64,000 nt of DNA. Source: Massilia sp. Root133. GTDB lineage: Bacteria > Pseudomonadota > Gammaproteobacteria > Burkholderiales > Burkholderiaceae_D. Below, in pieces: positions 1-64,000 of this stretch. The DNA is taken from the NCBI RefSeq assembly GCF_001426525.1, contig NZ_LMEW01000008.1, forward strand, positions 62,387 through 126,386, in the 5' to 3' direction. The stretch's first letter is position 1, and each line of letters starts with the position of its first letter. The notes under the pieces were generated by a model that worked only from the letters and a program-made list of their open reading frames with translations, did not search any database and was not told the DNA's origin. Made by a program: the position numbers and the translations under genes.

Positions 1-111
1 CGTCGCGGCCTCGTGCACCTGCCAGCCTTCCCGTTCCAGCGCGCCGCGCACGAAGCGGCGGATGTGGGGCTCGTCTTCCACGAGCAGGGCCGTGCCGGTA
101 AAATCACTCAT
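1..111 (-). CDS. kdpE: KdpE response regulator, N-terminal fragment (cut by window edge)
   Basis: Only the first 37 codons lie in the window; the gene continues beyond position 1. The reverse-strand ATG at 111 opens a reading frame starting MSDFTGTALLVEDEPHIRRF, the start of a response-regulator receiver domain with the acidic 'EDE' pocket that helps bind magnesium beside the phosphoacceptor aspartate. The start overlaps the last codons of kdpD by 8 bp, the usual coupling of kdpD and kdpE. By family knowledge KdpE is phosphorylated by KdpD and activates kdpFABC under potassium limitation. The DNA-binding domain is not visible here, so the call rests on the receiver start and on position. Confidence 0.9.
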   Translation of the reverse strand, partial: MSDFTGTALLVEDEPHIRRFVRGALEREGWQVHEAAT

Positions 112-2809
112 CGCCGTCCTCCATGTCGTCGTCCGGCGGCAGTGCCGGGGGCGTCCCGAGCGGCAGCGCGAACGTGAACGCGACGCCGCCTCCGGGGCGG
201 TTGGCCGCGCGGATCGTGCCGCCGTGCGCGCCCACGATCGCACGGCAGATGGCCAGGCCGAGCCCCACGCCGGGCTTGGCCGATTCCCGTTCGCCGCGCG
301 TGAATTTCTCGAACACGGCGTCCTCCTGGCCGGGCGGCAGGCCCGGGCCGTCGTCCGTCACCGCGACGTTCAGCCACTGCCCGTGCCGTTCCGCGGACAC
401 GGCCACCGTGCTGCCGGGTGGCGTGTACTTGCCCGCGTTTTCCAGCAGGTTGGACAGCACGCGTTCGACCAGCACGGCATCGTACTGCACGAGCGGGAGG
501 TCGGCCGGCACGTGCGTTTCCACGACGCGGCCGGCCAGCGCGCCGCGGCTGGCCGCCAGGGCGCTGCCGATGACTTCCTCGACCGGCTGCCACTGGAGCC
601 TCAGCTTCACGTCGCCGCTCTCGATGCGCGCCATGTCGAGCAGATTCGTGACGAGCCGCCCCATGCGCACCGTTTCCTCGCGCAACGCGTCCGCCATCGC
701 GCGCTGTCCGGGCGCCAGCGGTGGCGCGGAGCCCGCCAGCGCCTCGGCCTGCGCCATCAGCGACGTGAGCGGCGTGCGCAGGTCGTGCGACAGCGCCGCC
801 AGCAGCGAATTGCGCAGCCGCTCCGATTCGATGCGGACCAGCGCGTCCTGAGCGACCTCGATGTAGTGCACCCGTTCCAGCGCGATGGCGGCCAGCGCCG
901 CGAACGTGTCGAGCTGCTGGCGTTGCTCCGGCGCCGTCAGCCAGTGCGGCGTGGTCGCCTCGATCGCGAGCACGCCCCGCGTGCGCATGGGCGCGACCAG
1001 CGGCATGTAGAAGACGGGGCTGCCGGGCAGGGTGTCGGTGCCCATGCCCGCGCTGGCGCCGTGGTCGAACGCCCATTGCGCGATGCCGGTGTCGAGCGCC
1101 GCGATGGCGTCGCCGCCGGACACGGTCATGCGACCGGCCGCGTCCGGCACCAGCAGGACCGTGCGTGCGCCGAACGTGCGTCCGATGGCGTCGCGCGTCG
1201 CCTCCTGGATCTGCTCCGTCTGCAGCACGCCGGACAGGGCACGGGCGAATTCGTACAACGCGCGCGTGCGGCTTTCGCGCCGCGCGGCGACGTGCGCCTG
1301 GAAGCGCAAGCCGGCCGTGAGGTGTCCCGTGATCAGGCCGACCGCCAGCATCACGCCGAACGCCACCAGGTACTGGATGTCCGAGATCGCGAACGTGAAG
1401 CGCGGCGGGACAAAGAAGAAGTCGAAGCAGGCCACGCTGACGCAGGTCGCGGTGACGGACGGACCGCGTCCGAGGCGCACCGCCACCAGCAGCACGACGA
1501 GCAGGAACAGCATGGCGATGTTGGCCAGGTCCAGGTGGCCCACGGCGGGCGTCAACGCGAGCGCCATGCCGAGGCTGGACAGGACCGCCGCGCCATGGGC
1601 CGCGACGGCGGCGCGGACGTCGGCGGAACGCGCGACGGGGACCGGCCGGACGGTGTCCGGCGTCGGTGCCGGCAGCACGGCGACTTCGAGCAGTTCGACG
1701 TCGGGCGCCAGCCGGGCGATGCGCCGGCCGCACGCGACCTGCCACGGCCAGCGCGCCTGGCTCCGGCCGAGCGCGATGCGGGCCAGGTTGTGGTCGCGCG
1801 CGTAGTCGACGACCGTGGCTTCCACACTGTCGCCCGACAGGACCGCGGTGACCGCGCCGAGGCTGCGCGCCAGCTTGAACGTGTCCAGGATGCGCTCGCG
1901 CCGGGCCGCGTCGAGACGTTGCAGGGCCGGCGTCTCGACGTAGACCAAGTGCCAGTCGGCGCCCAACTGGGCCGCGAGGCGCGCGGCGCTGCGCACGATC
2001 CCTTCCGCGCCCGGTCCGGGGCCGACGCAGGCGAGGAATGCCGTCCCGGTGCGCCACACGGCATCGATCGACTGTTCGACGCGGTAGGCGCGCACGTCGT
2101 CGCCGATGCGCTCCGCCGTGCGCCGCAACGCCAGTTCGCGTAACGCGATGAGGTTCCCCTTGCGGAAGAAATTGCGGCCCGCCCGCTCGGCCTGCGCCGG
2201 CTGGTACACCTTGCCGAGTTTCAGGCGCGCCAGCAGCTCGTCCGCCGGCAGGTCGACCAGCACGACCTCGTCGGCCGCGTCGAACACGGAGTCCGGCACC
2301 GTCTCGCCTACGCGCACGCCCGTGATGCCGCCGACCACGTCGTTCAGGCTCTCCAGGTGCTGCACGTTCACCGTCGTGAACACGTCGATGCCCGCGGCCA
2401 GCAGCTCGTCGACGTCCTGCCAGCGCTTCGGATGGCGCGAGCCGGGGACGTTCGAATGCGCCAGCTCGTCGACGAGCACCAGTGCCGGGCGCCGGTCCAG
2501 CGCAGCGTCGATGTCGAATTCCGGCAGCACTTTGCCGCGGTAGGCAATCTGGCGGCGGGGCAGGACCTCCATGCCGTCCAGCAGCGCTTCCGTTTCGGCG
2601 CGGCCATGCGTCTCGACGACGCCGACCAGCACGGCGCGCGTGGCGGCGAGCTGGCGCGCCGCGGACAGCATCGCGTACGTCTTGCCGACGCCGGCCGACG
2701 CGCCGAAGTAGATGCGCAGCCGGCCGCGCGCCGCGCGCAGTTCTTCTTCCTGCACGCGGGCCAGCAACGCGTCCGGATCGCGCCGCACCTCGTCCCCGGG
2801 CACGCTCAC
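104..2809 (-). CDS. kdpD: Sensor histidine kinase KdpD
   Basis: 901 aa, close to the usual KdpD length of about 895. The N-terminal KdpD domain carries a Walker-A-like GASAGVGKT (residues 36-44), followed by a universal-stress-like domain to about 380. Hydrophobic membrane segments lie at about 405-500, then a GAF-like region. The phosphoacceptor box SHDLRTP has His675, and a C-terminal HATPase domain has N and G boxes (NLLENAGKY, DDGPGL, GVGLGLAI). The protein senses potassium limitation or osmotic signals at the inner membrane and phosphorylates KdpE. The start is a GTG (2807-2809); the upstream ATG at 2823 is in another frame. It lies 10 bp after kdpC and overlaps kdpE. Confidence 0.97.
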   Translation of the reverse strand: MSVPGDEVRRDPDALLARVQEEELRAARGRLRIYFGASAGVGKTYAMLSAARQLAATRAVLVGVVETHGRAETEALLDGMEVLPRRQIAYRGKVLPEFDIDAALDRRPALVLVDELAHSNVPGSRHPKRWQDVDELLAAGIDVFTTVNVQHLESLNDVVGGITGVRVGETVPDSVFDAADEVVLVDLPADELLARLKLGKVYQPAQAERAGRNFFRKGNLIALRELALRRTAERIGDDVRAYRVEQSIDAVWRTGTAFLACVGPGPGAEGIVRSAARLAAQLGADWHLVYVETPALQRLDAARRERILDTFKLARSLGAVTAVLSGDSVEATVVDYARDHNLARIALGRSQARWPWQVACGRRIARLAPDVELLEVAVLPAPTPDTVRPVPVARSADVRAAVAAHGAAVLSSLGMALALTPAVGHLDLANIAMLFLLVVLLVAVRLGRGPSVTATCVSVACFDFFFVPPRFTFAISDIQYLVAFGVMLAVGLITGHLTAGLRFQAHVAARRESRTRALYEFARALSGVLQTEQIQEATRDAIGRTFGARTVLLVPDAAGRMTVSGGDAIAALDTGIAQWAFDHGASAGMGTDTLPGSPVFYMPLVAPMRTRGVLAIEATTPHWLTAPEQRQQLDTFAALAAIALERVHYIEVAQDALVRIESERLRNSLLAALSHDLRTPLTSLMAQAEALAGSAPPLAPGQRAMADALREETVRMGRLVTNLLDMARIESGDVKLRLQWQPVEEVIGSALAASRGALAGRVVETHVPADLPLVQYDAVLVERVLSNLLENAGKYTPPGSTVAVSAERHGQWLNVAVTDDGPGLPPGQEDAVFEKFTRGERESAKPGVGLGLAICRAIVGAHGGTIRAANRPGGGVAFTFALPLGTPPALPPDDDMEDGDE

Positions 2810-2819
2810 GCTTTCGTCC

Positions 2820-3395
2820 TCATGGTGCCTTGCCGTCCAGAGCGAGGTTCAGCGCCAGCACGTTGACGCGCGCCTCGCCGAGGAAGCCCAGGGCCGGGTC
2901 TTGCCGGTAGCGGTCGATCAGGGCGCGCACCTGCGCCACGGGCAGCCTGCGCGCCGCGGCGACGCGCGCGGCCTGGTATTCGGCGGCCGCCACGCTGATC
3001 TCGGGATCGAGGCCGCTGGCGGACGCGGTGACGAGGTCGACGGGGATGGGCGCATGGTTGCCGGGGGCGAGCGCCTTGAGCGCGTCGATGCGGGCCTTGA
3101 CGGCGTCCAGCAGCGCGGGATTGGTCGGCCCCTGGTTGGAGCCGCCGGAGCCGGCCGCATTGTCCGCCATCGGCGCAGTGGCCGACGGGCGGCCCCAGAA
3201 ATGGCCGGGCGCGGAGAACGGCTGGCCGATCAGGGTCGAGCCGACGGCCTTGCCGTTCGCTTCGATCAGGCTGCCGCCGGCCTGGTGCGGGAAGACGGCG
3301 CGGCCGATACCGGTGACGGCGGCCGGGTAGAGCACGCCGCACAGCAGCGTCAGGGCGCCGAACAGGACGAGCGTGGGACGAAACAGGGAGGTCAT
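2820..3395 (-). CDS. kdpC: K+-transporting ATPase subunit KdpC
   Basis: 191 aa, the normal KdpC size. It starts [20 protein letters not shown], a single N-terminal membrane helix, then the periplasmic domain with the family signatures [14 protein letters not shown] and [10 protein letters not shown], and ends with the conserved region [18 protein letters not shown]. KdpC stabilises the KdpFABC complex and raises its affinity for ATP and potassium. The ATG at 3395 follows the kdpB stop by 14 bp. The reading frame is open far upstream, but that extension is a shadow of kdpB. Confidence 0.97.
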
Positions 3396-3409
3396 GGTGG
3401 TCTCCAGGT

Positions 3410-5527
3410 TCAGACGAGGTTCAGCGCCGCGAGCAGCATGTCGATCAGCTTGATGCCGATGAACGGCAGAATGATACCGCCGACGCCGTAGACGAGCAGG
3501 TTGCGGCGCAGCAGGGCGGTGGCGCCGATCGCGCGGAAGCGCACGCCGCGCAGCGCGAGCGGGATCAGGAACACGATGATCAGCGCATTGAAGATCAGCG
3601 CGGACATGATCGCCGACGCCGGACTCGCGAGGTGCATCACGTCGAGCGCCCGCAGCTGCGGATAGGTGCCGACGAAGGCGGCGGGGATGATCGCGAAATA
3701 CTTGGCCACGTCGTTCGCGATCGAGAACGTGGTCAGCGCGCCGCGCGTCATGAGCATCTGCTTGCCGATCTCGACGATCTCCAGCAGCTTGGTCGGATTC
3801 GAGTCGAGGTCCACCATGTTGCCCGCTTCCTTGGCCGCCTGCGTGCCCGAGTTCATCGCCACGGCCACGTCGGCCTGCGCGAGCGCCGGGGCGTCGTTGG
3901 TGCCGTCGCCCGTCATCGCCACCATGCGGCCTTCCGACTGGTAAGTGCGGATCAGCTTCAGCTTGTCCTCCGGCGTGGCCTCGGCGAGGAAGTCGTCGAC
4001 CCCGGCCTCGGCGGCGATGGCGGCGGCCGTGAGCTTGTTGTCGCCCGTGATCATGACGGTCTTGATGCCCATGCGGCGCAGTTCCGCGAAGCGTTCCTTG
4101 ATGCCGCCCTTGACGATGTCCTTCAGCTCCACGACGCCCAGCACCCGGCCGTCCTCGGCCACGACGAGCGGGGTGCTGCCGCGGCGCGCGGCGTCTTCCG
4201 CGCTGCGCACGACGTCGGCCGGGAACGTTTCGCCGAGCGATTCGACGTGGCGGCGCACGGCGTCGTAGGCGCCCTTGCGGATGCGGCGCTCGCCGCAATC
4301 GACGCCGCTCATGCGGGTCTGCGCGGAAAACGGCACGAACACGGCGTGCAGGCTTTCCAGCTCGCGCTGCCGGATGCCGAAGCGCTTGGCGAGCACGACG
4401 ATGCTGCGGCCTTCCGGCGTCTCGTCCGCCAGCGACGCGAGTTGCGCCACGTCGGCCAGGTCGCGCTCGGCCACGCCGGTAGCGGGCAGGAACGCGGCCG
4501 CCTGGCGGTTGCCGAGCGTGATGGTGCCGGTCTTGTCGAGCAGCAGGACGTCGACGTCGCCGGCCGCTTCCACGGCGCGGCCCGACGTCGCGATCACGTT
4601 GGCGCGCATCATGCGGCTCATGCCCGCGACGCCGATGGCCGACAGCAGGCCGCCGATGGTCGTCGGGATCAGGCACACGAGCAGCGCGATCAGCACGGTG
4701 ATCGTAACCGGTGTGCCGGCCTTGGCGACGTCGACCGCGTACAGCGAGAACGGCAGCAGGGTCACCGTCACGACGAGGAACACGATGGTGAGCGCCACCA
4801 GCAGGATCGTCAGCGCGATCTCGTTGGGCGTCTTCTTACGCTTGGCGCCTTCGACCATCGCGATCATGCGGTCGAGGAAGGTCTCGCCCGGGTTCGTCGT
4901 CACCTTCACGACGAGCCAGTCGGACAGCACGCGGGTGCCGCCCGTGACGGCGGAAAAGTCGCCGCCGGATTCGCGGATCACCGGGGCGGATTCGCCCGTG
5001 ATCGCGCTCTCGTCCACCGATGCGACACCTTCGACGACCTCGCCGTCGATGGGCACGACGTCGCCGGCTTCGATCAGCACGTGGTTACCCTTGCGCAGGT
5101 CGCCGGCGGGGCAGGGCAGCCATGTGGTGCCGTGCTTCGGCACCGCCAGCTTCTTCGCCGTGACGGCTTCCTTCAGGCCGCGCAGCGAGGCCGCCTGGGC
5201 CTTGCTGCGGCCTTCGGCCAGCGCTTCCGCGAAGTTCGCGAACAGCACCGTGAACCACAGCCACACGGCGCAGGCGAGGATGAAGCCGGAAGGCGCTTCG
5301 CCCGTGCCGGCCAGGGCCTGCACGTACAGCAGCGTCGTGATGATGCTGCCGACGTACACAACGAACATGACGGGGCTGCGCAGCTGGGTGCGCACGCCGA
5401 GCTTCCTGAAGGCGTCGACGAGGGCGGGGCCGGCCAGCGTCGTGTCGAACATCGACAGGTGCCGGCCCGGCGCCGCGTCGGCCGGCGCGGCGATGGGCGC
5501 CGTCGCCGGGGATTTCATTTGGTTCAT
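3410..5527 (-). CDS. kdpB: K+-transporting ATPase catalytic subunit KdpB (P1A-type ATPase)
   Basis: 705 aa, the ATP-hydrolysing subunit of the high-affinity potassium pump in the inner membrane. The P-type hallmarks are visible: phosphorylation motif DKTGTIT at about residue 320, the TGES actuator loop ([12 protein letters not shown]), and the hinge motif [23 protein letters not shown]. Membrane helices occur in the M1-M2, M3-M4 and C-terminal blocks. A short N-terminal extension rich in Ala and Pro precedes the conserved part. It sits between kdpA (12 bp away) and kdpC in the standard order. Confidence 0.98.
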
Positions 5528-5539
5528 GGCGACTCCGGG

Positions 5540-7345
5540 TTATTTGGTAAACAGTTGCAGGTGTTCGACGACGGGGCCGAGCGCGAGCGCCGGCACGTAG
5601 TTGAGCACGCCGACCAGCACGACCACGCCGACCAGCAGGCCCACGAACATCGGGCCGTGCGTGGGCATGGTGCCGGCCGTCGTCTGCAGGCGCTGCTTGG
5701 CCGCGAGCGAACCGGCGATCGCCAGCACCGGCACGATCACGCCGAAGCGTCCGAACCACATCGCGATCGCCAGCATCCAGTTGTAGAACGGGGTGTTGGC
5801 GGACAGGCCCGCGAACGCGCTGCCGTTGTTGTTGGCGGCCGAGCTGAACGCGTACAGGATTTCCGAGAAGCCGTGCGCGCCGGGATTGGCGACGCCGGCC
5901 CTGCCCGCGGCCGCCAGCACGGCGATGGCGGTGCCGGCCAGTACCAGCACGGGCGTGACGAGGATGGCGACCGACGTCATCTTCATCTCGTAGGCCTGGA
6001 TCTTCTTGCCGAGGTATTCCGGCGTGCGGCCGATCATCAGCCCGGCGATGAACACGGCCATGATCGCGAAGACCAGCATGCCGTACAGGCCGGAGCCGAC
6101 GCCGCCGAAGATGACCTCGCCGAACTGCATCAGCATGAGCGGCACCGCGCCGCCCAGCGGCGTGAACGAGTCGTGCATCGCGTTGACCGCGCCGCACGAC
6201 GCGGCCGTGGTGACGGCGGCGAACAGCGCGGAGGCGTCGATGCCGAAGCGCGTTTCCTTGCCCTCCATGTTGCCGCCCGCCTGCAGGGCGCCGGCGTTCT
6301 GGTCGACGCCCAGCGCGGCCAGCGCCGGGTGGGCCTGGTGCTCGGCCGTCATCACGCCGGCCGTCATCACGACGAACAGCACCGTCATCGCCGCCAGGAT
6401 CGCCCAGCCCTGGCGGCGGTCGCCGACGAGGCGGCCGAACGCGAAGCACAGGGCGGCCGGGATCAGGAAGATCGACACCATCTGGAACAGGTTCGACAGC
6501 GGGGTCGGGTTTTCATACGGGTGCGCGGAGTTCGCGTTGAAGAAGCCGCCGCCGTTCGTGCCCAGCATCTTGATCGCTTCCTGCGAGGCGACCGGGCCCA
6601 TCGCGATCGTCTGCGTCGTCGTGGTCACGGACTCCGTCACGGGCTGGCCTTGCGCATCGAGCACGGGCTGGCCGTGCGTGCCCGCCTTCGGCTGCGTGTA
6701 GGTGAGCGGTTCGAGCAACTGCACCTCCTGGTAGCCCGAGAAATTCTGGATGACGCCCTGGCCCATCAGGAACACGGCGAACACGAGCGACAGCGGCAGC
6801 AGCACGTACAGGGTGGTGCGCACGAGGTCGACCCAGAAATTGCCGATGGCGCGCGCCGACTTCGACGAGAAGCCGCGGATCAGCGCGAACACGACGGCGA
6901 TGCCGGTGGCGGCCGAGAAGAAGTTCTGGCACGTGAAGGCGAGCATCTGCGTGAGGTAGCTCATCGTCTGTTCGCCGCCATAGCCCTGCCAATTGGTGTT
7001 GCTGGCGAAGCTGACGGCGGTGTTGAACGCCGAATCGGGGCCGATGTTGGCGAGGCCCTGGGGATTGAAGGGCAGCCAGCCCTGGACCCGCTGCAGCAGG
7101 TAGACGACCAGCGTGCCGAGCGCGTTGAATGCGAGCAGGGACAGCGCATAGGTTTTCCAGTGCATGCCCGTGCCCGCGGCGACGCCGGCGGCGCGGTACA
7201 AGGCGGCCTCGATGCGATACAGCCAGCCGACGCCGGGCACGCGACCGCCTTCGGCCACGCGCGCGAGCAGGATGCCGAGCGGCCACGACAGGGCAAGCAG
7301 GATCACGAAAAACAGCGCCAATAGCGCCAGCGAATGCATGTCCAT
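5540..7345 (-). CDS. kdpA: K+-transporting ATPase channel subunit KdpA
   Basis: 601 aa, multi-spanning potassium-binding subunit related to Trk/Ktr channels. Typical pore-loop segments are present: [20 protein letters not shown] and the [18 protein letters not shown] region near the C terminus. I place the start at the ATG ending at 7345, which shares bases with the kdpF stop (TGATG); a GTG one codon upstream (7348) is also in frame. Translation is therefore probably coupled to kdpF. Together with KdpB and KdpC it forms the inducible high-affinity potassium pump. Confidence 0.97.
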
Positions 7346-7434
7346 CACAAATCCTCCGCGCAGAACATGGCGTACAGCAGGTACGCGAGCAGCGCGCCCG
7401 ATGCGAGCGCGCCGATCAAGTAGAACAGTGTCAT
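7345..7434 (-). CDS. kdpF: K+-transporting ATPase small subunit KdpF
   Basis: A 29-codon ORF encoding one hydrophobic helix ([20 protein letters not shown]...), directly before kdpA and sharing bases with its start. Size, single membrane span and position match KdpF, the lipid-like stabilising peptide of the Kdp complex. The start ATG overlaps the stop of the preceding 30-aa ORF (ATGA). Confidence 0.88.
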
Positions 7435-7523
7435 TTTCGTTCTCCCAGTTTGGCGCAGCCGTTCGCCATGCCGGCGATCAGCACGGCGAACAGGACGATC
7501 GCGCCGATGAAGACGATATCCAT
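7431..7523 (-). CDS. 30-aa predicted membrane peptide upstream of kdpF
   Basis: The ORF reads [20 protein letters not shown], then [10 protein letters not shown]. It has a single hydrophobic helix of about 19 residues, then a short cytoplasm-like tail with a cysteine and three basic residues. The stop overlaps the kdpF ATG by 4 bp and the start lies 20 bp after the torF stop, so it is inside the operon and probably translationally coupled. I do not recognise it as a standard Kdp subunit. It could be an extra small partner of the pump or of KdpD. Support is tight packing, coupling and a clean membrane-peptide profile. Confidence 0.72.
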
Positions 7524-7543
7524 GGTGACCTCGTGTGGGTTGA

Positions 7544-8317
7544 TCAGAATGTCTTGCCGACGCTGGCGACGAGCGCCTTCCGGCCGAGGAACCTGCCGTT
7601 CGCGGGCGACGCGTAGGCCGCCTCGCCGGCGTTCGTGCCGACGAGGGCCGCCGTCACGCTCGCGATGCCGAAGTCCTTCGTGACGCCGATCTTGTAGTCC
7701 GTGTAGCTGGCGGCGTCGTGGTGGCGCACGTCCTGGCGGCCGGCGTGCAGGTTCAGCGTGAAGGTGTTGCCCAGGTCGACGTTGGCGCCGACGTCCAGGT
7801 AGCCGCTATGCCGGCTGTCGGTGAAGCCGAACAGGTTAGTGAGCGCCGACGAATACTTCACGTACGCGGGACCGTAGCCGAGCTGGCCGTAGAGTTCCGC
7901 CGTGTTCGCGTCGGCCGAACCGGGCACGTCCTTCAGGCCGTTGGCCGGATAGACGTAGCCCAGCACGCCGACGTCGTAGCTCACGTCGGTGGTCAGCTGG
8001 CCGCGCTTGCCGGCATACAAGTCCCACTCGACGTCGCCGCCGCCGCCCGCGTCCTTCGTCCACTTGATGGTGGACAGCCACGTGCCGGCGTACACGCCGG
8101 TCGGATCGTGCGTCCAGTCCGCGCCGCCCTGCAGCGCGGGCTGCAGGCGCGTCTGCGAGATGCCGCGGTAGCGGTAATCGGACGTGAGCGCGGCGTTGAA
8201 TGTCACGGTGTCGTCCGGCTGGGCAGTCCGGGCCGCCTGGGTTTCCTGGGCGTGCAGCGGTGCCGCCAGCGCCGCGAGGATGAATGGCGAAGCCAGGGTG
8301 AAGACTATGTTTTTCAT
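7544..8317 (-). CDS. TorF family putative outer-membrane porin, first gene of the kdp operon
   Basis: 257 aa. The signal peptide (MKNIVFTLASPFILAALAAP, cleavage near LHAQ) is followed by a beta-barrel pattern with the family-typical opening TFNAALTSDYRYRGISQT, and the chain ends in phenylalanine (VGKTF) like many outer-membrane proteins. This matches the TorF / TIGR02001 family. It lies 20 bp before the small membrane ORF and kdpF on the same strand, with no terminator seen between them, so it is probably the first cistron of the Kdp operon. A role in letting potassium or osmolytes cross the outer membrane is inference. Confidence 0.85.
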   Translation of the reverse strand: MKNIVFTLASPFILAALAAPLHAQETQAARTAQPDDTVTFNAALTSDYRYRGISQTRLQPALQGGADWTHDPTGVYAGTWLSTIKWTKDAGGGGDVEWDLYAGKRGQLTTDVSYDVGVLGYVYPANGLKDVPGSADANTAELYGQLGYGPAYVKYSSALTNLFGFTDSRHSGYLDVGANVDLGNTFTLNLHAGRQDVRHHDAASYTDYKIGVTKDFGIASVTAALVGTNAGEAAYASPANGRFLGRKALVASVGKTF

Positions 8318-8551
8318 GATTGACGTTGATTCCTTGTTCTTGTCTTATTTTTCCAATAGCGACCCGTCCCGCGGCATGGACGGGGCGATGCGCTCTCCTT
8401 CTGCGGAAAAACCGGGGCCGCGTACGGCGCGCAGAGCGGCGGGAACGATCGTGACGTTCATGGCCGTGGCGCTCCGATCGGATGTCTGTCCACGTTGGAC
8501 CGCACGGCGTGCATGTGAGCTCCTTGGGCGTCGATTGCGATGCAGGAAGTG

Positions 8552-8578
8552 TAGAAAACGCCACGTAAAAATTTTCTA
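8552..8578. promoter_or_regulatory. Candidate operator upstream of torF-kdp (TAGAAAA-N13-TTTTCTA)
   Basis: A perfect 7-bp interrupted inverted repeat in an AT-rich patch about 235 bp before torF. On the reverse strand it reads as T-rich runs (TTTTTACG, TTTTCTACA), loosely like the T-rich site bound by KdpE before enterobacterial kdp. Assignment to KdpE is inference. Confidence 0.3.
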
Positions 8579-8615
8579 AAAAGACGACGGGTCTGGATAA
8601 AGGCGTCGTTTATGG

Positions 8616-8770
8616 GGCTGGGCGGCCAATGCCAGTCAGTTAAGAAGAGCCGTAGGGTGGGCACCCCGTGCCCGCCACACGTTTGCGGATCGCATGCGCT
8701 TTATGGGCTCGGGAGTCCACCCTGCGATCGATTCAGCAGCGCCTAACTGACCGGCATTAGGCTGGGCGGC
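8616..8770. mobile_element. MITE-like non-coding transposon, 133 bp, with target-site duplication
   Basis: The element spans 8627-8759. Its left end CAATGCCAGTCAGTTAAG (8627-8644) and the reverse complement of its right end, TAATGCCGGTCAGTTAGG (8742-8759), match at 15 of 18 positions. Immediately outside lies a perfect 11-bp direct repeat, GGCTGGGCGGC (8616-8626 and 8760-8770), as expected of a target duplication. Inside is a small hairpin (GGGCAC-ccc-GTGCCC, near 8660) and no ORF. It looks like an internally deleted insertion sequence moved in trans; 10-12 bp duplications are known in the IS4 superfamily, but I have not identified the parent. It sits 69 bp before kup. Confidence 0.75.
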
Positions 8771-8838
8771 GCCCTTTTTACAAAATCTTTACGGCCCCGC
8801 CGGTACGATGCCAGCACGATCATTGCTGGAGAACCTGG

Positions 8839-10710
8839 TTGGATACGCAGAACAAGAACATCGCCGGCCTCGCGCTGGCCGCCGTCGGCATCGTGTACGG
8901 CGACATCGGCACGAGTCCGTTGTATTCGCTGAAGACCGTCTTCGACCCGGCGCACGGACTGCCCCTCACGCCCGCCAACCTGGTCGGCGTCGTGTCGCTG
9001 ATCTTCTGGGGCCTGTCCGTCATCGTCTCGTTCAAGTACGTGACGCTCGTGCTGCGCGCCGACAACCGCGGCGAGGGCGGCATCATGGCCCTGCTGGCGC
9101 TCGCGCTGGGCGCCGTCGGCGACCGCAGGCGGATGCACCTCGGGCTGCTGCTGATCGGCGTGTTCGGCGCGTCGCTGTTCTACGGCGACAGCGTGATCAC
9201 GCCCGCGATCTCGGTGCTGTCCGCCATCGAGGGGCTCGAAGTCGCGACCCCGGCGCTGCAGCCCTATGTCGTGCCGCTGACGATCGTCGTCCTGATCTGC
9301 CTGTACGCGGCGCAGCGCCACGGCACGGCCGGCATCGGCCGCTGGTTCGGCCCCGTCATGCTGGTGTGGTTCGCGGCGCTGGCGGCGATGGGCGTGCTGA
9401 ACATCGTGCGCAATCCCGGCATCCTCGTCGCGCTCAATCCGTGGCACGCGGTGCGCTTCTTCCTCGACAACCGCGGCCTCGGCTTCCTGGCGCTGGGCGC
9501 GGTCGTGCTGGCCTTCACGGGCGCCGAGGCGCTGTATGCGGACATGGGCCATTTCGGCAGGACACCGATCCGGCTCGCGTGGTTCGCCGTCGCCTTTCCG
9601 GCCCTCGCGCTGAACTATCTCGGCCAGGGCGGGCTGCTGCTCGCGCGGCCGGACGCGATCGCCAATCCGTTCTACCAGCAACTGGGCAGCTGGAGCGTCT
9701 ATCCGCTCGTCGTGCTGTCCACCATCGCCACCGTGATCGCGTCGCAGGCGACGATCTCGGGCACGTTCTCGATGACGAAGGAAGCGATCGCGCTCGGCTT
9801 CCTGCCGCGCATGCGCACCGTGCACACGTCGGAGCGCGAGATCGGCCAGGTTTATCTCCCCGTCATCAACTGGCTGCAACTGATCGCCGTGCTGCTGGCC
9901 GTCGTCGGGTTCGGCTCGTCCGACGCGCTGGCGTCCGCCTACGGCATCGCGGTCACGGCGACGATGCTGGCGACGACGATCCTCACTTACTTCGTGATCC
10001 GCTACCGCTGGCGCATGAATCTGCTGCTGTGCCTGGGCGCGACCGGCTTCTTCTTCGTGATCGACGCGGCGTTCTTTTCGGCCAACGTGCTGAAACTGCT
10101 GCACGGCGGCTGGTTCCCGCTGACGCTGGGTGTGCTGCTGTTCACGTTGATGCTCACGTGGCGCCGCGGCCGCGCGCAGATGTTCGAGAACCTGCAGAAG
10201 CACGCCATCCCGCTCGACGCTTTCCTCGAATCATTGTTTATCGCGCCGCCGACGCGGGTCGCCGGCACGGCCATCTTCCTGCGCGGCGAAAGCGATGGCG
10301 TGCCGCATGCGATGCTGCACAACCTGCTGCACAACAAGGTGCTGCACGAGCGCGTCGTGTTTCTCACCGTGTACATCGCCGACGAGCCGTACGTCGATGC
10401 GGCGTCCCGGATCCGCATTACCGATCTTGGACACGGCTGCCACCAGGTCGACGTGAAATTCGGTTTCAAGGACGAGCCGGACATCCCCGGCATCCTCGAC
10501 CAGTGCGCGGCGCATGGCCTGGCGTTCGACATGATGCAGACCTCGTTCTTCGTCGCGCGCCAGACCGTGATCTCGACGCCGGGCGGGGGTATGGCGCCGT
10601 GGCGCGAGCACCTGTTCGTCGCGATGCAGCGCAACGCCCGCGATGCCGCCGACTACTACCGCATTCCGACCAATCGGGTCATCGAGCTGGGCACGCAGGT
10701 GGAAATCTAG
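8839..10710 (+). CDS. kup: Kup-type low-affinity potassium:proton symporter
   Basis: 623 aa, the usual Kup length. The N terminus after a TTG start reads MDTQNKNIAGLALAAVGIVY, followed by GDIGTSPLY, the Kup signature. About twelve membrane helices follow to residue 430, then the C-terminal cytosolic domain (FLRGESDGVPHAMLHNLLHN..., ending RIPTNRVIELGTQVEI). The TTG at 8839 is preceded by a GGAGAA ribosome site. It takes up potassium constitutively at the inner membrane and complements the inducible Kdp pump encoded next door on the other strand. Confidence 0.96.
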   Translation: MDTQNKNIAGLALAAVGIVYGDIGTSPLYSLKTVFDPAHGLPLTPANLVGVVSLIFWGLSVIVSFKYVTLVLRADNRGEGGIMALLALALGAVGDRRRMHLGLLLIGVFGASLFYGDSVITPAISVLSAIEGLEVATPALQPYVVPLTIVVLICLYAAQRHGTAGIGRWFGPVMLVWFAALAAMGVLNIVRNPGILVALNPWHAVRFFLDNRGLGFLALGAVVLAFTGAEALYADMGHFGRTPIRLAWFAVAFPALALNYLGQGGLLLARPDAIANPFYQQLGSWSVYPLVVLSTIATVIASQATISGTFSMTKEAIALGFLPRMRTVHTSEREIGQVYLPVINWLQLIAVLLAVVGFGSSDALASAYGIAVTATMLATTILTYFVIRYRWRMNLLLCLGATGFFFVIDAAFFSANVLKLLHGGWFPLTLGVLLFTLMLTWRRGRAQMFENLQKHAIPLDAFLESLFIAPPTRVAGTAIFLRGESDGVPHAMLHNLLHNKVLHERVVFLTVYIADEPYVDAASRIRITDLGHGCHQVDVKFGFKDEPDIPGILDQCAAHGLAFDMMQTSFFVARQTVISTPGGGMAPWREHLFVAMQRNARDAADYYRIPTNRVIELGTQVEI

Positions 10711-10782
10711 CGGCGCCGCTCGTGCGAATGTGGACGGCGGGCGCCGACGCGGATAAGCTGGAGCCGGAGGGGAGTCCGCACC

Positions 10783-12372
10783 ATGCACGATGCCAACCAC
10801 AGCGCCGCCGACCACGACGGCCAGGGATTGTCCGCGCCCGACGGCCAGCGCCGGCCGCTGGTCGCGCTGGCTGTCGGGCTGCTCGCCTGCTTCTGCCTGC
10901 TGCTGGGCGGCCTGCAGGGCTGGAGCGCCTGGCATGCCTATGAGGCCGAACGGGAAGACAGCCGCGTCGCCACGGCCAATATGGCGCGGGCGCTCGCGAC
11001 GCATGCGGAGACGTCGATCCGGTTGGGGGACGCCGTGCTGACCGAGATGGTCGAGCGCGTCGAGCACGATGGCCTGGGCGAGGCCGCCACGGCACGCCTG
11101 ACGGGACGGCTGCGCGCGATCACGCACGACATGGGCGAACTGCACGGCCTGTTCGTGTACGGGCCGGACGGCAAGTGGCTGACATCGTCGCTGCCGCGCC
11201 CCATGCAGGGCAATAATTTCGACCGCGAATACTTCCAGTTCCACCTGCTGCACAGCGGGCGCGGGACGCACGTGGGCGTGCCCGTGCGCAGCCGGTCGAC
11301 CGGGGTGTGGATCCTGCCACTGTCGCGCCGCCTCGAAGCACCCGACGGCAGCTTTGCCGGCGTGGTGCTGGCCACGCTGAACCTGGCGTGGTTCGGCCGC
11401 TTCTACGACAGTTTCGATGTCGGCGAGAACGGCACGATCCTGTTCGCGCTCGACAACGGCACGCTGATCTACCGCCGGCCGTTCCACGACGACCAGGTCG
11501 GCATGGACATCCGCAACGGCACCATCTGGCAGCAGATCCAGCGCGACGGCCAGGCCGGCTCGATGGTGGCGACGCCCCGGATCGACAACGTCGAGCGCCT
11601 GTACAGCTACCGGCACCTGGTGGGCTATCCGCTGTTCGTCGCCAGCGGGCAGGCGACGGACGAGGTCCTGTCCGGATGGCGCCGCACCACGGTGCAGACG
11701 GCGATCCTGGGCGCGGCGGCAATGCTCCTGCTGGCGTGCGGCGGCGTGATCCTCGTGCGCCAGATCCGCGTCCGCGAACGGCTCGAGCGCGACCTGATCC
11801 GCGTGGGCGTCTCGCTCAGGCGCCACAACGCGTCGCTGCAGAACCTGGCCGACAGCGATGCGCTGACGGGCCTGGCCAACCGCCGCCTGTTCGAAGACCG
11901 CCTCGTGCGCGAATACGAGCGCGCGCGCCGCAGCGGGGCGCCGTTCGCCCTCATCCTGGCCGACGTCGACCACTTCAAGCAGTACAGCGACCGCTACGGC
12001 CACGCCGCCGGCGACGAGTGCCTGCGCAAGGTGGCCGGTGCCATCGAGAGCGGGGCGCGGCGGCCGGGCGACCTGGCCGCGCGCTACGGCGGCGAGGAAT
12101 TCGCCATCATCCTCGCCGACACCGACCTCACCGGCGCCAACGCGGTGGCCGACACGATCCGCGCGGCCGTGGTGGACCTGGACCTGCGCCACGCGGACAA
12201 CCCGACCGGCCGCGTCACCCTCAGCATGGGCCTGTACGTGGGCCATCCGGCGCTGGCCGAGCGCGACGATCCGCTGGCCTGGGTCGACGTGGCCGACCGA
12301 CTGTTGTACGAGGCCAAGGATGCCGGCCGCAACCGCGTCGTGTCGCGCGAGGGACACGAGGCGGCCGCGTGA
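10783..12372 (+). CDS. Membrane-anchored diguanylate cyclase with periplasmic Cache sensor
   Basis: 529 aa. A first membrane helix is at about residues 27-47, then a periplasmic double-Cache sensor (the NFDREYFQFH and SRRLEAPDG region is typical) and a second helix at about 302-324. The C-terminal GGDEF domain has an intact active site GGEEF at residues 436-440, the LTGLANRR motif and RVTLSMGL. It should make cyclic di-GMP in response to a small periplasmic ligand. A GGAGGGGA ribosome site precedes the ATG at 10783. It is 72 bp after kup with no sign of coupling. Confidence 0.93.
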   Translation: MHDANHSAADHDGQGLSAPDGQRRPLVALAVGLLACFCLLLGGLQGWSAWHAYEAEREDSRVATANMARALATHAETSIRLGDAVLTEMVERVEHDGLGEAATARLTGRLRAITHDMGELHGLFVYGPDGKWLTSSLPRPMQGNNFDREYFQFHLLHSGRGTHVGVPVRSRSTGVWILPLSRRLEAPDGSFAGVVLATLNLAWFGRFYDSFDVGENGTILFALDNGTLIYRRPFHDDQVGMDIRNGTIWQQIQRDGQAGSMVATPRIDNVERLYSYRHLVGYPLFVASGQATDEVLSGWRRTTVQTAILGAAAMLLLACGGVILVRQIRVRERLERDLIRVGVSLRRHNASLQNLADSDALTGLANRRLFEDRLVREYERARRSGAPFALILADVDHFKQYSDRYGHAAGDECLRKVAGAIESGARRPGDLAARYGGEEFAIILADTDLTGANAVADTIRAAVVDLDLRHADNPTGRVTLSMGLYVGHPALAERDDPLAWVDVADRLLYEAKDAGRNRVVSREGHEAAA

Positions 12373-12441
12373 TGCCGTGCGCTGGCCGGCCGTAAAAGGT
12401 CTACACTGATGTGGAGGCTGCCTCGATCCGATAGGCAAACC

Positions 12442-12906
12442 ATGGAAGCGAACGACACATCGACCAAGCAAGGCAAGCGGACCCCGCTGCTCGACGACCA
12501 GTTGTGCTTTGCGCTGTATTCGACCGGTCTGGCGATGAACAAGGTGTACCGCAAGCTGCTGCGCAAGCTGGACCTGACTTACCCGCAATACCTCGTCATG
12601 CTGGTGCTGTGGGAAAAGGACGAGCAGACGGTGTCCGAGATCGGCGCCCGGCTGTTCCTGGACTCGGCCACGCTGACGCCGCTGCTCAAGCGGCTGGAGG
12701 CGGCCGGCCTGGTGAGCCGGACCCGTTCCGCCGCCGACGAACGGCAGGTCGTCGTGGCTCTGAGTCCCGCCGGCCGCGCGCTGGAGCAGGAAGCCGCCGC
12801 GATCCACGACGGCGTGCTGTGCGCCACCACGTGCGAACCGTCCGATCTCGCTGCGCTCAAGCGGCAGCTGGACATGCTGCGCGGCAAACTGGCCGACCAC
12901 CCTTGA
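12442..12906 (+). CDS. OhrR-type MarR family peroxide-sensing repressor
   Basis: 154 aa winged-helix protein. The segment [20 protein letters not shown] has a cysteine at residue 22, the position of the peroxide-reactive cysteine of OhrR, and the family phrase [20 protein letters not shown] follows. Two more cysteines (CATTC, near residue 130) suggest a two-cysteine OhrR. The start is set at ATG 12442, where homology begins; an in-frame ATG at 12409 adds eleven unconserved residues. OhrR normally represses an adjacent ohr gene, but none lies nearby, so the target is unknown. Confidence 0.85.
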
Positions 12907-12990
12907 ATAATGCATATTTTTAGTCACAAACGCTTACGCGCCGGATGATGCGATCTTGAACACGGACTGCTATCCTGATCGGAGGCTTCC

Positions 12991-13662
12991 ATGACAAAGG
13001 GGACACGCATGAACACCATCCATCTCGCATTGGCCGCTGGGCTGCTCGCCGCTGGCGGCGCGCACGCGCAGCTGCTGGACAGCGCGGCGGCATCGAAGGA
13101 CTTGTCGGCCACGCGCACGCTGTCCCCGCCGTTCGCGAAGATCCAGCCCGTCCCGCGCACGTACATGGGCAATGCGGCGGAAACCGATGGCCTGCGCCAC
13201 CAGGACAAGAGCGCGTTCGGCGTCTACGTCTCCGATCCCAAGCTGTTCGCGGGCGTCAACCTGGCGCCGAACTTCGCCATCGAGACGGGCTACGCGAACC
13301 TGTACACGCGCGGCTTCCACTTCGCCGATTACGCCCGGCCCGACGAGGTGAACGGCGCGCTCGGCACCAAGGGCGCCAACAGCTACCTGGCGGCGCGGCT
13401 CAACGTGCCCGTCAACGACCAGTTCTCCGCCTACGGCAAGCTGGGCGTCGCCGTCAGCGAGCGGGTGGCCCACGACAAGAGTCTCCGCAACACCGTGTCG
13501 GACACGGACGTCGGCCCGTACGTAGGCATGGGCGCGCGCTACAAGGTCAGCGAGAAGGCGTCCGTGACGGCGGGCTACGAGCAGTACGGCAACAGCGCGA
13601 AGAAATGGGGCAGCGAGACCAATAACTCGGGCCTGCAGGCCAAGTTCAAGATGGGTTTCTGA
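12991..13662 (+). CDS. Small outer-membrane beta-barrel protein (paralogue of 18472-19032)
   Basis: 223 aa from the ATG at 12991 (GGAGG ribosome site 6 bp before); the inner ATG at 13009 gives the cleaner signal peptide MNTIHLALAAGLLAAGGAHA. The mature chain alternates polar and hydrophobic residues in beta strands (FAIETGYANLYTRGFHF, FSAYGKLGVAVS, YVGMGARYKVSEKASVTAGY) and ends in Phe (FKMGF), as in OmpA/OmpX-like barrels. The phrase FSAYGKLG and the overall plan recur in the protein at 18472, so the two are probably paralogues. Function is unknown beyond outer-membrane location. Confidence 0.8.
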   Translation: MTKGTRMNTIHLALAAGLLAAGGAHAQLLDSAAASKDLSATRTLSPPFAKIQPVPRTYMGNAAETDGLRHQDKSAFGVYVSDPKLFAGVNLAPNFAIETGYANLYTRGFHFADYARPDEVNGALGTKGANSYLAARLNVPVNDQFSAYGKLGVAVSERVAHDKSLRNTVSDTDVGPYVGMGARYKVSEKASVTAGYEQYGNSAKKWGSETNNSGLQAKFKMGF

Positions 13663-13683
13663 GCCTGTGTCACAATCGCGGGC

Positions 13684-14385
13684 ATGGATAAACTGCTCTC
13701 TGAATTGAACCGCCTGTACCTGCTGCCGGACAGCCCGGCGGCGCAGCGCGGCCCCGGCCCGGCCGCGGACCTCGTCTCCGGCGCGGGCCTCGTGCGCGCC
13801 ATCGCGATCCCGTTCCGCAAGGCGCCCGGCGCGGACGCCCAGCACTGGGAACGCCTGTGCACCGTCGCGAACGGACTGCAGGCCGACTTCGGCTTCCCGG
13901 CCCCCGCGGTGAGCGTGACGAGCACCGGCGGCTTCATGCTGTGGCTGTCGCTGGCGGCGCCCGTGCCAGTCGCCGACGCGCGCCGCTTTGTCGCCGGCCT
14001 GGGCCGGTTGTGGCCGGACACGCTGCCGCCCGCCGACACCATCGGCGTCCCCGTGGAACTGCCGCCGTGCCCGAACGCGGCGGCCGGGACGTGGGCCGCG
14101 TTCATCCATCCGGGCATGGGCGCGTCGTTCGCGGACGAGTCCGGGCTCGACATGGCGCCGCCCGCGACGGGGCAGGTCGCGTTCCTGGAAAGCCTGGACA
14201 GCATCGCGCCCGGCCAGTTCAGCGCCGCGCTGGCGCGGCTCGAGACCCCCGCGGCACCTGCCGCCGCGCCGCCGCCTCTTGCCGCCGACGGCCTGCTGCT
14301 GGAGGACGCGACGCTGGAAGACATCGTGCGCGTCCTGCACGCGCGCGGCATCGAACCCACGTTCCGCTTCACGCTGCCGCGATGA
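13684..14385 (+). CDS. Unrecognised 233-aa cytoplasmic protein
   Basis: I do not recognise a family with confidence. The chain begins MDKLLSELNRLYLLPDSP, has no signal peptide or membrane helix, and is rich in Ala and Pro with a low-complexity linker (PAAPAAAPPP, about residues 193-205) before a short C-terminal helix-strand segment. The central part (RAIAIPFRKAPGADAQHWER and VSVTSTGGFMLWLSL) is faintly reminiscent of prim-pol/RRM-like folds, but no catalytic set is evident. Its last codon overlaps the start of the next gene (ATGA), so the two are translationally coupled. Normal codon use for the region supports a real gene. Confidence 0.7.
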   Translation: MDKLLSELNRLYLLPDSPAAQRGPGPAADLVSGAGLVRAIAIPFRKAPGADAQHWERLCTVANGLQADFGFPAPAVSVTSTGGFMLWLSLAAPVPVADARRFVAGLGRLWPDTLPPADTIGVPVELPPCPNAAAGTWAAFIHPGMGASFADESGLDMAPPATGQVAFLESLDSIAPGQFSAALARLETPAAPAAAPPPLAADGLLLEDATLEDIVRVLHARGIEPTFRFTLPR

Positions 14386-15419
14386 AGCGCGCCTTGCTGG
14401 CCACGGCCGCCGCCGTCGCGCTGCACGCGCAGGCGGCCAACCCGATCGTCAAGGGCTGGTATGCCGATCCGGAAATCCGCCTGTTCGGCGACACGTACTG
14501 GATCTATCCGACGTATTCCGCGGACTACGAACAACCGGCGCGGCCGACGGCCTTCACGCCGGACCAGCAGCGGATGCGGGCCCGCTCGGACCTGATCTGG
14601 GCGCCGTTCCTGAAGCAGACCTTCTTCGACGCGTTCTCGTCGCGCGACCTCGTGCACTGGACGCGGCACGAGCGCGTGCTCGACGTCGCGCACGTGGCCT
14701 GGGCCGCGTACGCCGTGTGGGCGCCGTCGGCCATCGCGCACGACGGCAAGTACTACCTGTTCTTCGGCGCGAACGACATCAAGAGCAACGACCAGCTGGG
14801 CGGCATCGGCGTGGCCGTCAGCGACCGGCCCGATGGTCCGTTCAAGGATGCCCTCGGCAAGCCGCTGATCGGCCGGATCCACAATGGCGCGCAGCCGATC
14901 GACCAGATGGTATTCAAGGACGACGACGGCCAGGCGTACATGGTCTACGGCGGCTGGAAGCACGCCAACGTCGTGAAACTCGCGCCGGACCTGCTCGGTG
15001 TCGTGCCGCTCCCGGACGGGACCACGTACAAGGACATCACGCCCGATCCGGACTACGTGGAAGGTCCGTTCATGGCCAAGCGCCGTGGCGTGTACTACTT
15101 CATGTGGTCGGAAGGGGAGTGGACCGGGCCGGACTACCGCGTCGCGTATGCGATGGGCCCGTCGCCATTCGGACCGTTCAAGCGCATCGGCACGATCCTC
15201 GCGCAGGATGGCAAGATCGCGCGTGGCGCGGGCCACCACTCGATCGTCAACGTGCCCGGCACCGACGAGTGGTACATCGCCTACCACCGCCGCCCGCTGG
15301 GCGAGACCGACGGCAACCATCGCGAGCTGGCCGTCGAGCGCCTCTACTTCAACGACGACGGCACGATCCGGCCCGTGGTCATGACGAACGAAGGCGTGGC
15401 ACCGCGGCTCGTGCGCTGA
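14382..15419 (+). CDS. Secreted glycoside hydrolase family 43 protein
   Basis: 345 aa. The start ATG overlaps the preceding stop. Signal peptide MKRALLATAAAVALHAQA is followed by a five-bladed propeller pattern. The GH43 acids are visible: the base aspartate in KGWYADPEI near the mature N terminus, and the acid glutamate in DYVEGPFMAK. Segments DLVHWTRH and DDDGQAYMVYGG are typical of the family. Substrates are likely arabinosyl or xylosyl side chains of plant polysaccharide; the exact activity cannot be read from sequence. It lies outside the main arabinose locus and has no sugar-regulon operator nearby. Confidence 0.88.
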   Translation: MKRALLATAAAVALHAQAANPIVKGWYADPEIRLFGDTYWIYPTYSADYEQPARPTAFTPDQQRMRARSDLIWAPFLKQTFFDAFSSRDLVHWTRHERVLDVAHVAWAAYAVWAPSAIAHDGKYYLFFGANDIKSNDQLGGIGVAVSDRPDGPFKDALGKPLIGRIHNGAQPIDQMVFKDDDGQAYMVYGGWKHANVVKLAPDLLGVVPLPDGTTYKDITPDPDYVEGPFMAKRRGVYYFMWSEGEWTGPDYRVAYAMGPSPFGPFKRIGTILAQDGKIARGAGHHSIVNVPGTDEWYIAYHRRPLGETDGNHRELAVERLYFNDDGTIRPVVMTNEGVAPRLVR

Positions 15420-16301
15420 TCACGGCGCGAGATAGGCAGCCAGCTCGTCCGGCGTCCCTTTCGGAAACGCCGCTTTCAGAAAATCGAGGAAGGCCGACAC
15501 GCGCGCGCTCAGCAGCCTGCGCGACGGGTACAGCGCCCACAGCGCGATCTCGGGCCCGGCCACGTCGCCCCAGCGCACCAGCCGCCCCGCCGCGAGATCG
15601 TGACTGACGACCGACGCGGGCAAACAGCCCGCACCGACGCCGGCCCGCACCGCGTCGCGCACCATGACGAGCGACGACAGGCGCAGTATCGGGTCGATCG
15701 CGATGTCCGGCGCGCCCGCCACTTGCCACGTCGCCTGGTCGCCCACGGGCCGCACGACGGCGGGCACGGGCGCCCCATCGGCCGGCCGCGCCAGATGCGG
15801 TGCCGCCACGACGACGAGCCGGTCGCGCAGGAAGATGCGGCCGACGAGGTTTTCGTCCGGATCGGGATTCACGCGGATGACGAGGTCGTAGCCTTCCTCG
15901 ACCATGTCCACCGGCCGGTCTTCCGTCGTCACCTCCAGCCGCACGTCGGGATACGCCCGCGCGAAGCCTGCGGCCAGCGTGCCCATCGCCGTCTGCGAGA
16001 ACAGCAGCGGGGCGCTGATGCGCAGCCGGCCGCGCGGCCGGTCGCCGCCCGAGGCGAGGGCCGCCGCCGTCTCGTCGATCTCCGCGAGGAGTGCCCCGGT
16101 CCGCTCGTACAGCGCGCGTCCTTCCTGCGTCAGCTTCAGCAGGCGCGCGCCCCGTTCGAACAGGCGCAGGCCGAGATCCGCTTCCAGCTCCGCGACGCGG
16201 CGCGACAGGGTCGCCTTCGGCCGGCCCGTCTCCCGGGCGGCGCGGCCGAAGCCGCCGTGGCGGGCGACGAGATTGAAATCGGCGAGGGCAAGCAAGTCCA
16301 T
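15420..16301 (-). CDS. LysR family transcriptional regulator
   Basis: 293 aa from the ATG at 16301 (MDLLALADFNLVARHGGFGR); an in-frame extension to 16388 has no homology. The N-terminal winged helix reads AARETGRPKATLSRRVAELE, followed by an effector domain. It is divergent from the NmrA-family gene at 16417, and the 115-bp gap contains an interrupted repeat ACCG-tctat-CGGT. The usual reading is that it controls this neighbour and itself. The effector is unknown. Confidence 0.9.
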   Translation of the reverse strand: MDLLALADFNLVARHGGFGRAARETGRPKATLSRRVAELEADLGLRLFERGARLLKLTQEGRALYERTGALLAEIDETAAALASGGDRPRGRLRISAPLLFSQTAMGTLAAGFARAYPDVRLEVTTEDRPVDMVEEGYDLVIRVNPDPDENLVGRIFLRDRLVVVAAPHLARPADGAPVPAVVRPVGDQATWQVAGAPDIAIDPILRLSSLVMVRDAVRAGVGAGCLPASVVSHDLAAGRLVRWGDVAGPEIALWALYPSRRLLSARVSAFLDFLKAAFPKGTPDELAAYLAP

Positions 16302-16416
16302 GTGTTCCACCTGTGAGACGGGATGTCCAATATTACCGTCTATCGGTCCGCCTGCGGGATGGCTAATCTGTGAAGCGTCAACCGACACTTTTCACAACCC
16401 AACAGGAGCACACATC

Positions 16417-17283
16417 ATGACCATTCTCGTCACCGGCGCCACCGGCAACATCGGCCACCACGTCGTCAACCAGCTCGTGCAGCGCGGCGCCCCCGTGCGC
16501 GCACTCGTCCGCAATCCCGCCAAGGCCGACTTTCCGAGCGGCGTCGACGTCGTCCAGGGCGACCTCCTCGACGTGGATGCCCTGCGCCGCGCATTCGACG
16601 GCGTATCGACGCTGTTCCTGCTGAATGCCGTCGTCCCGGACGAATTCACGCAGGCGCTCGTCACGCTGAACGTGGCGCGGGAAGCGGGCGTGCAGCGCGT
16701 CGTCTACCTGTCCGTCATCCACAGCGACCTGTACGTGAACGTGCCGCACTTCGCCGGTAAATTCGGCGTCGAGCGGATGATCGAGCAGATGGGCTTTGCC
16801 GCCACCATCCTGCGTCCGGCCTATTTCATCGACAACGACGTCACGATCAAGGACGTGGTGCTGGGCTACGGCGTGTATCCGATGCCGGTCGGCGCCAGGG
16901 GCCTCGCGATGGTCGATGCGCGCGACATCGCGGAGGTGGCCGCCATCGAGCTGATCCGCCGCCACGATGCCGCGCAGCCGTTGCCGCTCGAACGCATCAA
17001 CGTCGTCGGCCCGGACACGCTGACGGGGACCGACATCGCCGCGATCTGGTCCGACGTCTTGCAGCGTCCGATCGCGTACGGCGGCGACGACACGGCCGCC
17101 TTCGAACAGAACCTGCGCCAGTTCATGCCGGCCTGGATGGCCTACGACATGCGCCTGATGAGCGAGCGCTTCGCCACCGACGGCATGGTGCCGGAAGCCG
17201 GCGACGTCGCACGCCTGACCGCGCTGCTGGGCCGTCCGCTGCGCAGCTATCGCGCCTTCGCCGCTGCCATCGCGGCGGCCTGA
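16417..17283 (+). CDS. NmrA/SDR-like NAD(P)-binding oxidoreductase
   Basis: 288 aa atypical short-chain dehydrogenase with the nucleotide-binding motif TGATGNIG at residues 6-13 and a YLSV segment in place of the classical Ser-Tyr-Lys triad. It resembles NmrA/QOR2-type proteins that either reduce quinones or sense NAD(P). An AGGAG ribosome site precedes the ATG. It is transcribed divergently from the LysR gene, a common arrangement for oxidant- or quinone-inducible reductases; that role is inference. Confidence 0.87.
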   Translation: MTILVTGATGNIGHHVVNQLVQRGAPVRALVRNPAKADFPSGVDVVQGDLLDVDALRRAFDGVSTLFLLNAVVPDEFTQALVTLNVAREAGVQRVVYLSVIHSDLYVNVPHFAGKFGVERMIEQMGFAATILRPAYFIDNDVTIKDVVLGYGVYPMPVGARGLAMVDARDIAEVAAIELIRRHDAAQPLPLERINVVGPDTLTGTDIAAIWSDVLQRPIAYGGDDTAAFEQNLRQFMPAWMAYDMRLMSERFATDGMVPEAGDVARLTALLGRPLRSYRAFAAAIAAA

Positions 17284-17350
17284 ATCCAGCGCTTCGGCTT
17301 TCCCGAACTTCTGCTTCTGATATTTCTGATTCTATTGTTCCTCTGACAGC

Positions 17351-17378
17351 TTTACACTTTGTCCGTCGTCAATATAAG
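17351..17378 (+). promoter_or_regulatory. Predicted sigma-70 promoter of the SPFH gene
   Basis: TTTACA (17351-17356), a 16-bp spacer, then TATAAG (17373-17378), about 55 bp before the SPFH start. Just downstream GCCGATC (17386-17392) pairs with GATCGGC (17400-17406), forming a hairpin in the leader. Confidence 0.55.
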
Positions 17379-17432
17379 ACGACCTGCCGATCCAGAGTCG
17401 ATCGGCGGAACCAGAGCTGAAAGGGAATTGAA

Positions 17433-18245
17433 ATGAATCGAGTGTCATTGAACGCGGGCGTGAAGCTTGTCATCGCCGTCGTCGTGCTGATCCTGCTGTT
17501 CGCGCTGGCGCCGTTCGGGACGGTGCCGGCCGGCCATCGCGGCGTGATGACGACGTTCGGCAGCCCGAGCGACCAGGTGCTGAGCGAGGGCATCCACTTC
17601 CGCGTGCCGATCGCGCAGAAGCTCAACCTCGTCAACGTTTCGATCCAGAAGGGCGAAGGCGATGGCGATGCCGCCTCGCGCGACCTGCAGACCGTGCACA
17701 CCCGCGTGGCGCTGAACTACCATGTCCGTCCGGATGCCGCGATGACGGTGTTCCGCGACCTGGGCAACGAGCCGGGCCAGCGCATCATCATCCCCGCCGT
17801 GCAGGAAGCGGTGAAGGCCGTCACGGCCCGCTTCACGGCCGAGGAACTGATCGCCAAGCGTACCGAGGTGCGCGACCAGATCGTCACCCAGCTGCGCGAA
17901 CGGCTGGCGCGCCACGGCATCGTGGTGGACGAGTTCTCGATCGTGAACTTCAATTTCTCGCGCTCGTTCAATGAGGCGATCGAAGCGAAGACGACGGCCG
18001 AACAGCTCAAGCTGAAGGCGGAACGCGACCTGCAGCGCATCGAGGTGGAGGCGAAGCAGCGCGTCGCCCAGGCCAGGGCCGAAGCCGAATCGCTGGCCGT
18101 GCAGCGCCAGCAGGTGACGCCGGAACTGATCCGCCTGCGCGAGATGGAAAACCAGCGCATGGCCATCGAGAAGTGGGATGGCAAGCTGCCCAGCGTGGCC
18201 GGTGGCGCGGTCCCGTTCATCAACGTGAGCAATGGCGTTAAATGA
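17433..18245 (+). CDS. Prohibitin-family (SPFH) membrane protein
   Basis: 270 aa. One N-terminal membrane helix (about residues 11-29) is followed by an SPFH/Band-7 domain (VPAGHRGVMTTFG, ALNYHVRPDA, RFTAEELIAKRTEVRD) and a long coiled coil (about 180-240, rich in Glu, Lys and Ala). This is the prohibitin subgroup rather than HflK/HflC, which occur as a pair elsewhere. It probably forms ring scaffolds in the inner membrane affecting protease or lipid organisation. It is monocistronic with its own promoter. Confidence 0.9.
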   Translation: MNRVSLNAGVKLVIAVVVLILLFALAPFGTVPAGHRGVMTTFGSPSDQVLSEGIHFRVPIAQKLNLVNVSIQKGEGDGDAASRDLQTVHTRVALNYHVRPDAAMTVFRDLGNEPGQRIIIPAVQEAVKAVTARFTAEELIAKRTEVRDQIVTQLRERLARHGIVVDEFSIVNFNFSRSFNEAIEAKTTAEQLKLKAERDLQRIEVEAKQRVAQARAEAESLAVQRQQVTPELIRLREMENQRMAIEKWDGKLPSVAGGAVPFINVSNGVK

Positions 18246-18471
18246 TCCTCACAATCGTAAGCAAGTGAAACAGAAGTAGCGTCGGCGTATGGCTGGGATC
18301 GTGCAGCCAACGCCGCGCTACGGCTTGCAACGCACTTTTGCTTGTCTGCATGCATATTTGATCTGCGGGTCATCTATATGCACAGCGGTAACAGATCCTT
18401 ACCAATCCCCAATATTTCGTTCTTGAACACATTGCTATCGTGGCGGCCTCACACCACCACAGGAGATAGCA

Positions 18472-19032
18472 ATGAAAGCACTGACCTTCGCCCTCGCCAC
18501 TGCCACGCTTGTTGCCGGCACCGCCGCCCACGCGCAGCAGTCGACGACGTTCAGGCCGTATATCGGCGCGGGCGTCGCGAGCACCAGCAACCGGGATACC
18601 GACAGCCGTAATGCCGACGCGAAAATCTTCGGCGGCGTGGACTTCTCGAACAACCTGGGCGTGGAAGCGGGCTACGTCAATTTCTCCAGCCGCGACCGCC
18701 AGTATTCGGAAGCGTTGACGGGCGTCCCGGGCGGCGTGAAGACGACGACGAAGGGATACGGCGCGTACGTCGCCGCGAAGTACACGGTGCCCATCACCGA
18801 CCGCTTTTCCGCGTACGGCAAGCTGGGCCTCGCGCACAGCCAGCGCAAGTGGAACAACGACATCGGCTACTCGGCAACGGAGAACGACAACGACGTGTAT
18901 GCCGGCGTGGGCGCGCAGTACAAGCTGAACGACACGCTGTCCCTCGTCGGCGAGTACGAGAACTACGGCAAGCGCAAGGACTTCGGCGCGCGCGCGGGCG
19001 TGTGGTCGGCGGGGGTGAAGGTCGGCTTCTGA
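18472..19032 (+). CDS. Small outer-membrane beta-barrel protein (OmpA/OmpX-like)
   Basis: 186 aa. Signal peptide MKALTFALATATLVAGTAAHA, then an eight-strand-like barrel (FRPYIGAGVAST, LGVEAGYVNFSS, GYGAYVAAKYTVPI, RFSAYGKLGLAHS, YAGVGAQYKLND), ending in VGF. It shares FSAYGKLG, the barrel plan and an upstream motif CTTGAACAC...GCTATC with the protein at 12991. AGGAGA precedes the ATG. Function is unknown beyond outer-membrane location. Confidence 0.85.
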   Translation: MKALTFALATATLVAGTAAHAQQSTTFRPYIGAGVASTSNRDTDSRNADAKIFGGVDFSNNLGVEAGYVNFSSRDRQYSEALTGVPGGVKTTTKGYGAYVAAKYTVPITDRFSAYGKLGLAHSQRKWNNDIGYSATENDNDVYAGVGAQYKLNDTLSLVGEYENYGKRKDFGARAGVWSAGVKVGF

Positions 19033-19057
19033 TTGCCGGGTAAGCAAAACCACGTTA

Positions 19058-19192
19058 GACTCGCAGAGTCGGAAAAGGCAGACTTGGTTATAGGTAGGCC
19101 CAAGTCCTTTCGGAAACGAAAGCTCTGTTTCATGCGTCCGCGCATGCGAACCCTCGACGAACACTGGCGCCGGTTGGCGCCAACTGTTCGTC
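19058..19192 (+). ncRNA. Chain of five hairpins before the MFS gene: candidate structured leader or small RNA
   Basis: Five perfect stems follow one another: GACTC/GAGTC (19058-19070); GACTTGG/CCAAGTC (19081-19106); CTTTCG-GAAA-CGAAAG (19107-19122, a GNRA tetraloop); CATGCG-TCCG-CGCATG (19131-19146); and a long one, GACGAACA/TGTTCGTC (19156-19192), enclosing GGCGCC-GGTT-GGCGCC. No ORF with family support covers the stretch. It matches no riboswitch I can recall. It may be a structured leader of the downstream MFS gene, an independent RNA, or partly an operator (the last repeat). Confidence 0.45.
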
Positions 19193-19250
19193 CGTGTGGT
19201 CGTCATGTCGATGCACTGCTCCGGTCGAACAGACGATCAAGGAGCAGTCC

Positions 19251-20453
19251 ATGGACGCATCGTCATCCTCAATCATCCCTCGTTTCACCGGACGCACCGG
19301 CATCATCGCCGTGTCCGTCTTCTTCAATTTCGCCGGCTTTACCCTGATCATTCCCGTGCTGCCGTTTTCGGTGGCGCGCTACGTCGCCGCACCGGACGTC
19401 GCCTGGTGGGTGTCGCTGATCCTCGCCCTGTACGCGCTCTGTTCGTTCGTCGCCGCGCCCGTGCTCGGCGCGCTGAGCGATCGCTTCGGGCGGCGGCCGG
19501 TGATGCTGGTGTCGCTGTGCGGTTCCGCGCTGGGATTCGCCGTGTTCGGCGTCGGCGGGGCGTTATGGGTTCTGGTGCTGGGCCGCGTGATCGAAGGCCT
19601 GACGGCCGGCAGCATCTCGGCACTGTATGCGTATGTCGCCGACACCCACGGCCCCGCCGAACGCGGCCCGGCGTTCGGCATGCTCGGCGCTGCCGGGGGC
19701 CTTGGATTCATGGTGGGGCCCATCCTCGGCGGGGCGCTCGGCCAGGTGTCGCTGGCGGCGCCGCTGTATGGCGCTGCCGCCGTGGCGCTGCTGAATTGTG
19801 TGCTCGTCTGGTTCTGCATGCCGGAAAGCCATCCGCACGCGCGCCGCAGCGTACGCCTGCATTGGGGCCAGTTCAACGCCGTGGGCCAACTGCTGCGCGC
19901 GCTGCGCGAAACGCGCCTGCGCCTGCTGTTCGCGGTCGTGTTCTGCTTCGCGCTGGGCGGCACGGTGCTGCAGGCGAACCTGACGGTGCTGCTCAAGGAC
20001 TTGCTGGCCTTCCAGCCCGGCAGCATCGGGCTGGTGCTGGCCGGCGTCGGCGTGATGGACATCGTCAGCCAGGGCTTCGCCGCGCCGCGGCTGCAAACCC
20101 GCTTCGGCGAGCGCCGCGTCGCCGCTGCCGGCCTCGCGATCAATGGACTCGGCCTCGCCATCGTCGCGCTGCTGCCGCTGCACGCCATCGTGCCGCTGCT
20201 CGCGGCCGGGATCGCGATCTTCACGTTCGGCGACGGCCTGTTCCAGCCATCCGCGAGCGCGTTGATCGCCAATGCCGCGCCGGCGGAACGGCAGGGCGAA
20301 GTGCAGGGCGCAAACCAGGCGCAGCAGGCCATCGCCCGGACGGCGGGTCCGCTGGCGTCGGCCTGGCTGTACGGCGTCGCGGCGAGTGCGCCGTATGCGG
20401 TGGCGGCGATCGTCGTGCTGGCCGCAGCCGTGGCGCTGACGCGCGAATCCTGA
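19251..20453 (+). CDS. MFS drug-exporter-like transporter (TetA type)
   Basis: 400 aa, twelve predicted helices. Motif A reads LGALSDRFGRRPVML (about residues 75-89) and the second half has the matching loop. The closest family feel is the TetA/Bcr group of proton-coupled exporters (AYVADTHGPAERGPAFGMLGA). The ATG at 19251 with an AAGGAGC ribosome site is chosen; the upstream frame extension (19194) has no conserved residues. No TetR-type gene is adjacent. The hairpin-rich leader just upstream is the likely place of control. Confidence 0.9.
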   Translation: MDASSSSIIPRFTGRTGIIAVSVFFNFAGFTLIIPVLPFSVARYVAAPDVAWWVSLILALYALCSFVAAPVLGALSDRFGRRPVMLVSLCGSALGFAVFGVGGALWVLVLGRVIEGLTAGSISALYAYVADTHGPAERGPAFGMLGAAGGLGFMVGPILGGALGQVSLAAPLYGAAAVALLNCVLVWFCMPESHPHARRSVRLHWGQFNAVGQLLRALRETRLRLLFAVVFCFALGGTVLQANLTVLLKDLLAFQPGSIGLVLAGVGVMDIVSQGFAAPRLQTRFGERRVAAAGLAINGLGLAIVALLPLHAIVPLLAAGIAIFTFGDGLFQPSASALIANAAPAERQGEVQGANQAQQAIARTAGPLASAWLYGVAASAPYAVAAIVVLAAAVALTRES

Positions 20454-20727
20454 AAGACAAAAAAAGGCTGTGTTCCCATTTGTCTGGCAACTGAAACTAT
20501 TTGTGAATGTCGCTGTAGTCGATAATCGCGCCTGTGCTATTGGATAATGTGAAATTCAGATTGAAAAAGGTATTCTTGAATATCACAAATAATCGCGGAT
20601 AGCGAATAAAAACGTAAAATCCATGAATCAAATTGCGGACGAAATTCATATTTTTGTGTAACAATCTCGGCGCCGACTTTGGTCGGACTGGACACATTTA
20701 TTCAACCGCGATTTGAAAGTGAGATTT
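20454..20727. other. AT-rich intergenic stretch
   Basis: 274 bp clearly richer in A and T than the surroundings. It holds the presumed promoter of the lectin-domain gene and a small hairpin CCGAC/GTCGG near 20675. A reverse-strand ORF (20497-20697) has no recognisable feature and I do not call it. The composition suggests a horizontally acquired or relaxed segment. Confidence 0.5.
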
Positions 20728-21330
20728 ATGAAACGCTTAATTTTGGGGGGCGTTTTCGCCGCTGCCATGGCCGCTACCGGTTTTGCTCAAGCAGGTGATT
20801 CGCTGAGTGCGCTCGTCCCCCTGACGGCTGGTCAAACGCTGGAATCCGGGAACGGAAAATACATGCTCGTCATGCAGGGCACGGACGGCAACCTGGTCGT
20901 CTACCGCAAGGCGGACGGGAAAGTGATCTGGACGACCGGAAAGCCGGCCGGCGCTGGCGCCTGGGCCGTCGTTCAGACCGACAAGAATTTTGTCGTGTAT
21001 AGCGGTCCTTACCCGGCTTTTGGGACGGCGGCATGGTCATCCGGCACGGCCCAAGCGGGCGTCAACGACCCCAGTGCACGATTGACGATTTGGCCGGACG
21101 GAAAGCTGACGCTGATGACATCGACTTCGCAGGGCGTGCCTTACTGGTCCACGCCTGGGGACAGTACTGTGTGTCCGGACGGTAATGCCAAGACGGCTTA
21201 CCCGATCTGCATGCGTCCAGGGACGAATTATCAGTCCAACAGCTATGTCTACGCATGTACCTATGCACAGGCGCAAGTATTGGCCAGCCAGTTTGTGAAC
21301 GCCGGTGCCGTGATGGGGACGTGCCACTGA
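20728..21330 (+). CDS. Secreted protein with bulb-type (GNA-like) mannose-binding lectin domain
   Basis: 200 aa from the ATG at 20728. Signal peptide MKRLILGGVFAAAMAATGFAQA is followed by a B-lectin domain with three repeats around the QxDxNxVxY pattern: MQGTDGNLVVY, VQTDKNFVVY (both intact) and a degenerate IWPDGKLTLM. A C-terminal region of about 55 residues with four cysteines (CPDG, ICMRPG, YACTYA, GTCH) is likely disulfide bonded. It is probably an extracellular glycan- or competitor-binding protein; some bacterial B-lectin proteins are bacteriocins, but that is not shown here. Base composition is lower in GC than its neighbours. Confidence 0.8.
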   Translation: MKRLILGGVFAAAMAATGFAQAGDSLSALVPLTAGQTLESGNGKYMLVMQGTDGNLVVYRKADGKVIWTTGKPAGAGAWAVVQTDKNFVVYSGPYPAFGTAAWSSGTAQAGVNDPSARLTIWPDGKLTLMTSTSQGVPYWSTPGDSTVCPDGNAKTAYPICMRPGTNYQSNSYVYACTYAQAQVLASQFVNAGAVMGTCH

Positions 21331-21417
21331 TCTACGACCCGCTCGCGGTCAGATCGACGATGCAGGCCCGGCGATTGCCATGTGGCCTGCCGTTTGCAAC
21401 ACATGTGTCAAACCGCC

Positions 21418-22134
21418 ATGACATCAAAGAAAATCTATTGTGCAGGCGCCCTGTTCGTAGCACTTATCGCATGGTTCTTTCATGGGACGCACGCGCCGCA
21501 ACGCGCCGCTGCCGATGCGGATATCGCAGCGGTAGCCCCACGCAATGTCGAGCAGCCACGTTCGACAGACCATGGATCGCTGGCCTGGTTGGACGAACGA
21601 TTCGGCCAGGCCGATGCAACGAGCGCACCACCGCAACCCGCTCATATCCACGCCCGCCAAAAGAAAATGGAAAGCCTTGGATATGGGTCGCCCCCCGAAT
21701 ACTACGAGATGGATTTGAAGACGTTAAAAAAGCTGGCCAAGCTGCACGATGGCGACGCCATGCTGCAGCTCGCTGAGCAATATTATAACGAGGCAAATAT
21801 CATCTATTCCGATCCCGAGTTTCCGAAGAACGGGGATCCAAAAGCCATCGCCAAGCAGTATTTGACCGATGCCTTTGGCGCTGGTTTCAGCCGCGCTGCA
21901 TCTGTACTCGCGAAACACAGTTTTGACGAGAACGATCTTGTGGAAGCTTACGCCTGGCGGCTGGTAGCGGAAAAAGTCGGCGATAGCAATAACCCAGTAT
22001 GGGGCGGCAACACGAATCAATTTGCAAATCTCAGCCCGGATGAAATCGCACGCGCGCAAAAACGCTTCGACGCAATCTGGCAAACGAGCATGGATGCTCA
22101 TGAAAGCCAACGGGCTTTTCAGCCTGCACGATAA
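21418..22134 (+). CDS. Sel1-repeat-like protein with N-terminal membrane anchor
   Basis: 238 aa from ATG 21418 (MTSKKIYCAGALFVALIAWF). The N-terminal hydrophobic segment is a signal anchor. The rest is helical, with LAKLHDGDAMLQLAEQYY and AKQYLTDAFGAGFSRAASVLAK resembling Sel1/TPR-like helical pairs but not clean repeats. GC content is lower than average, as for the preceding lectin gene. No partner can be read from context; it is 87 bp after the lectin gene and may be co-transcribed. Confidence 0.65.
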   Translation: MTSKKIYCAGALFVALIAWFFHGTHAPQRAAADADIAAVAPRNVEQPRSTDHGSLAWLDERFGQADATSAPPQPAHIHARQKKMESLGYGSPPEYYEMDLKTLKKLAKLHDGDAMLQLAEQYYNEANIIYSDPEFPKNGDPKAIAKQYLTDAFGAGFSRAASVLAKHSFDENDLVEAYAWRLVAEKVGDSNNPVWGGNTNQFANLSPDEIARAQKRFDAIWQTSMDAHESQRAFQPAR

Positions 22135-22167
22135 CTGCCTCGGACTTATTGCCGGGGCGCGCAGCCA

Positions 22168-22194
22168 TAAAAAGGGCGGGACCGAAGTCCCGCC
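22168..22194 (-). terminator. Rho-independent terminator of the TonB receptor gene
   Basis: Read on the reverse strand: GGCGGGAC, loop TTCG, GTCCCGCC, then CTTTTTAT. It lies 37 bp after the receptor stop and closes the leftward transcript. Confidence 0.88.
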
Positions 22195-22230
22195 AAGAGG
22201 GTACAGCAGAAGAGGAGGTAAAGCGTTACA

Positions 22231-24672
22231 TCAGAAGCGGTAGGTCAGCGACGCCTCCCACGCGCGGCCGAAGATCGGACGGGCGTTGATCGGGCCGGTG
22301 CTGGCGCCGACGAGGCGCGAGTTACCTTCCGTCAGGCCCAGCGAATTGTTCACGTTGGTGCCCGTGACGCGGAATTCCAGCTTGTCGGACAGCTCGGCCA
22401 GGATGCCCAGGTCCAGCGTGTTATACGACGGCAGGTACTGGGTGTTCTGCTGGTCCGCCCAGCGCGCGCCGATGTGCGAGTAGGTGCCGTAGAAGCGCAG
22501 CGCGTAGTCGCCGATCGGCAGGCGGTAGCTCGGCGAGAAGCGGTACTGGAACTTCGGCTGGCGCTGCACCTGGTTGCCGGCGATGGTCGGATTGTCCTTG
22601 TACGTCGAATCCTGCCAGTCGCCCGTCAGCTGCAGTTGCAGGCCCTTGAGCGGACGGAGGGCCAGTTCGAATTCCACGCCCTTGCCGTGCGAGCCGCTCA
22701 CCGAATACAGCACGCCCGACGTCGTGATCTGCTGGAACGAGATGCCCGTGAAGTCCGTGAAGAATGCGTTCACGTAGGCGCTGTACAGCGGCGTCGCCGT
22801 CTTGTAGCCGATCTCGTACTGCGTGACTTTCGGCGTCGGGACGCGATTGCGATCGTTCACGACATCCTGCGTGCCGGCGTTGCGCAGGTCGTCGAAGTAG
22901 ATGAACGTGTGGCCCTGGTTGGCGCGCACGAACACGCTGGAATCCTTGGTCAGCTTGTACAGGCCGCCCGCGGTGAACGAGTTCGCGGTGTCGTCGCGCG
23001 ACAGGCCCGTGAAGCTGCCGCTCGGCGTCGATGTGCCGTTGTTGTAGACCGTCAGCGCATTGTTGTCCGGATCGACCGAGGTCAGGTTCGAGATCGAGCC
23101 CGAGATGTGCTGCTTCTCGTGGCGCATGCCGGCGTCGACCTTGATGCGGTCGTTGATGCGCCATTCGTCGGCGATGAACACCGCCGTGTTGCGGCCGTCG
23201 TACGAGGCGATCGGCGCGTAGAACACGTTGCCGTCCGTGCCGTTCTTGGAGACGACGGCACCGTTGTTCAGCTTGACGTCGATGAGGCGCGCGTTCGGCG
23301 TCGCCGTCATCAGGTGGCTGTTGCCCAGATACCAGACGTCGTGCGACGAGTAGTTCGCGATGTAAGCGCCGGCGGTGATCGTGTTGTCGTTGCCGATGTC
23401 TTTCGAGACGCGGAACTCGTCCGTGAACGAGCGCAGCTTCTTCTCGACGGCCCACAGGCCCGCCTGCACCACCTGCTGGTTGCCCGCGACGGTGCCGCCG
23501 CCGTTCGTGTAGGTGATGGCGCCGCTGGTAGCCGGCGCGCCTGCTGCCGCGACCACGGCCGCATTGCCGTTGGCGGACGTGATGGCCTGGCTCACGTAGT
23601 CGGCCGCGCTCAGCGGGTTGTTACCCGTGAACATGGCGATCGTGTTCAGGTCGCCCTTGAAGTAGTTGAACTTGTTCGACACGTCCCAGCCGTTGAGCTT
23701 TTGCTGGAAGTCCGCGCCGACCAGGTTCGACGAGAGGCCGCGGCCGTCGCCCAGGTCGTACGTCAGGGTCTTGCCCGGACCCGCTTCCACCGTGAAGTTG
23801 CGCATCTCGTTGCTCATCAGGGTGCCGCGCAGCGGGTCGAAGCCGGGGAACGACGAGATCGTGTGGCCGTTGTTCGACGAGATCAGCGGCACGCCCGTGT
23901 AGAAGGCGTTCTTGTCCGACGTCGAGCGGGCGTAGACCGTCAGTTCGCCCTGGTCCAGCTTGCGGGTCAGCGAGGCGGAAAGCTGGCCGCCGTCGTCGGC
24001 CGGGAAGCCGGCGTCGCGCACGCCGTTCGTCGTGCGGTAGAAGCCGCCGATCATGCCGTACCAGCCGTCGGCGATCTTGCCGCTGTAGACGCCGTCGAAG
24101 CGGCGCAGGCTGCCGGTACCGGTCGTGAAGCGCAGGCTGCCTTCCGGCTCGTCGCCGCCTTTCTTCATGATAAAGTTCATCGTGGCGCCCGGCTGGCCGC
24201 TCGAGTAAATCGTGCTCGGACCGCCGCGCAGCACTTCCACGCGCTCGATCGTGTCATCCAGGCGGAACGCGGACGAGCCTTCGAAGAACGACAGCACGGG
24301 CACGGGGAAGATCGGGTTGCCGTTCATCTGCACGGAGACGAACGGCGAGTCGCTGCCCGACGGGAAGCCGCGCACTTCGATGTTGGCGCCGGACTGGCCG
24401 CCCGTCGCTTCGGCATACACGCCCGGCACGATCTTCAGCACGTCGGCCGTGCTGGACGGCGCGGCCTGCTTCAGTTGTTCTTCGGTCGCGGTCGTGATCG
24501 AGAAGCTCGTGTCGATCTTGCGCGTGCCGGAGGCCGATGCCGTACCGGTGACGACGACTTGCTGGATTTCTTTCTGGACATTGTCCTGAGCGACCGCCTG
24601 GGACTGGGCAACGAGGGCGAGGACAGCGAGGGCAATTGCTGACGGTTGCGGGAACTGCATGGTGTTTTTCAT
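22231..24672 (-). CDS. TonB-dependent outer-membrane receptor of the GH65 module
   Basis: 813 aa from the reverse ATG at 24672. Signal peptide (MKNTMQFPQPSAIALAVLAL, ending VAQSQAVAQ) is followed by a TonB-box-like QQVVVTG, a plug domain (TADVLKIVPGVYAE, GANIEVRGFP) and a 22-strand barrel ending in LTYRF. By family it imports a scarce ligand using TonB energy, either a siderophore or a glycan. The divergent LacI regulator and shared operator, with a phosphorylase next door, favour an alpha-linked oligosaccharide; the sequence itself looks siderophore-receptor-like, so the ligand is unproven. A terminator follows. Confidence 0.88.
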   Translation of the reverse strand: MKNTMQFPQPSAIALAVLALVAQSQAVAQDNVQKEIQQVVVTGTASASGTRKIDTSFSITTATEEQLKQAAPSSTADVLKIVPGVYAEATGGQSGANIEVRGFPSGSDSPFVSVQMNGNPIFPVPVLSFFEGSSAFRLDDTIERVEVLRGGPSTIYSSGQPGATMNFIMKKGGDEPEGSLRFTTGTGSLRRFDGVYSGKIADGWYGMIGGFYRTTNGVRDAGFPADDGGQLSASLTRKLDQGELTVYARSTSDKNAFYTGVPLISSNNGHTISSFPGFDPLRGTLMSNEMRNFTVEAGPGKTLTYDLGDGRGLSSNLVGADFQQKLNGWDVSNKFNYFKGDLNTIAMFTGNNPLSAADYVSQAITSANGNAAVVAAAGAPATSGAITYTNGGGTVAGNQQVVQAGLWAVEKKLRSFTDEFRVSKDIGNDNTITAGAYIANYSSHDVWYLGNSHLMTATPNARLIDVKLNNGAVVSKNGTDGNVFYAPIASYDGRNTAVFIADEWRINDRIKVDAGMRHEKQHISGSISNLTSVDPDNNALTVYNNGTSTPSGSFTGLSRDDTANSFTAGGLYKLTKDSSVFVRANQGHTFIYFDDLRNAGTQDVVNDRNRVPTPKVTQYEIGYKTATPLYSAYVNAFFTDFTGISFQQITTSGVLYSVSGSHGKGVEFELALRPLKGLQLQLTGDWQDSTYKDNPTIAGNQVQRQPKFQYRFSPSYRLPIGDYALRFYGTYSHIGARWADQQNTQYLPSYNTLDLGILAELSDKLEFRVTGTNVNNSLGLTEGNSRLVGASTGPINARPIFGRAWEASLTYRF

Positions 24673-24774
24673 GTTGTGCTCTCTTGTGATTGGGAACCGG
24701 CTGCGGGGCGTCTCCTCCCCGGTTTTCCTGGCGATTGATGGTTCGACAAGGAAACTGCGGCCATTGAAACATCG

Positions 24775-24812
24775 GATTGACATCGATGTCAATCAAAATG
24801 CTATCGATGTCA
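24775..24812. promoter_or_regulatory. LacI-type operators between the TonB receptor and the regulator
   Basis: A perfect 20-bp palindrome GATTGACATCGATGTCAATC spans 24775-24794. A second, half-matching site GCTATCGATGTCA (24800-24812) reads TGACATCGATAGC on the other strand. The palindrome contains a TTGACA on each strand, so it may overlap the -35 elements of both divergent genes, an ideal site for repression. LacI proteins typically bind palindromes with a central CG, as here. Binding by the product of 24918-25925 is inference from position. Confidence 0.75.
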
Positions 24813-24917
24813 TTTTTTGTCGACACGACAAAAAAATCTGTCATAATCCATCCCGCTCAAGTAATCTGTTACCGCTACCCCAAGCTTATTTCTCACGACC
24901 TATTGCTCACGAACGAC

Positions 24918-25925
24918 ATGGCGCAAGCGAAAAAAAACCAGCCCGGCGATACCGCCGTGACGATGGAAGACCTGGCGAAGATCGCCGGGGTCTCCACGAT
25001 CACGGTGTCGCGGGCATTGCGCGACAGTCCGCTCGTGACGGAAAACACGCGGGAAAAGATCCGCAAGATCGCGCAGGAGCAGGGCTACCGCTTCAACATC
25101 AGCGCCCGCAACCTGCGCATGCGCCGGTCGTATTCCGTCGCCGTCGTCGTCGAGATGACGCCCGTGAAGGGCCGGCCGATGTCCGACCCGTATCCGCTCG
25201 AACTCCTGGGCGGTATCACCCAGGAACTCACCACCGCCGGCTACAGCGTCGTGCTCACGTCCAAGCAGCTGCTCGACACGGCCCCGGTACAGGGCGCCGA
25301 CGGCCTGATCCTGCTGGGCCAGGGCTCGCACGGCGAGGCGGTGAAGGCCTTGCAGCAGACCACGCTGCCGCTCGTCGTATGGGGCGCGCCGGAAGAGGGC
25401 GCCACGTACACGGTCGTCGGCTCCGACAACCGCAAGGGCGGCGCCAGCGTCGCCGAGCGCTTCCTGGAGCAGGGCCGGCGCAAGCTGATCTTCGTCGGCG
25501 ACGTCGACCACGCCGAGGTGCAGGAACGCTGCGCCGGCTTCATCGACGCGCTGTCCGGCCGCGCCACCGTGCACATCCTGCGTCCGAAGGCGTTCACGTT
25601 CGAAGCGGGCTTCGACTGCGTGACGTCGATCCTGAAAAAGAAGAACGGCCACAGCATCGACGGCCTGTTCGCCGCCAGCGACCTGCTGGCCATGGGCGCC
25701 ATCCGCGCGCTGACGGAAGCGGGCCTGCGCGTGCCCGACGATATTTCCGTGATCGGCTACGACGACACGCCGGGCGCCGCCAGCTTCGTGCCGCCGCTCA
25801 CGAGCGTCCACCAATACCTGCGCGACGGCGGCGTGCTGCTCGCGAAAAAAATGCTGGCCATGATCGAAGGCCAGCCGGCGCAATCGGAAATGCTGCCGAC
25901 CACGCTGATCGTACGCCACACCTGA
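24918..25925 (+). CDS. LacI family transcriptional regulator of the GH65 module
   Basis: 335 aa from ATG 24918. The helix-turn-helix and hinge read VTMEDLAKIAGVSTITVSRA (about residues 14-33), then LRDSPLVTENTREKI, followed by a periplasmic-binding-like sensor domain (GLFAASDLLAMGAIRAL, SVIGYDDT). The frame is open upstream to 24777 but that part carries the operators and is not conserved. It probably represses the divergent receptor and the downstream GH65-pgmB-MFS genes until a disaccharide or its breakdown product is present. Confidence 0.92.
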   Translation: MAQAKKNQPGDTAVTMEDLAKIAGVSTITVSRALRDSPLVTENTREKIRKIAQEQGYRFNISARNLRMRRSYSVAVVVEMTPVKGRPMSDPYPLELLGGITQELTTAGYSVVLTSKQLLDTAPVQGADGLILLGQGSHGEAVKALQQTTLPLVVWGAPEEGATYTVVGSDNRKGGASVAERFLEQGRRKLIFVGDVDHAEVQERCAGFIDALSGRATVHILRPKAFTFEAGFDCVTSILKKKNGHSIDGLFAASDLLAMGAIRALTEAGLRVPDDISVIGYDDTPGAASFVPPLTSVHQYLRDGGVLLAKKMLAMIEGQPAQSEMLPTTLIVRHT

Positions 25926-25986
25926 TCACGCTACATCACCCATAAGCTTGAAGAACGCGCTCCGCGCACGAGACGAGGAAACTGAA

Positions 25987-28344
25987 GTGAAAGATGACAT
26001 CGATAACACCAATGACATCGATAACAATAACGGACTGGCGGCCGAACCGTGGCGCATCCGCGAAGATACGCTGGAGTCTTCGCGCGCCTTCCTGCACGAG
26101 ACCCTGTTCACCCTGGGGAATGGCTGGATCGGCATGCGCGGCACGCCGGACGAGGGCACCGTCGGCGGTGCGGGCGACACCCTGGAAGGCACGTACCTGA
26201 ACGGCTTCCACGACACCGAAGCCATCCGCTATCCGGAAAACGCCTACGGCCTGGCCCGCATCAACGAATTCATGCTGAACGTGCCGAACGCCAAGCGCAT
26301 CGCGGCCGTCATCGATGGCGAACGCTTTGCGCTGGACGCCTGCAACGTGCTCGCGTGGGAACGCACGCTCGACTTCCGCACCGGCCTGCTCGAGCGCACG
26401 GTCGAATGGGAGACCGCCAGCGGCAAGCGCGTGCGCATCGCCAGCCGCCGTCTCGTGTCCCTCGGCCGCAAGCACGTCGCCGCGATCGAATACGCCGTCA
26501 CGCCGCTGAATTTCTCGGGCGCCGTGCGCATCGTCGCCGACATCGATGCGGACGTGACGAACCTGCAGGCCGGCGACGACCCGCGCGTCGGTTCCGCGCT
26601 GACGGGGGCGTCGCTGATCGAGACGCAGCGCAAGGTGGGCAGCGAGCCCGGCGCACACGACGTGCTGCTGCTGCAGCGCACGCGCCACAGCGGTTTTACG
26701 CTGGCCACGGCGACGGATGCCGTGCCGTCCAGCGCCGCCCGCGTCGAGCAGGTCGGACTGGGCCACGCGTTCGATGCCGATGTCGCGCAGGGCGCCACGT
26801 TCACCGTGCACAAATACGTCGCCTACGCGAGCTCGCGCGACATGGCGGCCGACGCCGTCGGCCCGCACGCGCACGCCGAGCTGGCGCAGGCCCGCGCCGC
26901 CGGCTTCGATGCGCTGGCGCGCGAACAGGCCGGGTACCTCGCGCGCTTCTGGGAAGACGCCGACGTGGCCATCGCCGGCGACGACGCCCTGCAGCAGGGC
27001 GTGCACTTCAACCAGTTCCACCTGCTGCAATCGGTCGGCCGCGACGGCAAGACGAATATCGCGGCCAAGGGCGTGACCGGCGAAGGCTACGAAGGCCACT
27101 ATTTCTGGGACACGGAAATCTATGTCTTCCCGTTCTTCCTGTACTCGCGTCCCGAGATCGCGCGCGCGCTGCTGCAGTACCGCTACAACGGCCTGCCGAA
27201 GGCACGCGAGCGCGCCCGCCAGATGGCGCATGCGAAAGGCGCGCTGTACCCGTGGCGCACGATCGCGGGCGAGGAATGCTCGGCCTACTTCCCGGCCGGG
27301 ACGGCGCAATACCACATCAACGCGGACGTCGCGTACTCGATCCGTTTATACCTGCTGGCGACCGGCGACTTCGACTTCATGGCGGAGCAGGGCGCCGAGA
27401 TCGTGCTGGAAACGGCGCGCATCTGGACGGGCATCGGCAGCTACGACCGCGCGCACCGCTTTTGCATCAACGCGGTGACGGGACCGGACGAATACACGGC
27501 CATCGTCAACAACAACTACTACACGAACGCAATGGCGCGCATGCACATGACGTTCGCGGCGGACGTCGCCGAGCGCCTGCGTGCCGAGCGTCCAGCCGAC
27601 TACGCGCGCGTGGCGCACGCCATCGGCCTCGAGGACGCCGAGATCCAGGCTTGGCGCGCGGCCAGCGCCGCGATGCGCCTGCCGTACGACGACGCGCTCG
27701 GCATCCACGAGCAGGACGACAGCTTCCTGTCCAAGAAACCGTGGGATTTCGCGAACACGCCGAAGGAGAATTACCCGTTGCTGCTGCACTACCACCCGCT
27801 GGTGATTTATCGCCACCAGGTGTGCAAGCAGGCCGACGTCGTGCTGGCGCTGCTGCTGCTGTCGAACCAGTTCTCGCTCGACGACAAGCGCCGCGACTTC
27901 GATTTCTATGAGGGCGTGACGACGCACGATTCCTCACTGTCCTCGTGCATCTTCAGCATCGTCGCGAGCGAGATCGGCTACCGCGACAAGGCGTACGGCT
28001 ACTTCATGGAGACGGCGCGCCTGGACCTCGACAACACGCACGCGAACACGCAGTACGGCGTACACACGGCCGCGATGGCCGGCACGTGGCTCGGCGTCGC
28101 CTACGGCTTCGCCGGCATGCGCCTCGACGACGCGGGCCTGCGCTTCGCGCCGACGCTTCCCGACCGGTGGACGGGCTACCGCTTCAAGGCGCAGGTGCGC
28201 GGTGCGCTGCTGGAAGTCGCGGTCGACGGCACCGGCACCGACTACCGCCTGCTGCGCGGCGCCGGTCTCACCTTCGCGCACGCCGGCACCACGATCGCCC
28301 TGGACGCGCAGCGCGCCCACATCCGCATGGAGAACCCACAATGA
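25987..28344 (+). CDS. Glycoside hydrolase family 65 disaccharide phosphorylase
   Basis: 785 aa, usual for the family. The N-terminal beta-sandwich (WRIREDTLESSRAFLHETLF, LGNGWIGMRG) is followed by an (alpha/alpha)6 barrel with the motif EGYEGHYFWDTEIYVFPF. The catalytic acid Glu502 lies in TGPDEYTAIVNNNYYTN. It splits an alpha-glucobiose (maltose, kojibiose, nigerose or trehalose type) with inorganic phosphate, giving beta-glucose 1-phosphate and glucose; linkage cannot be fixed by eye. No ATG fits: I choose GTG 25987, behind GAGGAAAC; a TTG at 25948 is an alternative. The first codons encode the repeat DDIDNTNDIDNNN, because two operator copies lie inside them. The stop overlaps the pgmB start. 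Confidence 0.92.
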   Translation: MKDDIDNTNDIDNNNGLAAEPWRIREDTLESSRAFLHETLFTLGNGWIGMRGTPDEGTVGGAGDTLEGTYLNGFHDTEAIRYPENAYGLARINEFMLNVPNAKRIAAVIDGERFALDACNVLAWERTLDFRTGLLERTVEWETASGKRVRIASRRLVSLGRKHVAAIEYAVTPLNFSGAVRIVADIDADVTNLQAGDDPRVGSALTGASLIETQRKVGSEPGAHDVLLLQRTRHSGFTLATATDAVPSSAARVEQVGLGHAFDADVAQGATFTVHKYVAYASSRDMAADAVGPHAHAELAQARAAGFDALAREQAGYLARFWEDADVAIAGDDALQQGVHFNQFHLLQSVGRDGKTNIAAKGVTGEGYEGHYFWDTEIYVFPFFLYSRPEIARALLQYRYNGLPKARERARQMAHAKGALYPWRTIAGEECSAYFPAGTAQYHINADVAYSIRLYLLATGDFDFMAEQGAEIVLETARIWTGIGSYDRAHRFCINAVTGPDEYTAIVNNNYYTNAMARMHMTFAADVAERLRAERPADYARVAHAIGLEDAEIQAWRAASAAMRLPYDDALGIHEQDDSFLSKKPWDFANTPKENYPLLLHYHPLVIYRHQVCKQADVVLALLLLSNQFSLDDKRRDFDFYEGVTTHDSSLSSCIFSIVASEIGYRDKAYGYFMETARLDLDNTHANTQYGVHTAAMAGTWLGVAYGFAGMRLDDAGLRFAPTLPDRWTGYRFKAQVRGALLEVAVDGTGTDYRLLRGAGLTFAHAGTTIALDAQRAHIRMENPQ
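25995..26025. promoter_or_regulatory. Two tandem operator copies inside the first codons of GH65
   Basis: TGACATCGATAAC occurs at 25995-26007 and again at 26013-26025, exactly 18 bp apart. Both share TGACATCGAT with the palindrome at 24775-24794. They lie just downstream of the presumed GTG start, so bound regulator could block elongation or initiation of the GH65-pgmB-MFS operon. Confidence 0.65.
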
Positions 28345-28985
28345 CTTCACGATTCAAAGCCGTCATCTTCGACCTCGACGGCGTCATCACCGACACGGCG
28401 CACTACCACTACCTGGCGTGGAAGCGCCTCGCGGACAGCGTCGATGCGCCCTTCGACGAAGCGTTCAACGAACAACTGAAGGGCGTCGACCGCATGGGTT
28501 CCCTGGACCTGATCCTCGCGCGCGCACCGCGCACGTACACGCCCGAGGAAAAGCGCGCGCTGGCCGATGCGAAGAACACGCATTACCAGGAACTGATCGC
28601 GACGATGACGCCGGACGATTTGCTGCCGGGCGCCCTGCGCGCGCTGGAAGAGGTGCGCGCGGCCGGACTCCAGATCGGCCTCGCGTCGGTCAGCCGCAAC
28701 GCGTTCACGGTGCTGGACCGCCTGGGCATACGCGACCGCTTCGACGACGTCGTCGACGCCGCGACCATCGTCAACGGCAAGCCCGATCCCGAGATTTTCC
28801 TCACCGCGGCCGCGCACCTGGGCGTCGATCCCGGGGATTGCCTGGGCGTGGAAGATGCCGCGGCGGGCGTCGCGTCGATCAAGGATGCGGGCATGTTCGC
28901 CGTCGGTGTCGGCAGTCCCGCGGTGCTGCATCGCGCCGACCGTGTGATACCGTCGATGGAAGCGTTCCGGCTGCAGGACTACTAA
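28341..28985 (+). CDS. pgmB: Beta-phosphoglucomutase
   Basis: 214 aa HAD-superfamily mutase. The nucleophile and acid/base aspartates lie in IFDLDGVITD (Asp11, Asp13). The cap has the substrate-specificity loop LKGVDRMGSL, and the C-terminal HAD motif is GVEDAAAGV. It converts beta-glucose 1-phosphate, the GH65 product, to glucose 6-phosphate for glycolysis. The start overlaps the GH65 stop (ATGA), the standard pairing that strongly supports GH65 being an inverting phosphorylase. Confidence 0.95.
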   Translation: MTSRFKAVIFDLDGVITDTAHYHYLAWKRLADSVDAPFDEAFNEQLKGVDRMGSLDLILARAPRTYTPEEKRALADAKNTHYQELIATMTPDDLLPGALRALEEVRAAGLQIGLASVSRNAFTVLDRLGIRDRFDDVVDAATIVNGKPDPEIFLTAAAHLGVDPGDCLGVEDAAAGVASIKDAGMFAVGVGSPAVLHRADRVIPSMEAFRLQDY

Positions 28986-29012
28986 AAAAACCACTATAAA
29001 ACTGGAGACAAC

Positions 29013-30278
29013 ATGAACCAACGACGCATCCTGCTCGCCCTGTTCATGATTTATTTCGTGTTCGCCATCCTGCTCAACAGCGTGGGGACGGTGATCCTGC
29101 AGGTCATTCACACCTACGGCGTCGACAAGGGCGCGGCGAGCGTGCTGGAAGGGTTCAAGGACCTGCCGATCGCGATCGTGTCGTTCTTCGTCGCGTCGAC
29201 CCTGCCGCGCTTCGGCTACAAGAAGGCGATGCTGGTGGCGCTGGCGATCGTCGCCGCCGCCACGCTCGCGATGCCGCTGATCCCGGCCTTCGCGACGGCG
29301 AAACTGCTGTTCCTGTGCGTGGGCGTCGCGTTCGCGCTGGTGAAGGTGTCCGTGTACTCGACCATCGGCCTCGTCGCGCGCGACCGCAAGCACCATGCGG
29401 GCATCACGAACATGCTGGAGGGCTTCTTCATGGTCGGCGTACTGTCGGCGTACTGGATCTTCGGCTTCTTCATCGATGCCGAGCATCCCGCGTCGACGAG
29501 CTGGCTGAACGTCTACTGGCTGTTGTCCGTCCTGTGCGCGGCCACGTTTGCGCTCGTGCTGGCGACGACCTTCGACGAAGTCGGTGCCGCGCCGCCGGAC
29601 AGCCGCGGGCCGGCGGCCGACTTCCTGCAGATGCTGCGCCTGTTCGTGCGGCCGCTCGTGTACGTGTTCGTGCTGACGGCGTTCCTGTCCGTCCTCGTCG
29701 AGCAGGCGATCGGCTCCTGGCTCCCCACGTTCAACAACGAGATCCTGATGCTGCCCGCCACGATGAGCGTGCAGGTGACGAGCATCTTCGCGGGCTGCCT
29801 CGCGGTGGGACGCCTGCTGGCCGGCGTCGTGATGCGCCGCCTGAACTGGTATCCCGTGCTGACCGCGTGCATGCTGGCGATGGGCGCGACGGTTCTTCTT
29901 ACGCTGCCGCTCACGCACGGCGTCAATCACGATCCGAACGTGACGTGGTCGACGGCACCTGTCGCCGCTTTCCTGTTCCCGCTCATCGGCCTGTTCATGG
30001 CGCCGATCTACCCGGGCATCAATTCCGTGATGCTGAGTTCCCTGCCGCGCCACCAGCACGCACCGATGACGGGCCTGCTCGTGATCTTCTCGGCCCTCGG
30101 CGGCACCACGGGGTCGCTGATCACGGGGTATGTGTTCGGGCACGTGAACGGGCACTTCGCGTTCTACCTGACGCTCGTGCCGATCGTGCTGATGGTGGTG
30201 AGCCTGCATGCGTTCAAGCGGCAGGTGGAAAAGACCGCCGGCGCGGCCTGGACGGCCCGGCCGCACGAGTTGATTTGA
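29013..30278 (+). CDS. MFS sugar permease of the GH65 module
   Basis: 421 aa with about twelve helices. It begins MNQRRILLALFMIYFVFAIL and has conserved charged loops (LPRFGYKKAML, ARDRKHHAGITNMLEG). It resembles FucP/GlcP-like sugar permeases. It lies 27 bp after pgmB with a CTGGAGACAAC ribosome site, so GH65, pgmB and this gene form one operon. It likely brings the disaccharide delivered by the TonB receptor across the inner membrane. Confidence 0.88.
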   Translation: MNQRRILLALFMIYFVFAILLNSVGTVILQVIHTYGVDKGAASVLEGFKDLPIAIVSFFVASTLPRFGYKKAMLVALAIVAAATLAMPLIPAFATAKLLFLCVGVAFALVKVSVYSTIGLVARDRKHHAGITNMLEGFFMVGVLSAYWIFGFFIDAEHPASTSWLNVYWLLSVLCAATFALVLATTFDEVGAAPPDSRGPAADFLQMLRLFVRPLVYVFVLTAFLSVLVEQAIGSWLPTFNNEILMLPATMSVQVTSIFAGCLAVGRLLAGVVMRRLNWYPVLTACMLAMGATVLLTLPLTHGVNHDPNVTWSTAPVAAFLFPLIGLFMAPIYPGINSVMLSSLPRHQHAPMTGLLVIFSALGGTTGSLITGYVFGHVNGHFAFYLTLVPIVLMVVSLHAFKRQVEKTAGAAWTARPHELI

Positions 30279-30632
30279 CTTGCTTCACGGATCTGCAAAA
30301 ACATCTTTGTTGCTGATCCGCTACGTTCTGACCTATCCCGCCCTGATGGCGGCATTCCCTGTGCCGCCTCGTCACCGCTGCCCCATGTGCGGCGGATCGT
30401 CTCCCTTTTTCCGCTCATCCCACCGCGTTTTCCCTATGGGAAACCGACTTTTGCGCCATTTGATGGCGCGCAAAATCGACTTTCAATTTGTTGTCACAAA
30501 GTTTGGTTTGATATCAAAACCGATATGGGAAACCCAGAAAAAATCATTGGATCGATCATTGCCGGGTCTCTAACATTCAAAACATGCCAGTTGAGAAGTC
30601 AATATTTCTATAACTAGAAACACAGGAGACGT
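30279..30632. other. Intergenic region before the arabinose-locus TonB receptor
   Basis: 354 bp, no gene. It contains hairpins GGCGGCA/TGCCGCC (30348-30368) and GCGCCA/TGGCGC (about 30453-30469), a palindrome TTTCCC-TAT-GGGAAA (30429-30443), the repeat TATGGGAAACC (30435-30445 and 30524-30534), and the palindrome TTTGATATCAAA (30507-30518). The regulated promoter (30511-30576) is listed separately. A shared leader element CATGCCAGTTGAGAAG begins at the predicted start of transcription (30583-30598). Confidence 0.7.
30511..30576 (+). promoter_or_regulatory. LysR-type regulated promoter of the TonB receptor (site A)
   Basis: Operator ATATC-N6-GATAT at 30511-30526, A-rich element AAAAAATCATTGGA at 30538-30551 with TTGGAT as -35 (30547-30552), and TAACAT (30571-30576) as -10 after an 18-bp spacer. 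GATAT starts 25 bp before TTGGAT, exactly as in the promoters at 36652, 41284 and 53150. The operator centre lies near -65 relative to the predicted start, the classical LysR binding position. Confidence 0.78.
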
Positions 30633-33491
30633 ATGAAATCGCAATTATCTGCACGTCCTTTGGCCCTGAAGGTGTCCGTGACTGCGTTGATGGGCGCCGG
30701 CCTGCTCACCAGCGCCTCGGTATGGGCGCAAGCGGCCCCCGAAAAGACAGAGCCGGTCGAGACCGTGGTGGTCACCGGCGTCAAGGCATCGCTGATCAAG
30801 AGCCTGGCGATCAAGCGCACCAACGACCAGGTCGTGGAATCGGTCGTTGCCGACGACATCGGCAAGCTGCCAGATAACAATGTCGTCGAAGCGCTGCAGC
30901 GCGTGACGGGCATCCAGGTCACCGACCGCGCCGGCGGCGAAGTCGGCACCCTGTCCATCCGCGGCATGCCCGACGTGCAGACCACCTGGAACGGCCGCAC
31001 CATTTTTACCGCCTCCGGCACGCAGGTCGCGCTGCAGGACATTCCGTCGACCCTGGTGCGCCAGATCGACGTCTACAAGACGCGCGATGCCAGCCAGCTG
31101 GAAACCGGTATCGCAGGCCAGATTGACGTCAAGTCGCTGCGGCCGTTCGATTTCAAGGGTTCGAAGGTGTCGCTGTCGGCGCGTGAAACCTATCTCGATC
31201 CCGCGAAGAAGGGGAACCCGCAGCTCAGCGGCATGTTGAGCAACCGCTGGCAAACCGGCTTCGGCGAATTCGGCGCCCTGGTCAATCTGTCGGATACCAA
31301 GACGAAATACCGCAATGAAAGCGTGGCGCCGGGTGCGATGGTGCCGTTCGTCAGCCCCAATGCCGCCGAAGACCCCGCCGGTTATACGCCCTTGCAGCGC
31401 ATCACCGATACCAGTATCTGGACGCCTGGTACGCGTCCCGGCTTGCCGAGCGCGGCGGGTTCGACGCTGGATTTCAACGGCAAGGCGTATCCGTACTACC
31501 TGTCGCGTGACGCCATTTTCCAGAACGACCTTCAGGGCGAGCGCGAGCGTCCTTCCGCCAACATCGCCCTGCAGTGGAAACCGAACAGCGATTCGATCTA
31601 CACCTTCGAATCGATGTACAACGGTTATCGTAACAAGACCTTCAACAAGCTGTTGTTCAGCTTCGTCGACTGGTGGGGCGATCTCGGCGCCAACCCCGCG
31701 GGGTCGATCACGACGTTCCCGGGAACGAACATCATCCAGAGCCGTACGGTCAACAACGTCTATGGCTTCAACAGCGGCGACTACACCACGTCGGCAACCG
31801 ATTCCTACGTGTATGCCCTGAACGGCAAATGGGACCTTGGCGACCGCCTGAAGCTGGAAGGTGACGTGTCGTACCAGACGAGTACCTATCACTCGGAATT
31901 CACCGCCACCCGCATCGATCGCGTTGCGCCGTCCATCAACGTCAAGTTTAATGACGGCAACAACAACACGGCGTTCCATTTCAACAACGATGCCGACCTG
32001 ACCGACCCGAGCAAGTGGAATGTCGCGCAGTTCTACGATAACGCCAACCGCAACAAGGGCAGCGCCGCGACGGCCAGCCTGGCGGGCGTCTTCGATGCCG
32101 ACTGGGGTGCGCTGCAGACGCTCCAGTTCGGCGCGCGCTTCGACGACCGCAAGGCGTCGGAGGCCAACCGGGCGCAATCGGCCTTCCTGGGCCGCAGCCT
32201 CGCCTCCCTGGGGCCGGAGTATGCCTCCGTCAACTCGAACTTCGGCACGGCGATCTCGGACGTTCCGCGCTCATGGGTGGAGGCCAATGCCTACTACATC
32301 CGTGACCATATCGATGACTGGCGCAAGCTTTATAACTCGGTCGATGCGAACTTCCTGACGTCGGACAAACTGAGCCTGCAGAAGACGTTCGACGTCGATG
32401 AAAAGACGACCAACCTGTTCCTGATGGGGAATACCCAGAACGACCTGTTCGGCCATCGCCTGCGCGGCAATTTCGGCGTGCGCTACGTCAAGGTCAAGAC
32501 CGACATGAACTTCTACAAGGTGGATGCGACCACCAAGGCGGTCACGGCGTCCAGCGCCAGCAAGTCGACCAACAAGTTCCTGCCGAGCATGACCCTGATT
32601 TACGACCCATCCAAGGACGTCGTGCTGCGCTTCAACTATGGTGAAACCCTGCGCCGCCCGAGCTTCGGTGATCTGAATCCTGTCTATCAACTCGGTGATG
32701 ACGTCTCGCGGGTCGGTTATGGCTCGGGCAGCGGCGGCAATCCCGACCTGAAACCCACGCACTCCAAGAACCTCGACCTGACGGCTGAGTGGTACTTCCA
32801 GAAGGACAGTGCACTCTACGGTACGCTGTTCAAGCGCAAGATCGACGGCCTGATCGTGAATACGCGTCGCAAGGTTCACGTCGATCCGGCGGACGACCCG
32901 TTCCGCAACTCGACCGGAGGCGGCGACCATACGAACGGCTATGACTATGTCATCAGCTCGCCGGCGAACGCATCCGACGGCACCATGAAGGGCGCCGAGC
33001 TCGGCTTGATCTACTTCCCGAAGTGGCTGCCGAGCGCGCTGGACGGCTTCGGCATCCAGGCCAGCTATACGCGCCTCACCTCGTCGCAGAACGTGCCCGA
33101 GGTTAATGATGCCGGTGTCATCGTCTCGCAGCTCGAGACACCGTTCTTCGGCGTGTCCAACAAGTCCTACAACGCCACGCTGGCGTACGAAAAGGGCCCG
33201 ATCAGCGCGCGCTTGTCCCAGGTCTGGCGCTCGGGCTTCCTGGCCTCCAACGAAGCCGCGTTGTTTGCCAATCCGATCGGTATCTGGCGTCATCCGGAGA
33301 AGAGCGTGGACATGCAGATCTCCTACAAGATCAACGACAACACGACGCTCGACATCAGTGGTGTCAACCTGACCAACGAAGTGCAGCAGGCCTATTACCA
33401 CTTCGGCACCGCGGGTAACGCGCAGCTGACCAATTTCGGTACGCTCCAGATTGGACGTTCGGTCGCGGTTGGCCTGCGCTGGAAGTTGTAA
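30633..33491 (+). CDS. TonB-dependent receptor for arabinan oligosaccharides (TIGR01782-like)
   Basis: 952 aa. An N-terminal signal (LKVSVTALMGAGLLTSASVW) is followed by the TonB box-like ETVVVTGVKASL and the plug phrase VVESVVADDIGKLPDNNVVE, hallmark of the TonB-Xanth-Caul class used for plant glycans. The barrel ends GLRWKL. ACAGGAGACG precedes the ATG. It carries the same regulated promoter as the arabinose catabolic and transport operons, so the ligand is most likely arabino-oligosaccharide. A terminator follows at 33526. Confidence 0.9.
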   Translation: MKSQLSARPLALKVSVTALMGAGLLTSASVWAQAAPEKTEPVETVVVTGVKASLIKSLAIKRTNDQVVESVVADDIGKLPDNNVVEALQRVTGIQVTDRAGGEVGTLSIRGMPDVQTTWNGRTIFTASGTQVALQDIPSTLVRQIDVYKTRDASQLETGIAGQIDVKSLRPFDFKGSKVSLSARETYLDPAKKGNPQLSGMLSNRWQTGFGEFGALVNLSDTKTKYRNESVAPGAMVPFVSPNAAEDPAGYTPLQRITDTSIWTPGTRPGLPSAAGSTLDFNGKAYPYYLSRDAIFQNDLQGERERPSANIALQWKPNSDSIYTFESMYNGYRNKTFNKLLFSFVDWWGDLGANPAGSITTFPGTNIIQSRTVNNVYGFNSGDYTTSATDSYVYALNGKWDLGDRLKLEGDVSYQTSTYHSEFTATRIDRVAPSINVKFNDGNNNTAFHFNNDADLTDPSKWNVAQFYDNANRNKGSAATASLAGVFDADWGALQTLQFGARFDDRKASEANRAQSAFLGRSLASLGPEYASVNSNFGTAISDVPRSWVEANAYYIRDHIDDWRKLYNSVDANFLTSDKLSLQKTFDVDEKTTNLFLMGNTQNDLFGHRLRGNFGVRYVKVKTDMNFYKVDATTKAVTASSASKSTNKFLPSMTLIYDPSKDVVLRFNYGETLRRPSFGDLNPVYQLGDDVSRVGYGSGSGGNPDLKPTHSKNLDLTAEWYFQKDSALYGTLFKRKIDGLIVNTRRKVHVDPADDPFRNSTGGGDHTNGYDYVISSPANASDGTMKGAELGLIYFPKWLPSALDGFGIQASYTRLTSSQNVPEVNDAGVIVSQLETPFFGVSNKSYNATLAYEKGPISARLSQVWRSGFLASNEAALFANPIGIWRHPEKSVDMQISYKINDNTTLDISGVNLTNEVQQAYYHFGTAGNAQLTNFGTLQIGRSVAVGLRWKL

Positions 33492-33525
33492 GACCCTGGG
33501 GTCGAACGACCCCGCCAGCCGGACA

Positions 33526-33561
33526 GGGCGTTGCTCGGTTCATACCCGCAACGCCCTTTTT
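33526..33561 (+). terminator. Rho-independent terminator after the TonB receptor
   Basis: GGGCGTTGC (33526-33534), loop, GCAACGCCC (33548-33556), then TTTTT. It lies 35 bp after the receptor stop, in the gap with the convergent cyclic-di-GMP gene. Confidence 0.88.
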
Positions 33562-33568
33562 CATGGTC

Positions 33569-35680
33569 CTAGGGCTTGCATCCTGGACCGGCCTGGTTTG
33601 GCGCCGCGGTCTGCGCCAGCAGCAGCGCCCGGAAATCGTCCGACCGCATCGGCTTGCCGATCAAATAGCCCTGCAACACGTCGCATCCGGTCGAGCGGAT
33701 GGCTTCCTTCTGCAGCTCCGTCTCGATCCCCTCGCAGATCACGTCCAGCTTGAGCGACTTGGCGAAGGCGATGACACCGTTGACGATGTCCAGGCAGCGC
33801 CGGTCCTGCTCGATCTCGCGCACGAACGAGCGGTCGATCTTGATCGCGGTGATCGGCAACGTGCGCAGGTACGACAGGTTCGAATAGCCGGTGCCGAAGT
33901 CGTCGAGCGCGATGCGGAAACCGTCGCGCTGCAGTGAGCGCAGCACCGCCGCCGCCTTGTCGATGTCCTGCATCAGCATGCTCTCGGTGACTTCCAGCTT
34001 GATGCACTCGGGGTCCAGGTCGTAGCGGTTGACGAGGTTCTTCAGCAGCGGCGGCAGGTTTTCGTCCGTCAGCTGGCGCGGCGAGACGTTCACCGCCATG
34101 CGCAGCCGGTAGCCCAGCAATTCCCATTCGCGCGCCTGGCGGCACGCTTCTTCGCACACCCAGGCGCCGACGGCCGTGATGGCGGGCGAGCCTTCCAGCA
34201 TCGGCAGGAACAGGTCGGGGGCGAGCAGCCCGAGGCGCGGATGTTCCCAGCGCAGCAGCGCCTCCGCACCGACGACGGCGCCGTTCACGGCGCTCACCTG
34301 CGGCTGGTAGAACAGCACGAACTGGCGGCGCTCAAGGGCGGAGAACACGTCCTGGCGCAGTTCCAGGCGCTGCTTGAGCAGGTGGCGCGCGGCCGTCGAG
34401 AAGATGGCGTATGTGTGGCGGCCATTGTCCTTGGCCTCGTACATCGCCGCGTCCGCGTTGTTGAGCAGCTCGTCGGCCGAATACTCGCGGCCGTTGCCGA
34501 TCGCGATGCCGATGCTGCCGCCCACCGTCACGTAATGGCCGTCGACGGCGATGGGCGTCGCGAGGTGCTGCAGGACGGCCGCGGCCACACCCTTCGCGCC
34601 ATCGGCGTTCATGCCTTCGAGGACGACCACGAACTCGTCGCCGCTGATGCGCGCGACCGTGATGCCGGCGCCGGCGAGGCTGCCCAGGCGCCGTCCGATT
34701 TCCTGCAAGGCCATGTCGCCCGCGCGGTGGCCATGGGCGTCGTTGACTTCCTTGAAGTGGTCGAGGTCGACGAACAGGACGCCGACCGGGCGCTCGTCCT
34801 CGACCGATCGTGCCAGCGCCTCGTCGAGCGCGCGCAGGCAACTGAGGCGGTTGTGCAGGCCCGTCAGGCTGTCGTGCGTGGCCAGGTGCAGCAGCCGCGT
34901 CTCCGCTTCCTTGCGCTCGGTGACGTCGGCGAAGAACGCGGTGACGCCTTCGCGCGACGGGTACACGCGCAATTCGAGCCAGATGCCCAGCGGCGCGTAG
35001 AAGTTCTCGCAACGGGCGACTTCGCGGTCGTGCATCGCGTGCTGGTAGGCGTCGTAGAACGGGCCGCCGACGGCTTCCGGGAACTCAGTCCACATGTTCT
35101 TGCCGACCAGGTCTTCCGGGCGACGGTCGATCCAGGCCGCGCCGCGCGCGTTGACGTACGTGAAGCGCCACTCGCGGTCGAGCGACACGCAGCCGTCGGA
35201 GATGCTCTCAAGGACGGTGCTCAGGCGTTCGCGCGCCTGCACGGCGGCCTGCTCGGCTTCGACGACTTCCGTCACGTCCTGCAGGAAGGCGACGAAGTGG
35301 GTGGGCGTGTCCCCGTTCTCGCGCACGGGAAACAGGTGCATGCGGCACCAGAACGGGGTGCCGTCCTTGCGGTAGTTGCGCAGCAGCGCGGTGCAGATCT
35401 CGGCGCGCTCGACGCAGTGGCGGATCAGCGCGATCTCGGGCTGGTCGCGGTCGTCGCGCTGCAGGAAGCGGCAGTTGCGGCCGACGACTTCGTACAGCGC
35501 GTAACCCGTCATCCGTTCGAACGCGGGGTTGACGTAGGCGATGGGATTGTCCGGCAGGCTCGCGTCGGAAATGATGATGCCCGTGTTGCTCGCCTCGATC
35601 AGTCGCTTGAAGAACGGCACCGGCAACTGTTCGATCTTGTCGAGGAGGGAGCGGACTTCTTCGGGAGAACAATTCTGCAT
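33569..35680 (-). CDS. LOV-PAS-GGDEF-EAL blue-light-responsive cyclic-di-GMP protein
   Basis: 703 aa, soluble. The first domain (about 25-135) is a LOV domain: the flavin-cysteine motif GRNCRFLQ has Cys70, followed by LLRNYRKDGTPFWCRM and FVAFLQDVTE. A second PAS follows (about 145-255). The GGDEF domain (about 270-430) has SGDEF in place of GGDEF, so cyclase activity is doubtful. The EAL domain (about 440-690) keeps GAEALLRW and ALDDFGTGYSNL, and should hydrolyse cyclic di-GMP. LOV domains form a cysteinyl-flavin adduct in blue light, so light should tune the phosphodiesterase. It is convergent with the TonB receptor and unrelated to sugar use by context. Confidence 0.92.
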   Translation of the reverse strand: MQNCSPEEVRSLLDKIEQLPVPFFKRLIEASNTGIIISDASLPDNPIAYVNPAFERMTGYALYEVVGRNCRFLQRDDRDQPEIALIRHCVERAEICTALLRNYRKDGTPFWCRMHLFPVRENGDTPTHFVAFLQDVTEVVEAEQAAVQARERLSTVLESISDGCVSLDREWRFTYVNARGAAWIDRRPEDLVGKNMWTEFPEAVGGPFYDAYQHAMHDREVARCENFYAPLGIWLELRVYPSREGVTAFFADVTERKEAETRLLHLATHDSLTGLHNRLSCLRALDEALARSVEDERPVGVLFVDLDHFKEVNDAHGHRAGDMALQEIGRRLGSLAGAGITVARISGDEFVVVLEGMNADGAKGVAAAVLQHLATPIAVDGHYVTVGGSIGIAIGNGREYSADELLNNADAAMYEAKDNGRHTYAIFSTAARHLLKQRLELRQDVFSALERRQFVLFYQPQVSAVNGAVVGAEALLRWEHPRLGLLAPDLFLPMLEGSPAITAVGAWVCEEACRQAREWELLGYRLRMAVNVSPRQLTDENLPPLLKNLVNRYDLDPECIKLEVTESMLMQDIDKAAAVLRSLQRDGFRIALDDFGTGYSNLSYLRTLPITAIKIDRSFVREIEQDRRCLDIVNGVIAFAKSLKLDVICEGIETELQKEAIRSTGCDVLQGYLIGKPMRSDDFRALLLAQTAAPNQAGPGCKP

Positions 35681-35789
35681 GATCGTCTACCTTGGCGCTG
35701 GACGTTACCAGTGTAACGCCGCCTGAGGCCGGCATGCAGCACGAAAGACAGCGGCGTCCGCAGGTTGTTGCCTATGGGATGGGACCGGT

Positions 35790-36605
35790 TCAATCCACGC
35801 CAAGCGCCGCCATTTTCGCCCGTAGCGCCAGCCGGTCCGCATCGATCTGCGCGCCGTTCGTCTGGCGCGACAGCGCGGCCTTGTCCTTGCGGCCGAGGAA
35901 GTACGCGATGCGCTCGGCGTTGGCGCCGGACGGGTGCGGGATGCCGTGCAGGATCCGGTCCGCATCCAGCACGCCGCGCGCCGCGAGCCAGTCGAGCGCG
36001 AGGCCGACTTTCGGGCCCAGCGGCACGTACACCGCATCGGGCAGCGACGCCGCTTCGGCCGCGAAATAGTCGAGCAGCTGGGCCTGCAGCAGCGGCGTCG
36101 TCAGCATGTTCGGCGCCGCGCCGTTGTAGTTCTTGTCCTTGACGAACACGGGGTGGCGCAGCACGGCCGTCACGTGCATCAGGTGCGCGTGCGCGCCGAA
36201 CAGCGACGCGCAACTGGCGATGCCGAGCCAGCGCTGCAGGCCCACGTGGTCGAGCAGGGCGACGAGGTTCGGCCGGATCGCCCCGGAAAACGCGCCGGTG
36301 TACTTGGCCGCCTTCAGCACCTCGTCCTGCGCGGCACCTTGCGCCAGCAGGCGCCGCGCCTCGCGCACGGCGTTCTTCCATTGCACGAAGCCGGGCGAGA
36401 TGCCGACAAGGACGAGCCGCGCCCCGTGGTTCACGTAATCGAACGGGATGTAGTGCGCGCTGATGGTGCCCGCGCGCGCCAGCAGGAAGCCGGCCGGGAT
36501 CTGGGCGGGCGTGGTCGCGAGGTCGGGATCGGTGTCCAGGATGAGGTCGCGGAACGTGGAAAAGGTCGCCTGCATGAAATTGTCAAAAGTGAGGATACCT
36601 CGCAT
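35790..36605 (-). CDS. Uracil-DNA-glycosylase-fold family protein
   Basis: 271 aa from the reverse ATG at 36605; other starts at 36629 and 36575 are possible and no ribosome site decides. The segment LVLVGISPGFVQ resembles the first UDG motif, and GIPHPSGANAERI the second HPS-type motif, as in TDG/MUG-like or DUF-type UDG relatives. Substrate and activity are uncertain. It lies 109 bp upstream of the LOV gene on the same strand; that gap holds a repeat CGTTAC-CAGT-GTAACG (35703-35718). The sugar-regulon operator of the next gene starts 47 bp upstream. Confidence 0.75.
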   Translation of the reverse strand: MRGILTFDNFMQATFSTFRDLILDTDPDLATTPAQIPAGFLLARAGTISAHYIPFDYVNHGARLVLVGISPGFVQWKNAVREARRLLAQGAAQDEVLKAAKYTGAFSGAIRPNLVALLDHVGLQRWLGIASCASLFGAHAHLMHVTAVLRHPVFVKDKNYNGAAPNMLTTPLLQAQLLDYFAAEAASLPDAVYVPLGPKVGLALDWLAARGVLDADRILHGIPHPSGANAERIAYFLGRKDKAALSRQTNGAQIDADRLALRAKMAALGVD

Positions 36606-36651
36606 TGTGCCACGTGAAATCGTTGTCATACTGCCCGATCCGCGCCTACAC

Positions 36652-36717
36652 ATATAAAAAACGATATCGAAGTTGCGGAAAAATTGATTGGATCGTTCTC
36701 GATGTTGCGCCTAACAT
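36652..36717 (+). promoter_or_regulatory. LysR-type regulated promoter of the GPH symporter operon (site B)
   Basis: Operator ATATA-N6-GATAT (36652-36667), AAAAATTGATTGGA (36679-36692), -35 TTGGAT (36688-36693) and -10 TAACAT (36712-36717). Spacing is identical to site A and the sequence is nearly so. A 16-bp leader element CATGCCAGTTCAGAAG (36728-36743) matches the one behind site A with one mismatch. Confidence 0.8.
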
Positions 36718-36795
36718 TACCGATGAGCATGCCAGTTCAGAAGCCGTTCAGGGCTTCGAAAACATAACAATACTTATATGGAAATTGGAGACGAT

Positions 36796-36897
36796 ATGGA
36801 ACCCTCCGCATCGGGCCGTTTCGCGCCCGCCGCCCGCACCTTTGCATCGGGCCGTTACGACAGAATCGTGGGCTTTGCCCTCCGTTGGAAACACTGA
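36796..36897 (+). CDS. Possible 33-aa leader peptide before the GPH symporter
   Basis: Small ORF with a good ribosome site (GGAGACGAT) of the kind used by the real genes here. It reads MEPSASGRFAPAARTFASGR then YDRIVGFALRWKH. It contains a 13-bp direct repeat GCATCGGGCCGTT (36808-36820, 36844-36856), encoding ASGR(F/Y) twice. It ends 86 bp before the symporter start. It may be a regulatory leader peptide or the decayed start of a lost gene. Confidence 0.4.
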   Translation: MEPSASGRFAPAARTFASGRYDRIVGFALRWKH

Positions 36898-36928
36898 TTC
36901 AGGTTTCTAATCACTAGGCAATAATCAG

Positions 36929-36959
36929 GGTGCTGCGCGGAACGAATCCGGGTAGCACC
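36929..36959 (+). terminator. Attenuator-like hairpin in the GPH symporter leader
   Basis: GGTGCT (36929-36934) pairs with AGCACC (36954-36959), with an inner CGGA/TCCG, followed by TTTGTCGTTT and then the ribosome site of the symporter. Placed after the small leader ORF, it could act as a conditional terminator or hide the ribosome site. Confidence 0.4.
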
Positions 36960-36983
36960 TTTGTCGTTTGGAAAGAGGTCCGT

Positions 36984-38324
36984 ATGCACACCCAGAAACT
37001 CTCCACGCTCGAAAAAGTGGGCTTCGGCGCCGGCGACATGGCGCTCAACGTGGTGATCTCATCGATGATGCTGATCATCACTTTCTTCTACACGGACGTC
37101 TATGGACTCAAGACGACCGACCTCGCGCTGCTGTTCGTGCTCGTCAAGATCGTGGGCGCGATGTCCGACCTGGTCGTCGGCCAGATGACGGACAGTTTCC
37201 TGTCCCGCTGGGGCCGCTATCGGCCGTATTTCCTGTTCCTCGCGATCCCGTACGGCCTGTCCGTGTACGCCGTGTTCAGCACGCCGGACTGGAATTACGA
37301 CGCCAAGCTCGTGTGGGCCTATTCCACCTACGTCATCATGACGCTGATGACGTCGGGCGTGGGCGTGCCGTACATCTCGCTGATCAGCGGCCTGACGAGC
37401 GACCCGCAGGAGCGCCTGTCGGCCAACGGCTACCGGCTGTTCCTCGCGAAGGTCGGCGCGTTCATGGTCACGATCGTCGTGCCGATCCTCGCGCAGCGCT
37501 GGGGCCACGGCAACCAGGCCGCCGGCTACCAGGCGGCGATGGCCCTGATGGCGGTGCTGGGCGTCGTGCTGTTCCTGTTCACGTTCTTCACGACGACCGA
37601 ACGCGTCGTCTATAAAACGAAGCGCCAGCCGCTGCTGGAACAGATCGCGGTGCTGGCCCAGAACGACCAGTGGCTGATCCTGTGCGCGGTCTGCGTGACG
37701 GGCACCATCGGCTACGTGATCCGCGGCTCCGTCGCGATCTATTATGCCAAGTATTATCTGCACGGCGACACGGAGACCGTGTCCGCCTTCCTGTCGACGG
37801 GCGTCGCGGCCGCGATCATCGCGATGGTCGTGTCGACGTGGGTGACCAAGTTCTATTGCAAGGTCAAACTGTTCCGCTACACGCAGCTGATGGTGGCGGT
37901 GCTGTCCGTGATGATCTATTTCCTGGTCAAGCCGGGCGACACGGCGCTGGCCTTCTTCCTGTACTTCCTGCTGTCGCTCGTCGTCGACCTGCACGCGCCG
38001 GTATTCTGGTCCGCGATCGCCGAAACCATCGACTATGGCCAAGTGAAAACGGGCAAGCGCGTGTCGGGCTTCGCGTTCGGCGGCATCTCGGTCGCGCAGA
38101 AGGCCGGCATGGGACTCGCGGGCGGCATGGTCGGCCTGCTGCTGAATTATTTCCACTACCAGCCGAACCAGGAACAGAGCGCGCTGGCGCTGCAGGGCAT
38201 CGCCCTGATGCTGTCCGTGATTCCCGGCTTCTTCCATTTCCTGATGGGGGCGCTGATGTTCAAGTACCGTATCAGCGATGAGTATTACTCTACCGTCAAG
38301 GAAGACCTCCGCGCCAGCGCGTGA
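36984..38324 (+). CDS. GPH-family (glycoside-pentoside-hexuronide) sugar:cation symporter
   Basis: 446 aa from ATG 36984 (ribosome site AAAGAGG). Twelve helices; family marks are FGAGDMALNVVISSMMLIIT, the loop DSFLSRWGRYRPYFLF and ETIDYGQVKTGKRVSGFAF. It likely imports short arabinosides or L-arabinose with sodium or protons. It heads an operon with GH43 (19 bp), epimerase and lactonase, under promoter B. The upstream frame extension to 36930 is not conserved. Confidence 0.93.
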   Translation: MHTQKLSTLEKVGFGAGDMALNVVISSMMLIITFFYTDVYGLKTTDLALLFVLVKIVGAMSDLVVGQMTDSFLSRWGRYRPYFLFLAIPYGLSVYAVFSTPDWNYDAKLVWAYSTYVIMTLMTSGVGVPYISLISGLTSDPQERLSANGYRLFLAKVGAFMVTIVVPILAQRWGHGNQAAGYQAAMALMAVLGVVLFLFTFFTTTERVVYKTKRQPLLEQIAVLAQNDQWLILCAVCVTGTIGYVIRGSVAIYYAKYYLHGDTETVSAFLSTGVAAAIIAMVVSTWVTKFYCKVKLFRYTQLMVAVLSVMIYFLVKPGDTALAFFLYFLLSLVVDLHAPVFWSAIAETIDYGQVKTGKRVSGFAFGGISVAQKAGMGLAGGMVGLLLNYFHYQPNQEQSALALQGIALMLSVIPGFFHFLMGALMFKYRISDEYYSTVKEDLRASA

Positions 38325-38342
38325 TTCACCAGCGAGACCAAT

Positions 38343-39293
38343 ATGCAAGACACCATACTGAAACCCCTCATCGAACAACGCGCCGACCCATATATCTACA
38401 AGCACACGGACGGCTATTACTACTTCACCGCCTCGGTCCCGCAATACGACCGCATCGAGCTGCGCCGCGCGAAGACGATCGCGGAACTGGCCGCCGCGCC
38501 CACCGTCGACGCGTGGATCAAGCCGGACACGGGCCCGTACAGCGAGCTGATCTGGGCGCCCGAACTGCACTTCAACATGGGCGCGTGGTACGTCTATTTC
38601 GCCGCCGCGCCGAGCCGCGAGATCAAGTACAAGCTGTTCCAGCACCGCATGTACGCGATCCGCAATACCAACGCGAATCCGCTCGAAGGCACGTGGGAAT
38701 TCATGGGCCAGGTCGACACGGGCATCGACACGTTCTGCCTGGACGCGACCACGTTCAACCACAACGGCCAGCTGTACTACCTGTGGGCGCAGAAGGACAA
38801 TGAGATCGAAGGCAATTCGAACCTGTACATCGCGAAGATGAAGACGCCGTGGCAGATCGAAGGCAAGCCCGTGCTGCTGTCGAAGCCCGAACACGATTGG
38901 GAGATCCGCGGCTTCTGGGTCAACGAAGGCCCGTCCGTCCTGCGCCGCAACGGCAAGATCTTCATCTCGTATTCCGCCAGCGCCACCGACGAGAATTACG
39001 CGATGGGCCTGCTGTGGGCCGACGAGAATGCGGACCTGCTCGATCCGGCCGTATGGACAAAGTCGCGCGAGCCCGTGTTCCGTACATGCTACGATCACGG
39101 CATCTACGGACCCGGCCACAACAGCTTTACCTATGCTGAAGATGGCGACACCGTCATGCTCGTCTACCACGCGCGCACTTATACGGAAATCGTCGGCGAT
39201 CCGTTGTGGAACCCGGACCGCCATACCTTCGTCAAACCGCTGCGTTGGGACGAGAACGGCATGCCGGTATTCGGGCGGCCATCTACCCTCTGA
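38343..39293 (+). CDS. Cytoplasmic GH43 alpha-L-arabinofuranosidase/exo-arabinanase
   Basis: 316 aa without a signal peptide, so intracellular. GH43 acids: base Asp in EQRADPYIYK (Asp15), the pKa-modulating Asp in CLDATTFNHNG, and acid Glu in VNEGPSVLRR. ELIWAPELHF and YGPGHNSFTYAEDGD are typical. The sequence feels like the subfamily of exo-alpha-1,5-L-arabinofuranosidases. Directly behind the symporter, it would release free arabinose from imported oligosaccharides. Confidence 0.9.
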   Translation: MQDTILKPLIEQRADPYIYKHTDGYYYFTASVPQYDRIELRRAKTIAELAAAPTVDAWIKPDTGPYSELIWAPELHFNMGAWYVYFAAAPSREIKYKLFQHRMYAIRNTNANPLEGTWEFMGQVDTGIDTFCLDATTFNHNGQLYYLWAQKDNEIEGNSNLYIAKMKTPWQIEGKPVLLSKPEHDWEIRGFWVNEGPSVLRRNGKIFISYSASATDENYAMGLLWADENADLLDPAVWTKSREPVFRTCYDHGIYGPGHNSFTYAEDGDTVMLVYHARTYTEIVGDPLWNPDRHTFVKPLRWDENGMPVFGRPSTL

Positions 39294-39304
39294 GGAATAA
39301 CAAC

Positions 39305-40363
39305 GTGCAAAACGGAATTACCCAAGCGCCGTTCGGGACCTTGCCCGACGGTCGGCAAGTCAACCAGTACACGCTCAAGAACAATAACGGCATGGTCGTC
39401 AAGGTGCTGGACTTCGGCGGCATCATCACCGAGATCCACGTCCCGGACCGCGATGGCGTCTTTGCCGACGTCGCGCTCGGCTTCGAAACGCTCGGGCCCT
39501 ATGTCAAGGACAGCCCGTATTTCGGCGCGCTGATCGGCCGCTACGGCAACCGCATCGGCAAGGGCCGCTTCACGCTCGACGGCAAGGAGGTCCAGCTGAC
39601 GACCAACAACGGCAACAACCACCTGCATGGCGGCGATCCGGGCTACGACAAGGTGTTGTGGACGGCCGCTGCCGAAGGCGACAGCCTCGTCCTGCGCTAC
39701 CACAGCCCGGACGGCGAGCAGGGCTATCCCGGCAACCTCGACGCCACCGCCACGTATGTGCTGACCGACGACAACGAGATCGTCGTGCGCTTCCACGCCG
39801 TCACCGACCAGCCGACCCCCGTCAACCTCACCCAGCACAGCTATTTCAACCTGGCCGGAGCAGGGCAGGGCGACATCCTCGCCCACGAGATCACGATCGA
39901 CGCGGATAAATTCGTGCCCATCGATGCGGAATCCATCCCGTTCGGCGAACTGGCCCCCGTGACGGGCACGCCGTTCGATTTCCGCAAGCCGCGCGCGATC
40001 GGCGAGCGCATCACGCAACCGGACAAGCAACTGCGCCACGGCACCGGCTACGACCATTGCTGGGTGCTGAACAAGCACCTGGGCGACAAGGGCCTGAAGC
40101 GCGCCGTCCACGTGTTCGAGCCCACGACGGGCCGCGTGCTCGAACTGTTCACGCAGGAACCGGGCGTGCAGTTCTACAGCGGTAACTTCCTCGACGGCTC
40201 GCTGAGCGGCAAGGGCCATCCCTGGATTTTCCGCAGCGGCTTCTGCATCGAGCCGGAACACTACCCGGATTCGCCGAACCAGCCGACGTACCCGAACACG
40301 ATCCTGCGTCCGGGCGAGGTCTATGAAACGGAATCGCGCTTCCGCTTCTCGGTGGCGCAATAA
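39305..40363 (+). CDS. Aldose 1-epimerase
   Basis: 352 aa from GTG 39305 with GAGGAA in front (MQNGITQAPFGTLPDGRQVN). Family signatures include GRYGNRIGKGRF, NGNNHLHGG and LTQHSYFNLAG (catalytic His), and the catalytic Glu lies in GFCIEPEHYPDSPNQP. It interconverts sugar anomers, here probably alpha- and beta-L-arabinose, to feed the 1-dehydrogenase. It sits 11 bp after the GH43 in the promoter-B operon. Homologous to GalM. Confidence 0.94.
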   Translation: MQNGITQAPFGTLPDGRQVNQYTLKNNNGMVVKVLDFGGIITEIHVPDRDGVFADVALGFETLGPYVKDSPYFGALIGRYGNRIGKGRFTLDGKEVQLTTNNGNNHLHGGDPGYDKVLWTAAAEGDSLVLRYHSPDGEQGYPGNLDATATYVLTDDNEIVVRFHAVTDQPTPVNLTQHSYFNLAGAGQGDILAHEITIDADKFVPIDAESIPFGELAPVTGTPFDFRKPRAIGERITQPDKQLRHGTGYDHCWVLNKHLGDKGLKRAVHVFEPTTGRVLELFTQEPGVQFYSGNFLDGSLSGKGHPWIFRSGFCIEPEHYPDSPNQPTYPNTILRPGEVYETESRFRFSVAQ

Positions 40364-40384
40364 GTCAATCAGGAGAGACGCTAC

Positions 40385-41272
40385 ATGATGGAACTGGCGG
40401 TGGATGGCCGAAATGTACTCGGCGAGGGAATCATCTGGGACGACAAGGGCGCGTACCTGTTCTGGACCGATATCGAAGGCAGCGAACTGTGGTCGCACGC
40501 CCCCGCGACAGGCGCGTTGCAGCGCTGGCCGCTGCCCGAGCGCCTGTGCTCGATGGCGCTGACGCACGACGACGGCCGCCTGCTGCTGGGCCTCGCCTCC
40601 GGCCTGGCGTTCTTCGATCTCGCCAGCGGAGACCTCGACCGCATCTGCGACGTCGAGGCAGACCTGCCCACCACGCGTCTCAACGACGGCCGTACCGACC
40701 GCCAGGGCCGCTTCGTGTTCGGCGTGTTCAACCAGGCCGAGAACCCGAAGGAGCCGATCGGCGGCTTCTACCGTCTGAACCACGACCTGTCGCTGGAGCG
40801 CCTGCCGCTGGGCGGCGTCGCCATCGCCAACAGCATCTGCTTCAGCCCGGACGGCCGCACGATGTATTACGCGGACTCCGGCACGCGCGAGATCCGTTGC
40901 TGCGACTACGACCCGGACACCGGCGCAGTGGCTAACCTGCGCGAATTCGCGGCGGCCGACGCGGCCCCGGGCGATCCGGACGGCTCGACGATCGATGCGG
41001 ACGGCTATCTGTGGAGCACGCGCTGGGGCGCGGGGCAGGTCGTGCGCTTCGCCCCGGACGGTACTGTCGACCGTGTATTGACGCTGCCGGCGCCGCAGCC
41101 GACCTGCCCGGCGTTCGGCGGCCCCGGCCTGGACATGTTGTATGTCACTTCCGCAACAGTCGGCCTGCGCGCCGGCCAACTGGCGGATGCACCAAAATCG
41201 GGCGGTGTGTTTGCAAAATCGCTAACAATTAAGGGCTTGGCAGAGGTCAAATTCGCTGGTCAGCGCCGATAG
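40385..41272 (+). CDS. SMP-30/gluconolactonase family L-arabinonolactonase
   Basis: 295 aa six-bladed propeller. Metal-site glutamate in VLGEGIIWDD, the LNDGRTDRQGRFVFG motif with Asn and Asp ligands, ANSICFSPDGRTMYYADS, and PDGSTIDADGYLW. It hydrolyses sugar lactones; in this pathway the L-arabinono-lactone made by the dehydrogenase. It is the last gene of the symporter operon. The start is ATGATG at 40385/40388. In Azospirillum the equivalent enzyme is called AraB, a name I avoid because of the kinase of the same name. Confidence 0.9.
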   Translation: MMELAVDGRNVLGEGIIWDDKGAYLFWTDIEGSELWSHAPATGALQRWPLPERLCSMALTHDDGRLLLGLASGLAFFDLASGDLDRICDVEADLPTTRLNDGRTDRQGRFVFGVFNQAENPKEPIGGFYRLNHDLSLERLPLGGVAIANSICFSPDGRTMYYADSGTREIRCCDYDPDTGAVANLREFAAADAAPGDPDGSTIDADGYLWSTRWGAGQVVRFAPDGTVDRVLTLPAPQPTCPAFGGPGLDMLYVTSATVGLRAGQLADAPKSGGVFAKSLTIKGLAEVKFAGQRR

Positions 41273-41283
41273 CGGTAACAGCG

Positions 41284-41349
41284 ATGTCGATAACGATATC
41301 GATTGCTGCTAAAAATTGATTGGAAAGTTATCTTAGCGGCCTTTAGACT
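41284..41349 (+). promoter_or_regulatory. LysR-type regulated promoter of the dehydratase operon (site C)
   Basis: Operator ATGTC-N6-GATAT (41284-41299), AAAAATTGATTGGA (41311-41324), -35 TTGGAA (41320-41325) and a -10 near TAGACT (41344-41349). The eight bases between GATATCGA and the A-run differ from site B, but the spacing is the same, which marks the conserved blocks as functional. Confidence 0.78.
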
Positions 41350-41412
41350 TCCTTCATCGCTGAGCTGGACGACGACAAGGGTCGCTCAGATTACAAAAAC
41401 GACGGAGGAAGA

Positions 41413-43155
41413 ATGTCCGAGACAAAAAAGAAGCCCACCCTGCGTTCCGCAGCGTGGTTCGGTACCCAGGACAAGAACGGCTTCATGTACCGGAGCTGGA
41501 TGAAGAACCAGGGTATCCCCGATCATGAATTCCAGGGCAAGCCGATCATCGGCATCTGCAACACCTGGTCCGAACTCACGCCCTGCAACGCCCATTTCCG
41601 CAAGCTGGCCGAGCACGTCAAGCGCGGCATCCTGGAGGCGGGCGGCTTCCCGGTCGAATTCCCCGTCTTCTCGAACGGCGAGTCGAACCTGCGCCCGACC
41701 GCCATGCTGACCCGTAACCTGGCCAGCATGGACGTCGAAGAATCCATTCGCGGCAACCCGATGGACGGCGTCGTCCTGCTGGTCGGCTGCGACAAGACCA
41801 CGCCGGCCCTGCTGATGGGCGCCGCGAGCGTCGACATTCCGGCCATCGTCGTCACCGGCGGCCCGATGCTGAACGGTAAGCTGAACGGACAGGACATCGG
41901 CTCCGGCACCGCCGTCTGGAAACTGCACGAGCAGGCCAAGGGCGGCCAGATCTCGATGCACGACTTCCTCGCCGCCGAAGCCGGCCATGCGCGCTCGGCC
42001 GGCACCTGCAACACGATGGGCACCGCGTCGACGATGGCCTGCATGGCCGAATCGCTCGGCGTCTCGCTGCCGCACAATGCCGCGATCCCCGCCGTGGATG
42101 CGCGCCGCTACGTGCTGGCGCACATGTCGGGCATGCGCATCGTCGAGATGGTCAACGAAGACCTGAAGCTGTCGAAGATCCTCAAGCGCGAGAACTTCGA
42201 GAACGCGATCCGCACGAACGCCGCGATCGGCGGCTCGACCAACGCCGTGATCCACCTGAAAGCCATCGCCGGCCGCATGGGCGTGCCGCTGGAACTGGAA
42301 GACTGGACCGCCGTCGGCAAGGGCACCCCGACCATCGTCGACCTGCAGCCGTCCGGCCGCTTCCTGATGGAAGAGTTCTATTACGCCGGCGGCCTGCCGG
42401 GCGTGCTGCGCCGCCTGGGCGAGAGCAACCTGCTGCCGCACAAGGACGCGCTGACCGTGAACGGCAGGACGATCTGGGAAAACGTCCAGGACGCGCCGAT
42501 CTACAACGACGAAGTGATCCGCAAGATCGACAACCCGCTGATCGACGACGGCGGCATCTGCATCCTGCGCGGCAACCTGGCCCCGCGCGGCGCCGTGCTG
42601 AAGCCGTCGGCCGCATCGCCGCACCTGATGAAGCACCGCGGCAAGGCCGTCGTGTTCGAGGACTTCGACCACTACAAGGCGCGCATCGTCGATCCCGACC
42701 TGGACGTCGACGAGAACTCGATCCTCGTGATGAAGAACTGCGGTCCGAAGGGTTACCCGGGCATGGCCGAAGTGGGCAACATGGGGCTGCCGCCGAAGCT
42801 GCTGGCGAAGGGCATCACCGACATGGTCCGCATCTCCGACGCGCGCATGAGCGGCACCGCCTACGGCACCGTCGTGCTGCACGTGGCGCCGGAAGCGATG
42901 GCCGGCGGCCCGCTGGGCATCGTCAAGGACGGCGACTTCATCGAACTCGATTGCAAGGCCGGCCGCCTGCACCTGGACGTGCCGGAAGACGAGATCAAGA
43001 CCCGTCTCGCGGACCGCGCCGAGAACCAGAAGGAAGCGCCGCGTACCGGTTACGCGGGCCTGTACCTGGATCACGTGCTGCAGGCGGACGAGGGTTGCGA
43101 CTTCGACTTCCTCGTCGGCTGCCGCGGTTCGGCCGTGCCCAAGCATTCCCATTGA
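41413..43155 (+). CDS. L-arabinonate dehydratase (IlvD/Edd family)
   Basis: 580 aa. Iron-sulfur ligands Cys58 (ELTPCN), Cys126 (VGCDKTT) and Cys199 (RSAGTCN) match, shifted by one, the 2Fe-2S ligands known from rhizobial L-arabinonate dehydratase. The catalytic serine lies in SDARMSGTAYG. It converts L-arabinonate to 2-keto-3-deoxy-L-arabinonate in the cytoplasm. It is the first gene of the operon under promoter C (GACGGAGGAAGA ribosome site). In Azospirillum the gene is called araC, not to be confused with the regulator. Confidence 0.94.
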   Translation: MSETKKKPTLRSAAWFGTQDKNGFMYRSWMKNQGIPDHEFQGKPIIGICNTWSELTPCNAHFRKLAEHVKRGILEAGGFPVEFPVFSNGESNLRPTAMLTRNLASMDVEESIRGNPMDGVVLLVGCDKTTPALLMGAASVDIPAIVVTGGPMLNGKLNGQDIGSGTAVWKLHEQAKGGQISMHDFLAAEAGHARSAGTCNTMGTASTMACMAESLGVSLPHNAAIPAVDARRYVLAHMSGMRIVEMVNEDLKLSKILKRENFENAIRTNAAIGGSTNAVIHLKAIAGRMGVPLELEDWTAVGKGTPTIVDLQPSGRFLMEEFYYAGGLPGVLRRLGESNLLPHKDALTVNGRTIWENVQDAPIYNDEVIRKIDNPLIDDGGICILRGNLAPRGAVLKPSAASPHLMKHRGKAVVFEDFDHYKARIVDPDLDVDENSILVMKNCGPKGYPGMAEVGNMGLPPKLLAKGITDMVRISDARMSGTAYGTVVLHVAPEAMAGGPLGIVKDGDFIELDCKAGRLHLDVPEDEIKTRLADRAENQKEAPRTGYAGLYLDHVLQADEGCDFDFLVGCRGSAVPKHSH

Positions 43156-43167
43156 TAGCTTGACGCT

Positions 43168-43200
43168 GGACGCGTGAACGGCTTGGCCGTTCCCGCGTCC
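43168..43200 (+). other. Strong intercistronic hairpin
   Basis: GGACGCG-t-GAACGGC, loop ttg, GCCGTTC-c-CGCGTCC: 14 pairs with one mismatch. No T-run follows, so it is more likely a stability or processing element between the dehydratase and the FAH-family gene than a full terminator. Confidence 0.6.
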
Positions 43201-43228
43201 ATGTCATTCTGAACGAACGGATTCCACC

Positions 43229-44221
43229 ATGCTGCTCATCCAATACAAATCAGCCGCCGGCGACCGCCGCGTCGGCATCCTGAACGGCGACACCGTCACC
43301 GCCATCACCGGCTACGCCACCACGCTGGAACTGGCCAAGGCCGCCATCGCGCAGGGCAAGAGCCTCGCCGCGCTGGCCGACGCATCCGCCACCGGCGACA
43401 AAGATTCCTACGAAGCGATCGCGCAGGCAGGCCGCGTGCTGGCCCCGATCGACCACCCGGACGCCGCCCACACCTACGTCACCGGCACGGGCCTGACGCA
43501 CCTGGGCAGCGCCGACGCGCGCGACGCCATGCACAAGAAGATCGGCGGCGACGTCGAGTCGCTGTCGGACTCCATGAAGATGTTCCGCATGGGCGTCGAA
43601 GGCGGCAAGCCGGAAGCGGGCAAGGCCGGCGTGCAGCCGGAATGGTTCTACAAAGGCGACGGCTCGATCGTGCGCGCCAGCGGCCAGGACATGGAAATGC
43701 CGGACTTCTCGCTGGACGGCGGCGAAGAGCCGGAGATCGCCGGCCTGTACGTGATCGGCGACGACGGCCAGCCGTACCGCGTCGGTTTCGCGATCGGCAA
43801 CGAGTTCTCGGACCACGTGACGGAACGCCAGAACTACCTGTACCTCGCGCACTCCAAGCTGCGCAACTGCGGCGTCGGCCCGGCGCTGCTGGTCGGCGAA
43901 CTGCCGGCCCACGTCGAAGGCGTGTCGCGCATCCGCGCAGCCGACGGTGCCGTGCGCTGGGAAAAAGCGTTCGTGTCGGGTGAGCAGAACATGTCGCACA
44001 CCATCGGCAACCTGGAATACCACCACTTCAAGTACGGCCTGTTCAACCGCCCGGGCGACGTGCACATCCACTTCTTCGGCACCGCGACCCTGAGCTTCGC
44101 CGACAATATCAGCGTGCAGGCCGGCGAGACGTTCGAAGTCGAATCGCCGCAATTCGGCCCCGCGCTGCGCAACAAGCTCGCCGTCCAGTCCACCCAATTC
44201 GCAAAAGTTAACACGTTATGA
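43229..44221 (+). CDS. AraD1-type FAH-family enzyme, 2-keto-3-deoxy-L-arabinonate dehydratase
   Basis: 330 aa fumarylacetoacetate-hydrolase fold. The metal-site region reads PEIAGLYVIGDDGQPYRVGF, then AIGNEFSDHVTE; further family marks are LYLAHSKLRNCGVGPALLVG and GDVHIHFFGTATLSF. In several proteobacterial L-arabinose clusters this subfamily replaces the DHDPS-type dehydratase and makes 2-oxoglutarate semialdehyde from the keto-deoxy acid. The position between dehydratase and semialdehyde dehydrogenase supports that. The stop overlaps the next start. Confidence 0.85.
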   Translation: MLLIQYKSAAGDRRVGILNGDTVTAITGYATTLELAKAAIAQGKSLAALADASATGDKDSYEAIAQAGRVLAPIDHPDAAHTYVTGTGLTHLGSADARDAMHKKIGGDVESLSDSMKMFRMGVEGGKPEAGKAGVQPEWFYKGDGSIVRASGQDMEMPDFSLDGGEEPEIAGLYVIGDDGQPYRVGFAIGNEFSDHVTERQNYLYLAHSKLRNCGVGPALLVGELPAHVEGVSRIRAADGAVRWEKAFVSGEQNMSHTIGNLEYHHFKYGLFNRPGDVHIHFFGTATLSFADNISVQAGETFEVESPQFGPALRNKLAVQSTQFAKVNTL

Positions 44222-45798
44222 CCATCGCACAAATCACGGGCGAAGCCCTCATCGGCGGCGTCGCCCAGCGCGGCGCCGGCGGCTCGTTCAAGGCCTGGAA
44301 TCCGGGCGCGCGCACGCACATCGAACCCGCCTTCAACATGGTCGACATCGGCCAGATCGACCAGGCCTGCAGCCTGGCCGGCAAGGCGTTCGACGTCTTC
44401 CGCAACACGACCGACGACGAGCGCGCTGCGTTCCTCGACACGGTCGCCGAGCAGATCATGGCCCTGGGCGATGCCCTGGTCGAGCGCGCGATGGCGGAAA
44501 CCGGCCTGCCGCGCGGCCGTATCGAAGGCGAGCGTGGCCGCACCTGCACCCAGCTGAAACTGTTCGCCAGCCTGCTGCGCGAAGGGTCGTGGCAGGATCC
44601 GCGCATCGACCCGGCCCTGCCGCAGCGCACGCCGCCGCGTCCGGACCTGCGCAGCCGCCTGATCGGCGTCGGCCCTGTCGCCGTGTTTGCCGCATCGAAC
44701 TTCCCGCTCGCGTTCTCCGTCGCCGGCGGCGACACGGCATCCGCCTTCGCGGCCGGCTGCCCGGTCGTCCTGAAGGCCCACTCGGCCCATCCGGGCACGT
44801 CGGAACTGGTGGCGCGCGCCGTCGTGAAAGCCGTCGAACTGTGCGGCCTGCCGGCCGGCACGTTCGCGCTGCTGACCGGCACGGGCAACGGCATCGGCCA
44901 GGCGCTCGTCGCGCATCCGGCCATCCAGGCCGTCGGCTTCACCGGTTCGCGTTCTGGCGGCACCGCACTGATGGCCGTCGCCGCGGGCCGCCAGCAGCCG
45001 ATCCCGGTCTACGCCGAGATGAGCAGCATTAACCCGGTGTTCCTGCTGCCGCAGGCGCTGGAACAGCACGCCGAGCGCATCGGCCGCGAATTCGCCGCGT
45101 CGCTGACCTTGGGCGTCGGCCAGTTCTGCACCAACCCCGGCCTCGTGCTGGCGATCGACGGCCCGGGCCTGTCCACGTTCTGCGCCGCCGCCACGGCCGC
45201 GCTGAACGACACGCAGCCAGCCACGATGCTGTCCGCCGGTATCGCGTCGAGCTTCCGCCGCGGCGTCGCCGCGCTGGGCAGCAACGAAGCGGTGACCACG
45301 CTGCTGCGCCTGGAGCACGAAGAGAACCAGGGCCACGCCGCGCTGTTCCGCGTGGAAGGCGATGCCTTCCTGGCCCGCAAGGAGCTGCACGAAGAAGTGT
45401 TCGGCCCGGCCTCGCTGCTGGTCGTGTGCAAGGACGTCGAGCAGATGCGCGCCATCGTCGAGCACCTGGAAGGCCAGCTGACGGCCGCGATCCACCTGGA
45501 AGAGGGCGACATCGCAGCGGCGCAGGTCCTGCTGCCGACGCTGGAGCGCAAGGTCGGCCGCATCCTGGCCAACGGCTTCGGCACCGGCGTGGAAGTGGCG
45601 CACGCGATGGTGCACGGCGGTCCGTTCCCGGCCACGGCGGACGGCCGCAGCACCTCGGTGGGCACGGGCGCGATCTTCCGCTTCCTGCGCCCCGTGGCGT
45701 ACCAGAACCTGCCGCAGGCCCTGCTGCCGGCGGTGCTGCGCGACGAGAACCCGCGCGGCATCTGGCGCCGCCGCGACGGCGCGCTGGGCAAGGAATAA
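44218..45798 (+). CDS. 2-oxoglutarate semialdehyde dehydrogenase (NADP+)
   Basis: 526 aa aldehyde dehydrogenase. Catalytic Cys304 in VGQFCTNPG, general-base Glu in AEMSSINPVF, nucleotide site GFTGSRSGG, and Asn in AASNFPLAF. The family match is the KgsaDH/ketoglutarate semialdehyde class (GQALVAHPAIQAVGFTGS). It oxidises the semialdehyde to 2-oxoglutarate, ending the non-phosphorylative route. The ATG overlaps the preceding stop by 4 bp. Confidence 0.95.
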   Translation: MTIAQITGEALIGGVAQRGAGGSFKAWNPGARTHIEPAFNMVDIGQIDQACSLAGKAFDVFRNTTDDERAAFLDTVAEQIMALGDALVERAMAETGLPRGRIEGERGRTCTQLKLFASLLREGSWQDPRIDPALPQRTPPRPDLRSRLIGVGPVAVFAASNFPLAFSVAGGDTASAFAAGCPVVLKAHSAHPGTSELVARAVVKAVELCGLPAGTFALLTGTGNGIGQALVAHPAIQAVGFTGSRSGGTALMAVAAGRQQPIPVYAEMSSINPVFLLPQALEQHAERIGREFAASLTLGVGQFCTNPGLVLAIDGPGLSTFCAAATAALNDTQPATMLSAGIASSFRRGVAALGSNEAVTTLLRLEHEENQGHAALFRVEGDAFLARKELHEEVFGPASLLVVCKDVEQMRAIVEHLEGQLTAAIHLEEGDIAAAQVLLPTLERKVGRILANGFGTGVEVAHAMVHGGPFPATADGRSTSVGTGAIFRFLRPVAYQNLPQALLPAVLRDENPRGIWRRRDGALGKE

Positions 45799-45863
45799 GT
45801 ACGAAAGATGGCGGCGCCGGGGGGGATCCTGGTGCCGCTTACAATAAGATTTAGGAGACGACG

Positions 45864-46631
45864 ATGGGACCTTTAGCCAAGTACGGTAGCCTCGAAGGCA
45901 AACGGGTATTCGTGACGGGCGGCGGCAGCGGGATCGGTGAAGCGATCGTCGCCGCGCTGGTGGAGCAGGGTGCGCTGGTCGGCTTCGTCGACATCATGCG
46001 CGATGCCAGCGAGGCATTGGTGGCGCGGCTGGCAGCGGCTGGCCACACGGCCCCGATCTACCGCTACTGCGACATCACCGACATCCCGAGCCTGCAGGCC
46101 GTGATGGCCGAGATGGCCGCCAAGCTGGGCGACTTCGACGTCATCGTCAACAACGCCGCCAACGACCAGCGCCACCAGATCGGCGACGTGTCGGTCGAAT
46201 ACTGGGACGAGCGCATCGCCATCAACCAGCGTCCGATGTTCTTCACCGTGCAGGCCGCGCTGGAAGGCATGAAGCGCCGCGGCGGCGGCTCCGTCATCAA
46301 CTTCAGTTCGATGTCGTGGCACGCCAAGAACCCGAACTACCCGATTTATGCGACCACGAAGGCATCCGTGATCGGCCTGACGCGCTGCCTCGCGCGCGAC
46401 CTGGGACAATTCAACATCCGCGTCAACACCGTGACGCCGGGCTGGGTGATGACCCAGCGCCAGATCGACCTGTGGCTGGACGAGGCGGGCGAGGCCGAGA
46501 TCGCGCGTTCGCAATGCCTGCCGGGCAAGCTGATGCCCGAGGATATCGCCGCGATGGTGCTGTTCCTGTCCGCCGACGACAGCAAGATGTGCACGGGGCA
46601 GGAATTCATCGTCGATGCCGGGTGGGTGTGA
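45864..46631 (+). CDS. SDR-family L-arabinose 1-dehydrogenase (probable)
   Basis: 255 aa classical short-chain dehydrogenase: cofactor motif TGGGSGIG, NNAAND, catalytic Ser in FSSMSW, Tyr162 and Lys166 in YATTK, C-terminal DAGWV. Asp in GFVDIM after the second strand favours NAD. In this cluster it most likely oxidises L-arabinose at C1; D-xylose or D-galactose may also be accepted. AGGAGACGACG precedes the ATG. A GC-rich imperfect stem lies in the 65-bp gap after the aldehyde dehydrogenase. Confidence 0.88.
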   Translation: MGPLAKYGSLEGKRVFVTGGGSGIGEAIVAALVEQGALVGFVDIMRDASEALVARLAAAGHTAPIYRYCDITDIPSLQAVMAEMAAKLGDFDVIVNNAANDQRHQIGDVSVEYWDERIAINQRPMFFTVQAALEGMKRRGGGSVINFSSMSWHAKNPNYPIYATTKASVIGLTRCLARDLGQFNIRVNTVTPGWVMTQRQIDLWLDEAGEAEIARSQCLPGKLMPEDIAAMVLFLSADDSKMCTGQEFIVDAGWV

Positions 46632-46674
46632 CGGATATACCGTCGCATTTCCGATCCCGTCACTACCTTCAAGA

Positions 46675-46758
46675 CCGTCATTCCCGCGCACGCGGGAATC
46701 CATACTGAGCCTCTCCGGCACGTGTCCTATGGATTCCCGCTTCCGCGGGAATGACGGC
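46675..46758. repeat. Paired REP-like palindromic repeat
   Basis: Two inverted copies: CCGTCATTCCCGCG...CGCGGGAATCCATA (46675-46704) and TATGGATTCCCGC...GCGGGAATGACGG (46728-46756). Each is itself a hairpin. The ends face outward, as in mobile REP pairs. It separates the SDR gene from GH51 and could end transcripts or protect mRNA ends. Confidence 0.8.
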
Positions 46759-46801
46759 TGTTAATGCAATCACCTTAACGACCAAAACAAACGGAGACCA
46801 C

Positions 46802-48355
46802 ATGAAGGCATTCCAACCCAAAGTTCTCGCCCTCGGCCTTGCCGCCGCATTCTGCGCCGGCGCCGCGTTCGCCCAGGTGAACGTCACCGTCGACGCGTCC
46901 AAGCCGGGCGCGGTGATCGACAAGGACGTCTACGGCCAGTTCGCCGAGCACCTCGGCACCGGCATCTACGGCGGCCTGTGGGTTGGCCCGGATTCGAAGA
47001 TCCCGAACACCAAAGGGTGGCGCAACGACGTCGTCGGCGCGCTGAAGGACATGCACGTGCCGCTGGTCCGCTGGCCGGGCGGCTGCTTCGCCGACGAATA
47101 CCACTGGCGCGAAGGCATCGGCCCGCGCAACAAGCGTCCGGTGAAGGTCAACACGAACTGGGGCGGTGTGCCGGAAAACAATGCGGTCGGTACGCATGAA
47201 TTCTTCGACCTCGTCGAGATGCTGGGCGCGGACGCCTACGTCAACGGCAACCTGGGCACCGGCACGCCGCAGGAAGCGGCCGAGTGGATCGAGTACATGA
47301 CGTCGGAAGGCAAGTCGACGCTGGCTGAACTGCGCGCGAAGAACGGCCATCCGGCGCCGTTCAAGGTCGCCTATTTCGCCATCGGCAACGAGTCGTGGGG
47401 CTGCGGCGGCAACATGCGTCCCGAGTACTACGCCGACCTGTACCGCCAGTGGAACACGTTCCTGAAGGCGCCGCAGCACCTGCGTCCGAAGATGATCGCC
47501 AGCGGCGGCACCGGCGACGACACGGCATGGACCGACATCCTGTCGCGCGACCTGAAGGGCCGCACGGACGGCATCAGCTTCCACTACTACACGCTGCCGA
47601 CCGGTAAATGGGAAGTGAAGGGCGCCGCCACCGGTTTCCCGGAATCGGAATGGTTCTCGACGATGTCGCAGACTTTGCGCATGGAAGACTTCGTCCGCAA
47701 GAACGTCGCGATCCTCGACAAGAACGACCCGGAGAAGAAGATCGGCTTCGACGTGGACGAGTGGGGCACCTGGTACGACGTCGAGAAGGGCACCAACCCG
47801 GGCTTCCTGTTCCAGCGTAACACGATCCGCGACGCCGTCGTGGCCGCGCTCAACTTCAACATCTTCCATGCCCACGCCGACCGCGTGCGCATGACGAACA
47901 TCGCGCAGATGGTCAACGTGCTGCAGGCGATGATCATCACCGACAACGAGAAGATGCTGCTGACGCCGACCTACCACGCCTTCAAGATGTACGTGCCGTT
48001 CCAGGGCGCGACGTCGCTGCCGGTTTCGCTGTCGAACAACACGACCTACGGCTCGAACGGCCAGGGCGTGCCGGGCATCAGCGCGTCCGCCGCGAAGGCG
48101 AAGGATGGCAAGACCTACGTCGCCCTCGTCAACACGAACCCGCATGAGGCAACCGACGTGGTCCTGAACGTCGCCGGCCAGAACGTCGGTGCCGTGCGCG
48201 GCCAGCTGCTGACGGCCGATGCGATGGACGCCCACAACACCTTCGAGCACAAGGACGCCGTGAAGCCGGTGCCGTTCAGCGCCACCGCCAGCGGCGGCAA
48301 GCTGACGATCAAGGTGCCGGCCAAGTCGGTGCTGGTCGTGGCTGTGGAAGGCTGA
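46802..48355 (+). CDS. Secreted GH51 alpha-L-arabinofuranosidase
   Basis: 517 aa from ATG 46802. Signal peptide MKAFQPKVLALGLAAAFCAG (cleaved near AAFAQ). The TIM-barrel acid/base Glu197 lies in AIGNESWG and the nucleophile Glu320 in DVDEWGTWY. PLVRWPGGCFADEYHW and YGQFAEHLG are family marks. It removes alpha-L-arabinofuranosyl groups from arabinan or arabinoxylan. It starts an exo-enzyme operon with the following GH43 (3 bp gap) and GH127/146 (overlap). GH51 enzymes are often cytoplasmic; the signal peptide places this one in periplasm or outside. Confidence 0.95.
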   Translation: MKAFQPKVLALGLAAAFCAGAAFAQVNVTVDASKPGAVIDKDVYGQFAEHLGTGIYGGLWVGPDSKIPNTKGWRNDVVGALKDMHVPLVRWPGGCFADEYHWREGIGPRNKRPVKVNTNWGGVPENNAVGTHEFFDLVEMLGADAYVNGNLGTGTPQEAAEWIEYMTSEGKSTLAELRAKNGHPAPFKVAYFAIGNESWGCGGNMRPEYYADLYRQWNTFLKAPQHLRPKMIASGGTGDDTAWTDILSRDLKGRTDGISFHYYTLPTGKWEVKGAATGFPESEWFSTMSQTLRMEDFVRKNVAILDKNDPEKKIGFDVDEWGTWYDVEKGTNPGFLFQRNTIRDAVVAALNFNIFHAHADRVRMTNIAQMVNVLQAMIITDNEKMLLTPTYHAFKMYVPFQGATSLPVSLSNNTTYGSNGQGVPGISASAAKAKDGKTYVALVNTNPHEATDVVLNVAGQNVGAVRGQLLTADAMDAHNTFEHKDAVKPVPFSATASGGKLTIKVPAKSVLVVAVEG

Positions 48356-48358
48356 CGC

Positions 48359-49363
48359 GTGAAGGTGCACGCAATCGCGGCAACGATGCTGCTGGCCGGG
48401 GCGGCCCACGCCGCCCAGGTCGGCGTGCACGACCCCGTGATGGCGAAGGACGGCAACACGTACTACCTGTACAGCACCGGCCCCGGCATCACGTTCTACT
48501 CGTCGCCCGACATGCTGCACTGGAAGCCGGAAGGCCGCGTGTTCGCGGGCGAACCCACGTGGGCGAAGCGTGCGGCACCTACGTTCAACGACCATATCTG
48601 GGCGCCGGACGTTCACAAGCACAACGGCCGCTGGCTGCTGTACTACTCGGTGTCCGGCTTCGGCAAGAACACGTCGGGCATCGGCGTGACGGCCAATGCG
48701 ACGCTCGACCCGCGCGCGCCGAACTACCGCTGGGAAGACCAGGGCATGATGGTGCAGTCGGTGCCGGGCCGCGACCTGTGGAACGCCATCGACCCGAACG
48801 TCGTCGAGGACGACAAGGGGCAGGGCTGGATGAGCTTCGGCTCGTTCTGGGGCGGCATCAAGCTCGTGAAGCTGGACGACAGCTGGACGAAGCTCGCCGA
48901 ACCGCAGGAATGGCACACGATCGCGCGCCGCGAGCGTCCCGCGTTCACGCCGGACGAGGACGCGGCACCGGCCGAGATCGAAGGACCGTTCATCTTCAAG
49001 AAGAACGGTTACTATTACCTGTTCGTCTCGTGGGGCCTGTGCTGCCGCGGGCCGAAGAGCACGTACCACGTCGTCGTGGGACGCGCACAGGACGTCAAGG
49101 GGCCGTACCTCGACCGCCAGGGCAAGGATATGGCGAAAGGCGGCGGCTCGCTCGTCGTCAAGGGCGACAAGGACTGGAAGGGCCTCGGCCACAACAGCGC
49201 CTACACGTTCGACGGCAAGGACTACCTCGTGCTGCACGCCTACGAGACGGCCGACAAGTACAAGCAGAAGCTGAAAGTGATGGACATCCGCTGGGACAAG
49301 GATGGCTGGCCCACGGTGGACGCCAAAGACCTCAACAAGTATGTGAGCGAAGAACTGAAATGA
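48359..49363 (+). CDS. Secreted GH43 endo-alpha-1,5-L-arabinanase
   Basis: 334 aa from GTG 48359, only 3 bp after the GH51 stop. Signal peptide MKVHAIAATMLLAGAAHA. GH43 acids: Asp in VGVHDPVMAK, Asp in NAIDPNVVED, Glu in AEIEGPFIFK. The IWAPDVHKHNGRWLLYYS and SFGSFWGGI segments match endo-arabinanases. It cuts the 1,5-linked arabinan backbone. The stop overlaps the start of the GH127/146 gene. Confidence 0.93.
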   Translation: MKVHAIAATMLLAGAAHAAQVGVHDPVMAKDGNTYYLYSTGPGITFYSSPDMLHWKPEGRVFAGEPTWAKRAAPTFNDHIWAPDVHKHNGRWLLYYSVSGFGKNTSGIGVTANATLDPRAPNYRWEDQGMMVQSVPGRDLWNAIDPNVVEDDKGQGWMSFGSFWGGIKLVKLDDSWTKLAEPQEWHTIARRERPAFTPDEDAAPAEIEGPFIFKKNGYYYLFVSWGLCCRGPKSTYHVVVGRAQDVKGPYLDRQGKDMAKGGGSLVVKGDKDWKGLGHNSAYTFDGKDYLVLHAYETADKYKQKLKVMDIRWDKDGWPTVDAKDLNKYVSEELK

Positions 49364-51723
49364 AGCTGACCCGGATCGCCGCGCTGTTGTTCACCCTGGG
49401 CGCGACGTGCGCCCAGGCCGCCGACCTGTTCCCGCTGCAGGCCGTGCGCCTGGGGCCCAGCCCCTTCCTCGATGCCCAGACGACGGACCTGAACTACCTG
49501 ATGGCGATGGAGCCGGACCGCCTGCTGGCGCCGTTCCTGCGCGAAGCGGGGCTCACGCCGAAGCAGCCCAGCTACGGCAACTGGGAATCGTCGGGCCTGG
49601 ACGGCCACATGGGCGGGCACTACCTGTCGGCCCTGGCGTTGATGTACGCGTCGACCGGCGATGCGGAAGTCAAGAAGCGCCTCGATTATTTTGTCGCGGA
49701 GCTGAAGCGCGCGCAGACGGCCAACGGCGACGGTTACGTGGGCGGCGTGCCCGGTGGCCGCGCCGCGTGGCGCGATGTCGCCGCGGGCAAGCTCCATGCG
49801 GACAACTTCTCCGTCAACGGCAAGTGGGTCCCGTGGTACAACCTGCACAAGGTCTACGCGGGGCTGCGCGACGCGTACCGCTATGCCGGCAACGAAGATG
49901 CGAAGGCGATGCTGATCGCGATGGCCGACTGGGCGCTGCGCCTGACCAGCCGCCTGACGGACGAGCAGATGCAGCAGATGCTGAAGGCCGAACACGGCGG
50001 CATGAACGAGGTGCTGGCCGACGTCGCCCAGATGACGGGCGATTCGCGCTACATGGACCTGGCGCTGAGGTTCTCGCACCAGGCCATCCTGCAGCCGCTG
50101 GAACAGCACGAGGACAAGCTGACGGGTCTGCACGCGAACACGCAGATCCCGAAAGTCATCGGCTTCAAGCGCATCGGCGAACTCACAGGCCGCAAGGACA
50201 TGGCGGATGCCGCCGCGTTCTTCTGGCAGACCGTCGTCGACCACCGCACGGTGGCCATCGGCGGCAACAGCGTCAGGGAGCACTTCCATGACGACAAAGA
50301 TTTCAGCCCCATGATCAACGAGGTCGAGGGGCCGGAGACCTGCAACACGTACAACATGCTGAAGCTGACGGAGATGCTGTTCGAGACCTCGGACAAGGCC
50401 TCCTACGCCGACTACTACGAGCGCGCGCTGTACAACCACATCCTCGCGTCCGAACACCCGGGCACGGGCGGCTTCGTGTACTTCACGCCGATGCGTCCGA
50501 ACCAATACCGCGTGTATTCGCAGGTGGACCAGGCGATGTGGTGCTGCGTGGGCTCCGGCATCGAGAGCCATGCGAAGTACGGCGAATTCATCTACGCGCA
50601 TGAAGAGAGGGATGGAAAGGCGGCGCTGTTCGTGAACCTGTTCATCCCGTCGACGCTCGACTGGCGCGAGAAGAACGTCAAGGTCACGCAGGCGAACAAC
50701 TTCCCCGACCAGGCCAGCACGCGCATCACTGTCGACGGCGATGCCAGGTTCGCGCTGAAGATCCGCTATCCGGCCTGGGTCGCGCCGGGCAAGCTGGCCG
50801 TTAAGGTGAACGGCAAGGCCGTGAAGGTCGATGCGGCACCGGGCAGCTACGTCAGCATCGAGCGTGCGTGGAAGAAGGGCGACCGCGTCGACGTCAGCCT
50901 GCCGATGACGATGCGCCTCGAGCAGATGCCGGACAAGTCGAATTACTACGCGGTGCTGTACGGGCCCGTCGTGCTGGCCGCGAAGACGAATCCGTTCCCG
51001 ACCGAGCACCTGAACTTCCTCGCGGACGATTCGCGCATGGGCCACAGCCCGTCCGGCCAGGTATGCCCGCTGGAGGCGGCGCCGACCTTCGTCTCGGACA
51101 GCAAGGATTTCACCCGGCGCTTCAAGCCGGTAAAAGGCAAGCCGCTGACGTTCACGGCGTCCGGCGTCGTGCAGGGCGGGGCGGGGTCGTCGACGGAATT
51201 CATCCCGTTCTTCCGCCTGCACGACTCGCGCTACATGATCTACTGGCAGCAGAGCACCCCGGCCGAATTCGCCCGCATGAAAGAAGAGAACGCGGCGAAC
51301 GAAGCGGAGCGCCTGGCGCTGGACGCGCAGACCATCGACCAGGTGGCGCCGGGTGAGCAACAGCCGGAATCGGACCACGGCTTCAAGGGCGAGGGCGCGG
51401 ACGCGGGCCTCAACAACGGCCGCCACTGGCGCCATGCCACCAAGTGGTTCAGCTACCAGTTGAACGATCCCAGGCACGAAGCGAAGGCGCTGCGCCTGAC
51501 GTTCGCGCGCGGGGACGCGGGCCGCAGGTTCGACATCGTCGTCGATGGGCAGCGGATCGCCGAAGTGGAACTGGCAGCCGGCGAGGCGCAGGAATTCTAT
51601 ACGCGCGACTTCGCGCTGCCGCCCGCGCTGGTGCAGGGCGCGAACGGCAAGCTGGAAGTCAAGTTCGTCGCGAAGGAAGGCTCGATGGCGGGTGGGTTGT
51701 ACGGGCTGCGATTGATGCGTTGA
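49360..51723 (+). CDS. Secreted beta-L-arabinofuranosidase, GH127/GH146 type (DUF1680)
   Basis: 787 aa. Signal peptide MKLTRIAALLFTLGATCAQA, then an (alpha/alpha)6 barrel. The metal/catalytic set of this group is complete: Glu326 and Cys328 in EGPETCNTYN, and the pair Cys395-Cys396 in MWCCVGSG. C-terminal beta domains (about 450-787) follow, a layout like DUF1680-DUF4986 (GH146). It releases beta-linked L-arabinofuranose found in extensin, AGP or pectin side chains, widening the substrates of the alpha-acting GH51/GH43 pair. ATGA overlap with the GH43 gene. Confidence 0.93.
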   Translation: MKLTRIAALLFTLGATCAQAADLFPLQAVRLGPSPFLDAQTTDLNYLMAMEPDRLLAPFLREAGLTPKQPSYGNWESSGLDGHMGGHYLSALALMYASTGDAEVKKRLDYFVAELKRAQTANGDGYVGGVPGGRAAWRDVAAGKLHADNFSVNGKWVPWYNLHKVYAGLRDAYRYAGNEDAKAMLIAMADWALRLTSRLTDEQMQQMLKAEHGGMNEVLADVAQMTGDSRYMDLALRFSHQAILQPLEQHEDKLTGLHANTQIPKVIGFKRIGELTGRKDMADAAAFFWQTVVDHRTVAIGGNSVREHFHDDKDFSPMINEVEGPETCNTYNMLKLTEMLFETSDKASYADYYERALYNHILASEHPGTGGFVYFTPMRPNQYRVYSQVDQAMWCCVGSGIESHAKYGEFIYAHEERDGKAALFVNLFIPSTLDWREKNVKVTQANNFPDQASTRITVDGDARFALKIRYPAWVAPGKLAVKVNGKAVKVDAAPGSYVSIERAWKKGDRVDVSLPMTMRLEQMPDKSNYYAVLYGPVVLAAKTNPFPTEHLNFLADDSRMGHSPSGQVCPLEAAPTFVSDSKDFTRRFKPVKGKPLTFTASGVVQGGAGSSTEFIPFFRLHDSRYMIYWQQSTPAEFARMKEENAANEAERLALDAQTIDQVAPGEQQPESDHGFKGEGADAGLNNGRHWRHATKWFSYQLNDPRHEAKALRLTFARGDAGRRFDIVVDGQRIAEVELAAGEAQEFYTRDFALPPALVQGANGKLEVKFVAKEGSMAGGLYGLRLMR

Positions 51724-51732
51724 CCTCCGATC

Positions 51733-51819
51733 CGTCGTCCCCGCGAAGGCGGGGACCCAAGTTGCACGCGTCAACGCGGCGCATGCAGAGCTTGGATCCC
51801 CGCCTGCGCGGGGATGACG
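51733..51819. repeat. Paired REP-like palindromic repeat
   Basis: CCGTCGTCCCCGCG...GGCGGGGACCCAAG (51733-51762) and its inverse CTTGGATCCCCGCC...CGCGGGGATGACG (51791-51819). Same family as 46675-46758. It sits between the convergent GH127/146 and rsgA genes and probably acts as a bidirectional stop. Confidence 0.8.
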
Positions 51820-51846
51820 TTTTTACGCAGCGGTATTAACGTGGCG

Positions 51847-52875
51847 CTAACGCTTTGCCTGTGCCCGCGCCCTCGCCATCTTGTTCAACACCTTCCACCT
51901 GGCCCGCTCCGCGATGCGGTCCAGCGGCGTCGCCGCCGCATGCCGCACCTCGCGCAACAGCTTGTGGTAGTTGCGCAGCCGGTCCGCATCCACGGCGCCG
52001 CGCACCGCGCATCCCGGTTCCTCCACGTGCGTGCAGTCGTGGAAGCGGCAGTGCGCCGCCAGCGTCTCGATGTCGTCGAACGCCGCGTTGACGTCGTCCT
52101 CGTCGGCGTCCGGCTGCCAGCTGCGCAGGCCCGGCGTATCGATCACGCAGGCGCCGCCCGCGCACAGGTGCAGCGAGCGTGACGTCGTCGTGTGGCGGCC
52201 GCGGTCGTCGCCCTTGCGTACGCCGCCCGTCTGCTGCTGCGCGCCGGTCAGCGTGTTCGTGAGCGTCGACTTGCCCACGCCGGACGTGCCGAGCAGGACG
52301 AGCGTCTGGCCTTCTCCCGTCCATGGCGCCAGCGTGTCGGCCGCGCCGGCTTCCTGCGGATGCGCGCGCACCACGGGCACCGTCGCCGGCAGGCGCGCGC
52401 CCACTTGCGCCGCTTTCGTATCCGCGTCGGGCACGAGATCGCCCTTCGTCAGCACGATCACGGGCGCCACGTCGCAGGAGCTGGCCACCATCAGGTAGCG
52501 CTCCAGCCGGCGCAGATTGAAATCGCCGTCGAGGCCCATCACCAGCAAGGCAGTGTCGACGTTGGCCGCGAGCCGCTGGCGCGTGCCGTGGGCATCGCGC
52601 CGGACCAGTTCATTCAGCGGGTCGACGAGCGTGTGGACCCACGCTTCGTCTTGCTCGTTGAGGTCGAACAGCACCCAGTCGCCGACGGCAAGCGAGGCGT
52701 CGAGGGATGGATGCGGCCGGGCGGGGAATTCGCGCAGGCCGTCGTGCAGGACGAGCGACGTGCGGTGCACGCTCGCCACGCGCGCGGGTCGTCCGCGGTC
52801 GTGCAGGGCGAGGCGTGCGGCGATGGGGTTGGTGAGTCCGATGCGGCGCAGTGCCGCGATATCGAAGGCTATCAT
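51847..52875 (-). CDS. rsgA: Ribosome small-subunit-dependent GTPase RsgA
   Basis: 342 aa from the reverse ATG at 52875; the frame extension to 52998 lacks homology. An N-terminal OB domain is followed by a circularly permuted GTPase (G4 VIVLTKGDLV before G1 LLGTSGVGKST, then DTPGLRSW) and a C-terminal zinc motif CRFHDCTHVEEPGC. It helps mature the 30S ribosomal subunit. It is a housekeeping gene lying between the exo-enzyme operon and the ABC importer, without functional link to arabinose. Confidence 0.96.
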   Translation of the reverse strand: MIAFDIAALRRIGLTNPIAARLALHDRGRPARVASVHRTSLVLHDGLREFPARPHPSLDASLAVGDWVLFDLNEQDEAWVHTLVDPLNELVRRDAHGTRQRLAANVDTALLVMGLDGDFNLRRLERYLMVASSCDVAPVIVLTKGDLVPDADTKAAQVGARLPATVPVVRAHPQEAGAADTLAPWTGEGQTLVLLGTSGVGKSTLTNTLTGAQQQTGGVRKGDDRGRHTTTSRSLHLCAGGACVIDTPGLRSWQPDADEDDVNAAFDDIETLAAHCRFHDCTHVEEPGCAVRGAVDADRLRNYHKLLREVRHAAATPLDRIAERARWKVLNKMARARAQAKR

Positions 52876-53149
52876 GGTCGTTGTGTTCCTGTTGCGAAGC
52901 GCGCGGACGCGCGGGCACGCTGCCGCACGCAATAAGCTGCGGCGGCAACGGTGGATTCGGTCAGGGAAGGTCGGCGCGGCTGGCGCGCCCATTCGCAACG
53001 ACGATGAGCGACGACGGTGATCGGCGGAGAAAGGCGGTCAGGCGGCCGACGGGAGGGCAATATCCGGCTGGTTCATGGGGCGCTCCTCGTCAGTGAATGA
53101 AAAGGCAAGTATAGCGCGGCGGCTCGGCCATGCAACCGACATTTGTATT

Positions 53150-53216
53150 GATGTCGAAATGGATATGTCTACCGTCAAAAAAATGATTGGATAGATATGT
53201 CAGTTCTGTCATAGTA
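53150..53216 (+). promoter_or_regulatory. LysR-type regulated promoter of the ABC importer operon (site D)
   Basis: Operator ATGTC-N6-GATAT (53150-53165), AAAAAATGATTGGA (53177-53190), -35 TTGGAT (53186-53191) and a -10 near TAGTAT (53211-53216). GATAT to TTGGAT is 25 bp, as at the three other sites. Confidence 0.78.
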
Positions 53217-53246
53217 TCCATGCACAACAATTCCGGAGACTAAGTG

Positions 53247-54209
53247 ATGATCATCACCCGCAGGACCCTCCTGGGCGCAGCTGCCGCCATCGCGTGCGCC
53301 GCCGCCATCCCGGCATTCGCCGCCAAACCCCTCACGATCGGCTTCTCGCAGGTCGGTGCCGAAAGCGAATGGCGCACCGCGAATACCGCCTCGATCAAGG
53401 ACGCCGCCAAGAAGGCCGGCGTCAACCTGAAATTCGCCGACGCCCAGCAACAGCAGCAGAACCAGGTCAAGGCCATCCGCTCGTTCATCGCCCAGCGCGT
53501 CGACGTGATCGCGTTCTCGCCGGTCGTGGAAACCGGTTGGGAGACCGTGCTGCGCGAAGCGAAGAACGCCAAGATCCCCGTGATCCTGACCGACCGCGCT
53601 GTCAAGGTCACCGATCCGTCGCTGTACGTCAGCTTCATCGGTTCCGACTTCGTGGAAGAGGGCCGCCGCGCCGGCCGCTGGCTGCTGGATTACGCCAAGA
53701 AGAATGGCGACAAGCCGCTGAACATCGTCGAGCTGCAGGGCACGACCGGTGCCGCGCCCGCGATCGACCGCAGGAACGGTTTTGCCGAAGTCATCGGCAC
53801 GAATCCGAAGCTGAAGGTCATCCGCTCGCAGACCGCCGACTTCACCCGCGCCAAGGGCAAGGAAGTCATGGAAGCCTTCCTGAAGTCGGAAGGCAAGAAG
53901 ATCAACGTGCTGTACGCGCACAATGACGACATGGCCATCGGCGCGATCCAGGCCATCGAGGAAGCGGGCCTGAAGCCGGGCAAGGACATCATCATCATCT
54001 CGATCGATGGCGTGAAGGGCGCGTTCGAAGCCATGAAGGCCGGCAAGCTGAACGTGACGGTCGAGTGCAATCCGCTGCTCGGTCCGACGCTGATCCAGAC
54101 GGCGCAGGACGTCGTGGCCGGCAAGCCGGTCCCGAAACGCATCGTCGTCAACGAGGGCGTGTTCCCGGCTGAGGTGGCGGCGAAGGAACTCCCGAACCGC
54201 AAGTACTGA
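53247..54209 (+). CDS. Sugar ABC transporter substrate-binding protein (YtfQ-like)
   Basis: 320 aa from ATG 53247 (an in-frame GTG lies one codon earlier). N-terminal Arg pair then hydrophobic signal (ITRRTLLGAAAAIACAAAIP) cleaved near AFAA. Type-1 periplasmic binding fold: IGFSQVGAESEWRTANTASI, FSPVVETGWE, YAHNDDMAIGAIQAI. It is closest in feel to YtfQ, which binds galactofuranose and arabinofuranose. First gene of a four-gene importer operon under promoter D. Confidence 0.93.
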   Translation: MIITRRTLLGAAAAIACAAAIPAFAAKPLTIGFSQVGAESEWRTANTASIKDAAKKAGVNLKFADAQQQQQNQVKAIRSFIAQRVDVIAFSPVVETGWETVLREAKNAKIPVILTDRAVKVTDPSLYVSFIGSDFVEEGRRAGRWLLDYAKKNGDKPLNIVELQGTTGAAPAIDRRNGFAEVIGTNPKLKVIRSQTADFTRAKGKEVMEAFLKSEGKKINVLYAHNDDMAIGAIQAIEEAGLKPGKDIIIISIDGVKGAFEAMKAGKLNVTVECNPLLGPTLIQTAQDVVAGKPVPKRIVVNEGVFPAEVAAKELPNRKY

Positions 54210-54220
54210 TCGGGCGGGGC

Positions 54221-55738
54221 ATGATCGATTCGAAGAAGCCGGTGCTGGAAGTCACCGGCATCCATAAAGCCTTCCCGGGTGTGAAGGCGCTGTCCGATGC
54301 CGGACTGCGCCTGTTCCCCGGCGAAGTCCACACGCTGATGGGCCAGAACGGCGCGGGCAAGTCCACGCTGATCAAGGTTCTCACCGGCGTCTACCAGCCG
54401 GACGCCGGCAGCATCGTGCTGGAGGGCCGGGCCATCCAGCCGCGCTCCACGCAGGATGCGCAGAACCTCGGCATCAGCACCGTCTACCAGGAAGTCAATC
54501 TGTGCCCGAATTTGTCGGTCGCGGAAAACATCTTCATCGGCCGCTATCCGCGCCGCTTCGGCATGGTCGACTGGCGCTCGATGCGGTCGCAGGCCATGGC
54601 GCTGCTCGCGCGCCTCGAGATCCACGTCGACGTCAGCAAACCGCTCGCCGATTACCCGCTCGCGATCCAGCAAATGGTCGCCATCGCCCGCGCGCTGAAC
54701 ACGGAATCGCGCGTGCTGATCCTCGACGAGCCCACGTCCAGCCTGGACGAGGCGGAAGTGCAGATGCTGTTCTCGGTGCTGCGCCGCCTGCGCGAAGAGG
54801 GCATGGCGATCCTGTTCGTCACGCACTTCCTCGACCAGACCTACGCGATCTCGGACCGCATCACCGTGATGCGCAACGGCGAGCGCGAAGGCGAATATGC
54901 CTGCGCGGACCTGTCGCGCCTCGCGCTCGTCAACAAGATGATCGGTGCACCGGCCGACGCGGAGCACGCGTCGGAGACAGCAGAGCAGGGCGCAGCCAAC
55001 GAGCACGGCGAGGTCTTCCTGCGCGCCCGCGGCATCGCGCGCAAGGGCGTGCTGTCGCCGGTCGACCTGGAAATCCGCCGCGGCGAGTTGCTGGGCCTTG
55101 CCGGCCTGCTCGGCTCCGGCCGCACGGAGACGGCGCGATTGCTGTTCGGCGCCGACAAGCTCGATGCCGGCAGTTTCGACATCGACGGCAGGCAGGTGAG
55201 CTTCTCGAACCCGCGCGACGCGATTCGCGAGGGCATCGGCTTCTGCTCGGAAGACCGCAAGCACGAAGGCGCGATCCTCGCGCTGTCCGTGCGCGAAAAC
55301 CTGATCCTCGCGCTGCAGGCGCGGCAGGGCATCTTCCGCGCCATTCCTTTCAAGCGCCAGCAGCAGCTGGCGACCGACTACGTCAAGTGGCTGGGCATCA
55401 AGACGGCCAGCATCGAGACGCCGATCGGCACGCTCTCCGGCGGCAACCAGCAGAAGGTCTTGCTGGCGCGCTGGCTCGCGACCGATCCGCGCCTGATGAT
55501 CCTCGACGAACCGACGCGCGGCATCGACGTGCGCGCCAAGCAGGAAATCATGGATTACGTCAGTAACCTGTGCCGCAAGGGCATGTCCATTCTCTTCATC
55601 TCGTCCGAACTGCCGGAAGTGCTGCGCGTGTCCGACCGCATGATCGTCATGCGCGACCGCAAGGCGTGCGGCGAATACCAGCGCGGTGAACTGGACGAGA
55701 CGTCCGTGCTGCACGTGATCGCAGGGGAGACGGCATGA
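54221..55738 (+). CDS. Sugar ABC transporter ATP-binding protein (tandem domains)
   Basis: 505 aa with two nucleotide-binding domains, as in MglA/RbsA/YtfR. The first has Walker A GQNGAGKST and Walker B VLILDEPTS; the second has a degenerate Walker A (GLLGSGRTE), signature LSGGNQQK and MILDEPTRGIDV. It energises uptake by the two permeases that follow. The stop overlaps the next start. Confidence 0.96.
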   Translation: MIDSKKPVLEVTGIHKAFPGVKALSDAGLRLFPGEVHTLMGQNGAGKSTLIKVLTGVYQPDAGSIVLEGRAIQPRSTQDAQNLGISTVYQEVNLCPNLSVAENIFIGRYPRRFGMVDWRSMRSQAMALLARLEIHVDVSKPLADYPLAIQQMVAIARALNTESRVLILDEPTSSLDEAEVQMLFSVLRRLREEGMAILFVTHFLDQTYAISDRITVMRNGEREGEYACADLSRLALVNKMIGAPADAEHASETAEQGAANEHGEVFLRARGIARKGVLSPVDLEIRRGELLGLAGLLGSGRTETARLLFGADKLDAGSFDIDGRQVSFSNPRDAIREGIGFCSEDRKHEGAILALSVRENLILALQARQGIFRAIPFKRQQQLATDYVKWLGIKTASIETPIGTLSGGNQQKVLLARWLATDPRLMILDEPTRGIDVRAKQEIMDYVSNLCRKGMSILFISSELPEVLRVSDRMIVMRDRKACGEYQRGELDETSVLHVIAGETA

Positions 55739-56769
55739 GCACGACCGGCGCTACCGTCAAACCGTCCGCGCAGGCAGCGGCATCGCGCACTGCCTGGCTG
55801 CAGCACCCGCTCGTGCGGCCGCTGGGCGCGCTCGTCGCGCTGCTGCTCGTCGACGCGTTCCTCGTGCCCGGCTTCTTCCACCTGCAAGTCAAGGAAGGCC
55901 ACCTGTACGGCGCGATCATCGACATCCTCAACCGCGCCGCGCCGCTGATGCTGGCGGCGCTCGGCATGACCCTGGTCATCGCCACGCGCGGTATCGACAT
56001 CTCCGTTGGCGCCGTCGTCGCGCTGTCCGGCACCGTGTCCGCGATGCTGATCGGCGGCAGCGAGCCCACGACGCCGATGGCGCTCGCACTGGCGGCCTCG
56101 CTGGGTGTCGCGCTGCTGTGCGGCCTGTGGAACGGCGTCCTCGTCGCCGGCATCAAGCTGCAGCCGATCGTCGCCACGCTGATCCTGATGGTGGCGGGCC
56201 GCGGCCTCGCGCAGCTGCTGACGGACGGCCAGATCGTCACCGTGTACTACGAGCCGTTCTTCTTCCTGGGCAGCGGCTACCTCGCCGGCCTGCCGTTCTC
56301 GCTGTTCGTCGTCGCTGCCGTCTTCGCGGCCACGCTGCTGCTGGTGAAGAAGACGGCCCTCGGCCTGTTCATCCAGGCGGTCGGCATCAATCCGGTGGCG
56401 GCACGCCTCGCGGGCCTGCGCACGGCGACCCTGATCACCTTCGTGTACGTGTTCTGCAGCGCCTGCGCGGGCCTGGCCGGCATGCTGATCACGTCGAACA
56501 TCAAGAGCGCGGACGCGAACAACGCGGGCCTGCTGCTGGAGCTGGACGCGATCCTCGCCGTCACGCTGGGCGGCACGTCGCTGGCCGGCGGCAAATTCAG
56601 CCTGGTGGGCAGCATGATCGGCGCGCTGATCATCCAGACCCTGACCTACACGATCTACTCGCTGGGCGTGCCGCCCGAAGTGAACATGGTCGTCAAATCC
56701 ATCGTCGTCTTCGTCGTCTGCATTTCGCAGTCGAGCGAATTCAAGAACATCCTGCGGAGGTCCGCATGA
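55735..56769 (+). CDS. Sugar ABC transporter permease (YtfT-like)
   Basis: 344 aa with about ten helices. Family motifs: VIATRGIDISVGAVVALSGT and the C-terminal AVTLGGTSLAGGKFS. It is coupled by ATGA overlaps to the ATPase gene before it and to the second permease after it. The two-permease layout matches ytfT-yjfF. Confidence 0.94.
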   Translation: MSTTGATVKPSAQAAASRTAWLQHPLVRPLGALVALLLVDAFLVPGFFHLQVKEGHLYGAIIDILNRAAPLMLAALGMTLVIATRGIDISVGAVVALSGTVSAMLIGGSEPTTPMALALAASLGVALLCGLWNGVLVAGIKLQPIVATLILMVAGRGLAQLLTDGQIVTVYYEPFFFLGSGYLAGLPFSLFVVAAVFAATLLLVKKTALGLFIQAVGINPVAARLAGLRTATLITFVYVFCSACAGLAGMLITSNIKSADANNAGLLLELDAILAVTLGGTSLAGGKFSLVGSMIGALIIQTLTYTIYSLGVPPEVNMVVKSIVVFVVCISQSSEFKNILRRSA

Positions 56770-57749
56770 GCGCGGTCGCAACCGGTACCCGCGGCGTCAC
56801 GAGCGCGCCGTGGTTCACGTCTCTCGTCACCGTGGTCCTGCTGGTGGCGATGCTGGGCATCGGCGGGTCGGTGTACCCGGGCTTCCTGTCGCTGCAGGTG
56901 ATCTTCAACCTCCTGATCGACAACGCGTTCCTGCTCGTGATCGCGGTGGGCATGGGCTTCGTGATCCTGGCGGGCGGCATCGACCTGTCCGTCGGTTCCG
57001 TGCTCGCGCTGTCGACGATGATCTCGGCCTGGCTGCTGCAGCACGCGCACTGGCCGCCGGCCGCCGTCATCGCGCTCGTGCTGCTCCTGGGCGCGTGCTT
57101 CGGCGGCGCGATGGGCGCGATCATCCACCTGTTCAAGCTGCAGCCGTTTATCGTCACCCTGGCCGGCATGTTCCTGGCGCGCGGCCTGTGCTACCTGATC
57201 AGCGTCGAGTCGATCACGATCGATGACCCGCTGTTCACGGCGATGTCGCAGACGCAGGTGCCCATCCTCGACGGCTTCCTGTCGCCGGGCGCCATCATCG
57301 CGCTGGTCGTGCTGCTGGTCGCCATCTGGCTCGCGCACTTCACCGCGTTCGGCCGTGCCGTGTACGCCGTCGGCGGCAACGAGCAGTCGGCCGCGATGAT
57401 GGGCCTGAACGTGGGCCGCACCAAGGTCCTCGTGTACGCGCTGTCGGGCTTCTGCGCGGCGCTGGGCGGTGTGCTGTTCGCCTTCTACATGCTGTCCGGC
57501 TACGGCCTGCACGGCCAGGGCACGGAGCTCGATGCCATCGCCGCCGTCGTCATCGGCGGGACGCTCCTCACCGGCGGCTACGGCTACATCGCCGGCGCAT
57601 TGTCGGGCGTGCTGGTGCTGGGTGCCATCCAGACGCTGATCGCCTTCGACGGCACGCTCAGCTCGTGGTGGACCAAGATCGTCATCGGCGCGCTGCTGTT
57701 CGTCTTCTGCGTCGTGCAGAGGGTGATGGGCGGCCGCGCCAAGCAATAA
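56766..57749 (+). CDS. Sugar ABC transporter permease (YjfF-like)
   Basis: 327 aa from ATG 56766; the longer open frame upstream is a shadow of the first permease. About eight to ten helices with VILAGGIDLSVGSVLALSTM and AAVVIGGTLLTGGYG. It completes a heteromeric permease pair for a furanose-type sugar, most likely L-arabinose or an arabinoside given the regulon. Confidence 0.94.
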   Translation: MSAVATGTRGVTSAPWFTSLVTVVLLVAMLGIGGSVYPGFLSLQVIFNLLIDNAFLLVIAVGMGFVILAGGIDLSVGSVLALSTMISAWLLQHAHWPPAAVIALVLLLGACFGGAMGAIIHLFKLQPFIVTLAGMFLARGLCYLISVESITIDDPLFTAMSQTQVPILDGFLSPGAIIALVVLLVAIWLAHFTAFGRAVYAVGGNEQSAAMMGLNVGRTKVLVYALSGFCAALGGVLFAFYMLSGYGLHGQGTELDAIAAVVIGGTLLTGGYGYIAGALSGVLVLGAIQTLIAFDGTLSSWWTKIVIGALLFVFCVVQRVMGGRAKQ

Positions 57750-57775
57750 CAAGTCACGTTGCCACGGCGCTGAAC

Positions 57776-57812
57776 TTGCGCCCCCGCCTCGGCGGGGGCG
57801 ACGGGGGCTTAT
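57776..57812. repeat. Single REP-like hairpin
   Basis: A hairpin CCCCCGCC/GGCGGGGG with flanks (CTTGCG..., GACGGGG...) that match the REP units at 46675 and 51733 when read on the other strand. It is a single unit, in the gap between the permease operon and the secreted GH43. Confidence 0.6.
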
Positions 57813-57846
57813 TGCCCACCGAATAAACATAAAAACTGGAGACTAC

Positions 57847-58800
57847 ATGCTCAAGCCCCTGATCGCCGCGACGCTGCTCGCGACGACGGCACTCGCCGGT
57901 GCCGCCAACCCCCTCACCAGCAGGATCTTCACCGCGGACCCCGCGGCCCTCGTCGACAACGGCCGCGTCTACCTGTACGTGGGCCACGACGAAGCCCCGG
58001 TCGGCGGCAAGGATTACGTGATGAACGAGTGGAAGGTGTTCTCCAGCTGCGACATGCAGCACTGGACCGAGCACCCGGCCGGCGTGCCGTTTTCCACGTT
58101 CAAATGGGCCGCCAGGGACGCCTGGGCCAGCGACGTCACCAAGCGCAACGGCAAGTACTACCTGTACGTGACGGTCGAGCACAAGACGATCCCCGGCAAG
58201 GCGATCGGCGTGGCCGTGTCGGACAGCCCGACGGGCCCGTTCGTCGACGCGCGCGGCACGGCCCTGATCACGAACGACATGACGCACGAGACGGAAATCA
58301 GCTGGGACGACATCGACCCGGCGATCTTCGTCGACGACGATGGCCAGGCCTATCTGTACTGGGGCAATACCGTCATGAAGTACGCGAAGCTGAAAGCCAA
58401 CATGACGGAACTGGACGGCCCGATCCACACGGTGGGCCTGGACCAGTTCACGGAAGCGTCCTACCTGCACAAGCACGCCGGCAAGTACTACCTGTCGTAT
58501 TCGCGCAAGTGGCCGGAAGAGACCGTGTACATGACGGGGCCGACGGCCACCGGGCCATGGTCGTATGGCGGCGTGATCATGGAAAAGAACACGAACGTCG
58601 GCACGATCCACCACGCGATCATCGACTTCAACGGCAAGTCCTACATCATTTATCACAACGGCAAGCTGCCGACCGGTGGCGATTACCGACGCTCGGTCGC
58701 CATCGAGGAATTGCACTACGGTCCGAACGGCAAGATCCTGCCCGTACCGCAGACTGAGCAAGGTCCTGCCGCCAATCCGTCGGCAGCGTGCAAGCGATAA
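57847..58800 (+). CDS. Secreted GH43 arabinofuranosidase/xylosidase
   Basis: 317 aa. Signal peptide MLKPLIAATLLATTALAGAA; GH43 acids Asp in RIFTADPAALVD, Asp in WDDIDPAIFVDDD, and Glu in QFTEASYLHK. DYVMNEWKVFSS and WASDVTKRNGKYYLYV are typical of arabinan- or arabinoxylan-acting members. ACTGGAGACTAC precedes the ATG. It lies 97 bp behind the importer and is probably co-transcribed from promoter D unless the REP hairpin interrupts. The LysR regulator follows. Confidence 0.9.
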   Translation: MLKPLIAATLLATTALAGAANPLTSRIFTADPAALVDNGRVYLYVGHDEAPVGGKDYVMNEWKVFSSCDMQHWTEHPAGVPFSTFKWAARDAWASDVTKRNGKYYLYVTVEHKTIPGKAIGVAVSDSPTGPFVDARGTALITNDMTHETEISWDDIDPAIFVDDDGQAYLYWGNTVMKYAKLKANMTELDGPIHTVGLDQFTEASYLHKHAGKYYLSYSRKWPEETVYMTGPTATGPWSYGGVIMEKNTNVGTIHHAIIDFNGKSYIIYHNGKLPTGGDYRRSVAIEELHYGPNGKILPVPQTEQGPAANPSAACKR

Positions 58801-58828
58801 AAGTTGCGCGCCAATCTGCGTAAAACCG

Positions 58829-58844
58829 ATATCGATAATGATAT
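58829..58844. promoter_or_regulatory. LysR operator at the regulator's own start (fifth site)
   Basis: ATATC-gataat-GATAT ends 9 bp before the LysR start codon. It is the same interrupted repeat as at the four regulated promoters but without the A-run and TTGGAT element, so binding here should repress the regulator itself, the classical LysR autoregulation. Confidence 0.75.
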
Positions 58845-58853
58845 GATTGTCTG

Positions 58854-59795
58854 ATGGACACGACCAATCCGAACTGGTTTCTCAAGGCCCGCCTCAAGAC
58901 GCGTCAACTGCTGCTGTTGATCGCGCTGGACGACTACCGCAACATCCACCGCGCGGCCGACGAACTGCACATGACGCAGCCGGCCGCCTCCAAGCAGATC
59001 AAGGATCTGGAGGAGATGCTGGACGTCAAGCTGTTCGAACGCCTGCCGCGCGGGATGGAGCCGACGATCTACGGCGAAACGATGATCCGCCACGCGCGCA
59101 TGGCCCTGACGAGCCTGGCGCTGGCGCACGACGACATCGTCACGCTGAAGGCCGGCCTCACGGGCCAGGTCGAGGTTGGCGTGATCATGACGCCCGCGAT
59201 GGCGCTCCTGCCGCGCGCCATCGCCCGCGTCAAGGAAGAGGCCCCGCTGCTGCGCATCGGCGTGCAGCTGGAAACCAGTAACCTGCTGCTGGACAAGCTG
59301 CAGCATGGCACGCTGGACTTCATGATCGGCCGCATCTTCGACACCGGCGACACCTCCGGCCTGATCTACGAAGAGCTGACGGAGGAACCGGCCTGCGCGG
59401 TCGTGCGCCCCGGCCATCCGCTGCTGGAGCGCAAGAACCTCACCTTGCAGGACATCGCGCCGCTGCCGTGGATCGTGCCGCCGCACGGCAGTATCCTGCG
59501 CTACCGCTTCGACATGATGTTCCGCCGCGCCGGCCTGGAACCGCCCGCGAACGTCGTCGACACGACGGCGATGCTGATGATCACGGCGCTGCTGCAGCAG
59601 ACGGATTCGCTGCACGTGATGCCGATCGAGGTGGCGCAATACTATGCGTCGCTGAACGTGATGCGCATCCTGCCCATCGAGATTCCGTGCAAGATGGATG
59701 CGTTCGGCATCATCCGTCACCAGGACCATTTGCTGTCGCCGGGCGCCGACCTGCTGCTGCGTGCCGTGCGGGCCGCGGCCAAGGAAATTTATTGA
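58854..59795 (+). CDS. LysR family regulator, probable activator of the arabinose locus
   Basis: 313 aa. The winged helix reads RNIHRAADELHMTQPAASKQ (about residues 30-49), then IKDLEEML, and an effector domain follows (GQVEVGVIMTPAMALLPRAI). It resembles the GbpR subgroup that controls sugar-binding-protein genes in Azospirillum and relatives. It carries its own copy of the operator found before four operons of the arabinose locus, at the -65 position typical for LysR activation. The effector is probably L-arabinose or a pathway intermediate; that is inference. Confidence 0.9.
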   Translation: MDTTNPNWFLKARLKTRQLLLLIALDDYRNIHRAADELHMTQPAASKQIKDLEEMLDVKLFERLPRGMEPTIYGETMIRHARMALTSLALAHDDIVTLKAGLTGQVEVGVIMTPAMALLPRAIARVKEEAPLLRIGVQLETSNLLLDKLQHGTLDFMIGRIFDTGDTSGLIYEELTEEPACAVVRPGHPLLERKNLTLQDIAPLPWIVPPHGSILRYRFDMMFRRAGLEPPANVVDTTAMLMITALLQQTDSLHVMPIEVAQYYASLNVMRILPIEIPCKMDAFGIIRHQDHLLSPGADLLLRAVRAAAKEIY

Positions 59796-59947
59796 GCTTG
59801 CACTAAAGTGTTGCGTGCAAACTTCATCATTTAAATATATTGCCCTGATTTAACATCTCGACATCGACTCGACTCTTTCCACACCGTAACATTTCTCGGT
59901 GTGTGGGAAACCGGCAAAACGGGACATCCGTGCGGAAAGAGAGAACG

Positions 59948-61633
59948 ATGAACATTCGAAATTTAAAAATTGGTACGCGCCTCGCGCTGGGCTTTGGCTT
60001 CCTGTGCGTGGCGCTGGTCTTCATGGTCGGGCAGGGCACGATCATGCTGGGCCGGGTCAATGACGGCACCGACGAGATCGTCAACAAGCGGCTGCCGCGC
60101 ATGGAACTGACGGCGCGCATGCTCAGCGACGTGAACGACATCGCCATCGCGCTGCGCAACATGATGCTGGACGACAGCGCCGACGACCGCGCGAAGCAGG
60201 TTGCCAGCATCACCGCCATGCGCAAGGACCTCGACAGCCTGCTCGTGCAGCTCGACGGCCTGCTGCGCGCGCCCAGGTCGCGCACCTTGCTGGCGCAGGA
60301 AGTCGAACTCAATGCGAAGTACACGCAGGGGCAGATCGACCTGATCCGCCTGATCGAGAGCGGCGACGACGCGGGCGCGCGCGCCTACCTGAAGACGAAG
60401 CTGCGTCCCATCCTGGCGGACTACAAGGCCGTGATCGGCGCGCAGATCCAGGTCCAGGCCGGCCTCGCCCACGACACGGCCAAGGAAGCGCAGACCATGT
60501 ACGCGAACACGCGCACCCTGATGATCGTGCTGGGCGCCGTCATGCTGGCCATCGCCTGCGCGCTGGCCTGGTGGATCAGCGCCTCGATCACGCGGCCGCT
60601 GCGCCGTGCGCTGGACGTGGCGACCGCGGTCGCCGGCGGCGACCTGACGACGCGCGTGGACGTCGACAGCACCTGCGAAGTGGGCCAGCTGCTGGGCACC
60701 CTGAAGCGCATGAACGAGAACCTGGTGGCCACCGTCGGCACCGTGCGCGGCGGCACCGATGCCATCGCGCTCGCGTCCGGCGAAGTGGCGGCCGGCAACC
60801 GCGACCTGTCGGCGCGCACCGAGCAGCAGGCCAGCGCGTTGGAAGAGACGGCGTCGTCGATGGAAGAACTGACGTCGACCGTGAAGCAGAACGCCGACAA
60901 CGCGCGCCAGGCCAACACGCTGGCCGCGACGGCATCGACGGTCGCGGCCAAGGGCGGCGACGTGATCGAGCAGGTCGTCGACACGATGACGCAGATCCAC
61001 ACGTCGTCCAGCCGCATCGTCGACATCATCGGCGTCATCGACGGCATCGCGTTCCAGACCAACATCCTCGCGCTGAACGCGGCCGTGGAAGCGGCGCGCG
61101 CCGGCGAGCAGGGCCGCGGCTTCGCCGTCGTGGCGGGCGAGGTGCGCAACCTGGCGCAGCGCTCGGCCGCCGCCGCCAGGGAGATCAAGGCGCTGATCGA
61201 CGACTCCACCAGCAAGGTCGACACGGGCAGCTCGCTCGTGCGCGAGGCGGGCAGCACGATGGGCGAGATCGTCGACAGCGTGCGCCGCGTGGCCGACATC
61301 CTCACGGAGATCACGGCCGCGAGCCAGGAGCAGAGCGCCGGCATCGAGCAGATCAACCAGGCCATCACGCAGATGGACGACGTGACCCAGCAGAACGCGG
61401 CCCTCGTCGAGCAGGCGGCCGCCGCGTCGCAGGCGATGCAGGACCAGGCCGCGCGCCTGGCGGAGGCCGTGGCCGTGTTCCGGCTCGACGGCGGCGCGCC
61501 GGCGGCAGCGCCGACGCATGCGATGACTCCCGCGCCCGCACCGCGGTTGAGCAAGCCGGTTGCGAAGGCGCCGGCCCGTCCGCAGTCCACTGCCGCGAAG
61601 GTGGGCGCCGAGAGCGACTGGGAAGAGTTCTGA
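59948..61633 (+). CDS. Methyl-accepting chemotaxis protein with four-helix-bundle sensor
   Basis: 561 aa from ATG 59948. Helix 1 (about 11-31), a periplasmic four-helix-bundle sensor (to about 190), helix 2 (about 192-212), a HAMP domain and a long signalling hairpin with the tip [20 protein letters not shown]. It ends in DWEEF, a pentapeptide tether for the CheR methyltransferase and CheB esterase as in Tar-type receptors. The ligand is unknown. The 152-bp gap before it has a repeat ACACCG/CGGTGT (59881-59902). It follows the arabinose regulator but shows no operator. Confidence 0.93.
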
Positions 61634-61730
61634 CCGTTATTGCTTCTTCGTCCAGCTTGCGATTGTGATAGGCTGTCCGGTGCATCAGGCCTTGGGCCGA
61701 TGCGCCGACATTGTCTTTACAAGGATACGC

Positions 61731-62429
61731 ATGACTGGCTTCGTCATTACGCCTCCCGCCGTCCCGGCTCTCGCCGTGGCCGGCTCCGACCAGGTTTTCC
61801 CGCTGCGCCGCGTGTTCTGCGTTGGCCGCAACTACGCGGCCCACGCGCGCGAGATGGGTTCCGATCCGAACCGCGAACCGCCGTTCTTCTTCACCAAGCC
61901 GGCGGATGCCGTCGTGTCGGCCAGCGGCACCGTGCCGTACCCGTCCTCCACGCGCGAGCTGCATCACGAAGTCGAACTGGTCGTCGCACTGAAAGGCGGC
62001 GGCACGAACATCGCGCCGGAACAGGCGCTGGACCTCGTGTGGGGCTATGGCGTGGGCCTGGACCTGACGCGGCGCGACCTGCAGGCCGTCGCCAAGAAGG
62101 ACGGCCGCCCGTGGGACATGGCGAAAGGCTTCGACGCCTCTGCGCCGTGCAGCCCGCTGATCCCCGTCGAGCGCACCGGCCACCCCTCGGCGGCGCGCAT
62201 CTGGCTCGAAGTGAACGGCCAGCTGAAGCAGGAGGGCAACCTGAACGAAATGATCTGGCCGATCCCCGACGTGATCGCGGCCCTGTCGCGCCTCGTCGCG
62301 CTGGCGCCGGGTGACCTGATCTACACGGGCACGCCGGCCGGCGTGGACGCGCTGAACCCGGGCGACAAGGTGCGCGGCGGCGTCGACGGCGTGACTTCGT
62401 TCGAACTCGAGATCGGCGCGGCAGAATGA
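61731..62429 (+). CDS. Fumarylacetoacetate hydrolase family protein (fumarylpyruvate hydrolase-like)
   Basis: 232 aa. Family phrases: VFCVGRNYAAHAREMG, the metal site HHEVELVVAL, GYGVGLDLTRRDLQ, and the ending LIYTGTPAGV. It resembles NagK/fumarylpyruvate or acylpyruvate hydrolases that end aromatic ring-cleavage paths. No aromatic genes are nearby. It overlaps the next gene (ATGA). AAGGATACGC precedes the ATG. Confidence 0.9.
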   Translation: MTGFVITPPAVPALAVAGSDQVFPLRRVFCVGRNYAAHAREMGSDPNREPPFFFTKPADAVVSASGTVPYPSSTRELHHEVELVVALKGGGTNIAPEQALDLVWGYGVGLDLTRRDLQAVAKKDGRPWDMAKGFDASAPCSPLIPVERTGHPSAARIWLEVNGQLKQEGNLNEMIWPIPDVIAALSRLVALAPGDLIYTGTPAGVDALNPGDKVRGGVDGVTSFELEIGAAE

Positions 62430-63364
62430 GAGTAATGCGGAAGACGGTCCTGCAGATCGGAGGCTTCGCGCCCGAGATCCAGGCCCGGATCGACGCCGAA
62501 TTCCGCTGCGTCGGCCTGGCGGATCTCGAACGCGAGCCCGGCCTGGCGATCGAGGTCGGCGCCATCCTCACGCGCAGCAACCAGGAGGTGCCGGAGGATG
62601 TGGTGCGGCGCCTGCCGGCGCTGGAAATCATCGCCACGTGCGGCGTCGGCTACGACCTGATTCCGCGCGCGCTGGCGGCCGAACGGGGCATCGTCGTCGC
62701 CAACACGCCGGACGTGCTGAACGCGGCCGTGGCGGAGCTGTGCATCGGCTCCCTGCTGGCATTGCTGCGCCGCCTGCCGCAGGCCGACCGCTACGTGCGC
62801 GCAGGCGCCTGGAAGAACGCGAACTTCGCGCTGGCGACGAGCCTCGCGGGCAAGCACGTGGGGATAGTCGGCATGGGGCGCATCGGCAAGGAGATCGCGC
62901 GCCGGCTGGAGACGTTCGGGGTGGCGCTCGCCTACCACGGCCGCACGGACCAGCAACTGGCGTGGCGCTACGAGCCCGACCTGGCCGCGCTCGCGCGCGA
63001 TTCCGACATCCTCATCGTCGTGGCGCCCGGCGGGGCCGACACGCAGCACCTGATCGATGCGCGCGTGCTGCACGCGCTCGGACCGAATGGCTACCTCGTG
63101 AACGTGGCGCGCGGCACGCTCGTCGACGAGGCGGCGTTGCTGGCGGCGCTGGAGCAGGGCACCATCGCCGGCGCGGCGCTGGACGTGTTCGACAACGAGC
63201 CGGACATCGACCCGCGCTTCTTCAAGCTGGACAACGTGCTGCTGACGCCGCACCTGGGCAGCGCCACGCACGAGACGCGCGCGGCGATGGCGCAGCTCAT
63301 GCTCGACAACGTGCGCAGCTGGTTCCGCAGCGGGCGCGCGCTGACGCCGGTCGAACCCGGCTGA
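62426..63364 (+). CDS. D-2-hydroxyacid dehydrogenase (hydroxypyruvate/glyoxylate reductase type)
   Basis: 312 aa with ATCGVGYDLIP, the nucleotide motif VGIVGMGRIGKEIA, NVARGTLVDEAAL with the substrate Arg, catalytic Glu in FDNEPDIDP, and His in LLTPHLGSAT. It reduces 2-keto acids such as glyoxylate or hydroxypyruvate with NAD(P)H. It is coupled to the FAH-family gene by a 4-bp overlap, suggesting the two act on linked keto acids. Confidence 0.92.
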   Translation: MRVMRKTVLQIGGFAPEIQARIDAEFRCVGLADLEREPGLAIEVGAILTRSNQEVPEDVVRRLPALEIIATCGVGYDLIPRALAAERGIVVANTPDVLNAAVAELCIGSLLALLRRLPQADRYVRAGAWKNANFALATSLAGKHVGIVGMGRIGKEIARRLETFGVALAYHGRTDQQLAWRYEPDLAALARDSDILIVVAPGGADTQHLIDARVLHALGPNGYLVNVARGTLVDEAALLAALEQGTIAGAALDVFDNEPDIDPRFFKLDNVLLTPHLGSATHETRAAMAQLMLDNVRSWFRSGRALTPVEPG

Positions 63365-63443
63365 CGCACCGCGGGTACTGTGCGCCGCAGCGCGGCCGTG
63401 TGGATTACGCTCTTCAGGCAAGCGCAATCCGCATGGAGGCAAT

Positions 63444-64000
63444 ATGCACATCCACACGCCCGCGTGCCCCTGTTTCATCATCCCGTCGTCCATGTTGCGC
63501 AAGCTGGCCATCCAGGCGGACGGAGCGGAACGCCAGCGGCTGCTGGAGCAACTGGAACGCTCGGCTTTCCTGCGCGGCCAGCGCGCCGCCAGCGGCCTCG
63601 CCGCGCCGGGCCTGCTGGTGGCGCCCGGCGTCAGGCATCGCACCGTGTACGACGCGCACCACGGCACCCGCCTCCCCGGCAAGCTCGTACGCACGGAGAC
63701 GGCGGCGCCCGTGACCGACACCGCCGTCAACGAGGCGTTCGACGGCGCCGGCACCACCTACGACTTCTACCAGCAGATCCTGAAACGCAATTCCATCGAC
63801 GGCCGCGGCATGGGCATCGATTCGAGCGTCCATTACAGCAAGCGCTTCAATAACGCATTCTGGAACGGCCGCCAGATGGTGTACGGCGATGGCGACGGCA
63901 AGCTGTTCACCGGCTTCACGCACGCGCTCGACGTGATCGCGCACGAGCTGACGCACGGCGTCACGCAGTACACCGTGCCGGGCGGAGGTCTCGTCTACGA
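63444..64000 (+). CDS. M4 (thermolysin-like) metallopeptidase, N-terminal part
   Basis: Runs past the window end; 185 codons are visible. It begins MHIHTPACPCFIIPSSMLRK with no signal peptide, then the DAHHGTRLPGKLVR region and VNEAFDGAGTTYDFYQQ, typical of short M4 proteins. The zinc motif HELTH has His167, Glu168 and His171. Such compact M4 enzymes without a propeptide occur in many proteobacteria and are probably exported by an unusual route. AGGCAAT precedes the ATG. Confidence 0.93.
   Translation, partial: MHIHTPACPCFIIPSSMLRKLAIQADGAERQRLLEQLERSAFLRGQRAASGLAAPGLLVAPGVRHRTVYDAHHGTRLPGKLVRTETAAPVTDTAVNEAFDGAGTTYDFYQQILKRNSIDGRGMGIDSSVHYSKRFNNAFWNGRQMVYGDGDGKLFTGFTHALDVIAHELTHGVTQYTVPGGGLVY

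Follow-up and report, generated by a model that had tools for sequence, protein, structure and literature searches.

Operators within coding regions are rare among the LacI-family repressors, making up fewer than 1% of the sites in a survey of LacI-family regulons (PMC4052901). In E. coli, lacZ O2 and the PurR site at purB are LacI-family sites inside the coding region of the gene that they control (PMC4052901), and PurR has been classed as a roadblock protein (PMC10310618). CcpA of Bacillus, also a LacI-family protein, acts at cre sites downstream of promoters (gnt, xyl/ara, sigL, acsA); functional sites are described within coding sequences, and an elongation roadblock has been shown for several operons (PMC3463425). 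A local regulon of the same family is that of ScrR in the Burkholderiales, whose even palindrome with a central CG comes as a pair at 21–22 bp, a spacing that suggests cooperative dimers (PMC4052901). The survey also describes the same catabolic pathways as being under different LacI-family regulators and motifs in different lineages (PMC4052901). A search of the open-licence literature brought up no account of the Massilia regulon described here, nor of an operator fixed in the first codons of a gene with replacement of a regulator.

Here we describe a locus of Massilia sp. Root133, a member of a group of soil bacteria, within a 64-kb stretch of DNA (the window), where predicted operators of a LacI-family protein, LacI-A, lie ahead of its own gene and again in the first codons of the following GH65 phosphorylase gene. 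Frame, start and codon comparisons would place the latter site inside the translated sequence of its target gene, as in intragenic roadblock operators of the purB/cre type. An earlier note on this DNA had called the arrangement unusual, which is right in degree, although such operators are known from lacZ and purB. The lac site lies deep within lacZ (PMC4052901). The Massilia-clade site, in contrast, starts 5–11 nt from the start codon. This sets it apart from the purB site too, which lies well inside its gene. Unlike both, the clade-wide codon site occupies the place of another regulator's presumed operator in relatives. CcpA is a global regulator with 418 predicted boxes (PMC3463425), whereas LacI-A has four exact-pattern sites at one locus. 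The even palindrome, central CG and pair spacing recall ScrR, but the Massilia locus differs in gene content and has further sites inside the enzyme gene. In contrast to the non-orthologous regulators of separate lineages, both regulators share one operon in relatives, where one genome (L105, M. arenosa) still combines the old regulator with the new site.

Organization of the Locus

The features of the locus, with positions in the window, are the following:

22231–24672, minus strand: TonB-dependent receptor gene, divergent, presumed target of O1/O2
24778–24791: predicted operator O1, TGACATCGATGTCA, the central part of a 20-bp palindrome at 24775–24794
24799–24812: predicted operator O2, TGCTATCGATGTCA, 21 bp from O1
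24820–24847, plus strand: predicted lacI promoter, TCGACA, 16-nt spacer, CATAAT preceded by TG
24918–25925, plus strand: lacI-A, LacI-family repressor of 335 aa
25975–25979, plus strand: Shine-Dalgarno-like GAGGA, 7 nt before the GTG
25987–25989, plus strand: GTG start codon of GH65
25987–28344, plus strand: GH65 phosphorylase gene (maltose/kojibiose phosphorylase type), presumed target
25995–26008: predicted operator O3, TGACATCGATAACA, inside translated GH65 codons
26013–26026: predicted operator O4, TGACATCGATAACA, the second of two in-frame tandem units of 18 bp that arose by duplication
28341–28985, plus strand: beta-phosphoglucomutase (bPGM) gene of the GH65 operon, TIGR01990 above cut-off; start inferred from the open reading frames, ATGA overlap with GH65
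29013–30278, plus strand: MFS transporter gene, followed by lacI-B in the relatives inspected but by no lacI-B match in Root133

Like other members of its family, LacI-A is made of an N-terminal LacI helix-turn-helix and a periplasmic-binding-protein-like effector domain (PF00356, 51.4 bits against a cut-off of 27; PF13377, 94 bits against 26.5). Its alignment covers residues 4–328 of the 360 of E. coli LacI, up to LacI-A's own last residue: the protein stops at the effector-binding domain, without a tetramerisation tail. It falls into no named NCBIfam group (GntR, RbsR, PurR, MalI, TreR, etc.), all 20 matches listed being below cut-off. Its recognition-helix region is almost invariant among orthologues, S-(T/K/S/P)-ITVSRAL. 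The GH65 enzyme has its N, central and C domains (PF03636, PF03632, PF03633) and matches solved phosphorylases over nearly its full length (1h54, maltose phosphorylase, 5.6e-111; 3wiq, kojibiose phosphorylase, 1.8e-109). The two specificities match about equally, and PRK13807 gives 563.7 of 838 bits, below its cut-off. At the place of the TonB receptor, and by position only irrespective of family, a large minus-strand ORF lies in L069, L084, L120, L122, and L124. The locus is best explained as a unit for sugar utilisation that answers to a single local repressor of the LacI family, LacI-A.

A Single Predicted Operator Family

The perfect 20-bp palindrome reported earlier between the divergent genes, with a TTGACA on both strands, is indeed found at 24775–24794 (GATTGACATCGATGTCAATC), between the TonB gene on the minus strand and lacI on the plus strand. 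A second copy is present next to it, but not quite 6 bp further as had been stated: taken as 14-mers, the copies begin at 24778 and 24799, a distance of 21 bp that leaves a 7-bp gap. This pair is conserved. All 80 of the LacI orthologous loci retained for site counts carry at least two TGNYAT-CG-ATRNCA sites upstream of lacI, the first two being 21 bp apart in 78 loci, and 23 and 24 bp in the other two. As is typical of LacI-family operators, the motif is an even palindrome with a central CG, constant within the orthologous group (PMC4052901 for the definition). O1 and O2, two helical turns apart, would be bound by LacI-A dimers, and their conservation suggests that occupancy represses the divergent TonB receptor gene together with the lacI-GH65-bPGM-MFS operon.

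How special is this motif in the genome? The degenerate 14-mer TGNYATCGATRNCA, a pattern drawn up after viewing the sites and their relatives, has four exact matches in the 7.15-Mb genome and none for the reversed control. All four belong to this locus: one pair in the region from which the TonB receptor and lacI genes diverge, the other pair in GH65 codons 3–14. With up to one mismatch allowed, the window contains 10 copies of TGACATCGAT, where 3.72 would be expected; 0 of 100 shuffles reach this count. Looser look-alikes are common, since with up to three mismatches the 16-mer TTGACATCGATGTCAA matches the genome 43 times and the control 7 times. That the repeats form one operator family of the adjacent LacI, as the earlier note had it, is strongly supported by conservation and by the uniqueness of the exact matches.

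Predicted Operators Translated in GH65

The two further copies of TGACATCGATAACA announced within GH65 are found exactly 18 bp apart, at 25995–26008 and 26013–26026; they overrun the first twelve codons to which they had been assigned, the second extending to codon 13 (as the 13-mer originally read) or 14 (as the 14-mer). From the GTG at 25987, the reading frame passes through both to give V-K-D-D-I-D-N-T-N-D-I-D-N-N-N. Translation of the repeats as the enzyme's N terminus is supported by start, frame and codons compared across relatives. The frame of the site relative to the GH65 domain is identical in 22 of 22 A-clade rows, despite a lacI-to-start gap of 36–74 nt and six different distances from the site to a conserved Trp. 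The site begins 8 nt after a GTG in 18 of the 22 rows, 5 nt after an ATG in three, and 11 nt after an ATG in one. One member of the 5-nt group, L059, also has a GTG at 8 nt. Only 3 of 22 rows have the 18-bp duplication, which requires three changes on the tree; it is therefore regarded as a repeat that is readily gained and lost. One of the two copies in L054 ends in ACCA, like the single site of L103; this ending may be a variant, not decay.

The codons themselves point to selection for DNA binding over peptide, for they track the operator. In the 17 of 22 rows whose genes are long enough for codon usage, GTT makes up 0.9% of 805 Val codons and GAT 15.4% of 838 Asp codons; yet a first-position Val is GTT in 6/6 sites, and the third-position Asp is GAT in 22/22. 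Because the GH65 alignment to 1h54 begins only at residue 19, the operator-encoded peptide is placed before the fold. Sequence and comparison show this DNA to be operator-like and coding at once, with the peptide as a tolerated by-product ahead of the part that aligns to solved phosphorylases. O3 and O4 are very probably translated LacI-A operators: O3, with its tandem copy O4, would be bound by the same LacI-A inside GH65 codons 3–14.

Could the repeats have another origin? Half-site-like words are fairly common in the genome, as the 43 loose matches attest, but the shuffle test, the genome-wide exact matches and the clade-wide conservation leave chance resemblance a negligible probability. 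A misplaced GH65 start, which the earlier note had offered as its alternative, would have translation begin after the repeats, and an in-frame ATG or TTG does lie at the end of the site or beyond it in four of 22 relatives (L061, L065, L041, L068). The other 18 have no ATG, GTG or TTG between the site and the conserved Trp, GAGGA (17 rows) or AGGA (three) precedes the start in all but two of the 22 rows, and the frame never varies, which makes a misannotated start highly improbable. It is equally hard to believe that the repeat is kept for its peptide (NDIDN) or for an RNA hairpin, even though it is AT-rich and sits at the ribosome start region: the operator consensus is retained, with rare codons, through changes of the peptide (DID, VID; N to V), and only two of the 22 codon sites are perfect palindromes, the other 20 mixing half-sites without full RNA pairing. 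The same motif, moreover, occurs between genes upstream of lacI.

A Second Repressor in the Relatives

The codon site is confined to one clade, 23 of 86 tree rows with a support of 100/99. In its place, 52 of the 62 other loci carry CAAACCGGTTTG (the B site, up to one mismatch) after lacI, and relatives carry a second LacI-family gene, lacI-B. Across 51 genomes (lacI-B at E ≤ 1e-60, B site at up to one mismatch), both are found in 22, the site only in 0, the gene only in 6, and neither in 23 (Fisher p 2.5e-9, uncorrected for kinship). All 22 B-site genomes therefore have lacI-B, whereas 20 of 21 codon-site genomes lack it. In 6/6 genomes inspected, lacI-B and the B site share a contig and are ~4–5 kb apart. 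Searched genome-wide in six relatives, the exact B site has one place in five genomes and two in that of L069; under a looser pattern, two genomes had 9 and 4 places (control, 10 and 5) and two others 15 and 14 (control, 5 and 4). The co-occurrence of site and gene suggests that LacI-B binds the B site. That the same LacI changed its operator sequence between clades (CAAACCGGTTTG vs. TGACATCGATAACA before or at GH65) was considered and ruled out, because all 80 loci keep A sites upstream of lacI and the second lacI fits CAAACCGGTTTG.

Six genomes have lacI-B with no B site near lacI-A. In L103, L105, and L118, GH65 adjoins lacI-A; in L121 and L124, GH65 is outside the stretch compared; and in L131, GH65 is ~5 kb from lacI-A, with an exact B site ~190 nt before the GH65 motif. 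The B site of L131 lies beside GH65 and away from lacI-A, and the site therefore goes with GH65. L120 is labelled “none” on the tree, though two B sites 32 bp apart lie further from lacI; the A-clade result is independent of this labelling and of the position of the L131 site. The Root133 genome has no exact B site, and 6 places at one mismatch against 5 in the control. None of six tblastn hits for a lacI-B remnant in the window falls in 30279–30632, the best being lacI-A itself (24% identity).

M. arenosa (L105) has the codon site and lacI-B after the MFS gene, with no B site within two mismatches in its 13-kb locus. It looks like an intermediate between the B system and the codon-site state, and is sister to the other 22 codon-site rows with a support of only 81/64. 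On a midpoint-rooted tree, where gain versus loss is inferred, this distribution makes it quite likely that the codon site replaced the LacI-B system. O3 would have arisen in the Massilia/Telluria clade, superseding LacI-B acting at CAAACCGGTTTG upstream of the GH65 start; the B site would have been lost and then lacI-B, an order that rests on M. arenosa. That the codon site belongs to one clade, and that relatives have another site at its position as well as a second repressor gene, is beyond what could be read from a single sequence.

A Roadblock Behind the Start Codon?

The region upstream of lacI scores 9–10 of 12 for a promoter match in 20 of 22 A-clade rows (scored without shuffles). Upstream of GH65, none of the 22 A-clade rows has a sigma-70-like match above shuffles (p 0.20–1.00). 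Because a GH65 promoter is unrecognisable in the clade, O3 is most likely a downstream gate: polymerase that starts at the lacI promoter would be halted by O3-bound LacI-A right behind the lacI gene, which would stay readable while the enzyme genes remain shut until sugar releases LacI-A. The chances that the site acts in this way, by a roadblock of read-through, are about even. A lone roadblock leaks, LacI at its best operator giving no more than 25-fold (PMC4132739), and the 18 bp between O3 and O4 are out of helical phase, which counts against the explanation as a whole. This explanation, in which a swap of regulation set an operator of the roadblock type into a translated start, is likely.

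The promoter test is weak: in eight rows outside the clade, where a B-controlled promoter is expected, p is below 0.05 only for L069 (0.01), and 0.11–0.98 for the other seven. A GH65 promoter of another type is therefore possible, and O3 would then block initiation at a promoter in the lacI 3′ end or the 61-bp gap. The gap of L069 (M. rubra) holds a consensus-like promoter (TTGACA, 18 nt, TAGACT), overlapped by a B site, so such a promoter exists in a relative, and a test that misses one in most other relatives says little when negative. Against this stand the absence of any match above shuffles in the clade and a gap that varies from 36 to 74 nt and is poorly conserved between subclades; a block of initiation is rather unlikely. 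DNA loops are used by gal and lac, and the 1143–1196 bp from O2 to the first codon site in all 22 A-clade rows would suit an auxiliary operator looping with O1/O2 across lacI. However, LacI-A lacks the tetramerisation tail and the O2–O3 distances fall at phases all round the helical turn (with 0.29 or 0.48 recurring, however, in several close relatives), making looping improbable.

Significance of the Codon Site

Coding-sequence operators are rare in the LacI family (PMC4052901), and here an entire clade has one at 5–11 nt behind the start codon. Tentatively, and with somewhat less than even confidence, we would see in it a dual-use sequence: the opening codons of an operon's enzyme gene were recruited as a binding site for the regulator encoded upstream, the cis change coming first, and a second repressor of the same operon became dispensable along with its operator, with M. 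arenosa as the intermediate. The codon site would be a gate exactly between regulator and enzyme genes, so that a repressor under its own control and a set of enzymes kept tightly shut can share one promoter. Close relatives retain the apparent earlier state; if the reading is true, replacement of the regulator is directly testable in cultured species, and so is the order of change, operator first or regulator first. It is also a warning that odd N-terminal peptides can be regulatory DNA.

Predicted Operators of the Phosphorylase Locus

The genes of the locus encode a TonB receptor, a LacI-family regulator (LacI-A), a GH65 phosphorylase closest to maltose and kojibiose phosphorylases, a beta-phosphoglucomutase (TIGR01990 match above cut-off) and an MFS transporter. 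LacI-A itself falls below the cut-off for every named LacI group among the matches listed. The locus looks like a unit for disaccharide uptake and phosphorolysis. Its distribution in the genus is patchy: a LacI-A ortholog of at least 76% identity occurs in 27 of 62 genomes, and two more have matches of 37–41% only, at E <= 1e-60. Four copies of one motif (the A site) are found here.

Motif copies at the locus
O1, 24778-24791: palindromic copy between the TonB receptor gene (minus strand) and the LacI-family gene (plus strand)
O2, 24799-24812: palindromic copy in the same intergenic stretch, 21 bp from O1
O3, 25995-26008: TGACATCGATAACA, among the first codons of the GH65 gene
O4, 26013-26026: TGACATCGATAACA, among the first codons of the GH65 gene

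All four match TGNYATCGATRNCA, which is palindromic around a central CG and has TGACAT, TGTTAT or near variants as its halves. This pattern, defined post hoc after the sites had been seen, occurs at four places in the whole 7.15-Mb genome, all at this locus, against none for the reversed control; a looser 16-mer with up to three mismatches gives 43 places genome-wide, versus 7 in the control. The sequence bears out the earlier note, which had placed copies between the divergent genes and in the GH65 start, except for small counts: the second upstream copy is indeed near the first, but at 7 bp rather than 6 when counted as 14-mers, and the two GH65 copies run to codon 13–14, beyond the twelve codons proposed.

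The upstream pair is widely conserved. A scan with one genome per species found 82 relatives, and the best 80 loci were retained: all 80 carry at least two copies upstream of lacI, and the spacing of the first two is 21 bp in 78 of them and 23 or 24 bp in the other two. Pairs spaced by 21–22 bp are described in one report as a sign of cooperative LacI-family binding (PMC4052901), and the recognition-helix region of LacI is almost invariant. Three tandem A sites in place of two, 20–21 bp apart, are seen upstream of lacI at L073:5854-5908, L101:5870-5925 and L107:5841-5896. In the Janthinobacterium rows L118 and L119 the sites are 24 and 23 bp apart, with an extra site nearer lacI.

A Probable Translated Operator, Apparently Kept as DNA

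The copy in the first GH65 codons (the codon site) was compared across the 22 rows of the window's clade (the A-clade). It lies 8 nt past the first base of GTG in 18 rows, 5 nt past ATG in three and 11 nt past it in one, and GAGGA (17/22) or AGGA (3/22) precedes the start in all but two. Between lacI and the start lie 36 to 74 nt, depending on the row, yet the frame of the site relative to the GH65 domain is identical in 22/22. Since no ATG, GTG or TTG separates the site from a conserved Trp in 18 rows, a complete domain requires that the site be translated, as had been suspected. The misplaced start offered as an alternative finds room in only four rows (L061, L065, L041 and L068).

Codon choice suggests that selection on the codon site works at the level of DNA. 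As first operator codon 14 rows have GAC, six GTT and two GAT; the amino acid varies while the half-site remains a form also found upstream of lacI. Valine here is GTT in 6/6, although GTT makes up 0.9% of the Val codons of these genes, and the third codon is GAT in 22/22, versus 15.4% of Asp codons, this baseline coming from 17 of the 22 rows. Kinship makes rows non-independent, yet on the tree GTT occurs in M. arenosa as well as in the L062-L066 group, which also has a GAC row (L061). Only 2/22 codon sites are perfect palindromes, so full RNA pairing is not the feature kept. The second copy 18 bp away (O4) is present in three rows, with three changes on the tree, and one copy seems to suffice.

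A Second Site and a Second Regulator

When 86 lacI rows are placed on a tree, those with the codon site, 23 in number, form one side of a branch (support 100/99); the codon site was probably gained rather than lost, with the caveat that the tree is midpoint-rooted. The codon site is present in 18 of the 80 named loci; in L103 an A site precedes the GH65 start, and nine loci have neither codon site nor B site near lacI. The B site, CAAACCGGTTTG with at most one mismatch, follows lacI in 52, which range from Duganella, Rugamonas and Pseudoduganella to the M. rubra group and outlying rows, L122 and L125 among them. M. rubra (L069) and L120 each have two B sites 32 bp apart, those of M. rubra overlapping promoter-like sequence, and L122 has one with a weaker copy at 32 bp.

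The presumed regulator of the B site is encoded by another gene of the LacI family, lacI-B, which directly follows the MFS gene in the rows inspected for genes (L084, L120, L122). In the window that place is taken by a second TonB receptor (30633-33491; TIGR01782 above cut-off), upstream of which a genome-wide exact-pattern search found no exact A site. At E <= 1e-60, lacI-B is present in 28 of 51 genomes: 22 have both the gene and a B site near lacI-A, six the gene without the site (L103, L105, L118, L121, L124, L131), 23 neither, and none the site without the gene. In L131 (Undibacterium pigrum), where ~5 kb separates GH65 from lacI-A, an exact B site (L131:11777-11788) lies ~190 nt before the GH65 motif, so the B site travels with GH65, not with lacI-A; for L121 and L124 the stretch covered does not include GH65. 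The true exceptions are L103, L105 and L118. L103 retains lacI-B and has no B site; its A site TGACATCGATACCA (L103:5337-5350), upstream of the GH65 GTG, apparently marks an independent event that brought GH65 under LacI-A. The L118 genome has two lacI-B-like genes, and no B site within one mismatch was found at the L118 and L119 loci. Neither lacI-B nor a B site was found in L073, L101 and L117; L073 and L101 also lack the codon site.

Within the codon-site clade, lacI-B occurs in one of 21 genomes, M. arenosa (L105), where it is located after the MFS gene and no B site is found within two mismatches. Its lacI-A leader carries CAAACCGGTAAC just past the predicted -10, upstream of 5995; with 9/12 matches to the B motif, this is possibly a weak B site, or chance.

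Proposed Mode of Action

LacI-A is without a tetramer tail and the O2-O3 distance in the A-clade has no common helical phase, which disfavours looping. In the simplest mechanism, O1 and O2 would control the shared start while O3 would halt read-through beyond lacI. Single LacI roadblocks are described as inhibiting weak to moderate promoters up to 25-fold, and as readily added onto existing promoter control (PMC4132739). The main rival is that O3 blocks initiation at an unseen GH65 promoter. No promoter above chance was detected before GH65 in the A-clade, but this negative is weak, as the same test finds one in only 1/8 rows outside the clade.

LacI-family operators within genes are already known, and both operator binding and effects on expression at this locus are predictions from sequence. 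What is unusual here is the position in the first codons, its conservation throughout a clade, and its link to the disappearance of a second regulator, for which one genome is intermediate.
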